A stretch of DNA of 64,000 bases from positions 372,001 to 436,000 of the forward strand of contig NZ_SACL01000003.1 of assembly GCF_004005855.1 (NCBI RefSeq), in the 5' to 3' direction. Positions 1 to 64,000 of the stretch are shown here, piece by piece. The translations under genes were made by a program, and so were the position numbers. Positions within the stretch are counted from its first letter, which is position 1. Each line of letters starts with the position of its first letter. The notes below the pieces were generated by a model, which saw only the letters and a list, made by a program, of their open reading frames with translations, made no database searches and was not told where the DNA came from. Source of the DNA: Rhodovarius crocodyli. Its GTDB lineage: Bacteria > Pseudomonadota > Alphaproteobacteria > Acetobacterales > Acetobacteraceae.

Positions 1-683
1 CGCTGCTCGCCGTTCACCCACAGCTTGATGCCGACATCAGAGGTGTCGAGGTCGTCGGCGGGAACGATCCAGGGGCCCATCGGGCAGGAACGGTCCAGCG
101 ACTTGCCCTTGAACCACTGACCGTGGCGGCGCTGCAGGTCGCGGCCGGTCACGTCATTGGCGATGGTCCAGCCGAACACGTGGTCCAGCGCGGCCTCGGG
201 CGCGATGTTGGCGCCGGCCTTGCCGATCACGATGGTCAGCTCGGCCTCATAGTCCAGATACTGCGTGACGCCGGTGGCGCCGTGGTCCGGGATGGCGGCA
301 TCAGGCGCGATCACGCATTCCGGGGCCTTGGTGAAGAACTGCGGATATTTCGGCATCTCCGTCTCGCGGCCGGCCACGCGGTCGCCTTCGGCCACATGGT
401 CCATGTAGTTGCGGCCGACGCAGAAGACATTGCGCGAGGGCTGGGGAATCGGCGCCATCAGCGTGATGGCGGAACGATCCAGCACCGCGGCGGGGGCAGG
501 GGCCTTCAGCGCGGCACGGATGCCGGCCAGGGCGGACGCGCCGGCGGCGACGACGCCCTTCATGCAGGTCACGCCGGCCGGCAGCGCGCCGGCGGCCAGC
601 AGGTCCAGCACCTGGGTGTCGTTGATGACGGCGCCCGGGCGCGGGCCCTTGGCGTCGGTGAAGGTGATGAGTTTCAAGGCCAT
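1..683 (-). CDS. Fumarylacetoacetate hydrolase (FAH) family protein, C-terminus cut by window edge
   Basis: Reads leftward from an ATG at 683 behind a strong GGAGGGGG ribosome-binding site and runs off position 1, so about 227 N-terminal residues are visible. FAH-family signatures are clear: GRNYMDHVAEGD near residue 103, the acidic metal-binding stretch DYEAEL near residue 149, and NDVTGRDLQ near residue 182, followed by KGKSLDRSCPMGPW. Such enzymes are Mg/Mn-dependent and hydrolyse or decarboxylate beta-diketo or 2-oxo acids in aromatic catabolism. The exact substrate cannot be read from the sequence. It is divergent from the cellulose operon, with a 174-base shared upstream region, and nothing links the two functionally. 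Confidence 0.88.
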   Translation of the reverse strand, partial: MALKLITFTDAKGPRPGAVINDTQVLDLLAAGALPAGVTCMKGVVAAGASALAGIRAALKAPAPAAVLDRSAITLMAPIPQPSRNVFCVGRNYMDHVAEGDRVAGRETEMPKYPQFFTKAPECVIAPDAAIPDHGATGVTQYLDYEAELTIVIGKAGANIAPEAALDHVFGWTIANDVTGRDLQRRHGQWFKGKSLDRSCPMGPWIVPADDLDTSDVGIKLWVNGEQ

Positions 684-759
684 GGCTTCCCCCTCCGGAT
701 ATGCGGTGGCGCAGCCTGTGCCGGGGGCGGTCGCTTGACAAGTCAGGACATCACCATGT

Positions 760-789
760 TTGGGCATGCACGCATTCAGCGAATATTAT
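760..789 (+). promoter_or_regulatory. Candidate promoter for the cellulose operon
   Basis: An unusually AT-rich patch in the divergent intergenic region holds a TATTAT -10-like hexamer at 784-789, with a weak TTGGGC about 18 bases upstream (760-765). It lies about 70 bases before the bcsZ start. A consensus TTGACA at 735-740 has no matching -10. Assignment is by eye only. Confidence 0.3.
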
Positions 790-857
790 TGAAAAGGCGA
801 TAGGTCCGTTGTCGGCAGTCCGGCACGCCGCTACCTGTGCCGCTGGAGCCATCACCC

Positions 858-1949
858 ATGCCGATTTCCCGTCGATCAGCATTGTGCCTGGCGGCCGCCA
901 CCTGCAGCGTGGGGGCCGCGGGGCCTGCCGCACCCGCGCTGGCGCAGGTCGCGGGCGGGCCCGCCCAGGCGCGCGTGACGGAGGTATGGGGCCAGTTCCG
1001 CCTGCGCTTCATGGCGCCCGAGGGGCGTATCATCGACACCGGCAACCAGAACGTCTCCCACTCCGAGGGCCAGAGCTACGGCATGATGCTGGCCGTCAGC
1101 TCGGATGACCGGCCGAGCTTCGACCGGCTGTGGAACTGGACCCGCCGGAACCTGCGCCGCCCGCGCGACCACCTGACCGCCTGGCGCTGGAAGCCGAACG
1201 TGCAGCAGCCGGTCGAGGATCTGAATAACGCCACCGACGGCGACCTCATGATCGCCTGGGCGCTGCTGAAGGCCGCGGAGACCTGGAACGCCCCGGAATA
1301 CCGGGAGCAGGCGGTGGCCATCGGCCGCGACATCCTGCGGCTGGTGGTGCGCAGCGCCGGCGGAATGACCGTGCTGCTGCCTGGCGCGCGCGGCTTCGAG
1401 CGGCGCGAGTCGGTGACCATCAACCCCAGCTACTACTGCTTCCCGGCGATCCGTGCGCTGGCCGGCGCGGTGCCCGACCCGGCCTGGGTGCGGATCGCGG
1501 CCGACGGGCTGCAGATCCTGCGGGCGGCGCGCTTCGGCCGCTGGAACCTGCCGCCGGACTGGCTGACCCTGTCGCGCGGGGATCGTCGGCTGTCCCTGCC
1601 CGACAATTGGGCGCCCCGCTTCTCCTACGACGCCGTGCGGGTGCCGCTGTTCCTGGGTTGGGCCGGGCTGGGTCAGGAACCGGCGGTGCAGTCGGCCGCG
1701 ATCTTCTGGGCCGACCCCAGCCACCAGCGCCTGCCGGCCTGGACCGACTTCTCCAGCAATGCCGTGTCTCCCTATGGCGCATCGCCCGGAATCGCGGCCA
1801 TTGCGGCCTTTTCCGCGGCGGTTTCGGGCCGTGGTCTGCGCACCCCCGCCGCCCTGCCGCAGACCGATCCGATGCCCGATTACTACTCGGGTGTGCTGAC
1901 TGCCCTTGTTTCACTCGCGCGGCGCGATTCTGGTGCGGATTTCTGGTGA
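858..1949 (+). CDS. bcsZ: Endo-1,4-beta-glucanase of glycosyl hydrolase family 8 (BcsZ/CMCax type)
   Basis: Periplasmic endoglucanase that trims beta-1,4-glucan during cellulose secretion. The ATG at 858 is preferred to a GTG at 837 because GGAG lies about 10 bases before it and the product then begins with a signal peptide (MPISRRSAL...ALAQ, residues 1-30) whose RR pair could be a Tat motif. SEGQSYGMM carries the likely catalytic acid Glu70. ATDGDLMIAWALLKAAETW (125-143) fits the family 8 signature, including Asp127/Asp129. The length of 363 residues is normal. First gene of the bcs operon, in the position of CMCax in Komagataeibacter. Confidence 0.95.
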   Translation: MPISRRSALCLAAATCSVGAAGPAAPALAQVAGGPAQARVTEVWGQFRLRFMAPEGRIIDTGNQNVSHSEGQSYGMMLAVSSDDRPSFDRLWNWTRRNLRRPRDHLTAWRWKPNVQQPVEDLNNATDGDLMIAWALLKAAETWNAPEYREQAVAIGRDILRLVVRSAGGMTVLLPGARGFERRESVTINPSYYCFPAIRALAGAVPDPAWVRIAADGLQILRAARFGRWNLPPDWLTLSRGDRRLSLPDNWAPRFSYDAVRVPLFLGWAGLGQEPAVQSAAIFWADPSHQRLPAWTDFSSNAVSPYGASPGIAAIAAFSAAVSGRGLRTPAALPQTDPMPDYYSGVLTALVSLARRDSGADFW

Positions 1950-2042
1950 CAACTGCCAGAAAATGATCCGAATGAACGATAAGCCCGGTTTCGCTCCCTG
2001 AACGATGCAGGCATTGTGCCGCCGAGTCTGGGGAAAGAGGAT

Positions 2043-2867
2043 ATGGCACAGGACAGTGATGTGGCTCGGGTCGCCGCCACGCTGAACACCCCGGGTCTGC
2101 GCTATCGCAGCTTCGGGAACGAGCCCGTGCGCGTCCGCCCTGTGCCGCCAGCCCTGCCGCCAGTGGTCGAGGAAGAGCCGATTGTGCCTGAATATCAGGC
2201 CGATCCGGTGAATGATCTGCCCGAGAGCAACGCCCCGCTGGAGCCTGAACTGCCGCCGCTGCGCCTGGAGCCGATCGCGCCCGAGCCCCCGCCCATGGCG
2301 GTGGAACCGCCGCCCGCGCCTGTGCCGCCGACGCCCGCGCCTGTGCTGATGTCGCTGGAGCCCGCGCCCGAGCCCCCGCCGGCGCCTGCCCCTGTCGCCG
2401 CGTCCGCGCCGCCCCCGCCCGAGCCCCCGTCGGCGCCGCTGTTTTCCTGGCCCGAGAGCACGCCCGCCGCCCCCGCCGCGCCTTCCCTGCTGCCGGAAGT
2501 GGCCGCCGGCCATGCGGCGCCTGCCGCCCCCGTGCCGGCCGGCGGCTTCCGCCTGCTGGAAGCCATCGGCATGAAGCCGGACGAACAGGCGGCCGCGACC
2601 ACCGCCCCGCAGGGCGGCACGCTGGCCCTGCTGCGCCAGGCGGTCGCGGAACCCGCGTCCCCGCCGCCCGAGTTCTTCAAACTGCCTCCCGCTCAACCGA
2701 TGGTTGCAGGCATGCAGCCGGTGGGTGCGTTGTCCGGCTTGTTGCCTGCTGCGGCCGTGACAGTTCCGCTTTCTGACGTTATGCGCCTTGTGGCGGGCGG
2801 TTCCCCGCCACCCGCATCCCCCTTTGATGCGTTTCGTGCTGCGCTCGGCGCGCAGCCGCAGCGCTAG
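2043..2867 (+). CDS. Proline-rich cellulose-secretion protein with BcsR-like N-terminus (BcsP/BcsH-type candidate)
   Basis: A 274-residue protein starting at ATG 2043 behind AAAGAGG; a GTG at 2016 in the same frame has no such site. Residues 6-25 (DVARVAATLNTPGLRYRSFG) match the spacing of the conserved E. coli BcsR segment, D-[IV]-x2-[LV]-x3-[FL]-x2-P-x-[IL]-x-Y. Residues about 30-170 are almost all Pro, Ala, Glu and Val, so probably disordered. The last 100 residues contain three short amphipathic segments (GGTLALLRQAV, LSDVMRLV, PFDAFRAAL). It sits where ccpAx/bcsH lies in Komagataeibacter and ends 14 bases before bcsQ. Inference: an intracellular scaffold partner of BcsD that also docks BcsQ. 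No transmembrane segment or signal peptide is seen. Confidence 0.7.
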   Translation: MAQDSDVARVAATLNTPGLRYRSFGNEPVRVRPVPPALPPVVEEEPIVPEYQADPVNDLPESNAPLEPELPPLRLEPIAPEPPPMAVEPPPAPVPPTPAPVLMSLEPAPEPPPAPAPVAASAPPPPEPPSAPLFSWPESTPAAPAAPSLLPEVAAGHAAPAAPVPAGGFRLLEAIGMKPDEQAAATTAPQGGTLALLRQAVAEPASPPPEFFKLPPAQPMVAGMQPVGALSGLLPAAAVTVPLSDVMRLVAGGSPPPASPFDAFRAALGAQPQR

Positions 2868-2881
2868 TAACCGGAGGCCCC

Positions 2882-3682
2882 ATGCCCCTGATCGTGTTCG
2901 CGTCCCCCAAGGGGGGCGTCGGCAAGACCACCATGGCCGTAAACATCGCGGATGCGATGCGGCGCAATGGCCGCCGGGTTCTGGTTATCGATTTCGATCC
3001 GCAGAACACCCTGCGACTCCACTTCGGGGTGCCGCTGTCGGATACCGCCGGCTTCATCGCCGAGCTGCCGAAGCGCCCGGACTGGCGCAACGTCGTCCGC
3101 CAGACCCCCTCTGGCGTGATGGTGCTGCCGCACGGCGCGATCGACATCCGTGGCGCGCTGGGCCTGTCCTCCGCGCTGGAGCGTGACCCCGAGCTGCTGG
3201 CCGCCCCGCTGCGCTCCATCATGGCTGACCCCGGGCTGCTCGTGATCGCCGACACGCCCCCGGGCCCCAGCCACGCGCTGAACCTGCTGGCGCCGATGGC
3301 CAGCATGGTGGTCGCGGTGCTGCTGGCCGATGCCACCTCCGCCGCGCTGGTGCCGGACATCGACAACGGCCGCTTCCTGGGTTCGGGCACCATGGCCGCC
3401 CTGTTCGCTGGCCGCCTGCGCGTCGTGCTGAACCAGGTCGATCCGAACTCCCGCCTCTCCCGCGCGGCGGCCGAGACGGTCGCCCGCCACCTTGGCCCGC
3501 GCCTGCTCGGCGCCGTCTGCCGTGACGAGGTGGTGGCCGAGGCCCTGGCCGCCCAGCGCCTGGTGCAGGACATCGCGCCGAACAGCCGCGCCGCCGAGGA
3601 TCTTCGCGAAGTCGCCCGCGGCGTCGAAGCCGCGCTGCCCGCCGTGCCCGATACCCTTCAGGCGGGGTGGGGCGCCCGATGA
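2882..3682 (+). CDS. bcsQ: Cellulose biosynthesis protein BcsQ, MinD/ParA-like ATPase
   Basis: A 266-residue SIMIBI P-loop ATPase. The deviant Walker A KGGVGKTT occupies residues 10-17, DFDPQN follows near residue 39, and DTPPGPSHA is the Walker B region. In enterobacteria BcsQ dimerises with BcsR and assembles the inner-membrane cellulose synthase at defined sites. ATG 2882 follows GGAGG, and the stop overlaps the bcsAB start as ATGA, implying translational coupling. Classical Komagataeibacter bcs operons lack bcsQ, so its presence beside a bcsAB fusion and bcsD is a mixed arrangement. Confidence 0.92.
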   Translation: MPLIVFASPKGGVGKTTMAVNIADAMRRNGRRVLVIDFDPQNTLRLHFGVPLSDTAGFIAELPKRPDWRNVVRQTPSGVMVLPHGAIDIRGALGLSSALERDPELLAAPLRSIMADPGLLVIADTPPGPSHALNLLAPMASMVVAVLLADATSAALVPDIDNGRFLGSGTMAALFAGRLRVVLNQVDPNSRLSRAAAETVARHLGPRLLGAVCRDEVVAEALAAQRLVQDIAPNSRAAEDLREVARGVEAALPAVPDTLQAGWGAR

Positions 3683-6600
3683 GTACGATCGCTCCGCGGA
3701 AGGAGCTGATCGCCCGGTTACCCCTGATGAGGAACCGGTTCGTCGGCTGGCTCTCCTTCCTCATCGGGCTGGTCGCCGCGCTGACCTTCATCGTGGTGCC
3801 GCTTCAGGCCTCCCAGCAGCTTTGGCTCGCTTTGGGGGCCTTTGTCATTTTCCTGGTGTTGAACCGATTCCAGGGCCGCACCATCACGCTGGCGCTCTGC
3901 GCGCTGTCGTCGATGGTGTCGCTGCGCTATATCTATTGGCGCGTGGCCGAGACGCTGGACTACACCGGCTTCTGGCAGACCTTCCTGGGCACCGGCCTGC
4001 TGATGGCCGAGCTCTACGCCGTGGTGGCGCTGGTCCTCTCCTACTTCCAGGTCCTGTGGCCGCTGGAGCGCAAGCCCGTTCCCCTGCCGGACGACCCGGA
4101 GGAATGGCCCACGATCGACGTGTTCATCCCGACCTACAACGAGGCGCTCGAGATCGTGCGCCCGACGGTGTTCGCGGCGCTGGCGCTCGACTGGCCGCGC
4201 CACAAGCTGAACGTCTATGTCCTGGACGACGGCCGTCGTGAGGAGTTCCGCCAGTTCGCCGCCGAATGCGGCGCGGGCTACATCATCCGCCCCGACAACA
4301 AGGGTGCGAAGGCCGGCAACATCAACCACGCGCTGGCGCAGACCGACGGCGAATACGTCGTCATCTTCGACTGCGACCACGTGACGACGCGCGCCTTCCT
4401 GCAGATGACCGTGGGCTGGATGCTGCGCGACCGTGGCCTCGCGATGGTGCAGACGCCGCACTATTTCTACTCGCCGGACCCCTTCGAGCGTAACCTGGCC
4501 TCCGGTCAGCGCGTGCCGAACGAGGGCCTGCTGTTCTATGGCCTGATCCAGCAGGGCAATGACTTCTGGGGTGCCAGCTTCTTCTGCGGTTCCTGCGCCG
4601 TGCTGCGCCGTACCGCGGTGGAGGAAGTGGGCGGCGTGCCGACCACGACCGTGACCGAGGACTGCCACCTGTCGCTGAAGATGCAGAAGGCAGGCTGGCG
4701 CACCTCCTACCTGCGCGCGCCGCTGGCCGCCGGTCTCGCGACCGAGCGCCTGATGCTGCATATCGGTCAGCGGATGCGTTGGGCCCGCGGCATGGTCCAA
4801 ATTTTGCGTCTTGAAAATCCACTTTTTTCGACCGGCCTCAGTTTGCCGCAGCGCATTTGCTACTTCTTGGCCATGTTCCACTTCTTGTTCCCGCTGCCGC
4901 GCTTCGTGTTCCTGACCGCGCCGCTCGCCTTCCTTCTGTTGGGTGAGAACATCATCGCGGCTTCGCCGCTCGCGATCGTTGCTTATGCGGGCCCTCACAT
5001 CCTTCACTCGGTCGCCACCGCGTCCCGCGTGCAGAAGCGGGTGCGCCACAGCTTCTGGTCGGAAATCTATGAGACGGTGCTGACCGTGTATCTGCTGCCG
5101 GTCACGCTTGCCACGCTGCTGGACCCGCGCCGCGGCAAGTTCAACGTGACCGACAAGGGCGGCACGCTGCAGGAAGGTTACTTCGACCTGCGCGCCGTGG
5201 GCCCGAACATGGTGCTGGCGCTGTTCCTGGTGCTGGGTGTGATGTCCGGTATCTACGGTCTGGCGGCCAATCCGCCCGCCAGCCTGGAGTTCCAGGCCTA
5301 CGCGCTGAACCTGGTCTGGGCCACGCTGTGCCTTCTGACGGTGCTGGCGGGCCTGGCCGTGGGCCGCGAACGCCGCCAGATCCGCGAGCGTGCGCGCATC
5401 GCCGCCGAGGTGGGGGCCGCCGTGGCCCTGCCGGACGGCCGCCGGGTGACCGGCGTTTCCGAAGACCTTTCGCTGGGTGGCGCCGCCTTGACCATGGAGC
5501 GCCCGTCCGGCCTGGAGGAAGATCAGTTGGTGACTGTGGAACTTCAGGTCGGTGCCGACACCGTGGAGGTGCCGGCCGAGGTGCTGCGCTGGCAGGATGG
5601 CCGCGCCCAGGTGCGTTTCGTCCCGCAGGATCTGCGCGACGAAGGTGAGATTGTGCGCGCGGTTCTGGGCCGCGCCGATGCGTGGGTGAACTGGGATGCC
5701 AACCGTCCCGACCAGCCCCTGCGTTCCTTGAAGGAGGTGGCGGTGTCCATCGGTGGTCTGTTCGCGGGCGGTTCGCAGTTCTCCTTCCGCCGCAAGGGCG
5801 GCGCCCCGCGTGGTCCGGGCGGCCGTCAGGGCCTGGGCCGCGCCGCCGCGGTGCTGCTGGCGCTGAGCCTGGCCGCCGCGCCGGCCAACGCCCAGCGCAC
5901 GCCGACTGCTCCGGCCGCGGCCCCCCCGGCGCCGCCGGCGCTCGGCTCCGCGCCCGCGCCGCAGCAGCCCATCCTCGACACCACGCCCACCTTGACGACG
6001 CAGGCCGCCGTGCCGGGCCCCGGCACGCGGCGCGAGACCCGCACGCTGCGCCAGCTGGGCCTGCGCGGCCCCATGCAGATGCGCGGCGTGTCCGACCTTC
6101 AGGGCGTGCTGTTCGGCGTGCGCGGCGATGAGGTGGTGACCAACGCCACCCTGACGCTGTCGGGCGCCACTTCTCCGGCGCTGATCCCCGAGCTGTCCCA
6201 GATCGCGATCACGCTGAACGAGCAGTTCATCGGCGCCATCCAGCCCGACCGCGCGCGCCCGGCCTTCGGCCCGCTGCAGTTCCCGGTGAACCCGGTGTTC
6301 TTCGCGGACAACAACCGCCTGAACTTCCGCTTCACCGGCCGGTATGCGGTGGAGTGCAACGATCCGCTCTCCGGCCTGCTGTGGTCCACGATCAGCGACA
6401 CCTCGACCCTGGCCCTGACGCTGGAGCGCCTGCCGCTGACCCGCGACCTGGCCCGCCTGCCGGAACCCTTCTTCGACTACCGCCTGCTGCGTGAGCCGCT
6501 GAACCTGCCCGTCGTGCTGAACGAGGGCGCGGGCAATGAGCTGGTGCGCGCCGCCATCATCGCTTCCTCCTGGTTCGCGGTGCAGGCCGACTATCGCGGC

Positions 6601-8157
6601 GCCAACTTCCCCGTGCAGGGCACCGTGCCCGAGCGCGGCAACGGCGTGATCGTGGCTTCCGGCACCGACACCGTGCCGGGCCTGACCCTGCCGCGCTTCG
6701 ATGGCCCGACCCTGTCGCTGGTGGTGAACCCCAACGACCAGAACGGCCTGCTGCTGGTCATCGGTGGCCGCACCCCGGCCGAGGCCGTGACGGCCGCGAC
6801 CGGCCTGGCCGTGGGCCGCGAATCGCTCTCGGGCGAGACCGCGATCGTCCAGGCCCAGCAGGTTCCGACCCGCGCGCCGTATGACGCGCCGCGCTGGATC
6901 CGCACGGACCGCCCGGTCCGCCTGGGCGAGGTGATGGACCCCTCCGAGCTGCAGGCCTTCGGCTATGTCCCGGGCCCGATCTCCGTGCCCTTCCGCACCG
7001 CGCCTGACCTGCTGACCTGGCGCAACCGCCCGCTGCAGGCCGATATCCGCTTCCGCGCGCCCCCGGGCCCGGTGATGGACGTGTCGGTCTCGCGCCTCGA
7101 CGTGGCGGTGAACGACGTCTACCTGCGCAGCCTGCCGCTGCGCGCCGGCGACCCCAGCTGGCCGTGGTCCTGGGTGCAGCGCCAGGTGGGTTCCAACACC
7201 GACCGCAGCCAGGCCGGCTTCGGCATTCCGCCCTGGATGGTGTTCGGCCAGAACGAGCTGCAGCTGCGCTTCGACATGCGTCCGCTGCACCGTGGCGATT
7301 GCGTGGCCGTGCCCGGCGACGTGCGCGCCTCGATCGACCCGGACAGCACCATCGACCTGTCCAGCGCCTATCGCTTCGCGACGCTGCCGAACCTGGCTCA
7401 CTTCGCCAGCTCCGGCTTCCCGTTCACGCGCCTGGCCGATCTCTCGCAGACCGCGCTGGTGCTGCCGGAGCGCCCGACGGCGCAGGAGCTGACGGTGGCC
7501 ATGGGCCTGATCGGCCGCCTGTCCGCCGTGGTGGGTTATCCGCCGGTGGGCCTTTCCGTGGTGCGCCCGCAGGGGCTTGAGGCCTCGGCCGACCGCGACC
7601 TGATCGTGGTGGGCACGCTGGGCCGCCAGCCCGCGCTGCAGACGCTGCTGCGCGATGGCCCCGTCTCCGCCGAGGGCAACCGCCTGACGGTGAACCTGTC
7701 CGACCCGCTGGGCGATTTCCGCGCCCTGTTCGGCGGCAACCAGGCGCGTGAGCAGCGTGAGCGCGTCTCCGCCCAGCTCGCCGCCCCGGGTGAGGCCCTG
7801 GGCATGCTGGTCGGCTTCGAGAGCCCGCTGCGCGGCGGCCGTTCGGTCGTGGCGCTGACGGGCGCCTCCGCCGCCGGGCTGGAGAGCATGCTGGGCGCGC
7901 TGCGCGACCCCGAGCAGCTGCCCCGCATCCAGGGTGACCTGGCGCTGTTGAGCGGCGGCCGCGTCGAGGGCTATCGCCTCGGCGACACCTATGGCGTCGG
8001 CATCCTGCCGCCCTGGATGTGGCCGCAGTATTATCTGGCCGAGCGTCCCTGGCTGATCCTGGGCTTCGCTCTGCTGGCCATCATCCTGATCTCCGCCCCG
8101 ATCTACTGGGTGCTGCGCCGACGCGCCGCCCTGCGCCTGCGCGCGAGGACGCACTGA
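3679..8157 (+). CDS. bcsAB: Fused cellulose synthase catalytic and periplasmic subunits, BcsA-BcsB
   Basis: A 1492-residue fusion (AcsAB of acetic acid bacteria is similar). The BcsA half has N-terminal membrane segments and a GT2 domain with DDG at 183-185, DCD at 231-233, TED at 326-328 and QRMRW at 364-368, then further membrane segments. A PilZ domain follows with RxxxR at 565-569 and DLSLGG at 596-601, so c-di-GMP binding residues are intact. A hydrophobic junction (about 715-737, ending ANAQ) leads into the BcsB part, which ends with a membrane anchor near the C-terminus. It polymerises UDP-glucose and guides the glucan into the periplasm. Start at ATG 3679, in the ATGA overlap with bcsQ. 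Codons 4798-4857 are anomalously AT-rich. Confidence 0.97.
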   Translation: MSTIAPRKELIARLPLMRNRFVGWLSFLIGLVAALTFIVVPLQASQQLWLALGAFVIFLVLNRFQGRTITLALCALSSMVSLRYIYWRVAETLDYTGFWQTFLGTGLLMAELYAVVALVLSYFQVLWPLERKPVPLPDDPEEWPTIDVFIPTYNEALEIVRPTVFAALALDWPRHKLNVYVLDDGRREEFRQFAAECGAGYIIRPDNKGAKAGNINHALAQTDGEYVVIFDCDHVTTRAFLQMTVGWMLRDRGLAMVQTPHYFYSPDPFERNLASGQRVPNEGLLFYGLIQQGNDFWGASFFCGSCAVLRRTAVEEVGGVPTTTVTEDCHLSLKMQKAGWRTSYLRAPLAAGLATERLMLHIGQRMRWARGMVQILRLENPLFSTGLSLPQRICYFLAMFHFLFPLPRFVFLTAPLAFLLLGENIIAASPLAIVAYAGPHILHSVATASRVQKRVRHSFWSEIYETVLTVYLLPVTLATLLDPRRGKFNVTDKGGTLQEGYFDLRAVGPNMVLALFLVLGVMSGIYGLAANPPASLEFQAYALNLVWATLCLLTVLAGLAVGRERRQIRERARIAAEVGAAVALPDGRRVTGVSEDLSLGGAALTMERPSGLEEDQLVTVELQVGADTVEVPAEVLRWQDGRAQVRFVPQDLRDEGEIVRAVLGRADAWVNWDANRPDQPLRSLKEVAVSIGGLFAGGSQFSFRRKGGAPRGPGGRQGLGRAAAVLLALSLAAAPANAQRTPTAPAAAPPAPPALGSAPAPQQPILDTTPTLTTQAAVPGPGTRRETRTLRQLGLRGPMQMRGVSDLQGVLFGVRGDEVVTNATLTLSGATSPALIPELSQIAITLNEQFIGAIQPDRARPAFGPLQFPVNPVFFADNNRLNFRFTGRYAVECNDPLSGLLWSTISDTSTLALTLERLPLTRDLARLPEPFFDYRLLREPLNLPVVLNEGAGNELVRAAIIASSWFAVQADYRGANFPVQGTVPERGNGVIVASGTDTVPGLTLPRFDGPTLSLVVNPNDQNGLLLVIGGRTPAEAVTAATGLAVGRESLSGETAIVQAQQVPTRAPYDAPRWIRTDRPVRLGEVMDPSELQAFGYVPGPISVPFRTAPDLLTWRNRPLQADIRFRAPPGPVMDVSVSRLDVAVNDVYLRSLPLRAGDPSWPWSWVQRQVGSNTDRSQAGFGIPPWMVFGQNELQLRFDMRPLHRGDCVAVPGDVRASIDPDSTIDLSSAYRFATLPNLAHFASSGFPFTRLADLSQTALVLPERPTAQELTVAMGLIGRLSAVVGYPPVGLSVVRPQGLEASADRDLIVVGTLGRQPALQTLLRDGPVSAEGNRLTVNLSDPLGDFRALFGGNQAREQRERVSAQLAAPGEALGMLVGFESPLRGGRSVVALTGASAAGLESMLGALRDPEQLPRIQGDLALLSGGRVEGYRLGDTYGVGILPPWMWPQYYLAERPWLILGFALLAIILISAPIYWVLRRRAALRLRARTH

Positions 8158-11100
8158 TGAGCTACCGCAAGAACCTGCTCTCCGCTGTGTTCGGCATGGC
8201 GATCGCCATGCCGGCGCTGGCGCAGCAAGACACGCGCGGCATCCAGGCCCTGCTGGACCAGGCGAATTACTGGCGCCTGCAGAACCGGCCGGAACTGGTG
8301 ATCCGCACACTGGAACGGGTTCTCGCGGTTGATCCCAACAACGCGGACGCCCTGGCGGGTGCCGCCCAGGCCCAGGCCCAGGTCGGCAACCGCTCGGCGG
8401 CCGAAGGCTATCTGGCGCGCCTGCGCCAGGCCGCCCCGCAGGACCCGCGCGTGAGCGAGACGGACATCAACGTCCGTGCCGCGACCGTCGACCAGGGCGC
8501 GTTGGCGGAAGCCCGTCGCCTTGGCAGCGCCGGCCGCACGGCCGAAGCCATCGCGCGCTATCGCGAGCTGTTCCGCGGCAACCAGCCGCCGGACAACTAC
8601 GCCGTCGAATACTACCAGACCCTCGCGGGCACCGAGGCCGGCTATACCGAGGCGCGGGACGGGCTGGGCCGGCTTGCCCGCCGCTACCCGACCGACCAGC
8701 GGCTGGGCCTGGCCTATGCCCAGGTGCTGACCTTCCGCGACGAAACGCGCGGCCAGGGTATCGATCGCCTGCGCGACCTCGCGCAGAACCCGGAGGTGAG
8801 CAACACCGCCGTGGCCGCATGGCGCCAGGCCGTGCTGTGGCAGGGCCCCAGCCGCGCGGCCGTGCCGCAGCTGGAAGCCTTCATGCAGCGCTTCCCGAAC
8901 GACACGGTGGTCGCGCAGCGGCTTGAGGAAGCCCGCACCAATCCGCAGGGCGGCCCGGACCCCGCATCCGAAGGCCGTATCCGCGCCTTCGAGAGCCTGC
9001 AGGCCGGCCGTACCGGCGATGCCATTCGCGGCTTCGAGCAGGCGGTGCAGACCAACCCGAACGACGCCGACGCGCTGGGCGGCCTCGGCATCGCGCGCCT
9101 GCGCCAGGGCCGCTTCGGTGAGGCCCGGCAGCTGCTGGAACGCGCCATCGCCGCCAACCCCGAAGGCCGCAGCCAGTGGGAGGACGCGCTGAACGGCGCC
9201 TCCTACGCCGCCGAGCTGGCGACTGCCCGCGCCGCACTGGCCCGTGGCGACCTGAACACGGCCGAGACCAACCTGCGCCGCGCCGTGAACCGCCAGACCG
9301 CCGACCGCGCCGATGCCGAGGCGCTGCTGGGCGACCTGGCGCTGCGCCGCGGTGACATGGCCGGTGCCGAGCAGCGCTATCGCGCCGCCCTGGCCCGTCG
9401 CCCGAACCTGGGTGCCGCCGCCTCCGGCCTGTTCGAGGTGCTGAACCAGCAGGGCCGCTTCGCCGAGGCCGAGCAGCTGCGCGCCCGCATGGGCGGCGCC
9501 TTCGGCGGCGGCAGCCCCGAGAGCCAGCGCGCCTACGCCCTGCGTGCCGAGGCCGCCCGCGCCGGCAACCCGGCCCAGGCCGCCCAGCTGCTGACCCAGG
9601 CCGTGCAGGCCGACCCCGCGAACCCCTGGGCGCGGCTCGACCTCGCGCGCATCTATGCCAGCGCCGGCCGTTCCGCCGAGGGCCGCCAGATCGCCGAGGG
9701 CCCGGCCCTCGCCGGCGGCGCCTCGCCCGACCAGCTGCATGCCGCGGCCCTGTACGCCAGCGACGACGGCCGCCCCGAGGACGTGCTGCGCTACCTTTCC
9801 GGCATTCCGGTGCGTCTGCGCAGCCCGGACATGAACCGGCTGCTGCAATCGGCCCGCACCGACCAGGAAGCCCGCCAGGCGACCGCGCTGTACCGCGCCG
9901 GCCGCCGGGGTGAGGCCCGGGCCGCGCTGACCGCCATCGCCTCGCGCCCCGATCCGTCGGGCGCTTCCGCCGCCGCGGCCATCCGCGCGATGGGCCGCGC
10001 GAACGACCGCGCGGGCGCGGCCGAGGCCGGCCGTGCCTATGTGGCCGCCAACCCCACGGCCGGTGCCCAGGCCCGCCTCGCGGTGGCCGGTGCCCTTCTC
10101 TCGGCCGGTGCCACCAATGAGGCGGCGGCCCTGTCGCGCAGCCTCGAAGTCGCGCCGAACCTCTCGGCCGAGGATCGCCGCCAGGCGGCCGCCCTCGCCA
10201 GCGGCCTCGCCATCCAGACCTCGGACCAGCTGAACCAGCGTGGCGACCAGGCCGCGGCCTTCGACGTGCTGGCCCCGGCTCTGCAGCGCGACCCCAGCTC
10301 GGTTCCCGCCAACCTGGCGCTGGCCCGCCTGTACCAGGGCGCCGGCCAGCCGCAGCAGGCCCGCCAGATCACCGAAGGCATCCTGCAGCGTGACCCGCGC
10401 AACATCGATGCGCGCGTCGGCGCCATCGAGGCCGCGATCGCCGCGCGCGACTTCTCCCGCGCCGAGGCGCTGCTGGTCGAAGCCCGCGCGCTGAACCCGA
10501 ACGACCCGCGCGTGGCCCTGACCGAGGCCCGCATCGCGCGCGCCTCCGGCAATTCCAGCCGCGCGTTGCGCGCCCTGGAACTGGCCGCGGAGCAGCGCCG
10601 CGCGCAGGGCGTGGTCGCCGATGTGCCCGCATCCCCCGAGGCCGCGGGCGGCTTCGACAACCCGTTCCGCCGCCTGTCGCGCGCCGGTGCCCTCGGCGGC
10701 GCCAGCATGGGCCAGTCCGACCCGCTCTCGAACGAGATCTCGCGCGAGCTGACCCAGGTGCGCGAGGAAACCGCCATGCGCATCCAGGGCGGCATGGGCT
10801 TCCGCAGCCGCTCCGGCTCCGCCGGTTTCGACCGCCTGGACGAGTATTCGGCGCCGATCGACGCCTCCTTCTCCATGCCGGGCGTCGGCGGCCGTACGAC
10901 CATCAGCGCCACGCCGGTCTCCATCAGCAGCGGCCAGCTGGACAGCTCCAGCGTCGATTCGCTGCGCCGCTACGGCTCCAACGCGCTCAGCCAGGACCTG
11001 CGTCAGCAGATCGGCTCCACCACGCAGCTGTCGGCCGCCACGCGCGACCGCTACGCGCCGCGTGACACCAGCGTCAGCGGTGCCAGCTTCGGCATCGCCT

Positions 11101-11912
11101 ATACGCGCGGGGCGTTCAGCGCCGATATCGGCACCTCGCCCATCGGTTTCCGGCGCCAGAACATACTGGGCGGCATCGAGATCGCGCCGGCCCTGTCCAA
11201 CAACTTCCGTATCCGCCTGATCGCGGAACAGCGCGCGGTGACGGACAGCCTGCTGTCTTGGTCGGGCGTGCGTGACCCGTATTCGGGCGCCACCTGGGGT
11301 GGCGTGGTCCGCTCCGGCGGGCGCGTCCAGCTTGAATACACCAATGGCCCGGTCGGCGTTTACATGCTGGGCGGCTACAGCACCTTCACCGGCACCGGCG
11401 TGGCGCGCAACAACCGCGTCGAGGCCGGCGTGGGCATGCAGTACACCGCATGGCGCCTGCCCAATGAGGAGCTGACCATCGGTGTCGACGGCGTGTTCTT
11501 CGCCTATGACAACAACCAGCGCCTGTTCACCCTGGGCAATGGCGGCTACTTCTCGCCGCAGTCCTACTTCGCGGTGAACATTCCGATCGACTGGCGCGCG
11601 CGTTCGGGCAACTTCGCCTGGCGCCTGGGCGGCACCATCGGCTACCAGTCCTTCCGCGAGGACGCCGCCAAGTTCTTCCCGCGTGACGCTGCCTTGCAGA
11701 CCGCGCTGGAACAGTCGCTCAGCGGCGATACCACGCTGCGCGCCATTCAGCCCGGCCAGTCCCAGTCCGGCATCACGGGTGGCGTGAGGGCGGATCTGGA
11801 ATATGCGATGACCCAAAGCTTGCGTGTCGGCGCTCTGCTCCGTTACGAGCGGACGGGCAACTGGGAGGAGGCCCGCGGCCTGCTCTACGCGCGCTATCGT
11901 TTCGATCGGTGA
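8157..11912 (+). CDS. bcsC: Cellulose synthase outer-membrane subunit BcsC (TPR plus beta-barrel)
   Basis: 1251 residues. A Sec signal peptide (residues 1-23, ending ALAQ) precedes about 800 residues of TPR-like helical repeats, for example around DPNNADALAGAAQAQAQVGN. The C-terminal part, from about residue 880, is rich in alternating aromatic/polar strands and ends YARYRFDR, as expected for the BCSC_C outer-membrane barrel. It exports the glucan across the outer membrane while the TPR scaffold spans the periplasm. The start ATG shares its A with the TGA of bcsAB (TGATG), which rejects the much longer in-frame extension to 8019. Confidence 0.95.
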   Translation: MSYRKNLLSAVFGMAIAMPALAQQDTRGIQALLDQANYWRLQNRPELVIRTLERVLAVDPNNADALAGAAQAQAQVGNRSAAEGYLARLRQAAPQDPRVSETDINVRAATVDQGALAEARRLGSAGRTAEAIARYRELFRGNQPPDNYAVEYYQTLAGTEAGYTEARDGLGRLARRYPTDQRLGLAYAQVLTFRDETRGQGIDRLRDLAQNPEVSNTAVAAWRQAVLWQGPSRAAVPQLEAFMQRFPNDTVVAQRLEEARTNPQGGPDPASEGRIRAFESLQAGRTGDAIRGFEQAVQTNPNDADALGGLGIARLRQGRFGEARQLLERAIAANPEGRSQWEDALNGASYAAELATARAALARGDLNTAETNLRRAVNRQTADRADAEALLGDLALRRGDMAGAEQRYRAALARRPNLGAAASGLFEVLNQQGRFAEAEQLRARMGGAFGGGSPESQRAYALRAEAARAGNPAQAAQLLTQAVQADPANPWARLDLARIYASAGRSAEGRQIAEGPALAGGASPDQLHAAALYASDDGRPEDVLRYLSGIPVRLRSPDMNRLLQSARTDQEARQATALYRAGRRGEARAALTAIASRPDPSGASAAAAIRAMGRANDRAGAAEAGRAYVAANPTAGAQARLAVAGALLSAGATNEAAALSRSLEVAPNLSAEDRRQAAALASGLAIQTSDQLNQRGDQAAAFDVLAPALQRDPSSVPANLALARLYQGAGQPQQARQITEGILQRDPRNIDARVGAIEAAIAARDFSRAEALLVEARALNPNDPRVALTEARIARASGNSSRALRALELAAEQRRAQGVVADVPASPEAAGGFDNPFRRLSRAGALGGASMGQSDPLSNEISRELTQVREETAMRIQGGMGFRSRSGSAGFDRLDEYSAPIDASFSMPGVGGRTTISATPVSISSGQLDSSSVDSLRRYGSNALSQDLRQQIGSTTQLSAATRDRYAPRDTSVSGASFGIAYTRGAFSADIGTSPIGFRRQNILGGIEIAPALSNNFRIRLIAEQRAVTDSLLSWSGVRDPYSGATWGGVVRSGGRVQLEYTNGPVGVYMLGGYSTFTGTGVARNNRVEAGVGMQYTAWRLPNEELTIGVDGVFFAYDNNQRLFTLGNGGYFSPQSYFAVNIPIDWRARSGNFAWRLGGTIGYQSFREDAAKFFPRDAALQTALEQSLSGDTTLRAIQPGQSQSGITGGVRADLEYAMTQSLRVGALLRYERTGNWEEARGLLYARYRFDR

Positions 11913-11919
11913 TGAGGGC

Positions 11920-12396
11920 ATGAGCGGACAACAGATCATGGACCCCAGCGCCATTTCCTACATGGCGCGCCGGGGCGTCGCCCCCCAGTGGCGCGGCTTC
12001 CTGCGCGCGCTGGTCGAGACGCTGGACACCCATCTGGACGCGGCGGGCCGTGACGCGCTGCTGCGCGCCGTGGGCGGCCGCATGGCGCAGCTGGCGGCCA
12101 TTCCCGCCTGCGGCACGCTGGCCGAGCTCGAAACCCGCATAAACGACGTGCTGGCCGCGGCGGACTGGGGTTATGCGCAGATCTCGCTGGATGCGCAGGC
12201 CAAGGCGATGTTCATCGCCCATCATGCCGCACCTGCCGTCTCCACCTATCACGACGCCCAGGGCGCCTGGGTGGGTGCGGTGCTGGAGGGTCTGTACGCC
12301 GGCTGGCTGGCGACCCAGCCCGGCGCCGAGGGCGGTGTTTCCGTGAAGGTGCAGCCCGGCGGCGGCGGGGCCATCACCCTGCGCTACGGCAAGTAA
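11920..12396 (+). CDS. bcsD: Cellulose synthase subunit D (crystallinity scaffold)
   Basis: 158 residues, close to the 156 of AxceSD. The C-terminal VLEGLYAGWLATQPGA closely resembles the corresponding AxceSD segment, and the central WGYAQISLDAQAKAM matches the WGYVKLDLLAEEQAM region. BcsD forms oligomeric rings that align synthase complexes and promote crystalline cellulose, and in characterised species it pairs with proline-rich partners. ATG 11920 lies 7 bases after the bcsC stop with TGAGGG upstream. Last gene of the operon; a GC hairpin follows immediately. Confidence 0.93.
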   Translation: MSGQQIMDPSAISYMARRGVAPQWRGFLRALVETLDTHLDAAGRDALLRAVGGRMAQLAAIPACGTLAELETRINDVLAAADWGYAQISLDAQAKAMFIAHHAAPAVSTYHDAQGAWVGAVLEGLYAGWLATQPGAEGGVSVKVQPGGGGAITLRYGK

Positions 12397-12411
12397 GGGG
12401 GCAAAGCCCCC
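12397..12411. terminator. Short GC hairpin between convergent bcsD and GNAT genes
   Basis: GGGGGC-AAA-GCCCCC begins directly after the bcsD TAA and reaches the GNAT stop codon. There is no U-run on either strand, so intrinsic termination is uncertain. The same GGGGCaaaGCCCC module recurs at 33899 and, with variant loops, at other gene ends in this window. Confidence 0.4.
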
Positions 12412-12932
12412 TATTCCGGCACGCTGCGGTCGGACTCGCCCAAGGGGCGCTGCATCAGCACCACATCGACCCAGCGGTTGAACTTCATGCCCACCGCGCG
12501 CAGCACGCCCACCTGGCGGAAGCCCAGCGACAGGTGCAGGCCGATGGACCCCACATTCTCACTGTCGCCGATCACGGCGATCATCTGCCGGAAGCCCTGG
12601 AGGGCGGCGCGCTCCAGCAACGCCGCCACCAGCGCCTTGCCCACGCCCTGGCCGCGCACGTCGTCGCGGACATAGATGCTGTCCTCGGCCGCGAAGCGAT
12701 AGGCGCTGCGGTCGCGGTACTGGGCGTAATAGCCATAGCCCGCGATGTTGCCGAATTCGTCCTCGGCCACCAGCCAGGCGCTGCCGGCCTGCTGCACCTT
12801 GGTCATGCGCCCCGCGAGCTCCGAGGCGGTGGGTGCCTCCTCCTCGAAGGTGCCGGTGCCCTTGGCGACATGATGGGCATAGATGGCGGCGATGGAGGGG
12901 ATGTCGGACGGGACGGCATCACGGATCTTCAC
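12411..12932 (-). CDS. GNAT family N-acetyltransferase, phosphinothricin-acetyltransferase-like
   Basis: 173 residues. It begins with a GTG whose sequence overlaps the upstream amidase stop (GTGA), so the two genes are translationally coupled. The start KIRDAVPSDIPSIAAIYAHH, the FEEEAPT segment and the acetyl-CoA loop RGQGVGKALV (about residues 94-103) are typical of the PAT/Bar/YncA subgroup, which acetylates small amino-acid-like amines or methionine derivatives. The true substrate is unknown. Cytosolic, no membrane segments. Confidence 0.85.
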   Translation of the reverse strand: MKIRDAVPSDIPSIAAIYAHHVAKGTGTFEEEAPTASELAGRMTKVQQAGSAWLVAEDEFGNIAGYGYYAQYRDRSAYRFAAEDSIYVRDDVRGQGVGKALVAALLERAALQGFRQMIAVIGDSENVGSIGLHLSLGFRQVGVLRAVGMKFNRWVDVVLMQRPLGESDRSVPE

Positions 12933-14131
12933 AGGCCAAGCTCCTCGGCGACCTTCACGGCAAGACGCATCAGCATACGGTCCCGCCCGGCGGCCGCCAC
13001 CAGGGAAAAGCCGACGGGCGCGCCGTTGACCACGGCGGCGGGGATCGAGACCTCCGCCAGCCCGCCCAGGCCCGAGATCGCCGTGGCGCCCATGGTCTGC
13101 TCGCGCACGGCGTTCTGCTCCGCCTGGTCGGCCATCAGCCTGGGCGCCGGCACCGGGGATGTGGGATAGGCCAGCACGGCGCCGCCCTGAAGCAGGCTGC
13201 GCATCCGGTGCTGGAAGCGGCGGCGGAATACGCGGCCGGCCGCGGCCTTCTCGGCGGGCATGGTGCGTGCGCCTTCGAAGCGTTCACCCACGCCGGGGCC
13301 GAACTGCGGCTGTGTGCGGGTGACCCACCCGCCCAGCGTGGCCCAGGCCTCCTCCGCCTGCATGCAGCGGAAATTCTCGTACAGGGTATGCAGGCCTTCG
13401 GGCGCCAGCTCCATCCGCATGGCGGTGCCCATGACGCGCTGCGTCGCCTCCAGCGCGGGCAGCATGGCGCGTGCCACGGCCGGGTCGCAGTTGATCCAGA
13501 CTTCCTCGGGCTTCAGCAGCGGGCCGGCGGGCAGGCAGTCGGGGCCGCCCGGCTCGAAGGGCAGCAGCTGCTCGCCCACCAGCAGCAGGGTGCGCGCATC
13601 GGCCGCGAACCAGCCCGGCGTGTCGAAGCTGGGGCCGAGCGCGCAGGTGCCGGCCAGGGTGATGGCACCCCAGCTCGGGCGGATGCCGAACACGCCGCAG
13701 TAGCTGGCCGGGATGCGCACGGAACCGCCGGTGTCGCTGCCCATGGCGAAATCGACCAGCCCTGCCGCCACCGCCGCGGCGCTGCCGCAGGAGGAACCGC
13801 CGGGAAAACGGTCCGGCGCCTTGGGGTTGGTGGGCGTGCCGTGCCAGACATTCTCGCCCGTCAGCCCATAGGCGAGCTCGACCGTCTTGGTCTTGCCGGC
13901 CAGCGTGGCGCCGGCCTCCAGCAGGGTGGTGACGATGGGGGAGGTGCCTGCCGCGACCCCATGGGTGCGGGCCCACTCGGGATGGCCATAGCTGGTGACG
14001 TGCCCGGCCACGTCATAAAGATCCTTCACCGCGAAGGTGAGGCCGGCGAGGGGGCCGCTCTCTGCCCCCTTCACCATTGCCCTGGGCCCCGGAATGAAGG
14101 GACTCGTGGCGTCGTCGCTCATCTTGTCCAT
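12929..14131 (-). CDS. Amidase signature family hydrolase
   Basis: 400 residues. The Ser-cisSer-Lys triad is visible: Lys36 in FAVKDLYD, Ser113 in PGGSSCGSA and Ser137 in GSDTGGSVR. It hydrolyses a carboxamide; the substrate is not evident. Short for the family (usually 450-500), so the C-terminal cap is reduced. ATG 14131 is used here; an ATG at 14122 is also possible. Coupled to the downstream GNAT gene, so amide hydrolysis and N-acetylation may handle the same compound class. Confidence 0.88.
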   Translation of the reverse strand: MDKMSDDATSPFIPGPRAMVKGAESGPLAGLTFAVKDLYDVAGHVTSYGHPEWARTHGVAAGTSPIVTTLLEAGATLAGKTKTVELAYGLTGENVWHGTPTNPKAPDRFPGGSSCGSAAAVAAGLVDFAMGSDTGGSVRIPASYCGVFGIRPSWGAITLAGTCALGPSFDTPGWFAADARTLLLVGEQLLPFEPGGPDCLPAGPLLKPEEVWINCDPAVARAMLPALEATQRVMGTAMRMELAPEGLHTLYENFRCMQAEEAWATLGGWVTRTQPQFGPGVGERFEGARTMPAEKAAAGRVFRRRFQHRMRSLLQGGAVLAYPTSPVPAPRLMADQAEQNAVREQTMGATAISGLGGLAEVSIPAAVVNGAPVGFSLVAAAGRDRMLMRLAVKVAEELGL

Positions 14132-14145
14132 CTCGCTGGGGTCCT

Positions 14146-14170
14146 CATGCCGATCGTAACGACCGGCATG
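14146..14170. promoter_or_regulatory. Inverted repeat upstream of the amidase-GNAT pair
   Basis: CATGCCG at 14146-14152 is the reverse complement of CGGCATG at 14164-14170, separated by 11 bases, just before the amidase start. It could be an operator or a leader hairpin, and nothing further identifies it. Confidence 0.3.
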
Positions 14171-14206
14171 TTAGACCGAGCGGACAGCTTGGGAAGCCGC
14201 CCCGCC

Positions 14207-15598
14207 TCAGCGGGCGCGAAGAAGTTCCGGCACCGAAAGCAGCAGGAACTCATTGTCGTCCGCGCGGAACACGTGGCGGCCGGCCGAGAAGGGCAGGTTG
14301 TTGTCGTTGCCGACGATGATGTGCTCGGCATCGACCATGGCCACGTTCTCGATGGTGAAGAACGGGAAGGTCAGGCGGCCGGCCGGGGCGTTGGCCGGCA
14401 GGTCGCCACGCTGGCGGGCCAGGTTCTCGGGGTCCTGGATGTTCATCAGGTCGATGTGGGCGATCTTGCGCACATAGCCCTCGGCATCGGCCGCGCCCAG
14501 GTCGATCAGGTAGATGCGCTTGAAGCGGGCGGGGTTCACGAAGCAGGGGTTCTGCTCGCTGGGCTGCTGGCCCTGGGCGCAGGCGCGGCCCGGGTCGCCC
14601 TGGCCGTCGTCACGCTCGATGACCAGCGCGCGGCGGTCGTCGATCATGTTGAAGTCGCCGATGGCGGTGGCACCCTGCTCCAGGCGATAGCGCAGGTGGC
14701 GGCCGGTCCAGCGGCCGCCCGGCACGTCGAACTCGATCATGCGGATGAAGCGGCCCTCGGCGTCGGCGGTGCCGGGGTTGAACAGGGGCTGTTCCAGCAG
14801 CGCCCACAGGCGGTTGCCGTCCGGGGTCTGGGCCATGCCCTCGTAGCCGCCCGAGCGGCGGGCGCGGAAGCGGTTGGTGGCCGCGGGCGTGGCGGGCAGG
14901 GCGTGGGCGGGGTTGTCCGGGCCCTGGATGACCTCATCGCCCAGGCGCGTCTCGATCAGGCGGATCACCCGGCCTTCGCGGCTGACATGCACCAGGAAGG
15001 GGCCGAACTCCTCACCCAGCATGAAGCTGCCGTCGGCCAGGGGCTGGATGCTCTCCAGGTCCAGGTCGGCGCCCGTCAGGTAGCGGCGCTCGGTGCCCTC
15101 GGTGACGATGCGGAAGGGCAGGCGGCGATCCGGGTCGGAGACGAACACCGTCTCCAGCATCTCGATGCGGCCGGTCTGCCAGTCGGGGCGGAAGCGGTGC
15201 AGCATCAGCATCGCGTCGGAGGAGTTGCGCGCCGCGCCGAAGCCGTTGTCGGACAGCGACCACCAGGTGCCGGCCGCGCCGCGCACCGGCGCGATGCCCG
15301 AGAAGCCCTGGACCGGCTGGCCGATGAAGGGCAGCGACAGGCCGGTGTTGCGGTTGCCATAGGCCGGGCCGGTGTTGCCGGGGATGCTGCCGATCGCGTC
15401 GGTGCGCAGGTTGCCCGCACCCGTGAAGCGGCCGGAGACGAGGAAGTCACGCGGGGCGTCGGAGGGCGGCAGGATGAAGGTGGCGGCCGGCAGGATGGCG
15501 TGGCCCGCGAGCCGGGCGGGCATCTGCTGGTCGGCGCGGGCGGGACCGGCGGCGGTGATGGCGAGGGCCGCGACGGCGGCGAGCAATGAGGCGCGCAT
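14207..15598 (-). CDS. Secreted esterase-like protein of the phytase-like domain family
   Basis: 463 residues from ATG 15598 with a signal peptide (MRASLLAAVAALAITAAGPARA). An ATG at 15628 would add 10 residues before it. The mature protein has the phytase-like beta-propeller style of PF13449: GNTGLSLPFIGQPVQGFSGI, WWSLSDNGFG, GEEFGPFLVHV and NPARFKRIYLIDL. Family members are called 'esterase-like activity of phytase' proteins; few have been tested. Probably periplasmic or exported. Divergent from the solute-binding protein at 15804 with a 205-base gap. Confidence 0.8.
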   Translation of the reverse strand: MRASLLAAVAALAITAAGPARADQQMPARLAGHAILPAATFILPPSDAPRDFLVSGRFTGAGNLRTDAIGSIPGNTGPAYGNRNTGLSLPFIGQPVQGFSGIAPVRGAAGTWWSLSDNGFGAARNSSDAMLMLHRFRPDWQTGRIEMLETVFVSDPDRRLPFRIVTEGTERRYLTGADLDLESIQPLADGSFMLGEEFGPFLVHVSREGRVIRLIETRLGDEVIQGPDNPAHALPATPAATNRFRARRSGGYEGMAQTPDGNRLWALLEQPLFNPGTADAEGRFIRMIEFDVPGGRWTGRHLRYRLEQGATAIGDFNMIDDRRALVIERDDGQGDPGRACAQGQQPSEQNPCFVNPARFKRIYLIDLGAADAEGYVRKIAHIDLMNIQDPENLARQRGDLPANAPAGRLTFPFFTIENVAMVDAEHIIVGNDNNLPFSAGRHVFRADDNEFLLLSVPELLRAR

Positions 15599-15803
15599 GA
15601 GTTGGCTCCGAAATGACTGAGCGCGCATTACCGATCCGTCATGACGACTGCTTGTCGGATCGATGACGGTTCGATGGATCGGGCAACCTGTGCCCGGGGC
15701 TTGGGCAGGCGCGGTGCGGCGGGCGCCGATTCCCGGCCTTGGTGCGTTGCGGCCGGGCAGGGCTTCGCGCGAGCCTCCGGACCCGGAAGTGGAGACATAC
15801 CGG

Positions 15804-17411
15804 ATGAACCGCCGTGACATGCTGATGGGGGGCGCCGCTCTCGCTGCCGCCCCGCTCGCCCAGGCCGCTGCCCAGCCCGCCGCCGCCGCGAATACGCTGC
15901 GCGTGGCCATGACCGTGGCCGACATCCCGCTGATCACGGGCCAGCCGAGCCAGGGCGCGGAGGGCAACCGCTTCGGCGGCATCACCGTCTATGATCCGCT
16001 GATCTCGTGGGACCTGGCGCATTCCGACCGCGCCGCCGCGCTGAAGCCCGGCCTGGCCGAGGCCTGGTCGGTGGCCGATGACGGCAAGACCTGGACCTTC
16101 CGCCTGCGTTCCGGCGTGCGCTTCCATGACGGCAGCCTGTTCGACGCCGAATCGGTCGCCTTCAACCTGGGCAAGCTGCTGGACCGTGACGCGCCGCAGT
16201 TCGACCGCATGCAGTCCGCCCAGGGCAGCCTGTACACCAGCAACATCGCCCGCTGGCGGGTGAAGGATGCCTCGACCATCGAGATCGAGACCAAGACGGT
16301 GGATGCCGTCTTCCCCTATCTGATGGTGAACGTGTTCATGTCCTCTCCCGCGCGCTGGCGTGAGCTGGGGCAGAACTGGGAACGCGTGGCGACCCAGCCC
16401 AGCGGCACCGGCCCCTATGTGGTCGAGCGCGTGGTGGCGCGTGAGAGGCTGGAGGCGCGCCGCTTCGCCGACCATTGGAACGAGGCCCGCCGTGCGAAGC
16501 ATGAGCGCCTGTCGCTGATCCCGATGCCGGATGCGCTGACGCGCGTGGCGGCCCTGCTGTCCGGCCAGGTCGATTTCGTGGAGGCCCCGCCGCCCGACGC
16601 CGTGCCGCGCCTGCGCGCCGCCGGCCATCAGGTGGTGACCAACGCCTATCCGCATATCTGGTGCCACCAGCTGTCCATGCTGCCGGACAGCCCGTTCCGC
16701 GACGTGCGGGTGCGCCAGGCCGCGAACCTGGCGATCAACCGCCCGGCCATGGTGCAGATGCTGGGCGGGCTGGCCATCGCCGCCAAGGGCATGGTGAACG
16801 AGAACCACCCCTGGTTCGGCGCGCCCAACTTCAAGATCGAATACGATCCGGACAAGGCCAAGCGCCTGCTGGCCGAGGCCGGCTATGGCCCGCGCAACCC
16901 GGTGCGGACCAAGTTCATCATCGCGCCCTCGGGCTCCGGCCAGATGCAGCCGCTGCCGATGAACGAGGCGATCCAGCAGGATTTCCGCGCCGTCGGCATC
17001 GAGCTGGAGTTCGAGGTGATGGATTGGGAGGCACTGCGCGCCCGCCGCCGTGCCTCGGCCGAGGCGCCGGAGAACCGCGGCATGCACGGCATCAACAATT
17101 CCTGGGGTTTCTGGGACCCGGATATCGGCCTGCTGGGCCCGGCCTATGGCCGCGGCCGCGTGGTGGGCGGCTTCAACTGGGGCAACTACCAGGACCCGGT
17201 GGCCGACGACCTGTGCGAGGCCGCGCGCCGCACCTTCGACGTGAACGCGCAGAACGCCATCCTGGCGCAGCTGCACAGCCGGCTGGTGGACCAGGCCATG
17301 TGGCTGTGGGTGGTGCATGACGTGAACCCGCGCGGGCTGGCGCGGCGGGTGCGGAACTTCACCCAGGCGCAGAGCTGGTACCAGGATCTGACGCCGATAA
17401 CCTTGTCCTAG
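15804..17411 (+). CDS. ABC transporter substrate-binding protein, family 5 (peptide/opine/nickel type), orphan
   Basis: 535 residues from ATG 15804 (GGAG about 10 bases upstream). A signal region with MNRRDMLMG and an Ala-rich core suggests Tat export. Family 5 features include LRVAMTVADIP, FRLRSGVRFHDGS and PSGTGPYVVERVV. No permease or ATPase lies nearby, so it must share a transporter encoded elsewhere. Its N- and C-termini (LWVVHDVNPRGLARRVRNF, AQSWYQDLTPIT) are very close to those of the protein at 27220, marking the two as paralogues. Confidence 0.9.
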   Translation: MNRRDMLMGGAALAAAPLAQAAAQPAAAANTLRVAMTVADIPLITGQPSQGAEGNRFGGITVYDPLISWDLAHSDRAAALKPGLAEAWSVADDGKTWTFRLRSGVRFHDGSLFDAESVAFNLGKLLDRDAPQFDRMQSAQGSLYTSNIARWRVKDASTIEIETKTVDAVFPYLMVNVFMSSPARWRELGQNWERVATQPSGTGPYVVERVVARERLEARRFADHWNEARRAKHERLSLIPMPDALTRVAALLSGQVDFVEAPPPDAVPRLRAAGHQVVTNAYPHIWCHQLSMLPDSPFRDVRVRQAANLAINRPAMVQMLGGLAIAAKGMVNENHPWFGAPNFKIEYDPDKAKRLLAEAGYGPRNPVRTKFIIAPSGSGQMQPLPMNEAIQQDFRAVGIELEFEVMDWEALRARRRASAEAPENRGMHGINNSWGFWDPDIGLLGPAYGRGRVVGGFNWGNYQDPVADDLCEAARRTFDVNAQNAILAQLHSRLVDQAMWLWVVHDVNPRGLARRVRNFTQAQSWYQDLTPITLS

Positions 17412-17521
17412 CCCTCAAACGCCGGGCGGCGGCGTCCGCCGCCTTGGCTTACGGCGCGCGGCTGGTTCGCCCGGCCGCGCTGCCTGATGGGCGCCGCCGG
17501 CCGCTGTGCGGCCGGGAGGGG

Positions 17522-18490
17522 TCATTCGAGGCGGATGTTGGCGGCGCGGACCAGCTCGGCCCATTTCGCCAGCTCCGTGCCGATCCAGCCCCGGAAATGC
17601 TCGGGTGAGCTTTCCGCCGGGTCGCAGCAGACCTCGGCCATGCGGGCGCGCATGTCGGGGCGGCGCAGCGCCTCGCTTACCAGCGTCGCCATGCGGTCCA
17701 CGATCTCACGCGGGGTGCCGGCAGGGGCCACCAGCCCGTTGATGGTGCCGGCATCCACGCCGTTCAGCCCCAGCTCCGCGAAGGTCGGCACATTGGGCAT
17801 GGAGGGCGTGCGTTGAGCCCCGGTGATGGCCAGGCCGATCACCTGCCCGGTCTCCATCAGCGGGCGCGCCTGGATATAGGCGATGAAGGCCGAGTTCACC
17901 TCGCCGCCCACCACCGCGTTGATCGGCAGCGCGCCGCCGCGATACGACACATGCAGCAGCGGGGTGCCCAGCGCGATGGCCAACTGCTCACCCGCCACAT
18001 GCACCGCCGTGCCCACCCCGGCGCTGGCATAGGAGAACTGGCCCGGCCGGGCGCGGACATAGGCGCGCAGCTCATCGGCCGTGCGCACCGGGGTGCGCGG
18101 GTTGATCATCATCACCAGCGGTGCGGTGGCCACCAGCGCGATGGGCGCGAAATCCCGCTGCGTGTCATAGGGCAGCTGCATCAGCGACGGGTTCACCAGG
18201 AAGGCCAGGTCGATCATGCCGATCGTCAGGCCATCCGGCGCGGCGCGGGCCACGGCCTCCGTCCCGATCACGCTGTTGCCGCCGGGGCGGTTCTCCACCA
18301 CCACCGGCTGGCCCAGCCCTTCGGCCAAATGCGGCGCGACCAGCCGCGACAGCACATCCGTCACGCCGCCGGGCGCGTAGGGCACCAGCAGCCGGACCGT
18401 GCCGCGCGCGCGGGTCTGCGCCTCGGCCTGTGGGGACATCATCAGCGCGCATGCGCACGCCAGCAGCGAGGCAACAAGCCTGGCACCCAT
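17522..18490 (-). CDS. Bug/TctC-type tripartite tricarboxylate transporter receptor
   Basis: 322 residues. ATG 18490 is chosen because GGAGGG ends 8 bases before it; the in-frame GTG at 18499 would abut that site. A signal peptide ends near QAEAQ. Family hallmarks are VRLLVPYAPGGVTDVLSRL, VVENRPGGNSVIGTEAVARA and YASAGVGTAVHVAGEQL. These periplasmic receptors bind carboxylates or small aromatic acids. No TctA/TctB partner is adjacent, as is common for expanded Bug families in this group and in Burkholderiales. Confidence 0.9.
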   Translation of the reverse strand: MGARLVASLLACACALMMSPQAEAQTRARGTVRLLVPYAPGGVTDVLSRLVAPHLAEGLGQPVVVENRPGGNSVIGTEAVARAAPDGLTIGMIDLAFLVNPSLMQLPYDTQRDFAPIALVATAPLVMMINPRTPVRTADELRAYVRARPGQFSYASAGVGTAVHVAGEQLAIALGTPLLHVSYRGGALPINAVVGGEVNSAFIAYIQARPLMETGQVIGLAITGAQRTPSMPNVPTFAELGLNGVDAGTINGLVAPAGTPREIVDRMATLVSEALRRPDMRARMAEVCCDPAESSPEHFRGWIGTELAKWAELVRAANIRLE

Positions 18491-18579
18491 CCTGAACACC
18501 CTCCGTCAGGCCCCCTTTTCGGCGGGGCCATATGCATTGCGTGCCATGAGATCACGGCGGCCGGCGGGGTGACAGGCAC

Positions 18580-18613
18580 AAAAAAACCGCCGGGGCTGCC
18601 CCCGGCGGTTTTG
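18580..18613 (-). terminator. Rho-independent terminator of the alpha/beta hydrolase gene
   Basis: The perfect stem ACCGCCGGGG / CCCCGGCGGT with a short loop, read on the minus strand, is followed by a run of seven T. It sits 21 bases after the hydrolase stop codon. This is one of only two canonical intrinsic terminators noticed in the window. Confidence 0.85.
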
Positions 18614-18633
18614 TGATCGGCCGTCAGGCCGGA

Positions 18634-19302
18634 TCAGTCGGCGGCGAGCGCCATGCGCGAACCGCCCATGATGGTCTGCACGTGGTCCTGCGCCATGTTG
18701 GTCACGTTCTCCACCTGCTCCGGCGTGTAGACATGGCCGGCGCCGGCGATGGTGCGGTAGTCGATGGAGACACCCTTCTGGGTGTTCAGCTTCTCGACCA
18801 GCTTGCCGACGGAGCTGACGGGCACCAGCTCGTCATCCTCGCCATGCACCATCAGGCCGCCGCAGGGGCAGGGGGCCAGGAAGCCGAAATCATAGTGGCT
18901 GGCGGGCGGCGAGATGCAGATGAAGCCGCCCATTTCCGGCCGGCGCATCAGCAGCTGCATGCCCACATAGGCACCGAAGGAGTAGCCGGCGACCCACAGC
19001 ATGCTGGCGGCCGGGTTGACGGCCTGCAGGAAGTCCAGCGCGGCGGCGGCGTCGCTGATCTCACCGATGCCGCCGTCGTAGCGGCCCTGGGACTTGCCGA
19101 CGCCGCGGAAATTGAAGCGCAGGACGGAAAAGCCCATTTCCTGGTAGCGGGTGAACAGGCTGTGGATCACGCGGTTGTTCATCGTCCCGCCATGCAGCGG
19201 GTGGGGATGCAACAACAGGGCGACGGGCGCGTTGGGACGTTTAGCGTGGTGATAGCGGCCTTCGAGGCGGCCATCGGGGCCGGCGAACATCACTTCAGGC
19301 AT
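18634..19302 (-). CDS. Alpha/beta hydrolase, dienelactone-hydrolase/YpfH-like
   Basis: 222 residues from ATG 19302 (AGGG upstream). Longer in-frame starts add low-complexity sequence unlike the family. Motifs: LLHPHPLHGGTMNNRV (oxyanion region), RFNFRGVGKSQG, the nucleophile elbow VAGYSFGAYVG, VHGEDDELVPV with the acid, and GAGHVYT with the histidine. This is the 'HPHPLHGGTMNN' clan of small cytosolic serine hydrolases, typically annotated only as alpha/beta hydrolase. No signal peptide. Divergent from the Rrf2 regulator gene. Confidence 0.88.
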   Translation of the reverse strand: MPEVMFAGPDGRLEGRYHHAKRPNAPVALLLHPHPLHGGTMNNRVIHSLFTRYQEMGFSVLRFNFRGVGKSQGRYDGGIGEISDAAAALDFLQAVNPAASMLWVAGYSFGAYVGMQLLMRRPEMGGFICISPPASHYDFGFLAPCPCGGLMVHGEDDELVPVSSVGKLVEKLNTQKGVSIDYRTIAGAGHVYTPEQVENVTNMAQDHVQTIMGGSRMALAAD

Positions 19303-19688
19303 CGTACCCTGGCATCCATTTTCTGGGGCGGAGCGAACCGGAACGAAAAGCACCGTCGCGGACCGGAGGGTCGCGTTGCGGAACACTTCTCTCTCTCGGC
19401 CCGCTTGCGCCGCATGCGGGTGGGCACCATCCATGCGCCCTCTTGCGGGGGCGGTCATGAGACATCCTGTCCGTCCTCGCGCGATTGACGCGGCGGAAAC
19501 GTGAACATAGCCTCCGCAAAGCAGAGCGCGGTGGGCCTAGCTGGCAGGATGGCTTTGGCGGTGTCCGTTCCAAAGCTGAGCTTATGATAGTGTGTCTGGC
19601 TCGCGTTTTCTAATGGATTCAGCCTAGGTCGCGCATGGCTGGGTTCCGTTCGGCGCATGCCGCTGCTGAATTCTGGAAGGATGGGGTT
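19303..19688. promoter_or_regulatory. 386-base divergent regulatory region with a palindrome over a -10-like box
   Basis: No gene supported here. The most structured part is AAGCTGAGCTT at 19573-19583, a perfect palindrome about its central G, which runs into TATGAT at 19583-19588, a plausible -10 box about 100 bases before the Rrf2 start. No clear -35 at the right distance. The rest shows no repeats or hairpins of note. The box-operator overlap would suit autorepression by the Rrf2 protein, which is inference. Confidence 0.35.
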
Positions 19689-20159
19689 TTGCGGATCTCT
19701 ACCCGTGGGCGCTACGCTGTCATGGCTCTGGTCGAACTCGCCTCGCGTGAGGCTGCCGCTCCGGCCCCGCCGGCCGGGCGCCGGAAGCCCCCTGTGTCGC
19801 TCGCCGAGATCGCGGCCTCCCGCCTGCTGTCCCTCGCTTATCTGGAGCAGCTGTTCGGCCCGCTGCGCCGTGCCGGCATCGTCACCTCCACCCGTGGTCC
19901 GGGCGGGGGCTACCGCCTGGTGAACCCGCCCGAGCAGATCACCATCGCCACCATCATCGACGCGGTGGAGGAGCCCTTCCTGACCCGCGACGAGCCCGCC
20001 TCGGAACGACAGGTGGCGGAGGCCGCGGACCGGCTGTGGCAGGAGCTGGACCGCCACGTCCAGCATTTCCTGGAAAGCGTGAGCCTGGCCGATGTGCTGC
20101 ATGGCAGGGTGGGCATGGCCCGGCTGGCGCGCGGCAGGGAACTTCCCGTCATCTGCTAG
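19689..20159 (+). CDS. Rrf2-family transcriptional regulator without Fe-S cysteines
   Basis: 156 residues if translation starts at TTG 19689, which has GGAAGGA 8-9 bases upstream and gives the canonical family start LRISTRGRYAVMALVELA; an ATG at 19635 would add 18 residues. The winged helix follows with SLAEIAASRLLSLAYLEQLFGPLRRAG and the wing STRGPGGGYRL. IscR-type Cys ligands are absent: between residues 85 and 130 there is no Cys, and only the last residue is Cys. So it is probably not a [2Fe-2S] sensor. It lies 6 bases before the cysteine desulfurase gene and is likely co-transcribed with it. Confidence 0.85.
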   Translation: MRISTRGRYAVMALVELASREAAAPAPPAGRRKPPVSLAEIAASRLLSLAYLEQLFGPLRRAGIVTSTRGPGGGYRLVNPPEQITIATIIDAVEEPFLTRDEPASERQVAEAADRLWQELDRHVQHFLESVSLADVLHGRVGMARLARGRELPVIC

Positions 20160-20165
20160 GCCGCG

Positions 20166-21221
20166 ATGCTGTACCTTGACGCCAACGCCACCGAATCACC
20201 CCGCCCCGCCGCGACGGAGGCCGCGATCGCGGCCATGCGCGCGGCGGGCAACCCTTCCTCCGTGCATGCCGCCGGCCGCGCCGCCCGCCGCATCCTTGAG
20301 GACGCGCGTGAGGCCGTGGCCCGCGCCTTCGGCGGCCGCCCGGCCGATACGGTGCTGACGGCCGGCGGCACGGAGGCCGATACGCTGGCCCTGCGCGGGC
20401 TTGCCGCCGGGCGCCGCATCCTGGCCGGCGCCACGGAGCACCCGGCCGTGCGCGCCATTCCCCACACCGAAATCCCGGTGCTGCCCGACGGCAGGCTGGA
20501 TCTGGCGGCGCTTGAGGCCCTGCTGGCCGGGGGCGATCCGGCGCTGGTCGCGGTCATGGCCGCCAATAACGAGACGGGCGTGATCCATCCGCTGGAGGAT
20601 GCGGCCGCCCTGTGCCGTGCCCATGGGGCACTGCTGCATGTGGACGCGGTGCAGGCGGCCGGGCGCATCGCCATCCCGCCCGTGTGGGACAGCCTGGCGG
20701 TTTCCGGCCACAAGCTGGGCGCGCCGATGGGGGCGGGGGCGCTGCTGCTGCGCACAGGGCTGCAGCCCGCGCCCATCATCACCGGCGGCGGCCAGGAGCG
20801 CGGCCGGCGCGGCGGCACGGAGCCCTTGCCGGCCATCGCCGGCATGGGGGTGGCGGCGGGGCTGGCCGTGCCCGATGCGCGCATCGGCGCCCTGCGCGAC
20901 GCCATGGAGGCCGGCCTGCCCGAGGGCGCCCTTGTCGTCGGCCGCGCGGCCCCGCGCCTGCCCAACACCAGCTGCATCGTGCTGCCCGGCATTTCCGCCG
21001 AGCGGCAGCTGCTGGTGCTGGACCAGGCGGGCATCTGCGTCTCCTCCGGTTCCGCCTGTTCCTCGGGCAAGGTCGCGCGGTCGCATGTGCTGCTGGCCAT
21101 GGGGCTGGGCGAGCAGGCCGGCCAGGCCATCCGCGTTTCCCTGCCCTGGGACGCGCCGGAGGACAGCGCCGAGCGCTTCCTCGAGGCCTATCACGCGATG
21201 GTGCTGCGGCTGCGTCGATAG
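20166..21221 (+). CDS. Cysteine desulfurase, NifS/IscS-like class V aminotransferase
   Basis: 351 residues, ATG 20166. PLP-dependent removal of sulfur from cysteine for Fe-S clusters or thiolation. LYLDANATESPRP opens the fold, AANNETGVIHP and HVDAVQAAG are PLP contacts, Lys183 in SGHKLGAP is the Schiff-base lysine, and Cys298 in SSGSACSSGK is the persulfide cysteine on the short mobile loop. About 50 residues shorter than IscS. It follows the Rrf2 gene, but no iscU or sufBCD genes follow, so this is a stand-alone copy. Confidence 0.92.
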   Translation: MLYLDANATESPRPAATEAAIAAMRAAGNPSSVHAAGRAARRILEDAREAVARAFGGRPADTVLTAGGTEADTLALRGLAAGRRILAGATEHPAVRAIPHTEIPVLPDGRLDLAALEALLAGGDPALVAVMAANNETGVIHPLEDAAALCRAHGALLHVDAVQAAGRIAIPPVWDSLAVSGHKLGAPMGAGALLLRTGLQPAPIITGGGQERGRRGGTEPLPAIAGMGVAAGLAVPDARIGALRDAMEAGLPEGALVVGRAAPRLPNTSCIVLPGISAERQLLVLDQAGICVSSGSACSSGKVARSHVLLAMGLGEQAGQAIRVSLPWDAPEDSAERFLEAYHAMVLRLRR

Positions 21222-21227
21222 AGATTG

Positions 21228-21273
21228 CCTCCCGTGCCGCATCCTGGCCAGGATGCGGAAAAATGACGGGAGG
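21228..21273 (+). promoter_or_regulatory. Nested hairpin covering the ribosome-binding site of the tannase-family gene
   Basis: Outer arms CCTCCCGT (21228-21235) and ACGGGAGG (21266-21273) are perfect reverse complements. Between them lies a 22-base perfect palindrome at 21237-21258 (half-site CCGCATCCTGG). The right outer arm contains the GGGAGG ribosome-binding site, five bases before ATG 21279. In RNA this would sequester the site; in DNA the inner palindrome could be an operator. It could also attenuate transcription from the upstream gene. Confidence 0.6.
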
Positions 21274-21278
21274 AACCC

Positions 21279-22799
21279 ATGTTCACCAGGATATTCCTGG
21301 CGGCTGCGCTGTGGTGCATGGCCGGCGCCGCGCATGCTCAAAGCACAACCGACTGCGCGGCCCTGGCCGGCATGGCCATCCCCGACACCAACCTGCTCTC
21401 GGCCACGCTGGTGCCGGAACGCGACGGGCTGCCCGCGCATTGCCGGGTGCTGGGCTATGTCCGCCCCGCCATCAATTTCGAGATCCGCCTGCCCACCACG
21501 GGCTGGAACGGCAAGTTCTACATGGTGGGTTGCGGCGGCTTCTGCGGCCAGGTGCTGTCGGAGCGCCCGAACTTCACCAATGCCATGAACTATGGCCTGC
21601 GCCGCGGCTATGCCGCCGCCACCACCGATGCGGGCCATTGGGGCACCGGCAGCACCGATGCACGCTGGGCCTGGAACAACCGGCAGGGTGAGATCGACTG
21701 GGGCACCCGCGCCATCCCGGAGGTGACGCGCGTCTCGCGTGCCGTCATCGCCGCCTTCTACACGCGCGGGGCGGAGCGTTCCTATTTCGCCGGCTGTTCC
21801 ACCGGCGGGCGGCAGGCGCTGATGCAGGCGCAGCGCTTCCCGGATGATTTCGACGGCATCATCGCGGGCTCCCCCGCGCTCGACTACACGGGGCTGGTGG
21901 CCACCTTCCTGGCCTGGACCACCCAGGCCAACACGGATGCGCAGGGCCGCCCCATCCTGACCCATGCCCGCGTGCCGCTGATCAGCCGCGCCGTGACCGA
22001 GGCCTGCGACGCCACCGATGGGCTGCGCGACGGCATGGTCTCCAACCCGCGCGCCTGCCAGTTCGACCCCGCGACGCTGCAATGCCCGGCAGGTAGCAGC
22101 GGGGAGCAATGCCTCAGCCCCGCCGAGGTGGGCGTGCTGCGCGCCTGGTATCGCGGCCCGCGCAACGCGGCGGGCCAGCAGCTGTATCCGGGCGGCATTC
22201 CCATGGGGTCCGAGGCGTTCTGGCCCGTGTGGCTGACCGGTTCCGCCACGGCGCCCGCGGTTAACCCGCTGTTTGCGTTGAATTTCCTGCGCTACATGGC
22301 CTTCCAGGAGGACCCGGGAGAGAATTACCAGGTCAGCCAGTTCGACATGGAGCGCGACCCGGCCCGGCTGGCCTTCATGGGCGCGCTGTACAACGCCACC
22401 TCCACCGATCTGTCGCGCTTCCGCGCCCGCAACGCGCGCCTCATCGTCTATCACGGCTGGGCCGATGCGATCGTTACGCCGGAACGCACGGTGGACTGGT
22501 TCGAGGCCGCCACCCGCGCGGCCGGCGGGCGCGAGCAGATGGACCAGTTCGCCCGGCTGTTCATGATCCCGGGCTTCGACCATTGCGGCCTCTCGCCGGC
22601 CGGCCCCGGCATCAGCGAGACGGGCTTCGACCCGCTGACCGCGCTGGAGAACTGGGTGGAGCGCGGCCAGCCGCCTGCCTCCATCCCGACGACGCGCCAG
22701 GCGGAGCCCCGGTTCAGCCGCCCCGTCTGCCCCTGGCCGCAGCAGGCCCGCCATCAGGGCGGCGATGCGGCGGTGGCGGAAAGCTTCGCCTGCCGGTGA
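21279..22799 (+). CDS. Secreted tannase/feruloyl-esterase family hydrolase
   Basis: 506 residues with a signal peptide (MFTRIFLAAALWCMAGAAHAQ). The family CS-D-HC arrangement is intact: Cys173-Ser174 in the elbow GCSTGGRQA, Asp396 in HGWADAIVTP and His435-Cys436 in PGFDHCGLS. In characterised members the two cysteines form a disulfide next to the triad. Such enzymes cleave esters of gallic, ferulic or related aromatic acids; some bacterial members act on MHET-like or other synthetic esters. The true ester here is unknown. Periplasmic or secreted. Confidence 0.9.
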   Translation: MFTRIFLAAALWCMAGAAHAQSTTDCAALAGMAIPDTNLLSATLVPERDGLPAHCRVLGYVRPAINFEIRLPTTGWNGKFYMVGCGGFCGQVLSERPNFTNAMNYGLRRGYAAATTDAGHWGTGSTDARWAWNNRQGEIDWGTRAIPEVTRVSRAVIAAFYTRGAERSYFAGCSTGGRQALMQAQRFPDDFDGIIAGSPALDYTGLVATFLAWTTQANTDAQGRPILTHARVPLISRAVTEACDATDGLRDGMVSNPRACQFDPATLQCPAGSSGEQCLSPAEVGVLRAWYRGPRNAAGQQLYPGGIPMGSEAFWPVWLTGSATAPAVNPLFALNFLRYMAFQEDPGENYQVSQFDMERDPARLAFMGALYNATSTDLSRFRARNARLIVYHGWADAIVTPERTVDWFEAATRAAGGREQMDQFARLFMIPGFDHCGLSPAGPGISETGFDPLTALENWVERGQPPASIPTTRQAEPRFSRPVCPWPQQARHQGGDAAVAESFACR

Positions 22800-22806
22800 G
22801 GGCGCC

Positions 22807-24801
22807 CTACAGCGGCACCGTTACAGTCAGGCGCAGCGAGAGTGGCTCCGCCGGGTGCAGATGCCGCCCGGCCACACCTCCTGTCGGCTCCCCCGGCAGG
22901 CGTGACGTGTAGAAATACTCGATCTGGCTGCCGCGCGCGTTCAGCAGGTTCAGCCCATCCAACTGCGCCCGCACGCCATTGCCGAACGCGTATCCCACCC
23001 GCCCGTTCACCAGGGTCGTCGCACGCGACCGGGTGGAATTGTCCTCGACCAGCGGGCGCTCGCCGAAATGGCGCAGCCGGGCACCGGCGAACCAGCCCTG
23101 CTCGCGGCCCAGGCGGATACCGGCGGTGGCGATCAGCGCCGGCGCGCCGGGGATGCGGTTGCCCGCCGGGTCGGTGTCGGTGAAACGCGCCTGGGTGGCG
23201 GCGATCTCGCCGTCCAGCGCCAGCCAGGGCGTGGGCTGCCATCGCGCGGTGGCCTCGACGCCCAGGCGGCGGCTGGGCCGGCCGGCCTCGGTGGTGCCGG
23301 CGTCGCCCACGAACAGGATCTCGGAGCCCAGCGTCAGCAGGAAGCCCGAGAGGGTCAGTTCCAGCCCCTCGGCGGGGCGGCTGCGCAGGCCGATCTCGAC
23401 ACCCCGGGCGCGCACCAGCACGGGCACCCGCGACATCGGGCTGATGCGGTCGCCGGGGGCCACAATGATGGTGGCGCCGCGCAGGTCGTTGCTGTGAAAG
23501 CCGGTGCCGGCCTGGGCGAAGAACTCGGTGCGCAGGAACGGACCTAACACCAGCCCCAGCTTCGGGCTCAGCATCGCCTGCTGCGCCGTGCCGGAATTGG
23601 CGGCCAGGTCGCTGCGCACGCGCCCGCCGGTCACGTCGCCGCGCAGCCCGGCCGTGAGGCGCAGCCAGGGCAGGGCGGTCAGCGTCGCATCGGCCCAGAG
23701 GCCTGCCGTGCCCTCCCGCACCCGGTCCGCCCGCACGGTCGACAGCCAGGCGCGTTCCTGCGTGCGGAACAGCCCCAGCGCGATGTCGTCATAGCGCCCC
23801 TGGATTCCCGCCCGCAGCGTCAGCGGCAGGCCGGCCAGCGTCGTCGGCAGGCTGTGCCGCGCATCGAAACCCATGACCCAGCGCCGGTCGGATTGCCGGA
23901 ACTGGTCCCCGCGCTCCGGGTCGTCCAGCGCATAGGTGAAGTTGTTCCACAGGTTCAGCCGGGAATGGATGGCATAGGCCGAGACGGCGGTGGTGCCCCA
24001 TTCCCCACTCCGCGCCCAGCGCGCCGACAGCGAGTAGCGCTGCGCATTGCCGCCGTCGCTGGGGTCCAGCGTGCCGTAGCGGCCGATGGCGGCGCGCTCC
24101 GGTATCTGGTCGGTCGAGGTCCAGCGCCCGGCATAGGCCATGGCCGTGACGGTCAGCCCGTCATCCTCCGTGCCCCGGCTGTAGCGCAACAGGGCGTTCA
24201 GGCGGTGCAGATGCTCGCCGCGCTGCCAGGGGCCCTGGTTGCCCGCGGCCTCGACCATCCCCAGCAGGTTGCCTTCGCCCAGGCGCATGCTGCCGCCCGC
24301 CACACCCCGCCAATAGCCGTAACTGCCATAGCTGGCCTGCGCGAAGGGGCGCAGCGTGTCGGCCAGGCCCAGGCGCAGCGCGCCGGCGGTGGCGAAATCC
24401 CCGTGCTCGGCCGCGAAGGGGCCCTTGCGCACCGACAGCCCGGCCAGCGCCTCCGGGATCAGGAAGTTCAGGTCGGCATAGCCCTGGCCATGGCCGTGGG
24501 TGGGCATGTTCACCGGCATGCCGTCCACGCTGATCGCCAGATCCGTGCCGTGGTCCAGGTTGAAGCCGCGCAGGAAATACTGGTTCGCCTTCCCCTCGCC
24601 GCTGTGCTGCGTGACGATCAGGCCGGGGGCTGCCTCCAGCAGCTCCCCTACCCGTGCGACGGGGCGTGCCAGCAATTCGTCCCTCTCCACCTCGCGCTCG
24701 GTGGCCGAGAGGGGCGGTGCGGCGACGACGTCCAGCGCCGGCAGCTCCTGCGCCAGCGCCGGCAGGGGCAGCAGCAGTAGCAGCGTGGCGGCCAGCCTCA
24801 C
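22807..24801 (-). CDS. TonB-dependent outer-membrane receptor
   Basis: 664 residues. Starts with a GTG overlapping the TGA of the DUF1330 gene (GTGA), so it is translationally coupled. After a signal peptide, LDVVAAP could be the TonB box. The plug carries GLIVTQHSGEGKANQYFLRG and GHGQGYADLNFLIPE. The rest is a beta-barrel of aromatic-rich strands ending LSLRLTVTVPL. The substrate is not known; the distinctive HGHGQGYADLNF plug motif belongs to a poorly characterised subgroup. Control by the divergent GntR regulator is likely. Confidence 0.88.
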   Translation of the reverse strand: MRLAATLLLLLPLPALAQELPALDVVAAPPLSATEREVERDELLARPVARVGELLEAAPGLIVTQHSGEGKANQYFLRGFNLDHGTDLAISVDGMPVNMPTHGHGQGYADLNFLIPEALAGLSVRKGPFAAEHGDFATAGALRLGLADTLRPFAQASYGSYGYWRGVAGGSMRLGEGNLLGMVEAAGNQGPWQRGEHLHRLNALLRYSRGTEDDGLTVTAMAYAGRWTSTDQIPERAAIGRYGTLDPSDGGNAQRYSLSARWARSGEWGTTAVSAYAIHSRLNLWNNFTYALDDPERGDQFRQSDRRWVMGFDARHSLPTTLAGLPLTLRAGIQGRYDDIALGLFRTQERAWLSTVRADRVREGTAGLWADATLTALPWLRLTAGLRGDVTGGRVRSDLAANSGTAQQAMLSPKLGLVLGPFLRTEFFAQAGTGFHSNDLRGATIIVAPGDRISPMSRVPVLVRARGVEIGLRSRPAEGLELTLSGFLLTLGSEILFVGDAGTTEAGRPSRRLGVEATARWQPTPWLALDGEIAATQARFTDTDPAGNRIPGAPALIATAGIRLGREQGWFAGARLRHFGERPLVEDNSTRSRATTLVNGRVGYAFGNGVRAQLDGLNLLNARGSQIEYFYTSRLPGEPTGGVAGRHLHPAEPLSLRLTVTVPL

Positions 24802-25088
24802 GCCAGGCCCTGCACCGCGATCAGCCGGGAACGGGCGCTGGCCTGGCGTGCCGCGATCAGCGGGGCGTAGTCAGGTGAGGCGAACAGCGCGCGGATCGCC
24901 TCCATGTCCGGGAACTCGATCACGATCATGTCCCGCGAGGCCCAGTCGCCCTCCAGCGTCAGCGGGGCCTTGTCGATGGCGATGGTCCGGCCGCCGAAGC
25001 GGCGCACCACCTCCAGCGCCGGGGCGCGATAGGCGGCGAATCCCGCCTCGTCATGGATGTCGATGTCGCCGATCAGATAGGCTGGCAT
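24798..25088 (-). CDS. DUF1330 family protein
   Basis: 96 residues from ATG 25088, with GGGGAGG 9-10 bases upstream. It has the compact ferredoxin-like DUF1330 pattern: MPAYLIGDIDIHDEAGFAAYR, GGRTIAIDKAP, LEGDWASRDMIVIEFPD and FASPDYAPLIAARQ. No enzymatic role is established for the family. First gene of a two-gene operon with the TonB receptor. The 131-residue extension to 25193 is rejected because it would read through the GntR operator and lacks a ribosome-binding site. Confidence 0.88.
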   Translation of the reverse strand: MPAYLIGDIDIHDEAGFAAYRAPALEVVRRFGGRTIAIDKAPLTLEGDWASRDMIVIEFPDMEAIRALFASPDYAPLIAARQASARSRLIAVQGLA

Positions 25089-25097
25089 GGTGCTTGT

Positions 25098-25128
25098 CCT
25101 CCCCGCAGCGATCCTGGCCGGGATGGGG
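25098..25128 (-). promoter_or_regulatory. Leader hairpin related to the one before the tannase gene
   Basis: Read on the minus strand, CCCCATCCCGGCCAGGAT is followed after six bases by the GGGGAGG ribosome-binding site of the DUF1330 gene. The core ATCCyGGCCAGGAT and its placement just before a G-rich binding site match the tannase leader at 21228-21273, although pairing is imperfect here (CCCC with GGGG, ATCC with GGAT). Confidence 0.45.
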
Positions 25129-25163
25129 CGGCGCGCCAATGGCTTGTGTGCCTGTACGGACGA

Positions 25164-25184
25164 CCTGTATGAAACCCATACAGG
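25164..25184. promoter_or_regulatory. Perfect palindromic operator for the GntR regulator
   Basis: CCTGTATG (25164-25171) and CATACAGG (25177-25184) are exact reverse complements around a 5-base AAACC spacer. The site lies between the divergent GntR gene (start 25199) and the DUF1330-TonB operon (start 25088). A related half-site, CCTGTACGG, begins at 25151. Size and placement fit a HutC-subfamily GntR dimer. The site covers the alternative ATG at 25169, supporting the 25199 start. Confidence 0.7.
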
Positions 25185-25198
25185 GAAAGCCACGCACC

Positions 25199-25972
25199 AT
25201 GCCTCAAGACGATACCGGCGCGCCGATCGACGCCGCCAGCCTGCTGGCGGCGCAGCCGCGCTATGCGGCGGTGGCGACCGCCCTTGCCTCCGAGATCCTG
25301 GAGGGGCGGCGCCCCGTGGGCACGCTGCTGCCCAGCGAGCAGGAGCTGTGCGCGCAGTTCGGCGTCAGCCGCTCCACCGTGCGCCAGGCGCTGCGGCGGC
25401 TCTCCGACCTGGGGCTGGTGGCCAGCGCCCAGGGGGTGGGCACCCGCGTCATCGCCGACCAGCCGCGCGGCAAATATGTGCTGGCCGTGCGCAGCGCGAC
25501 GGATGTGATGGGCTATGAGGGCCCGGTGCGGCTGGACATCCGGGGGCGCCAGCGCATCGTGGCCGACGCCGCTTTGGCCAACCGGCTGAACTGCCCGGCG
25601 GGCACGGCCTTCATCCATGTGCATGGCGTGCGCCGCGGTGCCGATACCGGAGAGGCGATCTCGGTCTGTGATCTCTATATCGCCTCGGCCTTCACCGAGA
25701 TCGCGATGTCGGACGATCTGGCGGCCACCCCGGCCTATCGGCTGATCGCGCAGCGCCACGGCATTCCGGTGGCCGCCGTGCACCAGGACATGGGCGCCAT
25801 CTCCCTCGACTCGGCCCAGGCCCAGGCGCTGGGTGTCGCGGCCCATGCGCCAGGCCTGTTCATCCGCCGCCAGTTCCTGGCCCAGGGCGGGCAGCTGCTG
25901 GAGGCGACGACGAACATCCACGCCTCCTCCGAGCACTTCATGTATTCGCTGCGTCTGGGCGGGGAAAGCTAG
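25199..25972 (+). CDS. GntR/HutC-family transcriptional regulator with UTRA ligand domain
   Basis: 257 residues from ATG 25199. Residues about 15-85 form the winged helix: YAAVATALASEILEGRRPVG, LPSEQELCAQFGVSRSTVRQ, ALRRLSDLGLVASAQGVGT. The rest is a UTRA (chorismate-lyase fold) effector domain with FIHVHGVRRG, VCDLYIAS and the family end TTNIHASSEHFMYSLRL. It most likely represses itself and the divergent DUF1330-TonB receptor operon via the palindrome at 25164-25184, and releases when a small ligand, perhaps imported by the receptor, binds. Confidence 0.9.
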   Translation: MPQDDTGAPIDAASLLAAQPRYAAVATALASEILEGRRPVGTLLPSEQELCAQFGVSRSTVRQALRRLSDLGLVASAQGVGTRVIADQPRGKYVLAVRSATDVMGYEGPVRLDIRGRQRIVADAALANRLNCPAGTAFIHVHGVRRGADTGEAISVCDLYIASAFTEIAMSDDLAATPAYRLIAQRHGIPVAAVHQDMGAISLDSAQAQALGVAAHAPGLFIRRQFLAQGGQLLEATTNIHASSEHFMYSLRLGGES

Positions 25973-26973
25973 GCCTCATCCAGCGCCAGGGCGGCGAAGC
26001 TGGCCAGCCAGTGCTCGCCCATATAGTCGCCGTCCAGATGCGGCAGGGCGGCGGCCAGGTGGCGGGCGGCCGCCTGTTCCATCAGCGCGCGCCGGGCATC
26101 CTGGGCGGGCAGGGCCCCGGCCAGCCCCCGGAAGCACCAAGCGCGACTCAATGCCAGCCCGTCCAGATGCGCGATCTTGCCGTCGCTGCGGTCGCTCACC
26201 TGGGGCGGGGCGAACAGGTTGGCGGGGCGGGCCTGCGCCAGATGGGGCAGGAAGGCGTCGAACCAGGGCAGGAATTCACGCGAGGGCAGCAGGCGGCGCA
26301 TCGCCTCCGCCTCGATCAGCGCGGATGACAGGAAATCATCGCCGCTGGGCTCGCCCCAGGCGGGGCAGTCGCGGTCGGCGCCGTACCAGCGCCGCGCGGT
26401 GGACCGCAGCAGCGCGAGGAGGGAGGCATCGTCGCTCGCCTCCGCATGGTCGGCGGCCATGCGCAGGCCGAAGGCCGTGTTGAAATGCGTGCCGACCCGC
26501 ACCGGATAGGTCGCGATCGGCAGGAAGTCCCGGAAGCGCCGGGTGAAGGCGCCGGCGAAGGGTGTCAGCGCGACGGACCAGCGGCGGTCGGGCAGGGCGG
26601 CCAGCTCGGTGGCCAGCTTCAGCGCCCAGGCCCAGCCATAGGGCCGCTTGAAGCCGCGGGCCGAGGGGCGCGCCAGATAGGCGCATTCGCCGGCCACTTT
26701 CGCGGGGGTGAACTGCCGGTCGAACAGCGCCGCTATCCGCCCGGAAACCGGCAGGCCCGGATGGCGCCGCAGCACCCGCGCCAGCAGCCAGTGGCTGTGC
26801 AGACAGGAGTGCCAGTCATAGCTGCCGTAGAAGATGGGGTGCAGCTGCCGTGGCGTGCGGGCGTCCTCGTCACGTTCCAGCGTGTGGTCGGGCTTGTTGG
26901 GATATTCGCGCTCGACATGGCCCAGGGCGATGTCCGCGAAGCGCGTGGCGAGGTCGGGTGTGAACTCGGTCAT
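25969..26973 (-). CDS. DUF2891 family protein
   Basis: 334 residues. Family features: HPIFYGSYDWHSCLHSHWLL near the N-terminus, FKRPYGWAWALKLATEL, VGTHFNTAFGLRMAADHA, DFLSSALIEAEAM, LDGLALSRAWC and DGDYMGEHWLASFAALAL at the end. The helical repeats and conserved His/Trp/Asp residues suggest an alpha/alpha-barrel enzyme, but no activity is established for the family. No signal peptide. It converges on the GntR gene with a 4-base overlap of the two ends. Confidence 0.88.
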   Translation of the reverse strand: MTEFTPDLATRFADIALGHVEREYPNKPDHTLERDEDARTPRQLHPIFYGSYDWHSCLHSHWLLARVLRRHPGLPVSGRIAALFDRQFTPAKVAGECAYLARPSARGFKRPYGWAWALKLATELAALPDRRWSVALTPFAGAFTRRFRDFLPIATYPVRVGTHFNTAFGLRMAADHAEASDDASLLALLRSTARRWYGADRDCPAWGEPSGDDFLSSALIEAEAMRRLLPSREFLPWFDAFLPHLAQARPANLFAPPQVSDRSDGKIAHLDGLALSRAWCFRGLAGALPAQDARRALMEQAAARHLAAALPHLDGDYMGEHWLASFAALALDEA

Positions 26974-27046
26974 GCCGCATCATGGGCTCATCGGGGCGAT
27001 CAGACCATGCCGGGGCGGTTTGCACAGTAATTGGACAGCGCGCCGG

Positions 27047-27092
27047 TATACTTGGCTTAAGTGCCTGAAAGTGAGTGCAAATGCCTGCATTT
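27047..27092 (+). promoter_or_regulatory. Candidate promoter and operator for the ABC importer operon
   Basis: A good -10 box, TATACT (27047-27052), lies in the 246-base gap before the solute-binding protein gene; the -35 is weak (TTGCAC at 27020 is 21 bases away). About 25 bases downstream, AAATGC-CT-GCATTT (27079-27092) is a perfect palindrome placed where a repressor could block elongation or initiation. Confidence 0.4.
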
Positions 27093-27219
27093 TGACCTTG
27101 CTGCGGCTTTCCCGCCCCGCCTAGCCTTGCCGTAACGCACCGCAACATGGGGCGGTGGGGATGCTGATCACGAGTTCACGTTTGCCGGCGGCCCTCGCGC
27201 CGACCGCACGGGAGATGAC

Positions 27220-28812
27220 ATGACGACGAGACGCCTTGCCACCCTGGCCGCGGGCTTCGCCCTGCTCGCCACCCTCGCCGCCCCGCCCGCCCGGGCGCAG
27301 GAAACCGTGCTGCGCGTCGCCATGACCGCCGGCGACATCCCGCTGACCGCCGGCATCCCCGACCAGGGCTTCGAGGGCTGGCGCTTCGTCGGCTACAATC
27401 TGTACGACGCGCTGGTTTCCTGGGATCTGTCGCGCGGCGACGTCGCGGCCGACATCAAGCCCGGCCTGGCCGAGCGTTGGGAGATCGACCCCAACAACAA
27501 CCGCCGCTGGCTGTTCCATATCCGCCGCGGCGTGAAGTTCCATGATGGCTCGCCGCTGACCGCCGCCGACATCGTGTGGAACTTCCACCGCTTCACGCTG
27601 GAAAGCGCGCCGCAGTTCAACGCCCGCCAGTTCGCCTTCGCCCGCGCCTATCTGGGCAATTACGAGAGCATCGAGCAGGTCGACGAATTCACGGTGGCCA
27701 TCACCACCAAGCAGCCGGACAGCCTGCTGCCCTACAACATGTCGTTCCTGATGATGGTCAGCCCCCGCCGTTCGGCCGAGGTGAACAACGACGCCGACGC
27801 CTTCGCCCGCAACCCGTCCGGCACCGGCCCCTATCGCTTCTCCCGCATGGTGCCCGGTGAGCGCCTGGAGCTGGTGCGCAACGCCGAATACTGGGACGAG
27901 GCCCGCCGCCCGCGTCACGACCGCCTGGTGCTGCTGCCGATGCCCGAGGCATCGACCCGCACCGCCGCCCTGCTCTCGGGCCAGGTGGACTGGATCGAGG
28001 CGCCGGCCCCGGACGCGATCCCCCGCCTGCGTTCGTCGCGCATGCAGATCGTGACCGCGCCCTACCCGCATAACTGGTCCTATCAGCTGAACTTCGTGGA
28101 CGGGCCCTTCAGCGACGTGCGTGTCCGCCGCGCCGCCAACCACGCGCTGAACCGCGCCGATTTCCGCGAGCTGCTGGGCGGTGTCGCCATCGAGAGCTTC
28201 GCGACCCTGCCGCCCTCCACCCCCTATTACGGCAACCCGGTCCGCTACGAGTACGACCCGGCCCGCGCCCGCGCACTGCTGCGCGAAGCCGGCTGCCTGC
28301 CCTGCCGCGTGACGCTGGCCATCTCCACCTCGGGCTCCGGCCAGATGCAGCCGCTGCCGATGAATGAGCTGGTGAAGGCGCAGATGGAGGCCGCCGGCTT
28401 CCAGGTCACGCTGCAGACCATGGACTGGAACGCGCTGCTGCAGATGGGCCGCGAGGGGCGTGAGCGCCACCAGGGCGTGAACGGCATCAACATCAGCCGA
28501 TCCCTGCAGGACCCGTTCAACGGCATGTTCCGCTTCGTGTGGTCGCGCCAGGCGGCACCCGCCGGTTCCAACTGGGGCCACTATCGCAGCCCGGAGATGG
28601 ACGCGCTGATCGACCGCGCGCTCTCCACCTTCGACCCGGCCGCCCGCCTCGCGATCCTGCGCCAGGTGCATGAGAAGATGAGCGAGGACGCCGTGATGCT
28701 GTGGGTGGTGCATGACCTGAACCCGCGCGCCATGTCGCCCCGCGTCCGTGGCTTCGTGCAGGCGCAGAGCTGGTTCCAGGACCTGACGCCCATCACGATC
28801 GCGCCCCGCTGA
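27220..28812 (+). CDS. ABC transporter substrate-binding protein, family 5, of a complete importer
   Basis: 530 residues, ATG 27220 with GGAG upstream, and a signal peptide ending PARAQ. Family 5 motifs: LRVAMTAGDIP, FHIRRGVKFHDGSPLTAADIV, PSGTGPYRFSRMVPGE and MQPLPMNELVK. First gene of an operon that continues with two permeases and two ATPases. Strong paralogue of the orphan at 15804; both end in the same AQSW[FY]QDLTPIT block. The bound compound is unknown; gene context suggests a nitrogen-containing small molecule rather than peptides. Confidence 0.93.
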   Translation: MTTRRLATLAAGFALLATLAAPPARAQETVLRVAMTAGDIPLTAGIPDQGFEGWRFVGYNLYDALVSWDLSRGDVAADIKPGLAERWEIDPNNNRRWLFHIRRGVKFHDGSPLTAADIVWNFHRFTLESAPQFNARQFAFARAYLGNYESIEQVDEFTVAITTKQPDSLLPYNMSFLMMVSPRRSAEVNNDADAFARNPSGTGPYRFSRMVPGERLELVRNAEYWDEARRPRHDRLVLLPMPEASTRTAALLSGQVDWIEAPAPDAIPRLRSSRMQIVTAPYPHNWSYQLNFVDGPFSDVRVRRAANHALNRADFRELLGGVAIESFATLPPSTPYYGNPVRYEYDPARARALLREAGCLPCRVTLAISTSGSGQMQPLPMNELVKAQMEAAGFQVTLQTMDWNALLQMGREGRERHQGVNGINISRSLQDPFNGMFRFVWSRQAAPAGSNWGHYRSPEMDALIDRALSTFDPAARLAILRQVHEKMSEDAVMLWVVHDLNPRAMSPRVRGFVQAQSWFQDLTPITIAPR

Positions 28813-28822
28813 GGCAACGCCC

Positions 28823-29770
28823 ATGTTCGGCTACGTCATCCGCCGCCTGATCGCCGCCATCCCCATCGCGCTGGGGGTTTCCATGGTGTGCTTCGCCCTG
28901 GTGTTCCTCGCACCGGGCGACCCCGTGCAGACCCTGCTGCCGCCCGATGCGGATGCCGAGACCGTGGCGCGCCTGAAGGCGCTCTACGGCCTCGACCGGC
29001 CGATCGTCGTTCAGTATTTCGACTGGCTGTGGCGCGTGGCCGGGGGCGATTTCGGCCGCTCCATCGCGAATGGGCGGCCCGTTATCGAGGAAATCCAGCG
29101 CTCGCTGGGCAACACGGTGCTGCTGGCCGGGCTTTCCGTGCTCATCGCCTTCAGCATCGCCTTCGTCCTGGGGGTGATCGCCGGGCGCAAGTCCGGCACC
29201 TGGCTCGACCGTCTCGTGACCGGGGTCGCCGTGCTCGGCGTCTCCATCCCCAACTACTGGCTGGCGATCGTGCTGGTCATCATCTTCTCGGTCGAGATGA
29301 TGATCCTGCCTTCCTCGGGCACGGCGGGCGATACCTTCGACCCCACCAGCTGGGACCATATCCGCTACCTGATCCTGCCGGTCATCACGCTGTCCATGAT
29401 CCCGGTCGGCATCATCGCGCGCACCACGCGCTCGGCCGTTTCCGAGGTGATGAACCAGGAGTTCGTGGTCACGCTGCGCGCCAACGGCCTGCCGGAATGG
29501 CGGGTGCTGAAGCACGCGATCAAGAACGCGCTGCCGCCGGTCCTCGCGGTGATGGGCCTGCAGTTCGGCACGCTGATGGGCGGCTCGATCCTGGTCGAGA
29601 CGGTCTATGCCTGGCCCGGCAGCGGATACCTGCTCAGCAAGGCGATCCTGACCCGCGACGTGCCGGTGCTGCAGGGCACGATCCTCGTGCTCGCGATGAT
29701 CTTCGTGGTGACCAACCTCGCCGTGGACCTGTTCCAGTCCACGCTCGACCCGCGCATCCGTCGCGGCTGA
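28823..29770 (+). CDS. ABC transporter permease, DppB type
   Basis: 315 residues, six predicted membrane segments starting with FGYVIRRLIAAIPIALGVSM. The cytosolic EAA loop that docks the ATPase reads VTLRANGLPEWRVLKHAIKN, and the C-terminal LDPRIRRG is typical of the DppB/OppB family. Starts 10 bases after the solute-binding protein gene with GAGG upstream. Forms the inner-membrane channel with the DppC-type permease that follows. Confidence 0.93.
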   Translation: MFGYVIRRLIAAIPIALGVSMVCFALVFLAPGDPVQTLLPPDADAETVARLKALYGLDRPIVVQYFDWLWRVAGGDFGRSIANGRPVIEEIQRSLGNTVLLAGLSVLIAFSIAFVLGVIAGRKSGTWLDRLVTGVAVLGVSIPNYWLAIVLVIIFSVEMMILPSSGTAGDTFDPTSWDHIRYLILPVITLSMIPVGIIARTTRSAVSEVMNQEFVVTLRANGLPEWRVLKHAIKNALPPVLAVMGLQFGTLMGGSILVETVYAWPGSGYLLSKAILTRDVPVLQGTILVLAMIFVVTNLAVDLFQSTLDPRIRRG

Positions 29771-29780
29771 AAGGGGCAGC

Positions 29781-30680
29781 ATGTCTTCCGCTGTGAGCGC
29801 CACCCCCACCGACCCCACCGAGATGGCGCTGCCCAGGCAGCGCGGCTATTGGGGCACGGTCGGCTACCGGCTGCGCTACGACTACATCACGCTGTTCTTC
29901 CTGGCGGTGCTGGTGCTGATCATCCTGTCCGCGGTGTTCGCGCCGTGGCTCGCACCCTTCGACCCCTATCGCGAGAGCATCATCCGCCGGCTGAAGCCGC
30001 TGGGCTATATGGACCAGTACTGGCTGGGCACGGATGAGCTGGGCCGCGACATGCTCTCGCGCCTGCTCTATGGCGGGCGCATCACCCTGACCATGGGCAT
30101 CGTGCCCGTCATCATCGCGACCCTGGTGGGCGGGATGCTCGGCATCGTCGCGGGCTTCGCCGGCGGCGTGGTGAACATGGTCATCATGCGCGTGATGGAC
30201 GTGTTCTACGCCTTCCCCTCCGTCCTACTGGCGGTCGCCATCTCGGGCGCGATGGGCGGCGGTGCCGTGAACGGCATGATCGCGCTCTCCCTCGTGTTCA
30301 TCCCGCCGCTGTGCCGCGTGGCCGAAACCGCCACGACCCAGGTGCGCAACCTGGACTTCGTGGACGCCGCCCGCGCCACCGGCGCACCCCTGCGCAAGGT
30401 GCTGTGGCACCATGTCATCGGCAATGTGCTGGGGCCGATCCTGATCTATGCCTCCAGCCTGGTGTCGGTGGCGATCATCCTGGCCTCGGGCCTGTCCTTC
30501 CTGGGCCTCGGCGTGAAGCCACCCGACCCGGACTGGGGCCTGATGCTGAACGCGCTGCGCCAGTCCATCTACGTCTCACCCCTGGTCTGCGCGATGCCCG
30601 GCATCGCCATCCTGATCACCTCGATCAGCATGAACCTGGTCAGCGACGGCCTACGCGCCGCCATGGATGTCAGGGCGTGA
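29781..30680 (+). CDS. ABC transporter permease, DppC type
   Basis: 299 residues. It has a cytosolic N-terminal stretch before the first membrane segment, the family segment LGTDELGRDMLSRLLYG near residue 76, and the EAA loop FVDAARATGAPLRKVLWHHV. The end is LVSDGLRAAMDVRA. ATG 29781 has AAGGGG upstream and follows the DppB gene by 10 bases. The next gene is 309 bases away across a hairpin array, unusual within a dpp-type operon. Confidence 0.93.
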   Translation: MSSAVSATPTDPTEMALPRQRGYWGTVGYRLRYDYITLFFLAVLVLIILSAVFAPWLAPFDPYRESIIRRLKPLGYMDQYWLGTDELGRDMLSRLLYGGRITLTMGIVPVIIATLVGGMLGIVAGFAGGVVNMVIMRVMDVFYAFPSVLLAVAISGAMGGGAVNGMIALSLVFIPPLCRVAETATTQVRNLDFVDAARATGAPLRKVLWHHVIGNVLGPILIYASSLVSVAIILASGLSFLGLGVKPPDPDWGLMLNALRQSIYVSPLVCAMPGIAILITSISMNLVSDGLRAAMDVRA

Positions 30681-30697
30681 GAGAGGGTAGGGCGCAG

Positions 30698-30950
30698 CGG
30701 GGGTTTCACCCCCGGACCCCCACCAAGGGCTCTGCCCTTGGAACCCGCCAAGGGCCGAAGGGCCCTTGTATCCCGGGAGCCGAAAGGTTGCGGAGGGGGC
30801 GGCAAGCGGCCGCTGATCCGGCGCGCCTTCGGTGCCCCCTCCGCAACCTTTCGGACAACTCAAGGGGGTCCAGGGGCCACAGGCTCCTGGCGGGGGTGCC
30901 GGGGGCAGAGCCCCTGGCTGGGGGTTCGGGGGCGAAGCCCCTGATCCGCC
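30698..30950. repeat. Array of consecutive GC-rich hairpins inside the ABC operon
   Basis: The 309-base gap between permease and ATPase genes has no supported ORF but at least six inverted repeats in a row: 30698-30714 (CGGGGG/CCCCCG), 30723-30741 (CCAAGGGC/GCCCTTGG), 30749-30768 (CAAGGGCC/GGCCCTTG), the long repeat at 30780-30854, and two GGGGC/GCCCC hairpins at about 30901-30918 and 30927-30941. No U-runs. These could end or attenuate transcription and separate permease from ATPase expression, or be accumulated mobile palindromic units. Confidence 0.75.
30780..30854. repeat. 21-base perfect inverted repeat, MITE/REP-like unit
   Basis: Arms 30780-30800 and 30834-30854 are perfectly complementary over 21 bases (left arm begins CCGAAAGGTTGCGG), enclosing 33 bases that themselves contain the palindrome GCGGCCGC. 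It is the longest perfect inverted repeat seen in the window. The 75-base unit could be a non-autonomous palindromic element; no target-site duplication could be confirmed by eye. Confidence 0.7.
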
Positions 30951-30989
30951 CTACCCACCGTCGTGCCCCCACCCAGACGGAGCAGGCCC

Positions 30990-32063
30990 ATGGCCATGAC
31001 TGATTTCGCGGTGGCTGTGGACGACGCGCGCGATCGCGGCGGCCCGGCGCAGCCGTTGCTGACCGTGAACGGGCTGAAGAAGCACTTCCCGATCAAGGGC
31101 GGCATATTGGGCCGCACCGTGGCGCATGTGCGCGCGGTGGACGGCATTTCCTTCACTGTGCGCAAGGGCGAGACCCTGGGGATCGTGGGTGAATCGGGCT
31201 GCGGCAAATCCACTGTCGCCAGGCTGCTGATGCGCCTGATCCGCCCTGATTCCGGCGAGCAGATCTTCGATGGCGACCCGGTGGGCGCGCCCCGCGGCAT
31301 CACGGTGGCGGAGATGCGCCGCCAGGTGCAGATGGTGTTCCAGGACAGCTCATCCTCGCTGAATCCGCGCATGCCGGTGCAGAACTCCATTGCCTTCGGT
31401 CCGATGGCCTTCGGCGAGAAGCAGGCCGATGCGATCGCGATGGCGCGGGAACTGCTGGTGAAGGTGGGGCTCAACCCCGCTTTGTTCGGCGGGCGCTACC
31501 CGCATGAACTGTCGGGCGGGCAGAAGCAGCGCATCAACATCGCCCGCGCGCTGGCCATGAAGCCGCGCATGGTGATCCTGGACGAAGCGGTCTCCGCGCT
31601 CGACAAATCGGTCGAGGCGCAGGTGCTGAACCTGCTGCAGACGCTGAAGCGCGACCTGAACCTGACCTACATCTTCATCAGCCACGACCTGGGCGTGGTG
31701 CGCTGGATCAGTGACCGCGTGATGGTGATGTATCTGGGCGAGGTGGTGGAGATCGGCCCGGCCGATGAGATCTACCGCAACCCCAAGCACCCCTACACGC
31801 GGGCCCTGCTGGACAGCAAGCCGGCCATGGACCCCGACCATAGGCGTGAGGAAGCGCCCGTGAGCGGCGACCCGCCGAACCCCATCAACCCGCCCAGCGG
31901 CTGCCGTTTCCACACCCGCTGCCCGTTTGCCGAGGCGGTCTGCTCGGCGAAATCCCCCGCGATCGGGATGGTGGAGCCGCATATGCATGTCGCGGCCTGC
32001 CACATGCAGGATCTGTCTTCCGGCCACACCAAGGCGGGCATGGTCCTGGAGGGAACGCATTGA
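30990..32063 (+). CDS. Dipeptide-type ABC transporter ATPase (DppF-like)
   Basis: 357 residues. ATG 30990 with GGAG 8-11 bases before it is used; ATG 30996 also fits. Walker [11 protein letters not shown]-loop [14 protein letters not shown], signature [16 protein letters not shown], Walker [13 protein letters not shown] and the H-loop ISHDLGVV are all present, followed by the oligopeptide-transporter C-terminal region with RCPFAEAVC. Its stop overlaps the TTG start of the next ATPase gene. Confidence 0.93.
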
Positions 32064-33040
32064 GCACCAACCTCGTCGAGGTCGAGGACCTCTCGGTCAA
32101 TTTCGTCACGCGTGAGAGCAATGTGCGCGCGGTGAACGGCGTTAGCTTCACCATGGCCCCGGGTGAGGTCATGTGCATGCTGGGCGAAAGCGGTTCCGGC
32201 AAATCCGTGACCATGCGCGCGCTGATGCGGCTGCTGCCGCCCAAGCGCAGCGTCATCACGGGCAAGATCCGCGTGGCGGGCCAGGATGTGCTGGCCATGG
32301 ATGAGAAGGCCCTGCGCCGGATGCGCGGCTCCACCGTCTCCATGATCTTCCAGGAGCCGATGACCGCCTTCGATCCCGTCGCGCGCGTGGGTGACCAGAT
32401 CGCGGAGGTGGTGGCGCTGCATCGCGGCGTTTCCCACAAGGAGGGGCGGCAGCGCGCGCTGGACCTGTTCGACCTGGTGCGCATCCCCTCTGCCCAGCGG
32501 CGGCTCGATGCCTATCCGCATGAGCTGTCGGGCGGCCTGCGCCAGCGCGCGATGATCGCGCTGGCGCTGTCCTGCGAGCCCAAGCTGCTGCTGGCCGACG
32601 AGCCGACCACCGCGCTCGATGCCACGGTGCAGATCCAGGTGCTGATCCTGCTGCGGCGGTTGCAGCAGGAGCTCGGCATGTCCGTCATCTTCGTCACCCA
32701 TGACCTGGGCGTGGCGGCCGAGATCGCGGACCGGGTGGCCGTGATGTATGCCGGCCGGGTGGTGGAGACGGGCACGGTGCGCGACGTGCTGCGCAACCCG
32801 CAGCATCCCTATACGGCGGGGCTTCTGGCCTCCACCGTGCATGACCAGCCGCGCGACCAGGAGCTGAAGACCATCCCCGGCGCGCCGCCGGACATGCGCC
32901 GCCTGCCGCCCGGCTGCAGCTTCGCGCCGCGCTGCCCGAAGATGATCGCGGAATGCAATGCCGGCAGCCCGCCGCCGGTCAGCCCCGCGCCGGGGCGCAT
33001 CGTGCGCTGCATCCGCACCGACGCGCCGGCCTTCGCGTGA
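32060..33040 (+). CDS. Dipeptide-type ABC transporter ATPase (DppD-like)
   Basis: 326 residues. The start is a TTG at 32060 overlapping the preceding TGA, with GGAGGGA about 6 bases before it. Walker [11 protein letters not shown]-loop [16 protein letters not shown], signature [16 protein letters not shown], Walker [14 protein letters not shown]-loop [15 protein letters not shown] and the Cys-containing C-terminal [12 protein letters not shown] are present. It pairs with the upstream ATPase as a heterodimer. Overlaps the isochorismatase-type gene by one base (TGATG). Confidence 0.93.
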
Positions 33041-33744
33041 TGCGGCACGTCATCGACATCCCACCCGAGATCGTCGCCCGTGTGGTGAAGCGCTGCGGCA
33101 CGCCGCATCCCTTCGCGACACTGGACCCCGCGCGCACCGCGCTGCTGGTGGTGGACATGCAGTATGGCTACATAAGCCTGGAGGTCGGCCATTCCTGCGT
33201 GCCGACCGCCGCCGGCATCGTGCCTGCCATCAACAGCCTGGCCGCCACCCTGCGCGATGCGGGGGGCATGGTGTGCTGGATCCAGAACGCCTCGGATGAG
33301 AAATCCCGCATCGAATGGTCGGTGCTGGAGGAACAGGCGAGCCCCGAGCGACGCGCGGCGCGCATCCGCTCCATCTCGCCCGGCACGCCGGGGCATGCCT
33401 TCTGGGACGGGCTCGACATCCGCGAGGGTGACGAGATCGTGCCGAAGTTCCGCTATTCCTGCTTCATCCGCGGCGCGTCGGACCTTGAGGACCGGCTGCG
33501 CGCGCGGGGCATCGACACGGTGCTGGTGACGGGCACGCTGACCAATGTGTGCTGCGAGAGCACGGCGCGCGACGCGATGATGCTGAACTTCCGCACCATC
33601 ATGGTCAGCGATGCGAACGCCGCGATGACGGACGCCGAGCACAATGCGTCGCTGATCAACTTCTACCTGTCCTTCGGGGATGTGCAGTCGACGGCGGAGG
33701 TCGAGGCGGCGCTGAAGGCAGGGAAGGCGGCGCGGGCGGCTTAG
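33040..33744 (+). CDS. Isochorismatase-family cysteine amidohydrolase
   Basis: 234 residues. The catalytic triad is visible: Asp39 in LLVVDMQYGY, Lys136 in IVPKFRYSCF and Cys171 in TGTLTNVCCEST, with the usual cis-peptide region before the Cys. Members hydrolyse C-N bonds of N-carbamoyl or ureido compounds, nicotinamide, or ether bonds of isochorismate; RutB (ureidoacrylate amidohydrolase) belongs here. Co-translated with the ABC importer (TGATG overlap), so the imported compound or a product of it is the likely substrate. ATG 33040 is chosen over in-frame starts inside the ATPase gene. Confidence 0.9.
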   Translation: MRHVIDIPPEIVARVVKRCGTPHPFATLDPARTALLVVDMQYGYISLEVGHSCVPTAAGIVPAINSLAATLRDAGGMVCWIQNASDEKSRIEWSVLEEQASPERRAARIRSISPGTPGHAFWDGLDIREGDEIVPKFRYSCFIRGASDLEDRLRARGIDTVLVTGTLTNVCCESTARDAMMLNFRTIMVSDANAAMTDAEHNASLINFYLSFGDVQSTAEVEAALKAGKAARAA

Positions 33745-33795
33745 GCCGGGGCTTTGCCCCGGACCCCTTGAGAGCTCATTTTACCATCATGAAAA

Positions 33796-33917
33796 TGGCG
33801 CCCCACCTGCGAAGGTAGGGCGCCAAACGATTATCAGGTCCAGGAGATATTATCTCCTGGCGGGGTCGTCAGGGGCAGCGCCCCTGACCGGGGGTCTCCG
33901 GGGGCAAAGCCCCCGGT
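33796..33917. repeat. Cluster of four palindromes between convergent operons
   Basis: Between the stops at 33744 and 33920 are: TGGCGCCC/GGGCGCCA (33796-33825), CCAGGAGATA-T-TATCTCCTGG (33840-33860), TCAGGGGC/GCCCCTGA (33869-33887) and CCGGGGGC-AAA-GCCCCCGG (33899-33917). With the array at 30698 it brackets the ATPase-ATPase-isochorismatase segment. Some may serve as terminators for the convergent operons; there is no long U-run. Confidence 0.7.
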
Positions 33918-33919
33918 CT

Positions 33920-35533
33920 TCACCGCGCCGCCCGCTCCAGGTTCCACATCACCGGGAACCCGAAATCGATCACGCCCCGCAGTTCGGCGCGCCACACGGC
34001 GGCGGACGCGAACTGGCCCGAGATCGGGAAGTTCGCCTGCTCGATCGACATGCGCTGCAGCTCACCCGCGATTTCGCGCCGGCGTTCGGCATTGGCCTCG
34101 CGCTCGAAGCGTTCGATGACGGGCGTCATCGCCTCGTTGCAATAGCCCCAGGGCTGGTTGCCGGTGCAGTTGTAGCCGATGCCCGGGTTGGTCAGCGGGT
34201 TGCCCAGGTCGAAGCCGGTGTAGATCACCGGGATCAGGCTCCAGCCGCCCTGGTCCAGCGGGCGGTGCTGGATCCAGCGCGAGGCATGCGAGGACCAGTC
34301 GGAGGTCTGCACATCCAGGTTGAAGCCCGCCTGGCGCAGGCGGTCGATCATCACCAGGCCGATCGGGTTGATCAGCGCGGAATCGCCCGGCTGCAGGAAC
34401 ACCACGCGCTCGCCGTTATAGCCGGACTGGCGCAGCAGCTCGCGCGCGCGCTCGATGCTGGTGGTGCGCATCGGCTCGGTGCCGGTCTCGCTGGCATAGA
34501 AGGTGCCGCAGACATAGACGGACTGGCAGTCGGGCTGGCTGAATTCCGGGGGCACGCCCTCGGCCGCGATGATGTCCGCGCGTGACATGATCTGCTGCAC
34601 GGCGCGGCGCACCTGCACATTGTCGAAGGGCGGCTGGCGGTGGTTGATGCTCAGGCCGCCCGCAATCTCGGCACCGCCGCGCGCGCGGCTGAGGACCAGG
34701 TTGCGGTTGCGCTGGAAGTTCCGGATGTAGTCGATGGGCGCGTATTCGAGGTAGTCGACCTCACCCGCCTGGATGGCGGCGGCGCGCAGGCCGGGGTCAC
34801 CCATGTTGATGAACTCGACGCGCTCGGCGCGCGGCACCTTGCCGCCGGCCAGACCGTCCGCGGGCTCATCGCGCGGGCGATAGCGCGGGTTGCGGACGAA
34901 CACGGTGCGCTCACCCGGAATCCACTGGTCACGCAGGAACAGGAAGGGGCCGGAGCCCACGACTTCCGTCACCGGGGTGGTGGGGGGCGTGTTGGCCGCG
35001 ATGCGCGCGGGCATGATGAAGGGCACCTGCACGCTGGGCTTGCCCAGCGCCTCCAGCACCAGGCCGAAGGGGCGGGACAGCTGCAGCACGAAGGTCTTGG
35101 CATCCACCACGCGCATTTCCTGGGTGGCGGCCATCAGGCGGCGGCCCAGGCTGTCGCGCTGGCCCCAGCGGCGCAGGGAGGCGACGCAGTCCTCGGCCGT
35201 CACCGGGGCGCCGTCGCTGAACTCCAGCCCGTCGCGCAGCGTGAAGGTCCAGGTCAGACCGTCATCGCTGGTGCGCCAGTTGTCCAGCATCTGCGGGCGG
35301 AAACGGCCCTGGCTGTCCATGGAGACGAGGGTGTCGAACACCATGTAGGCGAAGTTGCGAGTGACGAAGGACGGGCCCGCGATGGGGTCCAGCACCTGAA
35401 GGCCCACATTCAGCACCAGGCGGATCGGGCGCTGGGCCTGTTGCGCTTCGGCTGGTGCAACCAGGGCGGTCGCGGCCAGCAGTGCGCCCGCCAGGGCACT
35501 GCGCAGCTTGGTGAACGGCAATACCATACGCAT
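33920..35533 (-). CDS. ABC transporter substrate-binding protein, family 5, last gene of the catabolic run
   Basis: 537 residues from ATG 35533 with AAAGGA about 5 bases upstream; the longer frame to 35587 lacks a signal peptide at its start. The signal peptide ends APAEAQ. Motifs: FAYMVFDTLVSMDSQG, FTLRDGLEFSDGAPVTAEDCV and VVGSGPFLFLRD. It lies 109 bases after the flavin monooxygenase gene and has no permease of its own, so it may use the importer at 28823-33040. Close paralogue of the protein at 46092. Confidence 0.92.
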   Translation of the reverse strand: MRMVLPFTKLRSALAGALLAATALVAPAEAQQAQRPIRLVLNVGLQVLDPIAGPSFVTRNFAYMVFDTLVSMDSQGRFRPQMLDNWRTSDDGLTWTFTLRDGLEFSDGAPVTAEDCVASLRRWGQRDSLGRRLMAATQEMRVVDAKTFVLQLSRPFGLVLEALGKPSVQVPFIMPARIAANTPPTTPVTEVVGSGPFLFLRDQWIPGERTVFVRNPRYRPRDEPADGLAGGKVPRAERVEFINMGDPGLRAAAIQAGEVDYLEYAPIDYIRNFQRNRNLVLSRARGGAEIAGGLSINHRQPPFDNVQVRRAVQQIMSRADIIAAEGVPPEFSQPDCQSVYVCGTFYASETGTEPMRTTSIERARELLRQSGYNGERVVFLQPGDSALINPIGLVMIDRLRQAGFNLDVQTSDWSSHASRWIQHRPLDQGGWSLIPVIYTGFDLGNPLTNPGIGYNCTGNQPWGYCNEAMTPVIERFEREANAERRREIAGELQRMSIEQANFPISGQFASAAVWRAELRGVIDFGFPVMWNLERAAR

Positions 35534-35642
35534 CGTCCTTTCCATCCGGTTCAAGGCATGTTCAGACCGGGCGCCGGGCCCGGCCATGCGGAAAATTCAG
35601 GCAATCGCGCGCCCGGGCCGCGTGGCGCCCAGGCGCGCGGCA

Positions 35643-36755
35643 CTAGAAGGCGACAGGCGCGCGCAAACCGCGCGCCTCCAGCAGGGGCATGACCTCGGCG
35701 AAGCGGTCCAGGCCATCCTCGAAATCCACCCAGGTCAGCAGCACGCCGTCGAGCCCGGCGGCGGAAAGCTGATCGAGGCGGGCCGCGATGTCCTCGGCGG
35801 TGCCGACCAGCCCGGATCCGCCCGCCCCGGCCGCGAAGCGGCGCCGCGCGGCGGCCGTCGCCTCGGGGGAGGAAAAGATCTTGGTCTGAGAACCGACACC
35901 CGCGATCCAGGCATCCAGGCTCGCGGTATCCTCATGCACCACGGAATAGTGGTGCAGGTATTCCTCGGCCTCCGCCCGCGTCGCGCGCTGCACGCAATAG
36001 GCATAGGTCCAGACCTGCACCTCGCGGCCGTAGTCGCGGCGGGCCATCTGCTTGTATTCGGCGATCTGGGTCGCGATCTGCGCCGTGTCCTCGCTGCGCA
36101 GGATCAGGAAGCAGACATCGGCGAATTCGCAGGCGAAGCGCTGCCCGCGATCCGACCCCCCGGCATTGATGATGGGCGGCCCTGGCTGCTGCAGCGGCTT
36201 GGGCATGGACGACCCGCGCGCCACCTTGAAGAAGCGGCCGTCGAAGTCGAATTCCTCCGGTTCCCGCCACAGGCGCTGGATCACTTCCAGCCATTCCTGC
36301 AGATGGTCATAGCGCGCGTCGTGCTCGGCGAGCGGCGCGCCGAACATCTCCAGCTCCGGCTTGTTCCACCCGCCCACCACATTCAGCGCGAAGCGCCCGC
36401 CCGAGATGATGTCGATGGTGGCGGACTGCTTGGCCGCCGTGATCGGGTGCAGCGTGGGCGCATGAGAGGTCGCGATGACCGTCATGTTCCGCGTGGCCTG
36501 GGCGATGCCGGCGCACCAGGTGAAGGGGTCCAGCACCACCCCGCTGGGGTGGGCCGGCTGGCCCAGGATGTATCCCTTCCAGCGCGCATAGGCCAAGGCG
36601 GCCTCGAAGCCGAGCGCGTCGGCCATCTGCGCGGTCTTGACCGAGGCCTCCCAGCTGGGCCGGTAGGCCTCCGGCACCATGGTCTGGGCCGCGCCCTTCC
36701 CATTGGTGCCGAAGATGCCGAGCTTCAGCCGGTTGGCGTTCAGCAGCGCGTTCAC
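35643..36755 (-). CDS. LLM-class flavin-dependent monooxygenase, RutA-like
   Basis: 370 residues of bacterial-luciferase fold. It starts with a GTG overlapping the amidase stop (GTGA). Family blocks: MADALGFEAALAYARWKGY, MTVIATSHAPTLHPITAAKQ, SGGRFALNVVGGWNKPELEM, PPIINAGGSDRGQRFACEFAD and the end GVLLTWVDFEDGLDRFAEVM, all resembling RutA. RutA opens the uracil ring with a flavin-N5-peroxide; relatives cleave C-S or C-halogen bonds. It is FMNH2-dependent; no reductase gene is nearby. Together with amidase, deacetylase and isochorismatase genes, an N-heterocyclic or amide substrate is favoured. Confidence 0.88.
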   Translation of the reverse strand: MNALLNANRLKLGIFGTNGKGAAQTMVPEAYRPSWEASVKTAQMADALGFEAALAYARWKGYILGQPAHPSGVVLDPFTWCAGIAQATRNMTVIATSHAPTLHPITAAKQSATIDIISGGRFALNVVGGWNKPELEMFGAPLAEHDARYDHLQEWLEVIQRLWREPEEFDFDGRFFKVARGSSMPKPLQQPGPPIINAGGSDRGQRFACEFADVCFLILRSEDTAQIATQIAEYKQMARRDYGREVQVWTYAYCVQRATRAEAEEYLHHYSVVHEDTASLDAWIAGVGSQTKIFSSPEATAAARRRFAAGAGGSGLVGTAEDIAARLDQLSAAGLDGVLLTWVDFEDGLDRFAEVMPLLEARGLRAPVAF

Positions 36756-38137
36756 ACCGAGACCGCCGGGATGTTCGCGCGGATCCAGGCGGCGGTGCCG
36801 GTCAGCGCCGCATCGCCGTGTTGCTGGCCGATCACCTGCACACCCACCGGCAGCCCGCCCACCGCGAGCAACGGCAGCGTGATGGCGGGCGAGCCCAGCA
36901 CCGATGTCGCGGCGTTGAAGGAGGGCAGGCCGGTCGTGTGGGTCACGCCCGAATCCTTCAGCCCATTGTCCATGCGCGGGGCAGGGCCCACGGAGGACAG
37001 GCTGATCAGCCCATCGGCGAGGCCCGCGATCGCCTCGAAGGCACGCCGGGCTTCCTCACGCAGGTTCAGCGCCAGGCGGTAGTCGTCGATGGTCATGGAT
37101 TTCGCGAGGTCGAGGCGCGACATCATGCTGTCCGACAGGCCGGAACCGAAACGCTCGATCAGGTTCTCCAGCGTCCAGCGCAGCTCATAGCCGCAGATGT
37201 CCCGGCACAGGGCCAGGCTGATGCCGATCGCCTGCTCGAACTTCTCGATCAGCGGGCTGTCCTTGCGGCGCAGGATGGTCACGCCGCTGTCGGAAAGCTT
37301 GGCCAGGATCTTCTCGAAGGCACCCATGGTGGTGCTGTCGGTCTGCGCCCAGCCCTCGGATTCCATCACGATCAGGGCGCGCGGCTTGGCGGCGGGGCGC
37401 GGGGCCAGCTCACCGAACAGGCCCGGGTGCCCCGGATCGCCGCCCGAGCGCATCGCGATCTCGTAGGTCACGGCCCACATGTCAGCGAGGTCACCGGCAT
37501 GCACGCCGATATGGCTCTGGCTGAAGCCCAGCCGTTCACCCCGGTGCAGGGCGCCGAAGGTGGGCTTGATGGCGGTATTGGCGCAGAAGCCGGCGGGGCG
37601 GATGACGGACCCCACCACCTGGGTGCCGATGGCGGCCGGCACCATCCGCGCGCCGATCACGGCAGCCGAGCCGGACGACGAACCGCCCGGCGTGTGCTCC
37701 GCATCGAACGGGTTGGTGGTGGGGCCGGGGTGGGACATGCCGAGCTCGGTCGTGACCGTCTTGCCCAGCACCACCGCACCGGCCTGGCGCAGCGCCAGCA
37801 CGCAGGCGGTGTCGGCCTTGGTCTGCACGCCCTTGAACAGCGGCGTGCCCTGTTCGGTCGGCATGTCGCGGGTCTGGAACACGTCCTTGATGCCGATCGG
37901 CATGCCGTCGATCGAGGACAGCGCGCGGCCGGCCTTGTAGCGGGCGGTGGCGGCGTCGGCGGCGGCGCGCGCGCCTTCCTCGTTCAGCGTCACCCAGGCC
38001 TTCACCACCGGCTCACGCGCGGCGATGGTCTCCAGGCAGCGCTCCAGATAGGCGCGCGGGGTGTCGGTGCCGGCGATGAAGCCCGGCACCGCGTCGTGGA
38101 AGGTAAGCGGGGCGAAGGTAGCGGGATCGTAGCTCAT
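36752..38137 (-). CDS. Amidase signature family hydrolase in the catabolic operon
   Basis: 461 residues from ATG 38137, which overlaps the preceding stop as ATGA. Triad: Lys84 in PIGIKDVFQ, Ser153 in PGGSSSGSA and Ser177 in GTQVVGSVIRP; the usual TQTGG is TQVVG here but the serine is kept. Full length for the family, with the normal C-terminal LPLLAVGGLPVGVQVIG. Different subgroup from the short amidase at 12929. Probably releases ammonia or an amine from an open-chain intermediate. Confidence 0.9.
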   Translation of the reverse strand: MSYDPATFAPLTFHDAVPGFIAGTDTPRAYLERCLETIAAREPVVKAWVTLNEEGARAAADAATARYKAGRALSSIDGMPIGIKDVFQTRDMPTEQGTPLFKGVQTKADTACVLALRQAGAVVLGKTVTTELGMSHPGPTTNPFDAEHTPGGSSSGSAAVIGARMVPAAIGTQVVGSVIRPAGFCANTAIKPTFGALHRGERLGFSQSHIGVHAGDLADMWAVTYEIAMRSGGDPGHPGLFGELAPRPAAKPRALIVMESEGWAQTDSTTMGAFEKILAKLSDSGVTILRRKDSPLIEKFEQAIGISLALCRDICGYELRWTLENLIERFGSGLSDSMMSRLDLAKSMTIDDYRLALNLREEARRAFEAIAGLADGLISLSSVGPAPRMDNGLKDSGVTHTTGLPSFNAATSVLGSPAITLPLLAVGGLPVGVQVIGQQHGDAALTGTAAWIRANIPAVSV

Positions 38138-38967
38138 GCTTCGTGCGCCGCGATCCAGGCCTCGGCGACCTCGGTGCCGGTGGCGAACCACACATCGGGG
38201 AAGGTTTTGATGAAGGCGATCATCTCGCGCAGCATCGCGATGCGCGCCGGGCGGCCGGACACCTGCGGGTGCATCACCAGGTTGTACAGCCCGCCCCAGC
38301 GGTAGATCTCGCGGAACTCGTCCTGGAACACCGACAGGATGTGGCTGTTGGTGAAGATCGGGCGCGGGTTCTTCACCGAGAACAGCGCGTAGGGCGCGTC
38401 ATCCGTGGACCAGTGCCAGGGCAGCTCGACGGGGCCCTTGCCACCGCCGGGTGCCGCCATGCGATAGGGCACCACGTCGTCCAGCAGCGAGCTGTCGTAC
38501 AGGAAATCGTGCTGGCCCAGCAGCTTGATCAGGTTGTCGCTGGTCTCGCCGGCGGGGGAGCGATAGCCCTTGGGCTTCACGCCCAGCACATGCTTCAACG
38601 CATGCAGGCCCTTCTCCATCTCCTCGACTTCCTTCTCGGGGAAGTCGGGGTCGACCCATGTGTGCGAGTAGCTGTGATGGGCGATCTCATGGCCCTGCTT
38701 CAGGATCATCTCGCAGCGCTGGGTGTGGTTTTCCACCGTCCAGCCGGGGATGAAGAAGGTGGCCTTCTTGTCCAGATCAGCCTCGTGCAGCGTCTCCAGG
38801 ATCTTGGGCACGCCGACCTTGGCGCCATAGGTGCCCTGGCTGAGCGTGCCGGGCCGGCGCGCATTGGCCGGGTCGCGCGACAGCCACAGCGTCTCGGCGT
38901 CGAAATCGAAGGTCAGCATGACGGCGACCTTCGCGCCGCCCGGCCATTTCACACTCTTGTCGATCAT
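38134..38967 (-). CDS. Polysaccharide-deacetylase (NodB) fold hydrolase, PuuE/imidase-like
   Basis: 277 residues. The metal-binding motif residues are visible: MLTFDFDAETLW (Asp pair), HEIAHHSYSHTW (His-x3-His), YRSPAGETSDN and the C-terminal LVMHPQVSGRPAR. No signal peptide, so it does not act on extracellular polysaccharide. Cytosolic members of this clan include PuuE allantoinase and cyclic imide hydrolases, which open N-containing rings. That role would suit the surrounding amidase and RutA-like genes. ATGA overlaps on both sides (38134-38137 and 38964-38967) show tight coupling. Confidence 0.88.
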   Translation of the reverse strand: MIDKSVKWPGGAKVAVMLTFDFDAETLWLSRDPANARRPGTLSQGTYGAKVGVPKILETLHEADLDKKATFFIPGWTVENHTQRCEMILKQGHEIAHHSYSHTWVDPDFPEKEVEEMEKGLHALKHVLGVKPKGYRSPAGETSDNLIKLLGQHDFLYDSSLLDDVVPYRMAAPGGGKGPVELPWHWSTDDAPYALFSVKNPRPIFTNSHILSVFQDEFREIYRWGGLYNLVMHPQVSGRPARIAMLREMIAFIKTFPDVWFATGTEVAEAWIAAHEA

Positions 38968-39755
38968 CCCATGACCTCTTCATCTGGTTGGCGCGGCGGG
39001 TTGCGGGAGGTGATCCACCCCCCATCCACCACGATGACCTGCCCGGCGACGAAGGAGGCATCCTCCGAGGCCAGGAAGGCGGCGACCGACGCGATCTCCT
39101 CGGGCTTGCCGGCACGGCGAAGCGGCGTGGGGTCCACGATGGCCTTGATGTAATAGGGCTTCGTCAGGTGGTTCTTCGTCATCGGTGTCTCGATGACGCC
39201 GGGGGCGATGGCGTTCACCAGGATGCCATCGGGGCCGACCTCGGCCGCGAGCTGGCGGGTGAAATGCGCCACCCCCGCCTTGGCCACGGCATAGGCGGTG
39301 GTGCCCGGATAGCCCGAGAGCCCGAAGGTGGAGCTGATGTTGATGATCCGCCCGCCGGGGCGCGTCATGTGCGGCAGCACGTCGCGCGTCACGCGCAGCA
39401 CGGCCTTCAGGTTGATGTCGACGAAGCGGTCGATCAGCGCATCGTCGGAATCGGCCAGCGCCTTGGAACCGCCGATGCCCGCATTGTTCACCAGGATGTC
39501 GAGGCGCCCGTAAGCCGCCAGCGCCGCCTGGGCGATGGCCGTGCCCGCGCCGGGCTGCCCCACATCGGCGATGAAGCCCTTGGCGCCCAGCGACTGCGCG
39601 GTGGCCATGACCTCCTCGATCAGATCCACCAGCAGCACCTGCGCGCCCTCGGCGATCAGCCGGGTGGCGATGGCCGCCCCGATGCCGCGCGCGGCCCCCG
39701 TGACGACCGCGACGCGGCCGGCGAAACGTGTGGGATCAGGCAAGACGGCCACCAT
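38964..39755 (-). CDS. Short-chain dehydrogenase/reductase
   Basis: 263 residues, ATG 39755. Rossmann TGAARGIGAAI (19-29), NNAG in ILVNNAGIGG, catalytic Ser in INISSTFG and YxxxK in TAYAVAKAG. The C-terminal SFVAGQVIVVDGGW is typical of the FabG-like classical group. Its first 20 bases overlap the end of the upstream SDR gene; an internal TTG/GTG start that avoids the overlap cannot be excluded. The substrate alcohol or ketone is unknown. Confidence 0.92.
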   Translation of the reverse strand: MVAVLPDPTRFAGRVAVVTGAARGIGAAIATRLIAEGAQVLLVDLIEEVMATAQSLGAKGFIADVGQPGAGTAIAQAALAAYGRLDILVNNAGIGGSKALADSDDALIDRFVDINLKAVLRVTRDVLPHMTRPGGRIINISSTFGLSGYPGTTAYAVAKAGVAHFTRQLAAEVGPDGILVNAIAPGVIETPMTKNHLTKPYYIKAIVDPTPLRRAGKPEEIASVAAFLASEDASFVAGQVIVVDGGWITSRNPPRQPDEEVMG

Positions 39756-40494
39756 CGACCGGCAGGTTCACGCCGGTGATGAAGCCGGCCGCGTCGCTCA
39801 GCAGGAACAGCACCGCCGCGCCCACTTCCTCGGCCTTGCCGAAGCGGCCGATCGGGTGGCGGGCCAGGAACTCGGCCTCGCGCTTGGCGCGCTCCTCGCC
39901 GGCGCCGGCGAAGGTGGCTTCCAGCATCGGCGTCCAGATCGAGCCGGGGCAGACGCTGTTCACGCGGATGCCGTTCGGCGCCTCGCCCTTGGCCAGGCTG
40001 CGCACCATGCTGGTCACGGCGGCCTTGCTGGCGGCATAGGCCGGCATCACGGGCTGGGCGATCAGCCCGGCCGTGGAGGCGAAGGTCACGATGGAGCCGC
40101 CGCCCGCCGCCTTGATCAGCGGCAGGATATAGCGGATCGACAGCCAGGTGCCCTTCACGTTGATGTCGAACACCCGGTCCCACTGCTCCTCGGAAATATC
40201 CAGGAAGCCCAGTGTGGGACCAAGCGTGCCGGCGGCGGTCGCCAGCAGGGTGACGGGGCCGAGCGCGGCGGCGGCCTCGGCCAGGCGCTGCTGGTCGGCG
40301 GCGCTGGTCACGTCGCCCGCCACGGTGATGGAGCCGGGGCATTTCGCAGCGGTTTCCGCGAGCCCGGCCTCGTCGCGGTCGAACAGCACGACGCGCGCGC
40401 CCTCGGCCGCCAGGCCCTCGGCGGTGACGCGGCCGAGGCCCGAGGCGCCGCCGGTGACGACCGCGATGCGGCCGGTAAAGCGAGGAGAAGTCAT
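39736..40494 (-). CDS. Short-chain dehydrogenase/reductase, first gene of the catabolic operon
   Basis: 252 residues from ATG 40494. TGGASGLGRV cofactor loop, D in FDRDEAG suggesting NAD preference, ATAAGTLG in place of the usual NNAG, catalytic Ser in FASTAGL and YAASK. Ends GFITGVNLPVDGGRLA. The altered NNAG motif (ATAAG) is unusual but occurs in some SDRs. Divergent from the IclR regulator at 40606, and the first of six leftward genes ending with the solute-binding protein at 33920. Confidence 0.9.
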   Translation of the reverse strand: MTSPRFTGRIAVVTGGASGLGRVTAEGLAAEGARVVLFDRDEAGLAETAAKCPGSITVAGDVTSAADQQRLAEAAAALGPVTLLATAAGTLGPTLGFLDISEEQWDRVFDINVKGTWLSIRYILPLIKAAGGGSIVTFASTAGLIAQPVMPAYAASKAAVTSMVRSLAKGEAPNGIRVNSVCPGSIWTPMLEATFAGAGEERAKREAEFLARHPIGRFGKAEEVGAAVLFLLSDAAGFITGVNLPVDGGRLA

Positions 40495-40548
40495 CGTCAG
40501 TAGGCTCCCTTGCGGGGCTGCCGCAGAGGCCCGCCCCAAAGCAAATAA

Positions 40549-40565
40549 GTATTGACTAACGATAC
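40549..40565. promoter_or_regulatory. Candidate operator in the SDR-IclR divergent region
   Basis: GTATTG-ACTAA-CGATAC is an inverted repeat with 6-base arms and one mismatch, in an AT-rich patch of the 111-base region between the catabolic operon and its IclR gene. A -35-like TTGACT (40552-40557) lies within it. The position fits binding by the adjacent IclR protein. Confidence 0.35.
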
Positions 40566-40605
40566 GATCGAATTGGAAAAGGAGGTTAAAGGGAGCTTCA
40601 GCATC

Positions 40606-41403
40606 ATGTCAAAGCCGAATTTCAGCCCCGGCCCGCCCGGTGCCGAGCCGGTTGACCCCAGACTGTTCATTCAGGCCGTGGAACGGGCATTCCGCGTGCT
40701 GGAGGCCTTCGGCACGAACCCCCAGCCGATGAGCCTGTCGGAGATCGCGGCCGCGACCGGCACCGACAAATCGGGCGCCCAGCGGCTGTGCTACACGCTG
40801 CGCCGCCTGGGATACCTGCGCATGGACCCGATGGGCCGCGGCTTCCTGCCCGGCATCCTGGCGCTCGACCGGTCCTATGACTTCCTGCGCACGCACGAAC
40901 TGGTGCAGCGCTCCGCCTCTCCGCTGGGCGAATTGCGGCGCACCGCCCAGGAACGCGTGGACCTCAGCCTGTGGGACGACATCCACATCGTCTACGCCAT
41001 GCGCCTGCAGAGCCGGCGCGAGACCTTCCATGCCACGCTGGTTGGCCGGCGCCTGCCTATCGCGCTGTCCTCCGGCGGGCGGGCGATGATGGCGCTGATG
41101 GATGACGCGGTGGTGGAGGACATCCTGGCCCGCTGCGACCGCCGCCCCATGACGCCGCGCACCATCACCGAAATCCCGGCCCTGCGCGCGCTGATCGCGG
41201 AGGCGCGGGAATGCGGCTATGCCGTCGCGGTCGAGCAGGCGCTGCTGGGCGAGGTGGTGCTGGCCGCGGCCATCCGCGACCGCCAGGGCCGGCCCATCGG
41301 CGCCGTCCACATCGCGGGTTCCCTGTCGGACTGGAGCGTCGAGGATTTCCGCCGCCGCATGGCCCCCATGGCGATGGAGACGGCGCGCTCCCTCAGCGAG
41401 TGA
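40606..41403 (+). CDS. IclR-family transcriptional regulator of the catabolic operon
   Basis: 265 residues from ATG 40606 (GGGAG about 11 bases upstream; an AAGGAGG at 40579 is too far away). The helix-turn-helix spans AFRVLEAFGTNPQPMSLSEIAAATGTDKS and the ligand domain follows, with VDLSLWDDIHIVYAMRLQS, PIALSSGGRAMMALM and the end AIRDRQGRPIGAVHIAGSLSDW written across residues 215-245. Divergent from the SDR-led operon, so it probably controls it in response to a substrate or intermediate. Confidence 0.9.
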   Translation: MSKPNFSPGPPGAEPVDPRLFIQAVERAFRVLEAFGTNPQPMSLSEIAAATGTDKSGAQRLCYTLRRLGYLRMDPMGRGFLPGILALDRSYDFLRTHELVQRSASPLGELRRTAQERVDLSLWDDIHIVYAMRLQSRRETFHATLVGRRLPIALSSGGRAMMALMDDAVVEDILARCDRRPMTPRTITEIPALRALIAEARECGYAVAVEQALLGEVVLAAAIRDRQGRPIGAVHIAGSLSDWSVEDFRRRMAPMAMETARSLSE

Positions 41404-41460
41404 GCTTGGCCGGGGCTGCCGCGCGGCGCTAGGCTGCGGCAAACGTCCCGGAAGCCGAGA

Positions 41461-42798
41461 TTGACCGCCCGCGTAAGCCTTTCCGCCCTGCTGGCCGTGC
41501 TGGTGCCGGTCTGTTTCGCCACCCTCGACATCTCGCTGACCAACACGGCGCTGCCCAGCATCGCACGCGCCATCGGCGCGGCGGACGCGACCTCCATCTG
41601 GGTGGTGAATGCCTATTACCTAGTGGTGGTGGCGGCCCTGCTGCCGATGGCCGCCCTAGGTGAAATCCATGGTCATCGGCGGGTGTTCAGCCTGGGCATC
41701 ATCGTGTTCGCGATGGGGGCCCTGGCCTGCGGCCTCGCCTGGTCGTTGCCCACGCTGGTCGCGGGGCGCGCGCTGCTGGGGCTGGGGGCCGCCGCGATCT
41801 CGGCCGTGACGCCCGCGCTGATCCGCGTGATCTATCCGCCGCAGCATCTGGGCAGGGGCCTGGGCATCTATGCGCTGGTGGTGGGCATTGCCTTCGCGGC
41901 GGGGCCCTCCGTCGCGTCCGCGGTGCTGGCGGTGGCGGGCTGGCCCTGGCTGTTCCTCGCGCATGTTCCCATCGCGGCCGTGGTGATGGCGGCCACCTTC
42001 CGCCACCTGCCGGAAGCCGAGCGCAGCCCGCGCCGCTTCGATGCCGTCTCGGCCGGGCTGTGTGCGCTGCTGTTCGCGCTGATCCTGCTGGGCCTGTCGG
42101 GGCTGGCGCACCGGATGGGCGCCATGCTCGTGCTGTCCGCCTGGGCGGGCGCGGCGCTCAGCGGCTTTCTGCTGCTGCGGCGCGAGGCCGGGCAGTCGGC
42201 GCCCATCCTGGCCATGGACCTGTTCCGCCGGCCGCTGTTCCTGCTCTCCTCCATCACCTCCATCTGCTCCTTCGCGGTGCAGGGGGTGGCCTTCGTGGTG
42301 CTGCCCTTCTGGCTGCACGGCGTGCTGGGCTTCAGCCAGGGCCAGACGGGGCTGATCATCACGCCCTGGCCGGTGGCGCTGGCCGTCATGGCGCTGATCG
42401 CGGCACCCATGGCGGACCGCCACCCGCCGGGGCTGCTGGGCGGGGTGGGGCTGGTGATACTGGGCGCGGCGCTGGCCAGCCTGGCCATGCTGCCCGACGA
42501 CCCGGCGCCGCTGGACATCGCCTGGCGCCTCGGCCTCAGCGGCATCGGCTTCGGCTTTTTCCAGGCGCCCAACATGAAGGCCATCATGGCCGCCGCCCCC
42601 CGTGAACGCAGTGGCGGCGCCAGCGGCATCGTCGCCGTCTCACGCCTGCTGGGGCAGGCGACCGGTGCAGCCCTGGTGGCGCTGTGCCTGTCCCTGGGCC
42701 CCGCCGAGGGCGCGCGGCTGGCCATCTGGCTGGCCTGCGGGCTGGCGCTGGGCGCCAGCCTGGTCAGCTTCGCCAGATTGCTGCCGGGGGTGAGGTAG
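41461..42798 (+). CDS. MFS transporter, DHA2/EmrB-like drug or metabolite exporter
   Basis: 445 residues starting at TTG 41461 (GGAAG upstream; no better start in frame). Membrane segments begin at ALLAVLVPVCFATLDISLTN, with the DHA motif NTALPSIARAI and WVVNAYYLV typical of EmrB/QacA relatives, and the motif-A loop GEIHGHRRVF in place of GxLaDrxGrk. Shorter than 14-segment members, probably 12-14 helices. It lies 57 bases after the IclR gene on the same strand, possibly in one transcript, exporting a metabolite or toxic intermediate. Confidence 0.88.
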   Translation: MTARVSLSALLAVLVPVCFATLDISLTNTALPSIARAIGAADATSIWVVNAYYLVVVAALLPMAALGEIHGHRRVFSLGIIVFAMGALACGLAWSLPTLVAGRALLGLGAAAISAVTPALIRVIYPPQHLGRGLGIYALVVGIAFAAGPSVASAVLAVAGWPWLFLAHVPIAAVVMAATFRHLPEAERSPRRFDAVSAGLCALLFALILLGLSGLAHRMGAMLVLSAWAGAALSGFLLLRREAGQSAPILAMDLFRRPLFLLSSITSICSFAVQGVAFVVLPFWLHGVLGFSQGQTGLIITPWPVALAVMALIAAPMADRHPPGLLGGVGLVILGAALASLAMLPDDPAPLDIAWRLGLSGIGFGFFQAPNMKAIMAAAPRERSGGASGIVAVSRLLGQATGAALVALCLSLGPAEGARLAIWLACGLALGASLVSFARLLPGVR

Positions 42799-42806
42799 GG
42801 GGCCGT

Positions 42807-43754
42807 TCAGGCCCGGGCGAAGGTCACCGTCTCGGCCCCGGCCTCGCCCACCACGCTCCAGACAGTGGCGGGCAGCGGGCCGTCATTGCGGAACCAATGC
42901 GCCTGGCCGGCGGGGGTCTTGAGCAGGTCACGCGGGCCGAGCTCGGTCGTGTAGCTCTGGCCGTTGTCGGTCCAGCCCACGGTCAGCCGGCCTTCCAGCA
43001 CCAGGAAGGCGTCCTCCACCGCGCGGGTATAGGGCTGCACGCCCACGCCGGTGGGGATTTCCCACATCTCCTTGCGGGCGGTGTCGTTCTCCACCCCGCC
43101 CGGCCCGACATAGACCTGGCGGGAGAAGCCGGCGGCGTCCCGGATGCGGGGCTGCTCGTGATGGCGGATGACGTGGCGCGCCATCAGCTGCTGGATGGGG
43201 TGGCTGCCGGCGGGGTCGAAGGGCAGGGTCTTGCCCGGTGCGGCGCCGAAGCTGCGGGCCAGCTCCGCATCCGTGCCCAGCTTGGGGTGATACAGGTAGC
43301 GCGGCGGCAGCGGCTTGCCGACATCGACGGAGATCGACATCAGCACCGGCTCGATGCCGTCGTTGCGGAAGCCGTGGCCGATGTCGCGCGCGTTCAGGAT
43401 CATGTCCTTGGGGCCGAGGCGGACTTCCACCACCTCGCCTTCCTGTTCCCAGCCCACGGTCAGCACGCCGTCGATGATGAGGAAGCTCTCCTCGATTTCA
43501 TGCGCGTGGCAGGCGGCGTATTTGCCGACCGGCTTGTGGATCAGGCTGAGGGTGAAGTGGTCGGGCGGCAGGGTGCCGGGCTCGCCCACCTTGGGGCTGC
43601 CGCCGGCGCCGATATAGCGCATCTGGGCGCGGGCCAGGTCGGGGAAGCCGCGGTTGGACGGGAAGGCATCCCAGTCGAAGAACTTCTGGGTGTGCCGCAC
43701 GGTGTGGCGGCGGAACTCGGCTTCCGTGGCGGAAGCAGGGGCGATGGCGTTCAT
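42807..43754 (-). CDS. Bicupin protein
   Basis: 315 residues from ATG 43754. Two cupin barrels are visible: ACHAHEIEESFLIIDGVLTVGW with GHGFRNDG in the first half, and VQPYTRAVEDAFLVLEGRLTVGW with AGQAHWFRNDG in the second. The first keeps metal-binding His and Glu residues; the second has lost the HxH pair (YTRAVEDAF), so only one site is probably active. Related proteins include dioxygenases of gentisate type and sugar-binding cupins, but no activity can be assigned. Divergent from an IclR gene that probably controls it. Confidence 0.82.
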   Translation of the reverse strand: MNAIAPASATEAEFRRHTVRHTQKFFDWDAFPSNRGFPDLARAQMRYIGAGGSPKVGEPGTLPPDHFTLSLIHKPVGKYAACHAHEIEESFLIIDGVLTVGWEQEGEVVEVRLGPKDMILNARDIGHGFRNDGIEPVLMSISVDVGKPLPPRYLYHPKLGTDAELARSFGAAPGKTLPFDPAGSHPIQQLMARHVIRHHEQPRIRDAAGFSRQVYVGPGGVENDTARKEMWEIPTGVGVQPYTRAVEDAFLVLEGRLTVGWTDNGQSYTTELGPRDLLKTPAGQAHWFRNDGPLPATVWSVVGEAGAETVTFARA

Positions 43755-43827
43755 CGGCGCGTATCCTCGGTAACGGCTGATGCCCGAGCGATAGCGGGGC
43801 GTCGTTGGCGGGCGTATAGGGTGTTTC

Positions 43828-44580
43828 ATGGGCAAAACCGACGCCGAGCAGGACCGCTACCTGGTGCCCGGGCTGATGCGCGGGCTGGCCGCCCTGCAGG
43901 CCTTCTCGGCGGAGCGCCCGACCATGGGCCTGTCCGAGCTCGCGGCGGCATTGGGCACCACGCGCTCGGCCATGTTCCGCATCGCCTACACGCTGACGGA
44001 GCTGGGCTTTCTTCTCCAGGACGGCCGCACCCGCGCCTATTCGCTGGGGCCGGCGGTGCTGAAGCTCGGCTACGGCTACCTGGCCTCGCGCGACCTGCTG
44101 GAAATCGCGCTGCCGGTGCTGGAACGCCTGCGCGACGACACCGGCTGGTCCGCGCATCTGGCGGTGCGTGAGGGGCGGGAGGCGCTGTACCTGCTGCGCG
44201 TGCCCACGCGGCGGGGCATGGCCAGCATCGTGCATGTCGGCAGCCGGCTGCCGGCGGACGCGACCTCGATGGGGCGGGTGCTGCTGGCGGGGATGGAGCC
44301 CGCCGAGCTTGCCGCGCTGTATCGCGACGACCCGCCGAAGGGGGCGAGCCTGGCCACCCTGCAGCGCCGTGCGCGGGCCGATGCGGCGGCGGGCCATGTG
44401 CTGCACCGGGGCGAGTTCGAGCAGGGGCTGGCCAGCATCGCCGCACCCCTGCGCGATGTCGCTGGCCGGGTGGTGGCGGCGATCAACCTGTCGGCGCCCG
44501 GGCTGGACCCCGCGCCGGTGGTGGCCCGGCTGAAGGCCGCGGCGGCCGAGATCTCCCGTGCCGGCGGATGGACGGGGTAG
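43828..44580 (+). CDS. IclR-family transcriptional regulator next to the bicupin gene
   Basis: 250 residues, ATG 43828. Winged helix GLMRGLAALQAFSAERPTMG through ELAAALGTTRSAMFRIAYTL; the ligand domain contains HLAVREGREALYLLRVP, GSRLPADATSMGRVLLAG and FEQGLASIAAPLRD. The 73-base divergent gap to the bicupin gene is the likely control region. The solute-binding protein gene follows by 43 bases and may be co-transcribed. Confidence 0.9.
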   Translation: MGKTDAEQDRYLVPGLMRGLAALQAFSAERPTMGLSELAAALGTTRSAMFRIAYTLTELGFLLQDGRTRAYSLGPAVLKLGYGYLASRDLLEIALPVLERLRDDTGWSAHLAVREGREALYLLRVPTRRGMASIVHVGSRLPADATSMGRVLLAGMEPAELAALYRDDPPKGASLATLQRRARADAAAGHVLHRGEFEQGLASIAAPLRDVAGRVVAAINLSAPGLDPAPVVARLKAAAAEISRAGGWTG

Positions 44581-44623
44581 GGCGCGCGCGCCATGCTGCC
44601 CCCGCAAAAGGGGGAGAATATCC

Positions 44624-45310
44624 ATGACGCTCGCGGTGATGAGCACGCTCGGCATCATGGTGCCGCTGCGCGACAGCATCGGGCCGGATTTCGAGGCGGC
44701 GACGGGCACGGCGCTCGACATCAGCTTCGACCCCACGGCCGTCATCCTGGGGCGCGTCAATGGCGGGCACCGGGCCGATGTGGTGGTGGCCATGGATACG
44801 GCGGTGGACGCGCTGATCGCCGAGGGCGTGCTGCTGGCCGATACCCGCACCGATGTGGCGCGCACCGCGGTCGGCCTGGCCAAGCCCCCCGGCAGCCCCG
44901 CCATCGACATCTCGACGCCTGAGGCCTTCATCCGGGCCCTGCTGGACACGCCGCGCCTGGTCATCTCCGAGGCCGGGGCCAGCGGCATCTATTTCCGCGA
45001 GCTGATCGAGCGGCTGGGCATCCGTGACGCCATCATGGCCAAGGCGCTGGTCATCCCGAAGGGGCTGACGGCGGAGAAGCTGCTGACCGGCGAGGCGACG
45101 CTGGCGGTGCAGCAGATGAGCGAGCTGATGGCCGTGCCCGGCATCGACATGGTGGGCGCCTTCCCGCAGCCGCTGGGCACCTACGCGCCCTTCGTCGCGG
45201 CCGTGTTCGCGGGCAGCGCGCAGCCCGAGACGGCGCAGAACTTCATCTCTCACCTGCTGGGCGAGGGGGCGCGGCGCGCCTTCCTGGCGACGGGGGTGGA
45301 GCCGGCCTAG
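44624..45310 (+). CDS. ModA-like periplasmic-binding-fold protein without signal peptide
   Basis: 228 residues from ATG 44624 with GGGGGAG about 8 bases upstream. The sequence starts directly in the first strand (MTLAVMSTLGIMVPLRDSI), so there is no export signal; the longer frame to 44558 supplies none either. The fold resembles molybdate-type and extracellular binding proteins: ISFDPTAVILGRV, ADVVVAMDTAVDALIAEG, ISEAGASGIYFREL and GTYAPFVAAVFAGSAQPETA. It could be a cytosolic sensor or a mis-localised relative; no permease or ATPase is next to it. Confidence 0.78.
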   Translation: MTLAVMSTLGIMVPLRDSIGPDFEAATGTALDISFDPTAVILGRVNGGHRADVVVAMDTAVDALIAEGVLLADTRTDVARTAVGLAKPPGSPAIDISTPEAFIRALLDTPRLVISEAGASGIYFRELIERLGIRDAIMAKALVIPKGLTAEKLLTGEATLAVQQMSELMAVPGIDMVGAFPQPLGTYAPFVAAVFAGSAQPETAQNFISHLLGEGARRAFLATGVEPA

Positions 45311-45425
45311 CCCAAGGAAAACGCGGGGCAGCCCTTTGCCTCACGCGATCGGATGATGCGCGCCGCCCGGACATCGGCCTAGCTTTCCCACAGAGGCATA
45401 AGCCCCTGGAGGATGATGGTTTCCG

Positions 45426-45965
45426 ATGAGCGCCATGGTCACCGTTCCGATGAAGAAGATGACGCCGCTGCCCCAGCGCACGGCGACCACCTGCTGGTAC
45501 ACCTGCCTCGAGATGATGTTCACCTGGAAGGAGCGCGACCCGGGTGAGATCAAGGACCTGCTGGTGAATGCCGGCATCCTGTGGGACGACGCCTGCAAGA
45601 CCGGCCTCAAGGCCAAGGACTATCAGCGTGCGGCCAAGGCGCTCGGCCTGAAGGCCTGGGGCTCGGGGTCGGGCTGGAGCGGCGCCAACTTCGCTTCCTT
45701 CTGCGCCGCAAGCCCGGTGTGGGTGGCCGGCAACTGGAAGGGCTACAACCACAACGTCGTCGTGATCGGCGCGAGCCGCGACCAGGTGAAGTTCATCGAC
45801 CCCTGGTGGGAGGGCGTGGCCGAGGCATCGATCGAGACCTGGACCGAGAAGCTGTTCTGCCGCGGCACCTCCAAGGAACAGAACGGGGCGGAGCATCACG
45901 CCCACTGGATCGGGTCCGTCATGGCCTGGGGCAGCGCGGTGCCCTGGGGCCTTGTGCCCGAGTGA
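45426..45965 (+). CDS. Papain-like cysteine peptidase, C70/AvrRpt2-like
   Basis: 179 residues, ATG 45426 with GGAGG about 12 bases upstream. Catalytic elements in order: Gln17 and Cys23 in LPQRTATTCWYTCLEMMF, His109 in YNHNVVVIGA and Asp125 in FIDPWW, the Gln-Cys-His-Asp layout of papain-like C39/C70 peptidases. No signal peptide, membrane segment, ABC partner or leader peptide gene is visible, so it is not a bacteriocin exporter. The function is unknown; AvrRpt2 itself is a secreted effector, but no secretion system lies here. Confidence 0.75.
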   Translation: MSAMVTVPMKKMTPLPQRTATTCWYTCLEMMFTWKERDPGEIKDLLVNAGILWDDACKTGLKAKDYQRAAKALGLKAWGSGSGWSGANFASFCAASPVWVAGNWKGYNHNVVVIGASRDQVKFIDPWWEGVAEASIETWTEKLFCRGTSKEQNGAEHHAHWIGSVMAWGSAVPWGLVPE

Positions 45966-45969
45966 ACGG

Positions 45970-45994
45970 CCTGTGCCCGCAATGCGGGCACAGG
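45970..45994. terminator. Strong hairpin after the cysteine peptidase gene
   Basis: CCTGTGCCCGC-AAT-GCGGGCACAGG, an 11-base perfect stem with a 3-base loop, starts 5 bases after the stop codon. Without a U-run it is only terminator-like. It isolates the peptidase gene from the next solute-binding protein gene. Confidence 0.5.
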
Positions 45995-46067
45995 TAAGGC
46001 CGCAGCGCCGGATTATGCCGCATGTCCTGCTTGTCACCTCGGCGCAACGAGAGCAGCTTCCGCGCGC

Positions 46068-46079
46068 GTATACGTATAC
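46068..46079. promoter_or_regulatory. GTATACGTATAC palindrome upstream of a solute-binding protein gene
   Basis: A perfect 12-base palindrome, also a GTATAC direct repeat, starting 24 bases before the start codon and just ahead of the GGAG ribosome-binding site. In this GC-rich sequence such an AT-containing palindrome is a good operator candidate. Confidence 0.4.
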
Positions 46080-46091
46080 AGGAGCAGTCAC

Positions 46092-47684
46092 ATGCAGCGT
46101 CGCGGCATTCTTCAGGCGGCGGGTGCGGGCCTTGCCGGCAGCCTCGCCGGCCCCGCCTCCGTCCGGGCTCAATCGGCGACCACGCTGCGTTTCACGCCGC
46201 AGCAGGATCTGGTCACGCTCGACCCCGTCACCACCACCAGCTACGCCACGCGCAACCACGGCTACATGGTGTTCGACACCCTGTACGGCATGGACAGCAA
46301 CTTCCAGCCCGTGCCGCAGATGGTCGAGGGCCACACGGTCGAGAATGACGGCAAGCTGTGGAACCTGACGCTGCGCCCCGGCCTGAAGTTCCATGACGGT
46401 GAGCCGGTGCGCGCCCGCGACTGCGTGGCCAGCCTGAACCGCTGGTCCAAGCGCGACCCGTTCGGCGGCCTGCTGATGGCCGCGACCGATGAGCTCTCGG
46501 CCCCCGACGACCGCACCATCCGCTTCCGCCTGAAGGCGCCGTTCCCGCTGCTGCCCATGGCGCTCGGCAAGGCCTCCGTGCCGGTCTGCGCCATGATGCC
46601 GGAGCGCCTGGCCAACACCGACCCGTTCCGCCAGGTGACCGAGCTCGTCGGAAGCGGGCCCTTCCGCTACAAGGCGGATGAGCGCGTGCCGGGCTCGCTG
46701 AACGTCTACACCAAGTTCGAGGGCTATGTGCCCCGTTCCAACGGCACGCCGTCCTGGACGGCCGGGCCCAAGGTGGTGCATTTCGACCGTGTCGAATGGC
46801 GCGTGATGCCCGACCCCTCCACCGCGACCAACGCGCTGATCGCCGGTGAGGCCGATTGGCAGGAATACGCCTATCACGACCAGCTGACGCTGCTGCGCCG
46901 CGCGCGCAACGTGCGGGTGGCCACCAACGACCCCACGGGCTTCGTGGCGATGATGCAGGTGAACCACCTGCAGGCGCCCTTCAACAACCCCGCGATCCGT
47001 CGCGCGCTGTGGGGCGGCATCGACCAGACCAGCACCATGCAGGCCCTCGTCGGCACCTCCGACCCCGGGCTGTTCCATGTGCCGCTGGGCTATTTCTGCC
47101 CCGGCACGCCCATGGCCTCGGACGTGGGCCTCGGCGTGCTGACCGGTGCGCGCGACATGGCCAAGGTGAAGCAGGCCGTGATCGACGCCGGCTACAAGGG
47201 TGAGCCGGTGCTGCTGATGGTGCCCTCCACCTCGCAGGGCCTGGCCGTGATGGGCACGGTGGCGGAGGACACGCTGAAGCAGGCGGGTTTCAACGTCGAG
47301 GTCTATGCCGTCGAGTTCAACACCATGCTGCAGCGGCGCAACCGCAAGGGCCCCGTGGCCGATGGCGGCTGGAGCGCCTATGTCACCAACTGGGCCGGCA
47401 TGGACTGGCTGAACCCGGCCATGCACATCGCGCTGCGCGGCGCCGGTGAGGCCGGCTACGCCGGCTGGGCCACCATTCCCCGCCTGGAGGAACTGCGCAC
47501 CGCCTGGTTCAGCGCGCCCGACCAGGCCGCCCAGGCGGCCATCTGCCGCGACATGCAGGAAGTGGGCATGCGCGAGGTGCCCTACTATCCGCTGGGCCAG
47601 TACCTGCAGCCGACGGCCTTCCGCAGCAACATCCAGGGCATCCTGCCGGGCTTCGCGACCTTCTGGAACGTGAAGCGCGGCTGA
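46092..47684 (+). CDS. ABC transporter substrate-binding protein, family 5, upstream of an amidohydrolase gene
   Basis: 530 residues, ATG 46092 with GGAG 7-8 bases before it. The N-terminus MQRRGILQAAGAGLAGSLAG suggests export through Tat or Sec. Motifs: HGYMVFDTLYGMDSNFQ, LTLRPGLKFHDGEPVRARDCV and LVGSGPFRYKADERVPG. It is a paralogue of the protein at 33920 (shared YMVFDTL...MDS, DCVASL.RW, LLMAAT blocks). No transporter membrane genes are adjacent. The downstream M20 amidohydrolase may act on what it binds. Confidence 0.92.
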   Translation: MQRRGILQAAGAGLAGSLAGPASVRAQSATTLRFTPQQDLVTLDPVTTTSYATRNHGYMVFDTLYGMDSNFQPVPQMVEGHTVENDGKLWNLTLRPGLKFHDGEPVRARDCVASLNRWSKRDPFGGLLMAATDELSAPDDRTIRFRLKAPFPLLPMALGKASVPVCAMMPERLANTDPFRQVTELVGSGPFRYKADERVPGSLNVYTKFEGYVPRSNGTPSWTAGPKVVHFDRVEWRVMPDPSTATNALIAGEADWQEYAYHDQLTLLRRARNVRVATNDPTGFVAMMQVNHLQAPFNNPAIRRALWGGIDQTSTMQALVGTSDPGLFHVPLGYFCPGTPMASDVGLGVLTGARDMAKVKQAVIDAGYKGEPVLLMVPSTSQGLAVMGTVAEDTLKQAGFNVEVYAVEFNTMLQRRNRKGPVADGGWSAYVTNWAGMDWLNPAMHIALRGAGEAGYAGWATIPRLEELRTAWFSAPDQAAQAAICRDMQEVGMREVPYYPLGQYLQPTAFRSNIQGILPGFATFWNVKRG

Positions 47685-47690
47685 TTTCCC

Positions 47691-47725
47691 GAAAGCCGCC
47701 GCCGGGTGCACCGGCGGCGGCTTTC
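47691..47725. terminator. 15-base perfect hairpin after the solute-binding protein gene
   Basis: GAAAGCCGCCGCCGG-GTGCA-CCGGCGGCGGCTTTC, a very stable stem between the stop at 47684 and the next gene. No U-tract follows on either strand, so it may be a Rho-assisted terminator or 3'-end stabiliser. Confidence 0.55.
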
Positions 47726-47760
47726 GGCCGATACTGCATTCTCCATCGGGGGAGACACCA

Positions 47761-49365
47761 ATGACTGACACCAACACGGCGCTCCGTGCGACGGCGCTCG
47801 ACTGGATCGCGGCGAATGAGGCCCGGCTCTCGGCCTTCAACAAGCGCATCTGGGACCACGCCGAACCCGCCTGGCGCGAATACAAATCCGTCCGCGACTA
47901 TGTGGAGATCCTGACCGCCGAGGGCTTCTCGGTCGAGGAAGGCTCGGGCGAGATGCCCACGGCCTTCTGCGCCACCTGGAAGCAGGGTGACGGCCCGGTC
48001 CTGGCCGGTTTTTCCGAATACGACGCGGTGCCCGGCAATTCCCAGCAGGTGGTGCCCTATGAGGCCCCGCGCGAGGGGCTGCACCCCTACACCGCCGGCC
48101 ATACGGACCCGCACTCGGTGCTGGGCACGGCCTCGCTGACCGCCTTTCTGGCCGCCAAGGCCGCGATGGAAAAGCACGGCACCGCCGGCACGCTGAAGCT
48201 GTTCGGTGAGCCTGCCGAGAAGGTCTGCGGCAGCAAGCCCATCCACGCCGCCAAGGGCTATTTCGACGATCTGGACGCCTGCGTGGTCTGGCACCCCTGG
48301 CCGCACAACACCGTCACCGGTGAGACCCATTTCGGCGCCTACTGGTCCGCCATCATCACCTTCGAGGCCGACAACCCCGAGGCCTGGATCGACCCCAACC
48401 TGGTGCCGATCGAGGGCGCGCACGCCAATGCCCGCTGCCCGGGTGCGACCGACGCGCTGTGCCTGATGTACACGACCACGAAGTACACCAAGGAGGCGAT
48501 GTTCCCCCACGCCGGGTCCTGGACGCTGAACGAGTACATCCTGGGCGATGCGGGTGCGACCAGCGACAACCTGACGCCGCGCTTCTCCCAGATCCAGTAT
48601 TCCTGGCGCGCCTCCTCGCTCGGCATCCAGGAGCAGATCTGGCGGGTGCTGGCGCAGAACGCGAAGCATGTGGCGGGCATCACGGGCTGCAAGGCCTATG
48701 TCCGCTGGGTGACCAAGACGCGTGTCGGCCTGCCCAACCAGGCGATGACCGACCTGACCTGGAAGAACCTGCAGGCCGTGGGTGCGCCCGTCTATTCCGA
48801 GGAGGCGCGGGAGTTCGGCCGGGCGATCCAGAAGAATCTGGGCGTGGACGCGATGGAGGATCCCTTCATCCCCGAGGTCTCGCGTCTGACCGACCCCGTG
48901 GATTTCGAGGCGCGCCTGCGTGCCGGCCTGCCGAGCTGGCAGAAGCATCTCAGCGCCGACGACTATGTGGAATATTCCTGGCACGCGCCGACCGTGCGCC
49001 TGCTGGCCGCGCGGCCCCGGCTGCGCGCGCCGACCAAGGGCTATTCCTACCCGAACTGGGCCTACAACGCGCTGGGCGGCCACCCCGCGGTGGTGGACCC
49101 CGGCATGTTCGTCGCCGCCAAGACCATGGCGCTGACCCTGCTGGACCTGGCGAGCCTGCCGGAGGCACTGGGCGCCGCCCAGGCCGAGTTCAAGGAACGC
49201 ACCGGCGGCGGCGTGGGCGGTAGCCAGTGGGTGGGCCCGCTGCTGCCGGCCGACTTCGTGCCGCCGGTGGATCTGCGCTGGCCGGAATACGTCACCACCG
49301 CCCGTGGCGAGGAATGGACCTTCCCGACGCCGCTGCATGGCACGGGGGCGGGGGAGCTGATTTAA
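47761..49365 (+). CDS. M20-family amidohydrolase, AbgB-like
   Basis: 534 residues, ATG 47761. Metallopeptidase M20/amidohydrolase features: RIWDHAEPAWREYKSVRDYV near the N-terminus, FSEYDAVPGNSQQ, HTDPHSVLGTASLTAFLAAK with metal ligands, GEPAEKVCGSKPIHAAKGYF and a late HPAVVDPGMFVAAKTMALT. This is the p-aminobenzoyl-glutamate/indole-acetyl-amino-acid hydrolase type that cleaves N-acyl amino acids. No signal peptide. It follows the solute-binding protein at 46092, suggesting uptake and cytosolic cleavage of an N-acyl compound. Confidence 0.88.
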   Translation: MTDTNTALRATALDWIAANEARLSAFNKRIWDHAEPAWREYKSVRDYVEILTAEGFSVEEGSGEMPTAFCATWKQGDGPVLAGFSEYDAVPGNSQQVVPYEAPREGLHPYTAGHTDPHSVLGTASLTAFLAAKAAMEKHGTAGTLKLFGEPAEKVCGSKPIHAAKGYFDDLDACVVWHPWPHNTVTGETHFGAYWSAIITFEADNPEAWIDPNLVPIEGAHANARCPGATDALCLMYTTTKYTKEAMFPHAGSWTLNEYILGDAGATSDNLTPRFSQIQYSWRASSLGIQEQIWRVLAQNAKHVAGITGCKAYVRWVTKTRVGLPNQAMTDLTWKNLQAVGAPVYSEEAREFGRAIQKNLGVDAMEDPFIPEVSRLTDPVDFEARLRAGLPSWQKHLSADDYVEYSWHAPTVRLLAARPRLRAPTKGYSYPNWAYNALGGHPAVVDPGMFVAAKTMALTLLDLASLPEALGAAQAEFKERTGGGVGGSQWVGPLLPADFVPPVDLRWPEYVTTARGEEWTFPTPLHGTGAGELI

Positions 49366-49366
49366 G

Positions 49367-49412
49367 CAGTCAGGGGATTTGCCCCTGACTGGGGGCCGGG
49401 GGCAACGCCCCC
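49367..49412. repeat. Two adjacent palindromes between convergent genes
   Basis: CAGTCAGGGG-ATTTG-CCCCTGACTG (49367-49391) and GGGGGC-AAC-GCCCCC (49398-49412) fill the gap between the amidohydrolase and MarR stops. The TCAGGGG/CCCCTGA module also appears at 33869-33887, indicating a dispersed family. Confidence 0.65.
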
Positions 49413-49416
49413 GCCT

Positions 49417-49857
49417 TCACCGCAGAAACGCCTCCGCGAACTCCATGCTCGCGATCTTCGCCAACGCTTCGCGCAATTCCGCCGCCTCGTCCTTCCCGAA
49501 GGCTTTCTCGAAGCGCTTCTGCGCCTGCTTCCACAGCACGCGGGACTGCGCCAGCCGTTCCTCGCCGGCCTCGGTCAGTGCCACGCGGCGGCCGCGCCGG
49601 TCGGCCGGGTCGGGGGTCACGCGCAGCAGCCCGTCGCGTTCCAGCGGCTTCAGGTTATGCGCCAGCGCCGAGCGGTCCAGCACCAGCGCCGCCGCCAGTT
49701 CCCCCATGCCGGGGCTGCCCAGCCGCGACACCGCGATCAGGATGCTGCGCTGGGTGGATTTCAGCCCGACCGGTGCCAGCACCTGGTCATACAGCTGTGA
49801 CACGCGGCGCGTGGCGCGGCGCAGGGATGTGCCGTTGCAGCGGAGGACGTCTGCCAT
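49417..49857 (-). CDS. MarR-family transcriptional regulator
   Basis: 146 residues, ATG 49857. The winged helix runs KSTQRSILIAVSRLG, MGELAAALVLDRSALAHNLKPLE and the wing VTPDPADRRGRRVALTEAGE. Divergent from the ketopantoate-reductase-type gene; a palindrome in the shared region is the likely binding site. The ligand is unknown. Confidence 0.9.
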   Translation of the reverse strand: MADVLRCNGTSLRRATRRVSQLYDQVLAPVGLKSTQRSILIAVSRLGSPGMGELAAALVLDRSALAHNLKPLERDGLLRVTPDPADRRGRRVALTEAGEERLAQSRVLWKQAQKRFEKAFGKDEAAELREALAKIASMEFAEAFLR

Positions 49858-49859
49858 GA

Positions 49860-49908
49860 TTGACAGGATGGCGATGCGGGCCTTTCATCGCAATAGGGGC
49901 ATATGCCC
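49860..49908 (+). promoter_or_regulatory. Candidate promoter and MarR operator before the reductase gene
   Basis: TTGACA at 49860-49865 is followed, 17 bases on, by a weak TTTCAT (49883-49888). The perfect palindrome GGGCATATGCCC at 49897-49908 lies around the expected transcription start. Typical MarR operators are palindromes of this kind in divergent regions. Confidence 0.45.
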
Positions 49909-49935
49909 ATATCAAGACATGACGGAGAGTATCGG

Positions 49936-50862
49936 ATGCGTCTGCTGGTGGTGGGAGCCGGTGCGACCGGCGGATATTTCGGCGGCCGCCTGGCGGAGGC
50001 CGGCAAGGACGTCACTTTCCTGCTGCGCCCGAAGCGCGCCGCGCAGGTGCGTGAGAAGGGCCTGACCATCCTGGCCACCACCGGCGAGTTCACCGTGAAG
50101 CCGCAGGTCGTCACGGCCGATGCGCTGAAGCCCGAATACGATGCCATCCTGCTGACGGTGAAGGCCTTCGCGCTGGATTCCGCCATGGACGACATGGCCG
50201 CCGCCGTGGGTGCCGGCACGACCATCCTGCCCGTGCTGAACGGCATGCGGCATTTCGACACGCTGGCCGCGCGCTTCGGGGCGGAGAAGGTGGCGGGCAG
50301 CCTGTGCAAGGTCGCGACCACGCTGGATGCCGAGGGCCGCGTGAAGCAGCTCGGCCCCTTCCAGCAGCTGATCTACGGCGAGCATGACGGCAGCGTCTCC
50401 GCCCGCATGCAGGCGCTGGATGCCTTCATGCAGGGCGCCTTCTTCACCGCCACCCTGTCCTCCAACATCCGCCGCGACCTGTGGGAGAAGTGGCTGATGC
50501 TGTCCACGCTGGGCTGCGTCACCTGCCTGATGCGCGGCACGATCGGCGAGATCGAGGCCACCCCCGGCGGCGTCGCCTTCGTCAACGCGGTGTATGAGGA
50601 GATCCTGGCGATCGCCCGTGCCTCCGGCAGCCCCCCGGGCGAGGCCTATGTCGAGGAGACCCGCGCCATGCTGACCAAGAAGGGCTCGGCCTCGGCGTCC
50701 TCCATGTATCGCGACCTGACCGGCGGCCTGCCGATCGAGGCCGACCAGATCGTGGGAGACCTGCTGAAGCGCGCGGGTGAGGCAGGCATCGCCACGCCCA
50801 TGCTGGCGGCCGTCTACAGCCACCTGCGCGTGTATCAGAACCGCATCGAAGCCAAGGCCTGA
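49936..50862 (+). CDS. 2-dehydropantoate 2-reductase family oxidoreductase
   Basis: 308 residues from ATG 49936 with GGAGAG upstream. NADPH-binding MRLLVVGAGATGGYFGG starts the protein, AILLTVKAFALDSAM and VLNGMRHFD follow, and the C-terminal helical domain carries RDLWEKWLMLSTLGCVTCL with the conserved Lys and SASSMYRDLTGGLPIEADQI. PanE reduces ketopantoate in pantothenate synthesis, but many paralogues act on other 2-oxo acids. Location beside a MarR regulator and away from panBC argues for a catabolic paralogue. Confidence 0.88.
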   Translation: MRLLVVGAGATGGYFGGRLAEAGKDVTFLLRPKRAAQVREKGLTILATTGEFTVKPQVVTADALKPEYDAILLTVKAFALDSAMDDMAAAVGAGTTILPVLNGMRHFDTLAARFGAEKVAGSLCKVATTLDAEGRVKQLGPFQQLIYGEHDGSVSARMQALDAFMQGAFFTATLSSNIRRDLWEKWLMLSTLGCVTCLMRGTIGEIEATPGGVAFVNAVYEEILAIARASGSPPGEAYVEETRAMLTKKGSASASSMYRDLTGGLPIEADQIVGDLLKRAGEAGIATPMLAAVYSHLRVYQNRIEAKA

Positions 50863-50866
50863 CGCA

Positions 50867-52408
50867 TCAGGCCTGGCGGCGGGCATTGAGGGCGCCGGTC
50901 CGGTACCGGTGCTCCTTCACCGCATAGAGGCGCTGGTCGGCCAGGACGATCGCGGCCTCGATGCTCGGCGTCTCGTCGGGCACGCGCGCGACGCCCAGGC
51001 TGCAACCCAGGCTGAGCGGCCCCACCGGCGTCGGCAGGCCGTCGCGCAGGGCGGCGTGCAGCCGGGCGCCCACCTCATGCGCCGTCTCCGCCGCCTGCGG
51101 CGCGGGGCCGGCCAGGCACAGCAGGAATTCGTCGCCGCCCAGGCGGACGGCCGCATCCTCCCGCCGCAGATTGCCTTGCAGCCAGGCGCCGATGCCCTGC
51201 AGCACCGCATCGCCGGCGGCGTGGCCGTGGCGGTCGTTGATCGGCTTGAAGCCGTCCAGGTCCAGCACGACCACCGCGCAGCCTTCGGCAAGGCGGGGGT
51301 TGGTCTCGCACCAGCTCTGGAAGCCCTGGCGGTTCAGCAGCCCGGTCAGCGGGTCACGCTGGGCCTGGTCGCGCAGCTTGGTCAGCCGGGCGGCGATGTT
51401 TTCGTCGCCCCCCTCGCCGAGCACCCCGCGCAGCGTGCTGCCCAGGCGCCCGGCATTGCGCCCCGCGAGCCACCCGCCCAGCATCGCCAGCACCAGCACA
51501 CCCAGCCCGAGCCAGGCGCCGAAGGACCAGAGCGGCTGCAGGACCTCCGCCCGGTCGCGCTGCGCGATTACGGCCCAGCCCAGGTGCTGGCGGTCGGGCG
51601 CGCCCTCGGCACGGCCCACGGCCGTCACGGAGGCGGCCTGCCCGGGGATGTCGGTCTCACGCCAGTTGCGCGGGCCGCCCGGCAAGGGCACCGGCCAGGG
51701 GCGGCCGCGCTCATTGTCGGGGCCCAGCAGCACCATGCCGTCTGCCGCGACCACATGCAGCGACGGCGGCGGCTGCCAGGGCGCCAGCATCGCCGTCTCA
51801 CTGGCCACCTGCTGGGCCCAACGCCAGGTCAGGTGGCCGGCGATCACGCCCAGGAGCCGGCCATCGCGGCTGTGCACGGGGGCGGCGGCATCGACGAAAT
51901 AGGCATTCTCGCCGCCGCCGCGTTCCTGCGGCAGCAGCCGCGCCAGCAGGACGGCGGGGTGGACATCGCCCAGGAAGCTTCCGGCCAGGCCGGGCCGGAA
52001 CCAGGGCCGCCCCGAGACGTCCACGCCTTCCAGCAGCCCGTCGGTCGCGGCGATCACCCGGCCATCGACCCCGGTGAAACCGATCCAGGAGAAGGTGGGC
52101 GAGCGGTCCCGCAGATCCTCCAGCAGGCGCCGCGCGGAGGCGGGTTCCGGCGGCTCGCGCCCGAAGGTCTCGAAGCGGGTGAGCTGGGTGACATCGCGCG
52201 CCCAGTCCGTCAGCCCGTTGTCCAGGCGCTGCGCCATGGTCTGGGCATAGACGGCAAGACGCTCTCCGTCGGTGGCGATCAGGCGGTAGCGCTCTGCGCG
52301 CAGCAGCAGCAGCGCGCCGGTCAGCCCGACCGCGGCACAGATGGCGGCAACCGCCAGCCCGTGGCGCATACCCGGGCCAAACCATTTCGGTTTACGCATC
52401 TGTTCCAT
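50867..52408 (-). CDS. Membrane diguanylate cyclase with periplasmic sensor domain
   Basis: 513 residues. Helix near residues 16-37, a Cache-like periplasmic domain (about 38-285, with FSWIGFTGVDGRVIAATDG and VSGRPWFRPG), a second helix (LGLGVLVLAMLGGW), then the GGDEF domain starting DPLTGLLNRQGF. The active site is GGDEF at 424-428 and the product-inhibition I-site RxxD is intact at Arg415-Asp418, exactly five residues before it. No EAL domain. It makes c-di-GMP, which could activate the PilZ-containing BcsAB in this window. ATG 52408 lies inside a hairpin; ATG 52399 is an alternative. Confidence 0.92.
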   Translation of the reverse strand: MEQMRKPKWFGPGMRHGLAVAAICAAVGLTGALLLLRAERYRLIATDGERLAVYAQTMAQRLDNGLTDWARDVTQLTRFETFGREPPEPASARRLLEDLRDRSPTFSWIGFTGVDGRVIAATDGLLEGVDVSGRPWFRPGLAGSFLGDVHPAVLLARLLPQERGGGENAYFVDAAAPVHSRDGRLLGVIAGHLTWRWAQQVASETAMLAPWQPPPSLHVVAADGMVLLGPDNERGRPWPVPLPGGPRNWRETDIPGQAASVTAVGRAEGAPDRQHLGWAVIAQRDRAEVLQPLWSFGAWLGLGVLVLAMLGGWLAGRNAGRLGSTLRGVLGEGGDENIAARLTKLRDQAQRDPLTGLLNRQGFQSWCETNPRLAEGCAVVVLDLDGFKPINDRHGHAAGDAVLQGIGAWLQGNLRREDAAVRLGGDEFLLCLAGPAPQAAETAHEVGARLHAALRDGLPTPVGPLSLGCSLGVARVPDETPSIEAAIVLADQRLYAVKEHRYRTGALNARRQA

Positions 52409-52451
52409 CCGACTTGCACAGCCTGTGCGTATGCTTTTACCAAGTCGGATG
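52406..52451 (-). promoter_or_regulatory. Inverted repeat sequestering the diguanylate cyclase start codon
   Basis: CATCCGACTTG and CAAGTCGGATG (52406-52416 and 52441-52451) pair perfectly over 11 bases; the last three bases of the minus-strand 3' arm are the ATG at 52408. The 24-base loop contains a smaller CACAG/CTGTG repeat. In RNA it would mask the first start codon; in DNA it could be an operator. Confidence 0.6.
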
Positions 52452-52560
52452 CCACGTTAATCCCATGAGGGAAAATCTCATTTTTGTCAGCGTGGCGCGA
52501 TCATTCGTGAAATGCTGCGCGCGCGAAATACTCGCCGCGGCATGATTCTCAATCCCTCGA

Positions 52561-52573
52561 TTATTCTGAATAA
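52561..52573. promoter_or_regulatory. AT-rich palindrome between the cyclase and TetR genes
   Basis: TTATTC-T-GAATAA is a perfect palindrome within the AT-rich 171-base gap (52409-52579), just past the end of the TetR gene and upstream of the cyclase gene on the same strand. It may be an operator for the cyclase promoter; no known consensus was matched. Confidence 0.35.
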
Positions 52574-52579
52574 AGATAC

Positions 52580-53149
52580 TTATTCCCCGGGGCTCACCAT
52601 GGCTCTGGTGGCCTCCAGCAGATCATCCGACAGGTCCGGATCCTCCACCGCCCGGGACAGCAGCAGCGCGCCCACCATGGCGGACAGGGTGCCGAGCGCC
52701 CTCTGGCGGCGTGCCTGCGGCGTCTCGCCCGTGGCCGCTTCCTCCAGCAGCGCGAGGTAGCCGCGCACGCCCTCGGTGAAGGCCTCCCGCAGGGGGCCGC
52801 CGCGCCGGGCTGAATCGGCGGCCAGGGCCGGCAGCATGCAGCCCTTGCCGGGCATGTCGCGGTGGCTGGACGTCAGATAGCGCTGGAGGAGGGCCGCGAT
52901 GGGCGCCTCGGCGCCCTGCATGGTCGCGCGCCAGCGGTCGTGGGAATGGCGCATGGTCTCGGCCACCGCCTCGGCGGTCAGGGCCTCCTTGGACTCGAAC
53001 TGGCCGTAGAAGCCGCCATGGGTCAGCCCGGCCTCGCGCATCAGCTCCGCCACACCGATGCCGTCGATGCCGCGCTCACGGAACAGCTCAGCCGCGCGCG
53101 TCACCACGCGGCGGCGGTTCTCCTCAGCCTGGGCCTTGCTGACGCGCAT
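52580..53149 (-). CDS. TetR-family transcriptional regulator
   Basis: 189 residues from ATG 53149 with AGGAGC upstream; the longer frame runs into the divergent gene. N-terminal helix-turn-helix: RVVTRAAELFRERGIDGIGV, AELMREAGLTHGGFYGQFESKEAL, a typical AcrR-like sequence with HGGFY. The ligand domain includes GKGCMLPALAADSARRG. Divergent from the thiolase-MFS pair, which it probably represses together with itself. Confidence 0.9.
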   Translation of the reverse strand: MRVSKAQAEENRRRVVTRAAELFRERGIDGIGVAELMREAGLTHGGFYGQFESKEALTAEAVAETMRHSHDRWRATMQGAEAPIAALLQRYLTSSHRDMPGKGCMLPALAADSARRGGPLREAFTEGVRGYLALLEEAATGETPQARRQRALGTLSAMVGALLLSRAVEDPDLSDDLLEATRAMVSPGE

Positions 53150-53167
53150 GTCGGTGCTCCTGAGCTC

Positions 53168-53198
53168 TTGACGGTATTTATGATGACTATCATCTAAT
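53168..53198 (+). promoter_or_regulatory. Promoter with TetR operator before the thiolase gene
   Basis: TTGACG (53168-53173) and TCTAAT (53193-53198) form a plausible promoter with a slightly long 19-base spacer. GATGA-CTA-TCATC (53182-53194) is an inverted repeat placed between and touching the two boxes, ideal for repression by the divergent TetR protein. Confidence 0.55.
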
Positions 53199-53237
53199 TG
53201 CCAGGGCCGACGGGTGGCCCTGTGCGAAAGGGCCATC

Positions 53238-54404
53238 ATGTCCTCTGTCGATCCCATCGTCATCGCCGCCGCCGCGCGCACGCCGCTCGGCCGCTATCTG
53301 GGGGCGCTGTCGCCCCAGCCGGCGCACGCGCTGGGGGCCACGGCCATCCGCGCCGTGCTGTCCCGCGCGGGGCTGGACCCGGCGCTGGTGGATGAGGGGC
53401 TGATGGGCAATGTGCTGCCCGCCGGCCAGGGCCAGGCGCCCGCCCGCCAGGCGCTGCGCGGTGCCGGCCTGCCGGATGCGGTGGGCGCCACCACCGTCAA
53501 CAAGGTGTGCGGCAGCGGCATGAAGGCCACCATGCTGGGCCATGACCTGCTGCGCGCCGGCAGCGCCGATGTGGTGATCGCGGGCGGGATGGAGGCGATG
53601 TCCAATGCCCCCTACCTGCTGGCCCGCGCCCGAACCGGCTACCGCGCCGGCCATGACAGGCTGATCGACCACATGATGCTGGACGGGCTGGAGGACGCCT
53701 ATGAGCCCGGCCGCTCCATGGGCGATTTCGGCGAGGCCGCGGCCGAGGCCTACCAGTTCAGCCGCGAGGACCAGGATGCCTACGCGATCGAGACGCTGAC
53801 CCGCGCGCGCCGCGCCATCGAGGAAGGCGCCTTCCGTGCCGAGATCGTGCCGGTGGGGGAGGTGGATACCGACGAGCACCCCCTGAAGGTGAAGCCCGAG
53901 CGCATTCCCAGCCTCAAGCCCGCCTTCCGGCCGGATGGCACCATCACCGCCGCCAGCGCCTCGGCCAATGCCGATGGGGCGGCGGCGCTGCTGCTGACGC
54001 GCCGCTCCACGGCCGAGAAGCTGGGCCTGCCCATGCTGGCCGAGATCCGCGCCCACGCCGCCCACAGCCAGGAACCCGCCTGGTACACCACGGCCCCCAT
54101 CCCCGCGATCCGCAAGCTGCTGGAGCGCGCGGGCTGGAGCATCGGCGACGTGGACCTGTTCGAGATCAACGAGGCCTTCGCCGTGGTGCCCATGGCGGCC
54201 GCCAAGGACCTGTCCATCCCGCGCGACATCCTGAACATCCATGGCGGCGCCTGCGCGCTGGGCCACCCGATCGGCGCCACCGGCGCGCGGATCATTGTCA
54301 CGCTGCTGCACGCCTTGCAGCGGCACGGGCTGAAGCGCGGCGTCGCCTCCCTCTGCATCGGGGGTGGCGAGGCCACCGCCATCGCCATCGAACGGATCCA
54401 CTGA
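53238..54404 (+). CDS. Acetyl-CoA acetyltransferase (thiolase)
   Basis: 388 residues from ATG 53238; a GTG at 53214 is possible. Catalytic residues: Cys91 in NKVCGSGMKA, His343 in GACALGHPIGATG and Cys373 in SLCIGGGEATA, plus NEAFAVV. It condenses or cleaves acyl-CoA; both degradative and biosynthetic thiolases fit, and the motif set is closest to acetoacetyl-CoA types. The stop TGA directly precedes the ATG of the MFS gene. TetR control suggests an inducible substrate rather than housekeeping PHB synthesis. Confidence 0.93.
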   Translation: MSSVDPIVIAAAARTPLGRYLGALSPQPAHALGATAIRAVLSRAGLDPALVDEGLMGNVLPAGQGQAPARQALRGAGLPDAVGATTVNKVCGSGMKATMLGHDLLRAGSADVVIAGGMEAMSNAPYLLARARTGYRAGHDRLIDHMMLDGLEDAYEPGRSMGDFGEAAAEAYQFSREDQDAYAIETLTRARRAIEEGAFRAEIVPVGEVDTDEHPLKVKPERIPSLKPAFRPDGTITAASASANADGAAALLLTRRSTAEKLGLPMLAEIRAHAAHSQEPAWYTTAPIPAIRKLLERAGWSIGDVDLFEINEAFAVVPMAAAKDLSIPRDILNIHGGACALGHPIGATGARIIVTLLHALQRHGLKRGVASLCIGGGEATAIAIERIH

Positions 54405-55682
54405 ATGCTCTCGAACGCGCTTGCCGGCTGGATGGGCCGGCGGAACTGGCACTACGGCTGGGCCGTCGTCGCCGCCACCTTTCTGACCATGCTGGTCACC
54501 GCCGGCGCCGTGGGCGCGCCCGGCGTGTTCATCGTGCCGCTGGAACGCGAGTTCGGCTGGCGCACGGCCGACATTTCCTCGGCGCTGGCCATCCGCTTCG
54601 CGCTGTTCGGGCTGGTGGCGCCCTTCGCCGCGGCCTTCATCAACCGCTTCGGCGTGCGGCGCATGATGCTGGCGGCGATGAGCGTGGTGGTCTCGGGCCT
54701 GCTGCTGTCGCTGCTCATGAACCAGGTGTGGCACCTGGTGCTGCTGTGGGGCGTGGTGGTGGGGCTGGGCACCGGGCTGACGGCCATGGTGCTGGGGGCG
54801 ACCGTCGCCACACGCTGGTTCAGCCACCGGCGCGGGCTGGTGCTGGGCTTTCTGACCGCGAGTTCCGCCACGGGCCAGCTGTTGTTCCTGCCGCTGCTGG
54901 CGCATATGACCGAGAGCCTGGGCTGGCGCGTCTCGCTGGGCTTCGTCTGCGCCATGCTGGTGGCCGCCGTCACGGTGGTGATGCTGGTGATGCGGGAACG
55001 CCCGTCTGAGCTGGGCCTGCCGGCCTATGGCGACACGGCCGTGGCACCCCCGCCGCCCGTGGCGCATGGCGGGCTGGGCCAGTTGCTGGCCTCCCCGCTG
55101 GTGATCCTGCGTGACGTCTCGGGCAACGCCACCTTCTGGGTGCTGTTCGCCACCTTCTTCATCTGCGGCGCCAGCACCAACGGGTTGATCCAGACCCATT
55201 TCATCGCGCTGTGCGGCGATTACGGCATGGCGGCGGTGGCGGGCGCCAGCGTGCTGGCCATGATGGGCATCTTCGACTTCTTCGGCACGGTGGGCTCTGG
55301 CTGGCTGTCCGACCGGTACGACAACCGCTGGCTGCTGTTCTGGTATTACGGGCTGCGCGGGCTGTCGCTGCTGGCGCTGCCCTTCAGCGACTTCTCCTTC
55401 TACGGCCTGGCGCTGTTCGCGATGTTCTATGGCCTCGATTGGATCGCGACCGTGCCGCCCACGGTGAAGCTGGTGGCCGAGCGGTTCGGCCGAGAGCGCG
55501 CCAATGTGGTGTTCGGCTGGATTTTCGCCGGCCACCAGATCGGCGCGGCGAGCGCGGCATTCGGCGGCGGCTTCAGCCGCACCACCTTCGATACCTACCT
55601 GCCCGCCTTCTTCGTGGCGGGCGCCCTGTGCCTGGTGGCGGCGGGGCTGGTGGTCAGCCTGCGCCGCACCGCGCGGGCGTGA
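54405..55682 (+). CDS. MFS transporter, monocarboxylate/oxalate-formate-like
   Basis: 425 residues with about 12 membrane segments, beginning HYGWAVVAATFLTMLVTAG. Features of this MFS branch: VPLEREFGWRTADISSAL, VVVGLGTGLTAMVLGATVATRWFSHRRG, the loop SGWLSDRYDNRWLLFWYYG and ERFGRERANVVFGWIFAGHQIG. Likely imports or exports a small organic anion linked to the thiolase reaction. ATG is immediately adjacent to the thiolase stop, so the two form one operon. Confidence 0.9.
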   Translation: MLSNALAGWMGRRNWHYGWAVVAATFLTMLVTAGAVGAPGVFIVPLEREFGWRTADISSALAIRFALFGLVAPFAAAFINRFGVRRMMLAAMSVVVSGLLLSLLMNQVWHLVLLWGVVVGLGTGLTAMVLGATVATRWFSHRRGLVLGFLTASSATGQLLFLPLLAHMTESLGWRVSLGFVCAMLVAAVTVVMLVMRERPSELGLPAYGDTAVAPPPPVAHGGLGQLLASPLVILRDVSGNATFWVLFATFFICGASTNGLIQTHFIALCGDYGMAAVAGASVLAMMGIFDFFGTVGSGWLSDRYDNRWLLFWYYGLRGLSLLALPFSDFSFYGLALFAMFYGLDWIATVPPTVKLVAERFGRERANVVFGWIFAGHQIGAASAAFGGGFSRTTFDTYLPAFFVAGALCLVAAGLVVSLRRTARA

Positions 55683-56453
55683 TCAGCGCGTGAGCGTGAG
55701 GCCCGGCTGGTTGCGCAGCCATTCCGGCAGGTTCTGCAGCAGCTGGGCCGGGGCCACGCCGGCGGCGGCACCCGGGTCGCCCGGTGCGGCGGGGGCCTCG
55801 GCGGCGGGGGCAGGGGCGGCGACCGGGGCCGGCGCATCGCCGGCAGGCGTGGCCGCAGCGGGCGCCTCGGTGGCAGGCGCGGCCGGGGCGGCCAGGGTCT
55901 CGGCCACCGGGGCCGGCGGGTCGCGGCGCGGGCCCTGCACGCGGGCGGGCGTGGCAGGGGCGGCGGGCTCCGGCACCGGCACGTTGGTGTAGTCGGCCAC
56001 GATGCGGGCCTGCGCGCCCTCGATCACCAGCACCCGCGCGCCGACCGGCAGGGGGACGATGTCGCGCTGGGTCACGCTGACCAGCTCATTGTTCGCCTTG
56101 CGCACGATGTATTCGATGCCGTCGGCGTTGTTGGCCGCGCGTTCCGCCGCCGTGCCGATCAGCCCGCCCACCAGCGCGCCGCCGACCGCGCCCAGCGCAT
56201 CCGTCACGCGGTTGCCGCCGGCCGCAGCCCCCAGCACGCCGCCGGCCGCCGCACCCGAGGCGGCGCCCGTGGTGCCGTCCGCCGAGATCCGCACCTGGCG
56301 GAAGCCCACGATGGTGCCCTGGCTGACCTTGTTGGCCTGCTGCACCGCCCGCTGGGCGTATTCATTGGCGGAATAGGAGTTCCCGCAACCCGCGAGGCCC
56401 CCGATGAGGCCGAACGGCAGCAGGATGATGAGGTTCCGGCATGCGTGCTTCAT
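55683..56453 (-). CDS. Outer-membrane-type lipoprotein with glycine-zipper domain
   Basis: 256 residues from ATG 56453 (a GTG at 56462 is possible). Lipobox LAGC with the acylated Cys near residue 23. Residues about 55-105 form a glycine zipper ([35 protein letters not shown]) of the SlyB/17-kDa surface antigen type. [14 protein letters not shown] follows, then an Ala/Pro-rich tail of about 90 residues and the short end [19 protein letters not shown]. Probably an envelope-stability protein. It converges on the MFS gene without a gap and is divergent from dapF. Confidence 0.85.
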
Positions 56454-56489
56454 GCACCCCACATAGCGCGGCCCGCCGCATCATCCTAT

Positions 56490-57326
56490 ATGCAGCCTAT
56501 GCCTACACCCTTCCGCAAGATGCATGGCGCGGGGAATGACTTCGTCATCCTCGATGCCCGCCAGACGCCGCTTCCGATCTCGGAGGCCGGCGCGCGCTGG
56601 CTCGCGGACCGCAACCGCGGGGTGGGGGCGGACCAGATCATCCGCCTGGAAAACGCGCCTGACGGTGACGTGTTCATGCGCATCCTGAACCCGGACGGCA
56701 GCGAGGCCGGGGCCTGCGGCAACGCGACCCGCTGCGTGGCGCGCATCCTGTTCGAGGAAACCGGCAGCGAAACGGGCGTGATCCAGACCATCTCTGGCCT
56801 GCTGCCGGCGCGCGTCTCGGCGCCCGGGCTGATCGAGATCGACATGGGCCCCGCCCGGCTGGGCTGGCAGGAAGTGCCCCTGGCGCATGAGGCCGACACC
56901 CTGCACCTGGACCTGTCCGAAGGCGCCGTGAGCGACCCCGCGGCCTGTTCCATGGGCAACCCGCACGCGACCTTCTTCGTGGATGACCCCTGGGCGCTGC
57001 CGCTGGACGTGATCGGGCCGCGCCTGGAACATGCCGCCATCTTCCCCGACCGCGCCAATATCGGCTTCGCGCAGATCGTCTCACCCGAGCATATCCGCCT
57101 GCGGGTGTGGGAGCGCGGGGCGGGGCTGACGCTGGCCTGCGGGTCGGGTGCCTGCGCCACGCTGGTGAACGCGCATCGGCGTGGGTTGACCGGCCGCCGC
57201 GCCGCCGTGGAACTGCCCGGCGGCACGCTGACCATCACCTGGCGCGAGGATGGTCACGTTCTGATGGAAGGCCCCACCGCGCTGTCTTTCATGGGCGAGT
57301 TGGATGCCGCCCTCCTTGATGCCTGA
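56490..57326 (+). CDS. dapF: Diaminopimelate epimerase
   Basis: 278 residues, ATG 56490 or 56499. Interconverts LL- and meso-diaminopimelate for lysine and peptidoglycan. The two catalytic cysteines are Cys76 in GACGNATRC and Cys217 in [10 protein letters not shown], with [12 protein letters not shown] at the start and [10 protein letters not shown] in the middle. There is no clear ribosome-binding site, so a leaderless or short-leader transcript is possible. It overlaps mtaB by 8 bases; dapF-mtaB-ftsY is a common alphaproteobacterial order. Confidence 0.96.
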
Positions 57327-58518
57327 GACGCTGGCCCTCGGCTGCCGCCTGAATGGCGCGGAGGCCGAGACCATGGCCACACTGGCCGCCGCCGGCGGGC
57401 TACGTGATGCGCTGATCGTCAATACCTGCGCCGTCACGGCGGAAGCGGAGGCCCAGGCGCGCCAGGCCATCCGCCGCGCGGCGCGCGAGGCGCCGGGGCG
57501 GCCCATCATCGTCACCGGCTGCGCCGCCACCCTGGCGCCCGATGCCTGGGCCGCGCTGCCCGGCGTGGCGCGGGTGTTGGGAAATGCCGAAAAACTCTCG
57601 CCCGCCGCCTGGGGTGCGCCGGACATGCAGGTCGCCCCGGCCGCCACCACCCGCCGTGCCCGCGCCTTCCTGGAGGTGCAGCAGGGCTGCGACCATGAAT
57701 GCACCTTCTGCGTCATCCGCATCGCGCGCGGGCCGTCGCGCGGGATGGGCCTGGAGGCCGTGCTGGGCGCCGCCCGCCAGGCCGTGGCGCGCGGCCAGCT
57801 TGAGGTGGTGCTGACCGGGGTGGATCTGGCGAGCTGGCAGGCCGATGGACAGGACCTGGCCCAGCTGGCGCGCGCCGTGCTGGCCATTCCGGGGCTGGCG
57901 CGGCTGCGCCTCTCCTCGCTGGACCCGGCCGCGATCCCTGAGGGCCTGTGGGCGCTGTGGCGGGATGAGGAACGGCTGGCGCCCTTCCTGCATCTGTCGG
58001 CCCAGCATGCCGACGGGCTGATGCTGAAGCGGATGCGCCGCCGCCACGGGGCCGGGACAGCCGAGGCGCTGGCCGAACGCGCCCGCGCCACCCGGCCGGA
58101 CATGGCGATCAGCGCCGACCTGATCGCGGGCTTCCCGACCGAGGACCAGGCGGCCCATGCCGCCAACCTGGCGCTGATCGCGGCGCTGCGGCCGGCGGCG
58201 CTGCATGTGTTTCCTTATTCTGCCCGGCCGGGCACGGCGGCGGCGCGCATGCCGGCCCTGCCGGCGGCGGTCGGGCGCGCCCGGGCCGCCGAGCTGCGCG
58301 CGGCCGGTGCCGCCAGCGCGGAGGCCTTCGCCGAATCCCGCCTGGGCTCGTTGGAACAGGCGATGTTCGAAACCGCCACCGAGGCGACCACCGCCCATGG
58401 CCTGCGCCTGCGCCTGCTGCGCGGCGAAGCCATGCGCGGTGCGATGCACCCGGTGCGCGTCACGGCCCGAGAGGGCGCCACCCTGCTGGCCGAGGAGTTG
58501 ACCCATGGCGCTGCGTGA
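57319..58518 (+). CDS. mtaB: tRNA t6A37 methylthiotransferase, MtaB type
   Basis: 399 residues from ATG 57319; ATG 57304 in the same frame is also possible. Radical-SAM methylthiotransferase converting t6A37 to ms2t6A. N-terminal cluster cysteines Cys9 (LGCRLN), Cys37 (NTCAVT) and Cys68 (TGCAAT); radical-SAM CxxxCxxC at Cys124, Cys128 and Cys131 (CDHECTFC). Then [18 protein letters not shown] and a C-terminal TRAM-like end that is rather short. Overlaps ftsY by 14 bases. Confidence 0.93.
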
Positions 58519-59761
58519 CCTCTGGAACCGCATGACCGGCAAGAATGAGCCGGCCCCGGTGGCGGAAGCCCCGCGTGAGGTAGCGGTGGATCTGCCGCCT
58601 GAGATCGCGGCGGAGGTGTCCGATACGCTGCTGGCGGAACCGCCGGTGGAAGCCCCGCCGGCGCAGCCGGCTGAAGTGCCGCCTCCGGCGCAGCCGGCTG
58701 AAGTGCCGCCTCCGGCGCAGCCGGCCGAAGTGCCGCCTCCGGCGCCCGAGCCGGCGCCGCTGCCCCTGCCGCCGTCACCGCCCGCGCCCGAACCCCTGCG
58801 CGACCCGCCGCCCCCCGCGCCCGACCCGGTGCCTGAGCAGCCGCGCGGTTTCTTCTCGCGCCTCAAGGCCGGGCTCACGCGCACCACCCGCCAGCTGACC
58901 GACAACATCGCCAGCGTCTTCACCAAGCGGAAGCTGGATGAGGCCGCGCTGGAGGAGCTGGAGGAGACGCTGATCATGGCCGATATCGGCGTGTCGGCAT
59001 CCCAGCGCATCGTGCAGAAGTTCCGCCAGACCCGCTTCGGCAAGGAAGTGACGGCCGAGGAAGTGAAGGCCGCGCTCGCCGAGGAGATCACCGCCATCCT
59101 CGCGCCCGTCGCGACCCCCCTGGCCATCGATCCGGCCAGGAAGCCGCATGTGGTGCTGGTGGTGGGCGTGAACGGGGTGGGCAAGACCACCACCATCGCG
59201 AAGCTCGGCCAGCAATGGCGGGCCGAGGGCAAGAACGTCATGTTCGCCGCCGGCGACACCTTCCGCGCCGCCGCCGTGGAGCAGCTGCAGATCTGGGGCG
59301 AGCGCACCGGCTGCCCGGTGGTGGCCCCGGTCAAGCAGGGCGCCGACGCCGCGGGCCTGGCCTATGACGCGCTGGCCCGCGCGCGCGATGAGAACATGGA
59401 TGTGCTGCTGATCGACACCGCCGGCCGGCTGCACAACAAATCAGCCCTGATGGAGGAGCTGGCCAAGGTGGTGCGCGTGATCCGTCGTATCGACGAGACC
59501 GCGCCCCATTCCGTGCTGCTGGTGCTGGATGCCACCACCGGCCAGAACGCCGTGCAGCAGGCCCGCGTGTTCAAGGAACTGGTGGCCGTGTCCGGCATCG
59601 CGGTGACCAAGCTGGACGGCTCGGCCAAGGGCGGTGTGGTGGTGGCGCTGGCGCAGGAATTCGCCATCCCGCTGCACATGGTCGGCGTGGGTGAGAAGGC
59701 CGATGACCTGCGGCCGTTCGAGGCACAGGATTTCGCCAGGTCACTGATGGGGCTGGGATAA
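58505..59761 (+). CDS. ftsY: Signal recognition particle receptor FtsY
   Basis: 418 residues. N-terminal region (about 1-115) is acidic and proline-rich with a perfect 9-residue tandem repeat; the NG domain follows. GTPase motifs: GVNGVGKTT from residue 221, [30 protein letters not shown] and [12 protein letters not shown]. It docks the SRP-ribosome complex at the inner membrane for co-translational insertion. Last gene of the dapF run, followed by a bidirectional terminator. Confidence 0.97.
58658..58738 (+). repeat. Three 27-base tandem repeats in ftsY
   Basis: Three copies of a 27-base unit encoding PAQPAEVPP; copies 1 and 2 are identical and copy 3 differs by one base (GCC for GCT). They lie in the linker before the NG domain, so copy number can change without a frameshift. 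Confidence 0.9.
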
Positions 59762-59782
59762 AGACTGGCGGCCTAAAAAGAT

Positions 59783-59818
59783 TGGCGCCCTGCCGTCTCC
59801 GGCAGGGCGCCATTTTTG
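59783..59818. terminator. Bidirectional intrinsic terminator between ftsY and formate dehydrogenase genes
   Basis: TGGCGCCCTGCC and GGCAGGGCGCCA form a 12-base perfect stem with a 6-base loop, followed by TTTTTGTT on the plus strand and preceded by CTAAAAAGAT, which is T-rich on the minus strand. It serves the convergent ftsY and fdh operons. Confidence 0.85.
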
Positions 59819-59863
59819 TTGGATGCCGCTTGGCCCAGGTGGCAGGGGCGAAGCCCCCTGCAA

Positions 59864-61090
59864 TCAATCCGCCCCTGCGGCCTTCGCGCCCTTGGCCACG
59901 GTTGCCCGCGCCTTGGCCAGCTCTTCCTCCACCCACAGGGAGTGGTGGTCACGCGCCCAGTTGATGTCCACCTGGCCGCTGCCCATCGCGTCGAAGGCAT
60001 GCTCCATGCCCAGGCTGCCGATGTAGATATGGGCCAGGATGCCCGCGATCATCAGCACGCTGATCAGCGAATGCGCCATATGGGCCCATTGCTGGCCTTC
60101 GATGTTGGTGACCGTGAAGGGGAAGACCAGCAGATAGCCGCTGGCCGCGACCAGGCCGCCGCCGATGACGGTCATCCAGAACACCATCTTCTGGCCGGCG
60201 TTGAAGCGGCCGGCGGGCGGATGCCCCTTGCCGACCAGCCCGCCGCCCATCCTGAACCACACGATGTCCAGCTTGTTCGGGATGTTGTCCTTCGCCCACA
60301 GCAGCAGCATCACGACGATGCCCAGCGTGAAGGGGAAGGCCAGGAAGTTGTGCGCCAGCTTGCCCCAGGTGCTGAGGGCGGTGAACGCTTCCGGCCCGAT
60401 GATGGGCAGCAGCAGGTGCCGGCCGAAGGTCAGGTTCAGCCCCGACAGGCCCAGGATGATGAAGCAGCTGGCCACCATCCAGTGGTTCGCGCGCTCCAGG
60501 ATGTTGAAGCGGGTGATGGTGCGGCCGGAATAGCCGTGCTCCATCCGGATGCGCCCGCGGGTGAAGTAGAACACCGCCAGGATCGCCAGCATGCCCAGCA
60601 CCGCGATGCCGCCCACCCAGGCGAGCGTCACGTTATGGTACTCGCGCCAGGAACGCCCGGCGGGCTGGATCAGGTTGGCCGCGGTCTGGTTCGGGATGGA
60701 GATGCGGCCGCTGATGCGCTCACCGCGCAGGGTGGCCATCAGTTCCAGTTCGGCCGCGTCAGGCTGGCCGCGATCGCCGAAGGGGGCGGGGGCAGGCTGG
60801 GCCGGGGCAGGCGTCGGCGCCGCCGCCGCAGGCTGCTGCGGGGCCACCGGCTGCTGGGCCGGGGTGGTGCGGCCGGGCTCGGTCGTGGCGGGCACCTGGC
60901 CGGCGCCGGGGGCGCCTCGGCCGGCGCCGGCCTCGGGCACCGGGGCCTGCACCTCGGGCGCGCCGGGGTGCGGGGGCTGCTGCTGCGGGGCCTGGGTGGC
61001 CGAAGGGCCGGCAGGCTGGGTCGAGGCAGGCTGGGCGAGAACGGGCGTCGCCGCCAGCATCGCCAACAGGGCGAGGGTAGTACGCATCAT
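59864..61090 (-). CDS. Formate dehydrogenase cytochrome b556 (gamma) subunit with long N-terminal extension
   Basis: 408 residues. ATG 61090 overlaps the fdhB stop by one base. A signal peptide (ending PVLAQ) leads into about 90 residues rich in Pro, Gln and Ala, then the conserved AELELMATLRGERISGRISI and four membrane helices. Haem-ligand histidines are expected in ERANHWMVASCFIILGLSG, LAHNFLAF and MAHSLISVLMIAGILAHIYIG (within residues 330-360). It passes electrons from the beta subunit to quinone. The long low-complexity periplasmic extension is absent from E. coli FdoI/FdnI. Confidence 0.92.
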   Translation of the reverse strand: MMRTTLALLAMLAATPVLAQPASTQPAGPSATQAPQQQPPHPGAPEVQAPVPEAGAGRGAPGAGQVPATTEPGRTTPAQQPVAPQQPAAAAPTPAPAQPAPAPFGDRGQPDAAELELMATLRGERISGRISIPNQTAANLIQPAGRSWREYHNVTLAWVGGIAVLGMLAILAVFYFTRGRIRMEHGYSGRTITRFNILERANHWMVASCFIILGLSGLNLTFGRHLLLPIIGPEAFTALSTWGKLAHNFLAFPFTLGIVVMLLLWAKDNIPNKLDIVWFRMGGGLVGKGHPPAGRFNAGQKMVFWMTVIGGGLVAASGYLLVFPFTVTNIEGQQWAHMAHSLISVLMIAGILAHIYIGSLGMEHAFDAMGSGQVDINWARDHHSLWVEEELAKARATVAKGAKAAGAD

Positions 61091-61686
61091 CAGGCTCCCA
61101 GCGTCTCGCGATAGGCGGTGCGCCAGCCCCAGGCGCCGGAGCCGTAGCCGCGCTTCTGCACGCGCTCGCGGTAGATCGTGGCGATCATGTCGCTGTCGCC
61201 GGCCAGCAGCGCCTTGGTGCTGCACATCTCGGCGCAGAGCGGCAGCTTGCCTTCCGCGATGCGGTTGGCGCCGTACTGGGTGTATTCCACCAGCGTGTTG
61301 TCGGCCTGCGGGCCGCCCGCGCAATAGGTGCACTTGTCCATCTTGCCGCGGCCGCCGAAGTTGCCGACGCGCGGATACTGCGGCGCGCCGAACGGGCAGG
61401 CGTAGAAGCAATAGCCGCAGCCGATGCACAGGTCCTTGTCGTGCAGCACGATGGCGTCGGCCGTCGTGTAGAAGCACGACACCGGGCACACGGCGGCACA
61501 GGGCGCATCCGTGCAGTGCATGCACGCCATGGAGATCGAACGCTCACCGGGCTTGCCGTCATTGATGGTGACGACGCGGCGGCGGTTGATGCCCCAGGGC
61601 ACCTCGTGCTCGTTCTTGCAGGCCGTGACGCAGGCGTTGCACTCGATGCAACGGTCGCTGTCGCAGAGGAATTTCATGCGTGCCAT
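61090..61686 (-). CDS. Formate dehydrogenase iron-sulfur (beta) subunit
   Basis: 198 residues, ATG 61686. Four ferredoxin-type cysteine groups: CIECNACVTACKNEH, CMHCTDAPCAAVCP, CIGCGYCFYACPFG and CTYC...CAEMC, enough for four [4Fe-4S] clusters that wire the catalytic subunit to cytochrome b. It lacks the C-terminal transmembrane anchor of E. coli FdnH, so it is the short form. It starts 13 bases after the alpha-subunit stop. Confidence 0.94.
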   Translation of the reverse strand: MARMKFLCDSDRCIECNACVTACKNEHEVPWGINRRRVVTINDGKPGERSISMACMHCTDAPCAAVCPVSCFYTTADAIVLHDKDLCIGCGYCFYACPFGAPQYPRVGNFGGRGKMDKCTYCAGGPQADNTLVEYTQYGANRIAEGKLPLCAEMCSTKALLAGDSDMIATIYRERVQKRGYGSGAWGWRTAYRETLGA

Positions 61687-61698
61687 GGTCGTTCCTCC

Positions 61699-64000
61699 TC
61701 AGGCAGCCTGGATCTGGCAGAGCGTGACCTTGGTTTCCTGCATGAAGGTCACCGGGTCATAGCCATAGGTCGTGACGGCGTTCACCGACTCGCCGAGCAC
61801 GATGGGGTCCGTGCCCTGCGGGTATTTGCCGCGCTGGTCTTCCTGCATGAACCAGCCGGCGAAGTGGAACGGCATCCACGCCACGCCGCGCCCCACGCGC
61901 TCCGTCACCATGGCCTTCACCTTGATGAACTTGCCCGCGGGCATTTCGGGGCCGCGCACCAGCACCCAGCCGCCGTCGCGGATGTTGCGGCTGGCGGCAT
62001 CGGCCGGGTTGATCTCGACGAACATGTCCTGCTGCAGTTCCGCCAGCCAGCGGTTGGAGCGGGTTTCCTCGCCGCCGCCCTCGTATTCGACCAGGCGGCC
62101 GGAGGACAGGATGATCGGGTAGTCGCGCGCCACTTCCTTCGAGCGGTTCTGCACCGAAACACCCAGATGCGGCAGGCGGAAGCCGCGCCGGTCGGGCAGG
62201 GTCGGGTACTTGTCGATCAGGTCGGTGCGCGGGGTGTAGATCGGCTCGCGGTGAACGGGCACGGGGTCCGGCAGGTTCCAGGCATTGGCGCGGGCCTTGG
62301 CGTTGCCATAGGGCAGGCAGCCATGTTCCATCGCCACGCGGATGATGCCGGCCGACAGATCCGTCGCCCAGGAGACATTGCCGCCGCCGGGGCCGCCGAT
62401 GCCCTCGATCACGGCCTTTTCCTGGGCCGTCAGCTCATCGTACCAGCCCAGGCGCTTCAGCACCGGCACGGTGAATTCGGGGTAGCCGTCCGTGAGTTCC
62501 GAACCCTTGGAGTAGCTGCCCTCAGCCAGCAGGGTCTTGCCCTCGCGCTCCACGCCGAAGCGGGCGCGGAAGGTGCCGCCGCCTTCCTTCACGTGGAGCT
62601 CGGTGTTGTAGAGCACATGGCTGCCGGGGTGGCGCATCTCGGGCGTGCCCCAGCACGGCCAGGGCAGGCCGTAAAAGTCGCCGCGGATGGCTTCCGGCGC
62701 GTCGGGCTTGGCGCGCAGCGTCACCAGGTCGAACTGGTCCTGGTGCTGCATGTGCAGCTTCAGCCGCTCCGGGCTCACGCCCGAGTAGCCGGTGCTGAGC
62801 GAGCCGTAGTTGATCTCGCGCAGGATGCTCTCGGCGCTGGGCTCGCCCTCGACGATCTCCATGCGCTTGAACATGTCCGCGGTGAAGCGGATGGTCATGT
62901 TCCGGCGCTCGGCCGCCGTGTCCATCGCGCGGCACAGGTCGTACATCACGCGATAGTCGGTGCGGGATTCGAAGATCGGCTTCACCACCCGGCTGCCCCA
63001 CTGGATGGAGCGGTTGGAGGAGGTGCGGCTGCCGTTCGTCTCGAACTGGGTGGACATCGGCAGCAGGTAGGTGCCGTCGCGCCGGTTGCTGAGTGCCGCG
63101 AAGGTGGTCGGGTGCGGGTCGGCCACGACCAGCAGGTCCAGTGCCTCCAGGCCCTTCACCGCTTCGGGCATGCGCGTGACGGTGTTGCCGCCATGGCCGA
63201 ACACCACCATCGCCTTCAGGCGGTCACGCTGCTGGATCTGGTCCTTCGGCAGGGTGATGGCATCGAAGTAGCGGGTGGTCGGGATGCCGGGCGTGGTCAT
63301 CATGGCCGGGCTGTCGAAGCGCGAGACCATGCTCTCGTAGGAGACGTTCCACACGCGCGACCAGTGGCGCCACGCCGCCTCATCCAGGCCGTAGTAGCCG
63401 GGCAGGGAGGTGACATCGAGGCCGAAGTCGGTCGCGCCCTGCACGTTGCAGTGGCCGCGGAAGATGTTCGCACCCGTGCCCGGCTTGCCGACATTGCCGG
63501 TGGCCAGCAGCAGGATGGAGTAGGCGCGCACATTGGCGGTGCCGACCGTCTTCTGGGTGGCACCCATGCACCAGATCAGGGTGGAGGGCTTCTGGGTGGC
63601 GAAGATCTCGGCCACCTTGCGCAGCTGCGCGCCGGGCACGCCGGTCACGCGCTCCACTTCCTCGGGGTTCCACTTGGCCACCTCGGCGCGGACATCGTCC
63701 ATGCCGTAGACGCGCTGTGCGATGAACTGCTTGTCCTCCCAGTTGTTCTGGAAGATGTGCCACAGCATGCCCCAGATGATGGGGATGTCGGTGCCCGGGC
63801 GGATGCGCACGTATTCGGTGGCGTGCGCCGCGGTGCGGGTGAAGCGCGGATCGATGACGATCAGGTTCGCGCGGTTGATCTCCTTGCCGGTGAGAACGTG
63901 CTGCAACGAGACGGGGTGCGCCTCCGCCGGGTTGCCGCCCATGATGATCATGGTCTTGGCGTTGCGGATGTCGTTGTAGCTGTTCGTCATCGCGCCATAG
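61699..64000 (-). CDS. Formate dehydrogenase catalytic (alpha) subunit, N-terminus outside the window
   Basis: About 767 C-terminal residues are visible and the frame stays open to the window edge. Molybdopterin-oxidoreductase features: MIIMGGNPAEAHPVSLQHVL, VIDPRFTRTAAHATEYVRIRPGTD split over residues, GNVGKPGTGANIFRGHCNVQG, and the C-terminal dinucleotide-binding domain with RLVEYEGGGEETRSNRWLAE. The active-site Cys or Sec and the N-terminal [4Fe-4S] site lie beyond the edge, so neither the Sec/Cys state nor the Tat signal can be judged. Forms the fdhA-B-C operon with the next two genes. Confidence 0.93.
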   Translation of the reverse strand, partial: YGAMTNSYNDIRNAKTMIIMGGNPAEAHPVSLQHVLTGKEINRANLIVIDPRFTRTAAHATEYVRIRPGTDIPIIWGMLWHIFQNNWEDKQFIAQRVYGMDDVRAEVAKWNPEEVERVTGVPGAQLRKVAEIFATQKPSTLIWCMGATQKTVGTANVRAYSILLLATGNVGKPGTGANIFRGHCNVQGATDFGLDVTSLPGYYGLDEAAWRHWSRVWNVSYESMVSRFDSPAMMTTPGIPTTRYFDAITLPKDQIQQRDRLKAMVVFGHGGNTVTRMPEAVKGLEALDLLVVADPHPTTFAALSNRRDGTYLLPMSTQFETNGSRTSSNRSIQWGSRVVKPIFESRTDYRVMYDLCRAMDTAAERRNMTIRFTADMFKRMEIVEGEPSAESILREINYGSLSTGYSGVSPERLKLHMQHQDQFDLVTLRAKPDAPEAIRGDFYGLPWPCWGTPEMRHPGSHVLYNTELHVKEGGGTFRARFGVEREGKTLLAEGSYSKGSELTDGYPEFTVPVLKRLGWYDELTAQEKAVIEGIGGPGGGNVSWATDLSAGIIRVAMEHGCLPYGNAKARANAWNLPDPVPVHREPIYTPRTDLIDKYPTLPDRRGFRLPHLGVSVQNRSKEVARDYPIILSSGRLVEYEGGGEETRSNRWLAELQQDMFVEINPADAASRNIRDGGWVLVRGPEMPAGKFIKVKAMVTERVGRGVAWMPFHFAGWFMQEDQRGKYPQGTDPIVLGESVNAVTTYGYDPVTFMQETKVTLCQIQAA

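Follow-up and report, generated by a model that had tools for sequence, protein, structure and literature searches.

Which partners are held together by the proline-rich protein whose gene lies between bcsZ and bcsQ in a cellulose operon of Rhodovarius crocodyli? The original prediction, made for the window analysed here (the whole stretch of 64,000 nucleotides), was that a BcsR-like N-terminal segment docks on BcsQ and that the proline-rich rest binds BcsD. We find that the protein is a BcsP of alphaproteobacterial type, forming a link between BcsR and BcsH/CcpAx, and that its N-terminal segment probably docks on the synthase BcsA rather than on BcsQ, as judged from sequence comparison.

The adaptor gene and its operon

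The operon runs on the plus strand in the order bcsZ-adaptor-bcsQ-bcsAB-bcsC-bcsD. It comprises bcsZ, encoding a GH8 endoglucanase (852..1949; Pfam PF01270, E 1.3e-67), the BcsP-type adaptor gene (2043..2867), bcsQ, encoding a SIMIBI ATPase (2882..3682; PF06564 and TIGR03371 above cut-off), a bcsAB fusion for the cellulose synthase (3679..8157; TIGR03030 match and alignment to PDB BcsA), bcsC (8154..11912; PF05420, E 4.1e-93) and bcsD (11917..12396; PF03500, E 1.8e-46). Coordinates and Pfam matches agree with the predicted position of the adaptor gene, directly before bcsQ in an operon that also has bcsD. The closest named locus is that of Rhodovarius lipocyclicus, with a 95% identical BcsQ. 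Upstream of bcsZ, an ORF on the minus strand (3-767) resembles, by eye, a fumarylacetoacetate-hydrolase-type enzyme.

The adaptor ORF opens with an ATG at 2043 and ends at 2867. It encodes 274 residues with 24% proline, reaching 35% in the linker (residues 31-160; 2133..2522, plus strand). An alternative in-frame GTG is present at 2016; in loci L037, L041, L043, L045 and L052, the longest ORF starts at the methionine equivalent to 2043 (MAQDSDVARV). Across 18 aligned orthologues the first 30 residues are the most constant part, with D6, R9, Y21, F24, N26, P28, V29 and R30 invariant. As a single sequence, the protein matched no Pfam or NCBIfam family (Pfam searched to E 1).

The same genome carries a second bcs operon outside the window, on contig C11 (locus L145, 9914-10729 and 10737-11183; bcsQ-bcsAB-bcsC), with neither bcsD nor bcsZ on its 19-kb stretch. 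In its adaptor, Glu replaces the Asp of the N-terminal segment described below (EIANVAASCALQGFRYMAF), and the C-terminal BcsD motif is absent.

A BcsR-like plug at the N-terminus

Residues 6-24 of the adaptor (DVARVAATLNTPGLRYRSF; 2058..2114, plus strand) form a segment resembling the N-terminal domain of BcsR, here termed the plug. The predicted gapless alignment was reproduced: residues 6-21 pair gap-free with residues 21-36 of E. coli K-12 BcsR, with 3 of 16 positions identical and similarity at D21, I22, L25, F29, P32, I34 and Y36. The BLOSUM score of this pair is equalled in the first 60 residues of 10 out of 8,517 non-adaptor ORFs (L145-L162 excluded), so that the single pair is no more than suggestive. 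The BcsR pattern put forward with the prediction matched 18 of the 10,400 ORFs in 131 loci; 17 of these are the gene immediately before bcsQ/bcsA, and the last one, in L162, is an ORF containing the BcsR-like match of L136.

At the level of the family, an iterated search seeded by the window N-terminus alone collected 60 ORFs from 25 genera (E<=1e-3, searched within a database restricted to this bacterial family), all of them adaptor genes on inspection. Fifty-eight belong to the 100 genes picked before bcsQ/bcsA in this bacterial family, a set that includes truncated and divergent members; the remaining two, an alternative ORF in L184 and an opposite-strand gene beside bcsA in L090, also look adaptor-like. 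Compared with a profile of ten BcsR, BcsP and Pseudomonas-like BcsR-BcsQ fusion sequences, the plug profile matched with 91.6% probability and a score of 27.5, the best of 300 column shuffles reaching 14.5. We regard this family profile as decisive for the likeness of plug and BcsR in sequence.

Other searches gave less. PF10945 did not match the adaptor up to E 1, its six weak matches in the window's genome at E<=10 all fell outside the adaptor gene, and phmmer with residues 1-34 found nothing in the PDB. The expected relationship to the BcsR family thus stood as a profile-profile match (0 of 300 shuffles as high) and failed as a Pfam match of the individual protein, and an identification of the adaptor as BcsR proper was dropped on the PF10945 result. 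A plain profile of 59 plugs from loci with bcsQ gave poor scores for most BcsR types (for E. coli BcsR 1.5 bits, a level also reached by 426 non-adaptor ORFs), L136 being exceptional at 18.1 bits; for most BcsR types, the link is therefore visible only by profile-profile comparison. In the reverse direction, a BcsR-type HMM run against the 10,400 ORFs returned three matches from its own training loci plus L147, another BcsP-type gene. The next ten matches (E 0.02 to 3) were eight adaptor genes and two false ones, and the window protein was absent up to E 50.

A chance resemblance in a low-complexity protein would fit the few identities and the lack of any Pfam, NCBIfam or PDB match for the single sequence, but the family profile beats every shuffle and all 18 pattern matches are BcsR-like or adaptor genes. 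We excluded coincidence at the family level on the shuffle comparison and consider its residual probability negligible.

Some loci show variations of this architecture. In L186 (2032-3066) and L041 (5231-6265), the plug occurs a second time within the adaptor, as an incomplete tandem copy (VGAALKAPGLRYRSFGNEPVREPRVDVS). The L090 gene (9437-10726, plus strand, opposite to bcsAB) is plug-bearing and adaptor-like, with APWLxALRDG-type internal repeats and the C-terminal motif. L170 and L171 have adaptor-bcsQ pairs, with no bcsA, bcsB, bcsC or bcsD found on their stretches.

BcsA residues that accompany the plug

In E. coli, cryo-EM shows the N-terminal segment of BcsR as a hairpin, with a helix from D21 to S30, that inserts its L25-F29-L31-I34 tip into a pocket of BcsA. 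D21 is flanked by BcsA R367 and R792, and BcsR holds BcsQ through its C-terminal helices. The N-termini of BcsP share homology with BcsR, and a consensus betaproteobacterial BcsP N-terminus has been modelled in the same pocket (all from PMC11470070). Since the solved BcsR segment docks on BcsA, the proposed BcsQ dock corresponds to the BcsA plug already published in that source.

In the window BcsA, the proposed docking site spans R238 to M243 (E. coli R367 to M372; 4390..4407), accompanied by A347 (E. coli I476; 4717..4719), which co-varies with 372, and by R665-A666 (E. coli R792-A793; 5671..5676), the hinge arginine of the R-D-R triad described in PMC11470070 and its neighbour; all three lie on the plus strand. 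Both the window protein and almost every one of the 147 aligned copies have R367 and R792, so these residues discriminate poorly. Plug-less extra copies in Komagataeibacter-like genomes keep R367 in six of seven cases and R792 in all seven. R792 is lost in 7/7 copies that we take, from their lineage, to be type III-like.

We scanned 700 BcsA columns, comparing 85 systems that have a parsed plug or a BcsR-type gene with 14 that have neither, the latter being the seven extra Komagataeibacter-like and the seven type III-like copies; 32 loci with a plug unparsed by the pattern were excluded, as was L117, whose BcsA is split over two ORFs. Only columns 371, 372, 476 and 542 separated the two sets. 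Column 372 is hydrophobic in 84/85 systems with plug or BcsR and charged in all 14 without; column 476 is likewise hydrophobic in 84/85 and charged in 11 of the 14 (otherwise Q, Q and T). In a BcsA tree calculated without the separating columns and rooted, by choice, on the type III-like group, the seven extra copies form the sister group of those from BcsH operons and have K/R at 372 with E/Q at 476; plug profiles run over their 3.9-5.0 kb stretches gave E 0.3 at best. Genus g85 (L113, L115, L116), which played no part in the choice of columns although its residue 372 was known before the scan, has an adaptor with the C-terminal BcsD motif and no recognised plug, and shows E372/K476 in 3/3 copies. 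Together with the extra and type III-like copies, it makes three clades that lack the hydrophobic pair, mostly with opposite charges in its place.

Three BcsA copies are misfits, with a polar or charged residue at 372 or 476 (L245, L253, L248); L248 has a BcsR-like gene nearby. At column 364, an Asp plug coincides with V/I364 in 52/52 cases and a Glu or other plug with A364 in 18/18, a pattern that counts as one event because the latter form one clade. More generally, the adaptor and BcsA counts are not independent events, as the sequences are related. We infer that residues 372 and 476 line the pocket for the plug.

BcsQ, BcsA or lineage

That the N-terminus binds BcsQ, with the proline-rich rest on BcsD, draws on bcsQ being the next gene and on reports in PMC11470070 that BcsR of E. 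coli is found in a complex with BcsQ, that BcsP expression or stability appeared higher with BcsQ and that the BcsR N-terminus threads onto BcsQ in some crystal states. The same source states, however, that N-terminal BcsR mutations leave BcsRQ formation unaffected, and the RWPLL half, which binds BcsQ in BcsR, does not follow the plug in the window adaptor. The plug is also retained where bcsQ is undetectable. Among loci with bcsD and without bcsQ (12 usable loci, 6 genera), the iterated search found it in all five outside the BcsH type (L091, L096, L107, L108, L112), and the hydrophobic 372/476 pair is kept in all 12; in the converse class, bcsQ without bcsD (39 loci, 16 genera), the same search found it in 23/39, one via a re-picked ORF. 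A genome-wide search of 13 genomes with bcsD and no adjacent bcsQ revealed no bcsQ, the best match scoring 80.7 bits against at least 139.9 bits in three control genomes and 117.1 for the weakest bcsQ accepted in another search. We therefore gave up BcsQ as the main N-terminal partner, considering that assignment highly unlikely. An element that binds either BcsQ or BcsA depending on state, with only the BcsA state surviving in lineages that lack bcsQ, would accommodate the two published BcsR N-terminal conformations (PMC11470070) and the many loci that combine bcsQ with a hydrophobic BcsA site. As none of the sequence features found requires a BcsQ-bound state, we think this unlikely, too.

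The BcsA changes could instead reflect lineage, or another partner lost along with the adaptor, the plug binding something else. The control groups are indeed few clades, the Glu-plug group is a single clade of 18, and the root of the BcsA tree on the type III-like group was chosen. Yet charged residues at 372 occur in three separate clades with the charge orders E/K, E/K and K/E, one of these clades lay outside the column choice, and columns 371 and 372 are close to R367, a BcsR contact according to PMC11470070. Either of these origins of the pattern, with the plug bound elsewhere, hence appears quite improbable. Docking of the plug on BcsA in these bacteria is the reading to which the sequence comparisons point.

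An internal motif that tracks bcsQ

About 145 residues beyond the plug, the adaptor has an FxLL motif (FRLLEAI, residues 169-175; 2547..2567, plus strand) that may be the BcsQ contact. Like the C-terminal pattern treated below, the motif pattern was composed after some of the sequences had been inspected. FxLL occurs in 53 of 78 adaptors from loci with bcsQ as compared to 1 of 12 without (Fisher p 1e-4, phylogeny ignored). Within the bcsQ loci, it is found in 28/39 adaptors without bcsD, 24/37 with bcsD and 1/2 of unknown bcsD status (L178 and L186, kept apart for that reason), for shuffle expectations of 1.7, 2.4 and 0.2, about 4 in sum; the expectation for the loci lacking bcsQ is 1.0. Ten of the 100 adaptor rows of the family were dropped from this count as truncated, wrongly picked or out of frame. 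Exceptions are the 25 of 78 bcsQ-associated adaptors that miss the motif and the bcsQ-less L112, which has it. The FxLL windows matched a profile of the BcsR RWPLL half with 61% probability (0 of 200 shuffles as high), no more than a suggestive result given that the windows were selected by the motif. Together, these patterns suggest that FxLL may bind BcsQ in these bacteria, and a BcsQ-to-BcsD tether through FRLLEAI, as opposed to the plug, is possible.

A C-terminal element that tracks bcsD

Residues 239-268 (VTVPLSDVMRLVAGG...FDAFRAAL; 2757..2846, plus strand) hold a C-terminal motif present in 50 of 53 adaptors from loci with bcsD and in 3 of 39 from loci without (a Fisher p-value for this ignores phylogeny), the shuffle expectation for the latter being 0.5. 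By class, it was found in 38/41 adaptors with both bcsQ and bcsD, in 12/12 with bcsD only and in 3/3 of unknown bcsD status (L178, L185 and L186, set apart). It was missed in L082, L099 and L118 and found in the bcsD-less L175, L182 and L213. Five of the 100 adaptor rows were dropped on the same grounds as for FxLL. A locus counted as lacking bcsD if its stretch has bcsC without bcsD (33/39), if its genome has no bcsD match (5), or in the case of L164; bcsD status was assigned by hand for eight loci, namely L164 (lacking) and seven broken contigs of genomes with bcsD (having it).

The PDB entry 7zzq links this region to BcsD: its chain Q, deposited as 'BcsH fragment', corresponds to the C-terminal element, and its chain A matches BcsD. 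C-termini of 33 adaptors with both bcsQ and bcsD matched BcsH C-termini with 86.5% probability (score 26.8, 0/200 shuffles), whereas those of 34 bcsD-less adaptors did not (0.18%). L063, whose C-terminus is unlike that of its relatives, was excluded from the C-terminal profile, as were L090, L093 and L118. A strict C-terminal HMM reached 16 close relatives and not BcsH; profile A1, run against the PDB, gave only low-complexity TonB/ZipA matches (E 0.2 to 1.2) and did not find the 7zzq BcsH fragment. Given the N-terminal profile match and the match of the family C-termini to a BcsD-partnered piece of BcsH, the claim that one polypeptide joins BcsR-like and BcsD-partner characters holds, while its supposed BcsQ dock is more probably a BcsA plug.

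Related adaptors

Betaproteobacterial BcsP shares with the window protein the proline-rich character, the BcsR-like N-terminus and the position beside bcsQ in a bcsD operon (PMC11470070; L147, L148). A defining trait of BcsP is that it brings BcsD into scaffolds, an activity that BcsQ enhances. In the BcsP-type gene L123, a complete BcsR domain with RWPLL is retained, unlike in the window adaptor, where the plug half alone is N-terminal and FxLL follows further along. Enterobacterial BcsR (PF10945) has the D-[IV]-x2-[LV]-x3-[FL]-x6-Y core and a gene before bcsQ in common with the adaptor, but is only 62 residues long in E. coli, with adjacent BcsQ-binding helices and neither a proline-rich part nor a BcsD element. 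The genes before bcsQ in L153, L154 and L158 presumably encode BcsO, the gammaproteobacterial BcsD partner; they have W-x-[LI]-[LI]-type motifs, their C-termini are Leu-rich, as in L159, and, in contrast to the window adaptor, their plug is variable or absent. L132 (1492-2610) and L134 (1492-2691) each have a single ORF in which a BcsR-like domain is joined to BcsQ.

BcsH/CcpAx of Gluconacetobacter and Komagataeibacter has its gene immediately downstream of bcsZ and ahead of the synthase gene, as in the window, where bcsQ (2882-3682) precedes the synthase gene; a search of eight BcsH-type genomes yielded no bcsQ. We use BcsH-type, or Komagataeibacter-like, as a label for genera g61 and g73, based on the match of the L080 gene to the PDB BcsH fragment and on operon order. 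One key paper on BcsH and BcsP is said to treat bcsH as specific to Gluconacetobacter. Like the window family, BcsH combines the C-terminal BcsD element seen in 7zzq_Q with an N-terminus that looks plug-like: a profile of five of the seven BcsH sequences matched the plug profile with 91% probability (score 28.6, 0/300 shuffles). Directly against BcsR, the match was weak (7%, 1/300 shuffles as high), and the iterated plug search at 1e-3 reached 0/7 BcsH-type loci. With the profile of plugs from bcsQ loci, BcsH ranked 79 to 780 of 7,555 ORFs; with a sub-type plug profile, L076 and L078 were outranked by 46 and 52 non-adaptor ORFs and the other five by 1 to 4. Unlike the window adaptor, all seven lack FxLL, and their plug turn is 1-3 residues longer. 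Judged by its sequence, BcsH nevertheless seems to possess this plug as well, in which case the cortical belt may be attached to BcsA directly.

A putative three-point tether

The BcsR part thus seems to be split in the window protein into an N-terminal plug, a distant BcsQ element and a terminal BcsD element. With the motifs, the family homology, the gene correlations and a PDB deposition that pairs a BcsH fragment with a BcsD-like chain directly observed, we put at roughly 70% the probability that BcsP/BcsH-type adaptors are proline-rich tethers, probably disordered, with three docking elements (plug on BcsA, FxLL on BcsQ, C-terminus on BcsD) that would connect the synthase to the BcsD scaffold and, in loci that have it, to BcsQ. 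The plug would insert into BcsA at the positions of E. coli R367 and R792 and stabilize the active synthase; the internal FxLL would replace the RWPLL helix of BcsR and hold BcsQ; and the C-terminal two-helix element would bind BcsD, on which the scaffold would be built. In Gluconacetobacter and Komagataeibacter, BcsH would be the same adaptor minus bcsQ and FxLL, having retained the plug and the BcsD element.

Part of this is already in the literature: betaproteobacterial BcsP joins BcsR-like and BcsD-partner characters, and its N-terminus has been proposed to dock on BcsA (PMC11470070). The available parts of PMC11470070, PMC12412545, PMC12430437 and PMC9693552 contain no mention of the extension to BcsH, of plug retention without BcsQ or of the BcsA pocket switch; the dedicated BcsHD paper (PMC9757748) and Sana et al. 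2024 may describe an N-terminal motif of BcsH. How the inner BcsHD belt attaches to the synthases is not spelled out in the accessible portions of the first three, and a plug-like N-terminus in BcsH would explain this attachment of the inner crystalline-cellulose scaffold. We lean, if only slightly, towards the wider proposition that BcsH/CcpAx carries a BcsR-type plug locking directly into BcsA, that BcsR, BcsP and BcsH form one adaptor family gaining and losing elements with their partners, and that plug-less BcsA copies close the pocket by an opposite-charge pair at 372/476.

If so, the belt would be fastened to the synthase without BcsQ and could activate BcsA allosterically. The plug offers a concrete, mutable contact, comprising the Asp, hydrophobic tip and Tyr of BcsH and residues 372 and 476 of BcsA. 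The same element would both activate the enzyme and attach the scaffold, in systems with and without BcsQ.
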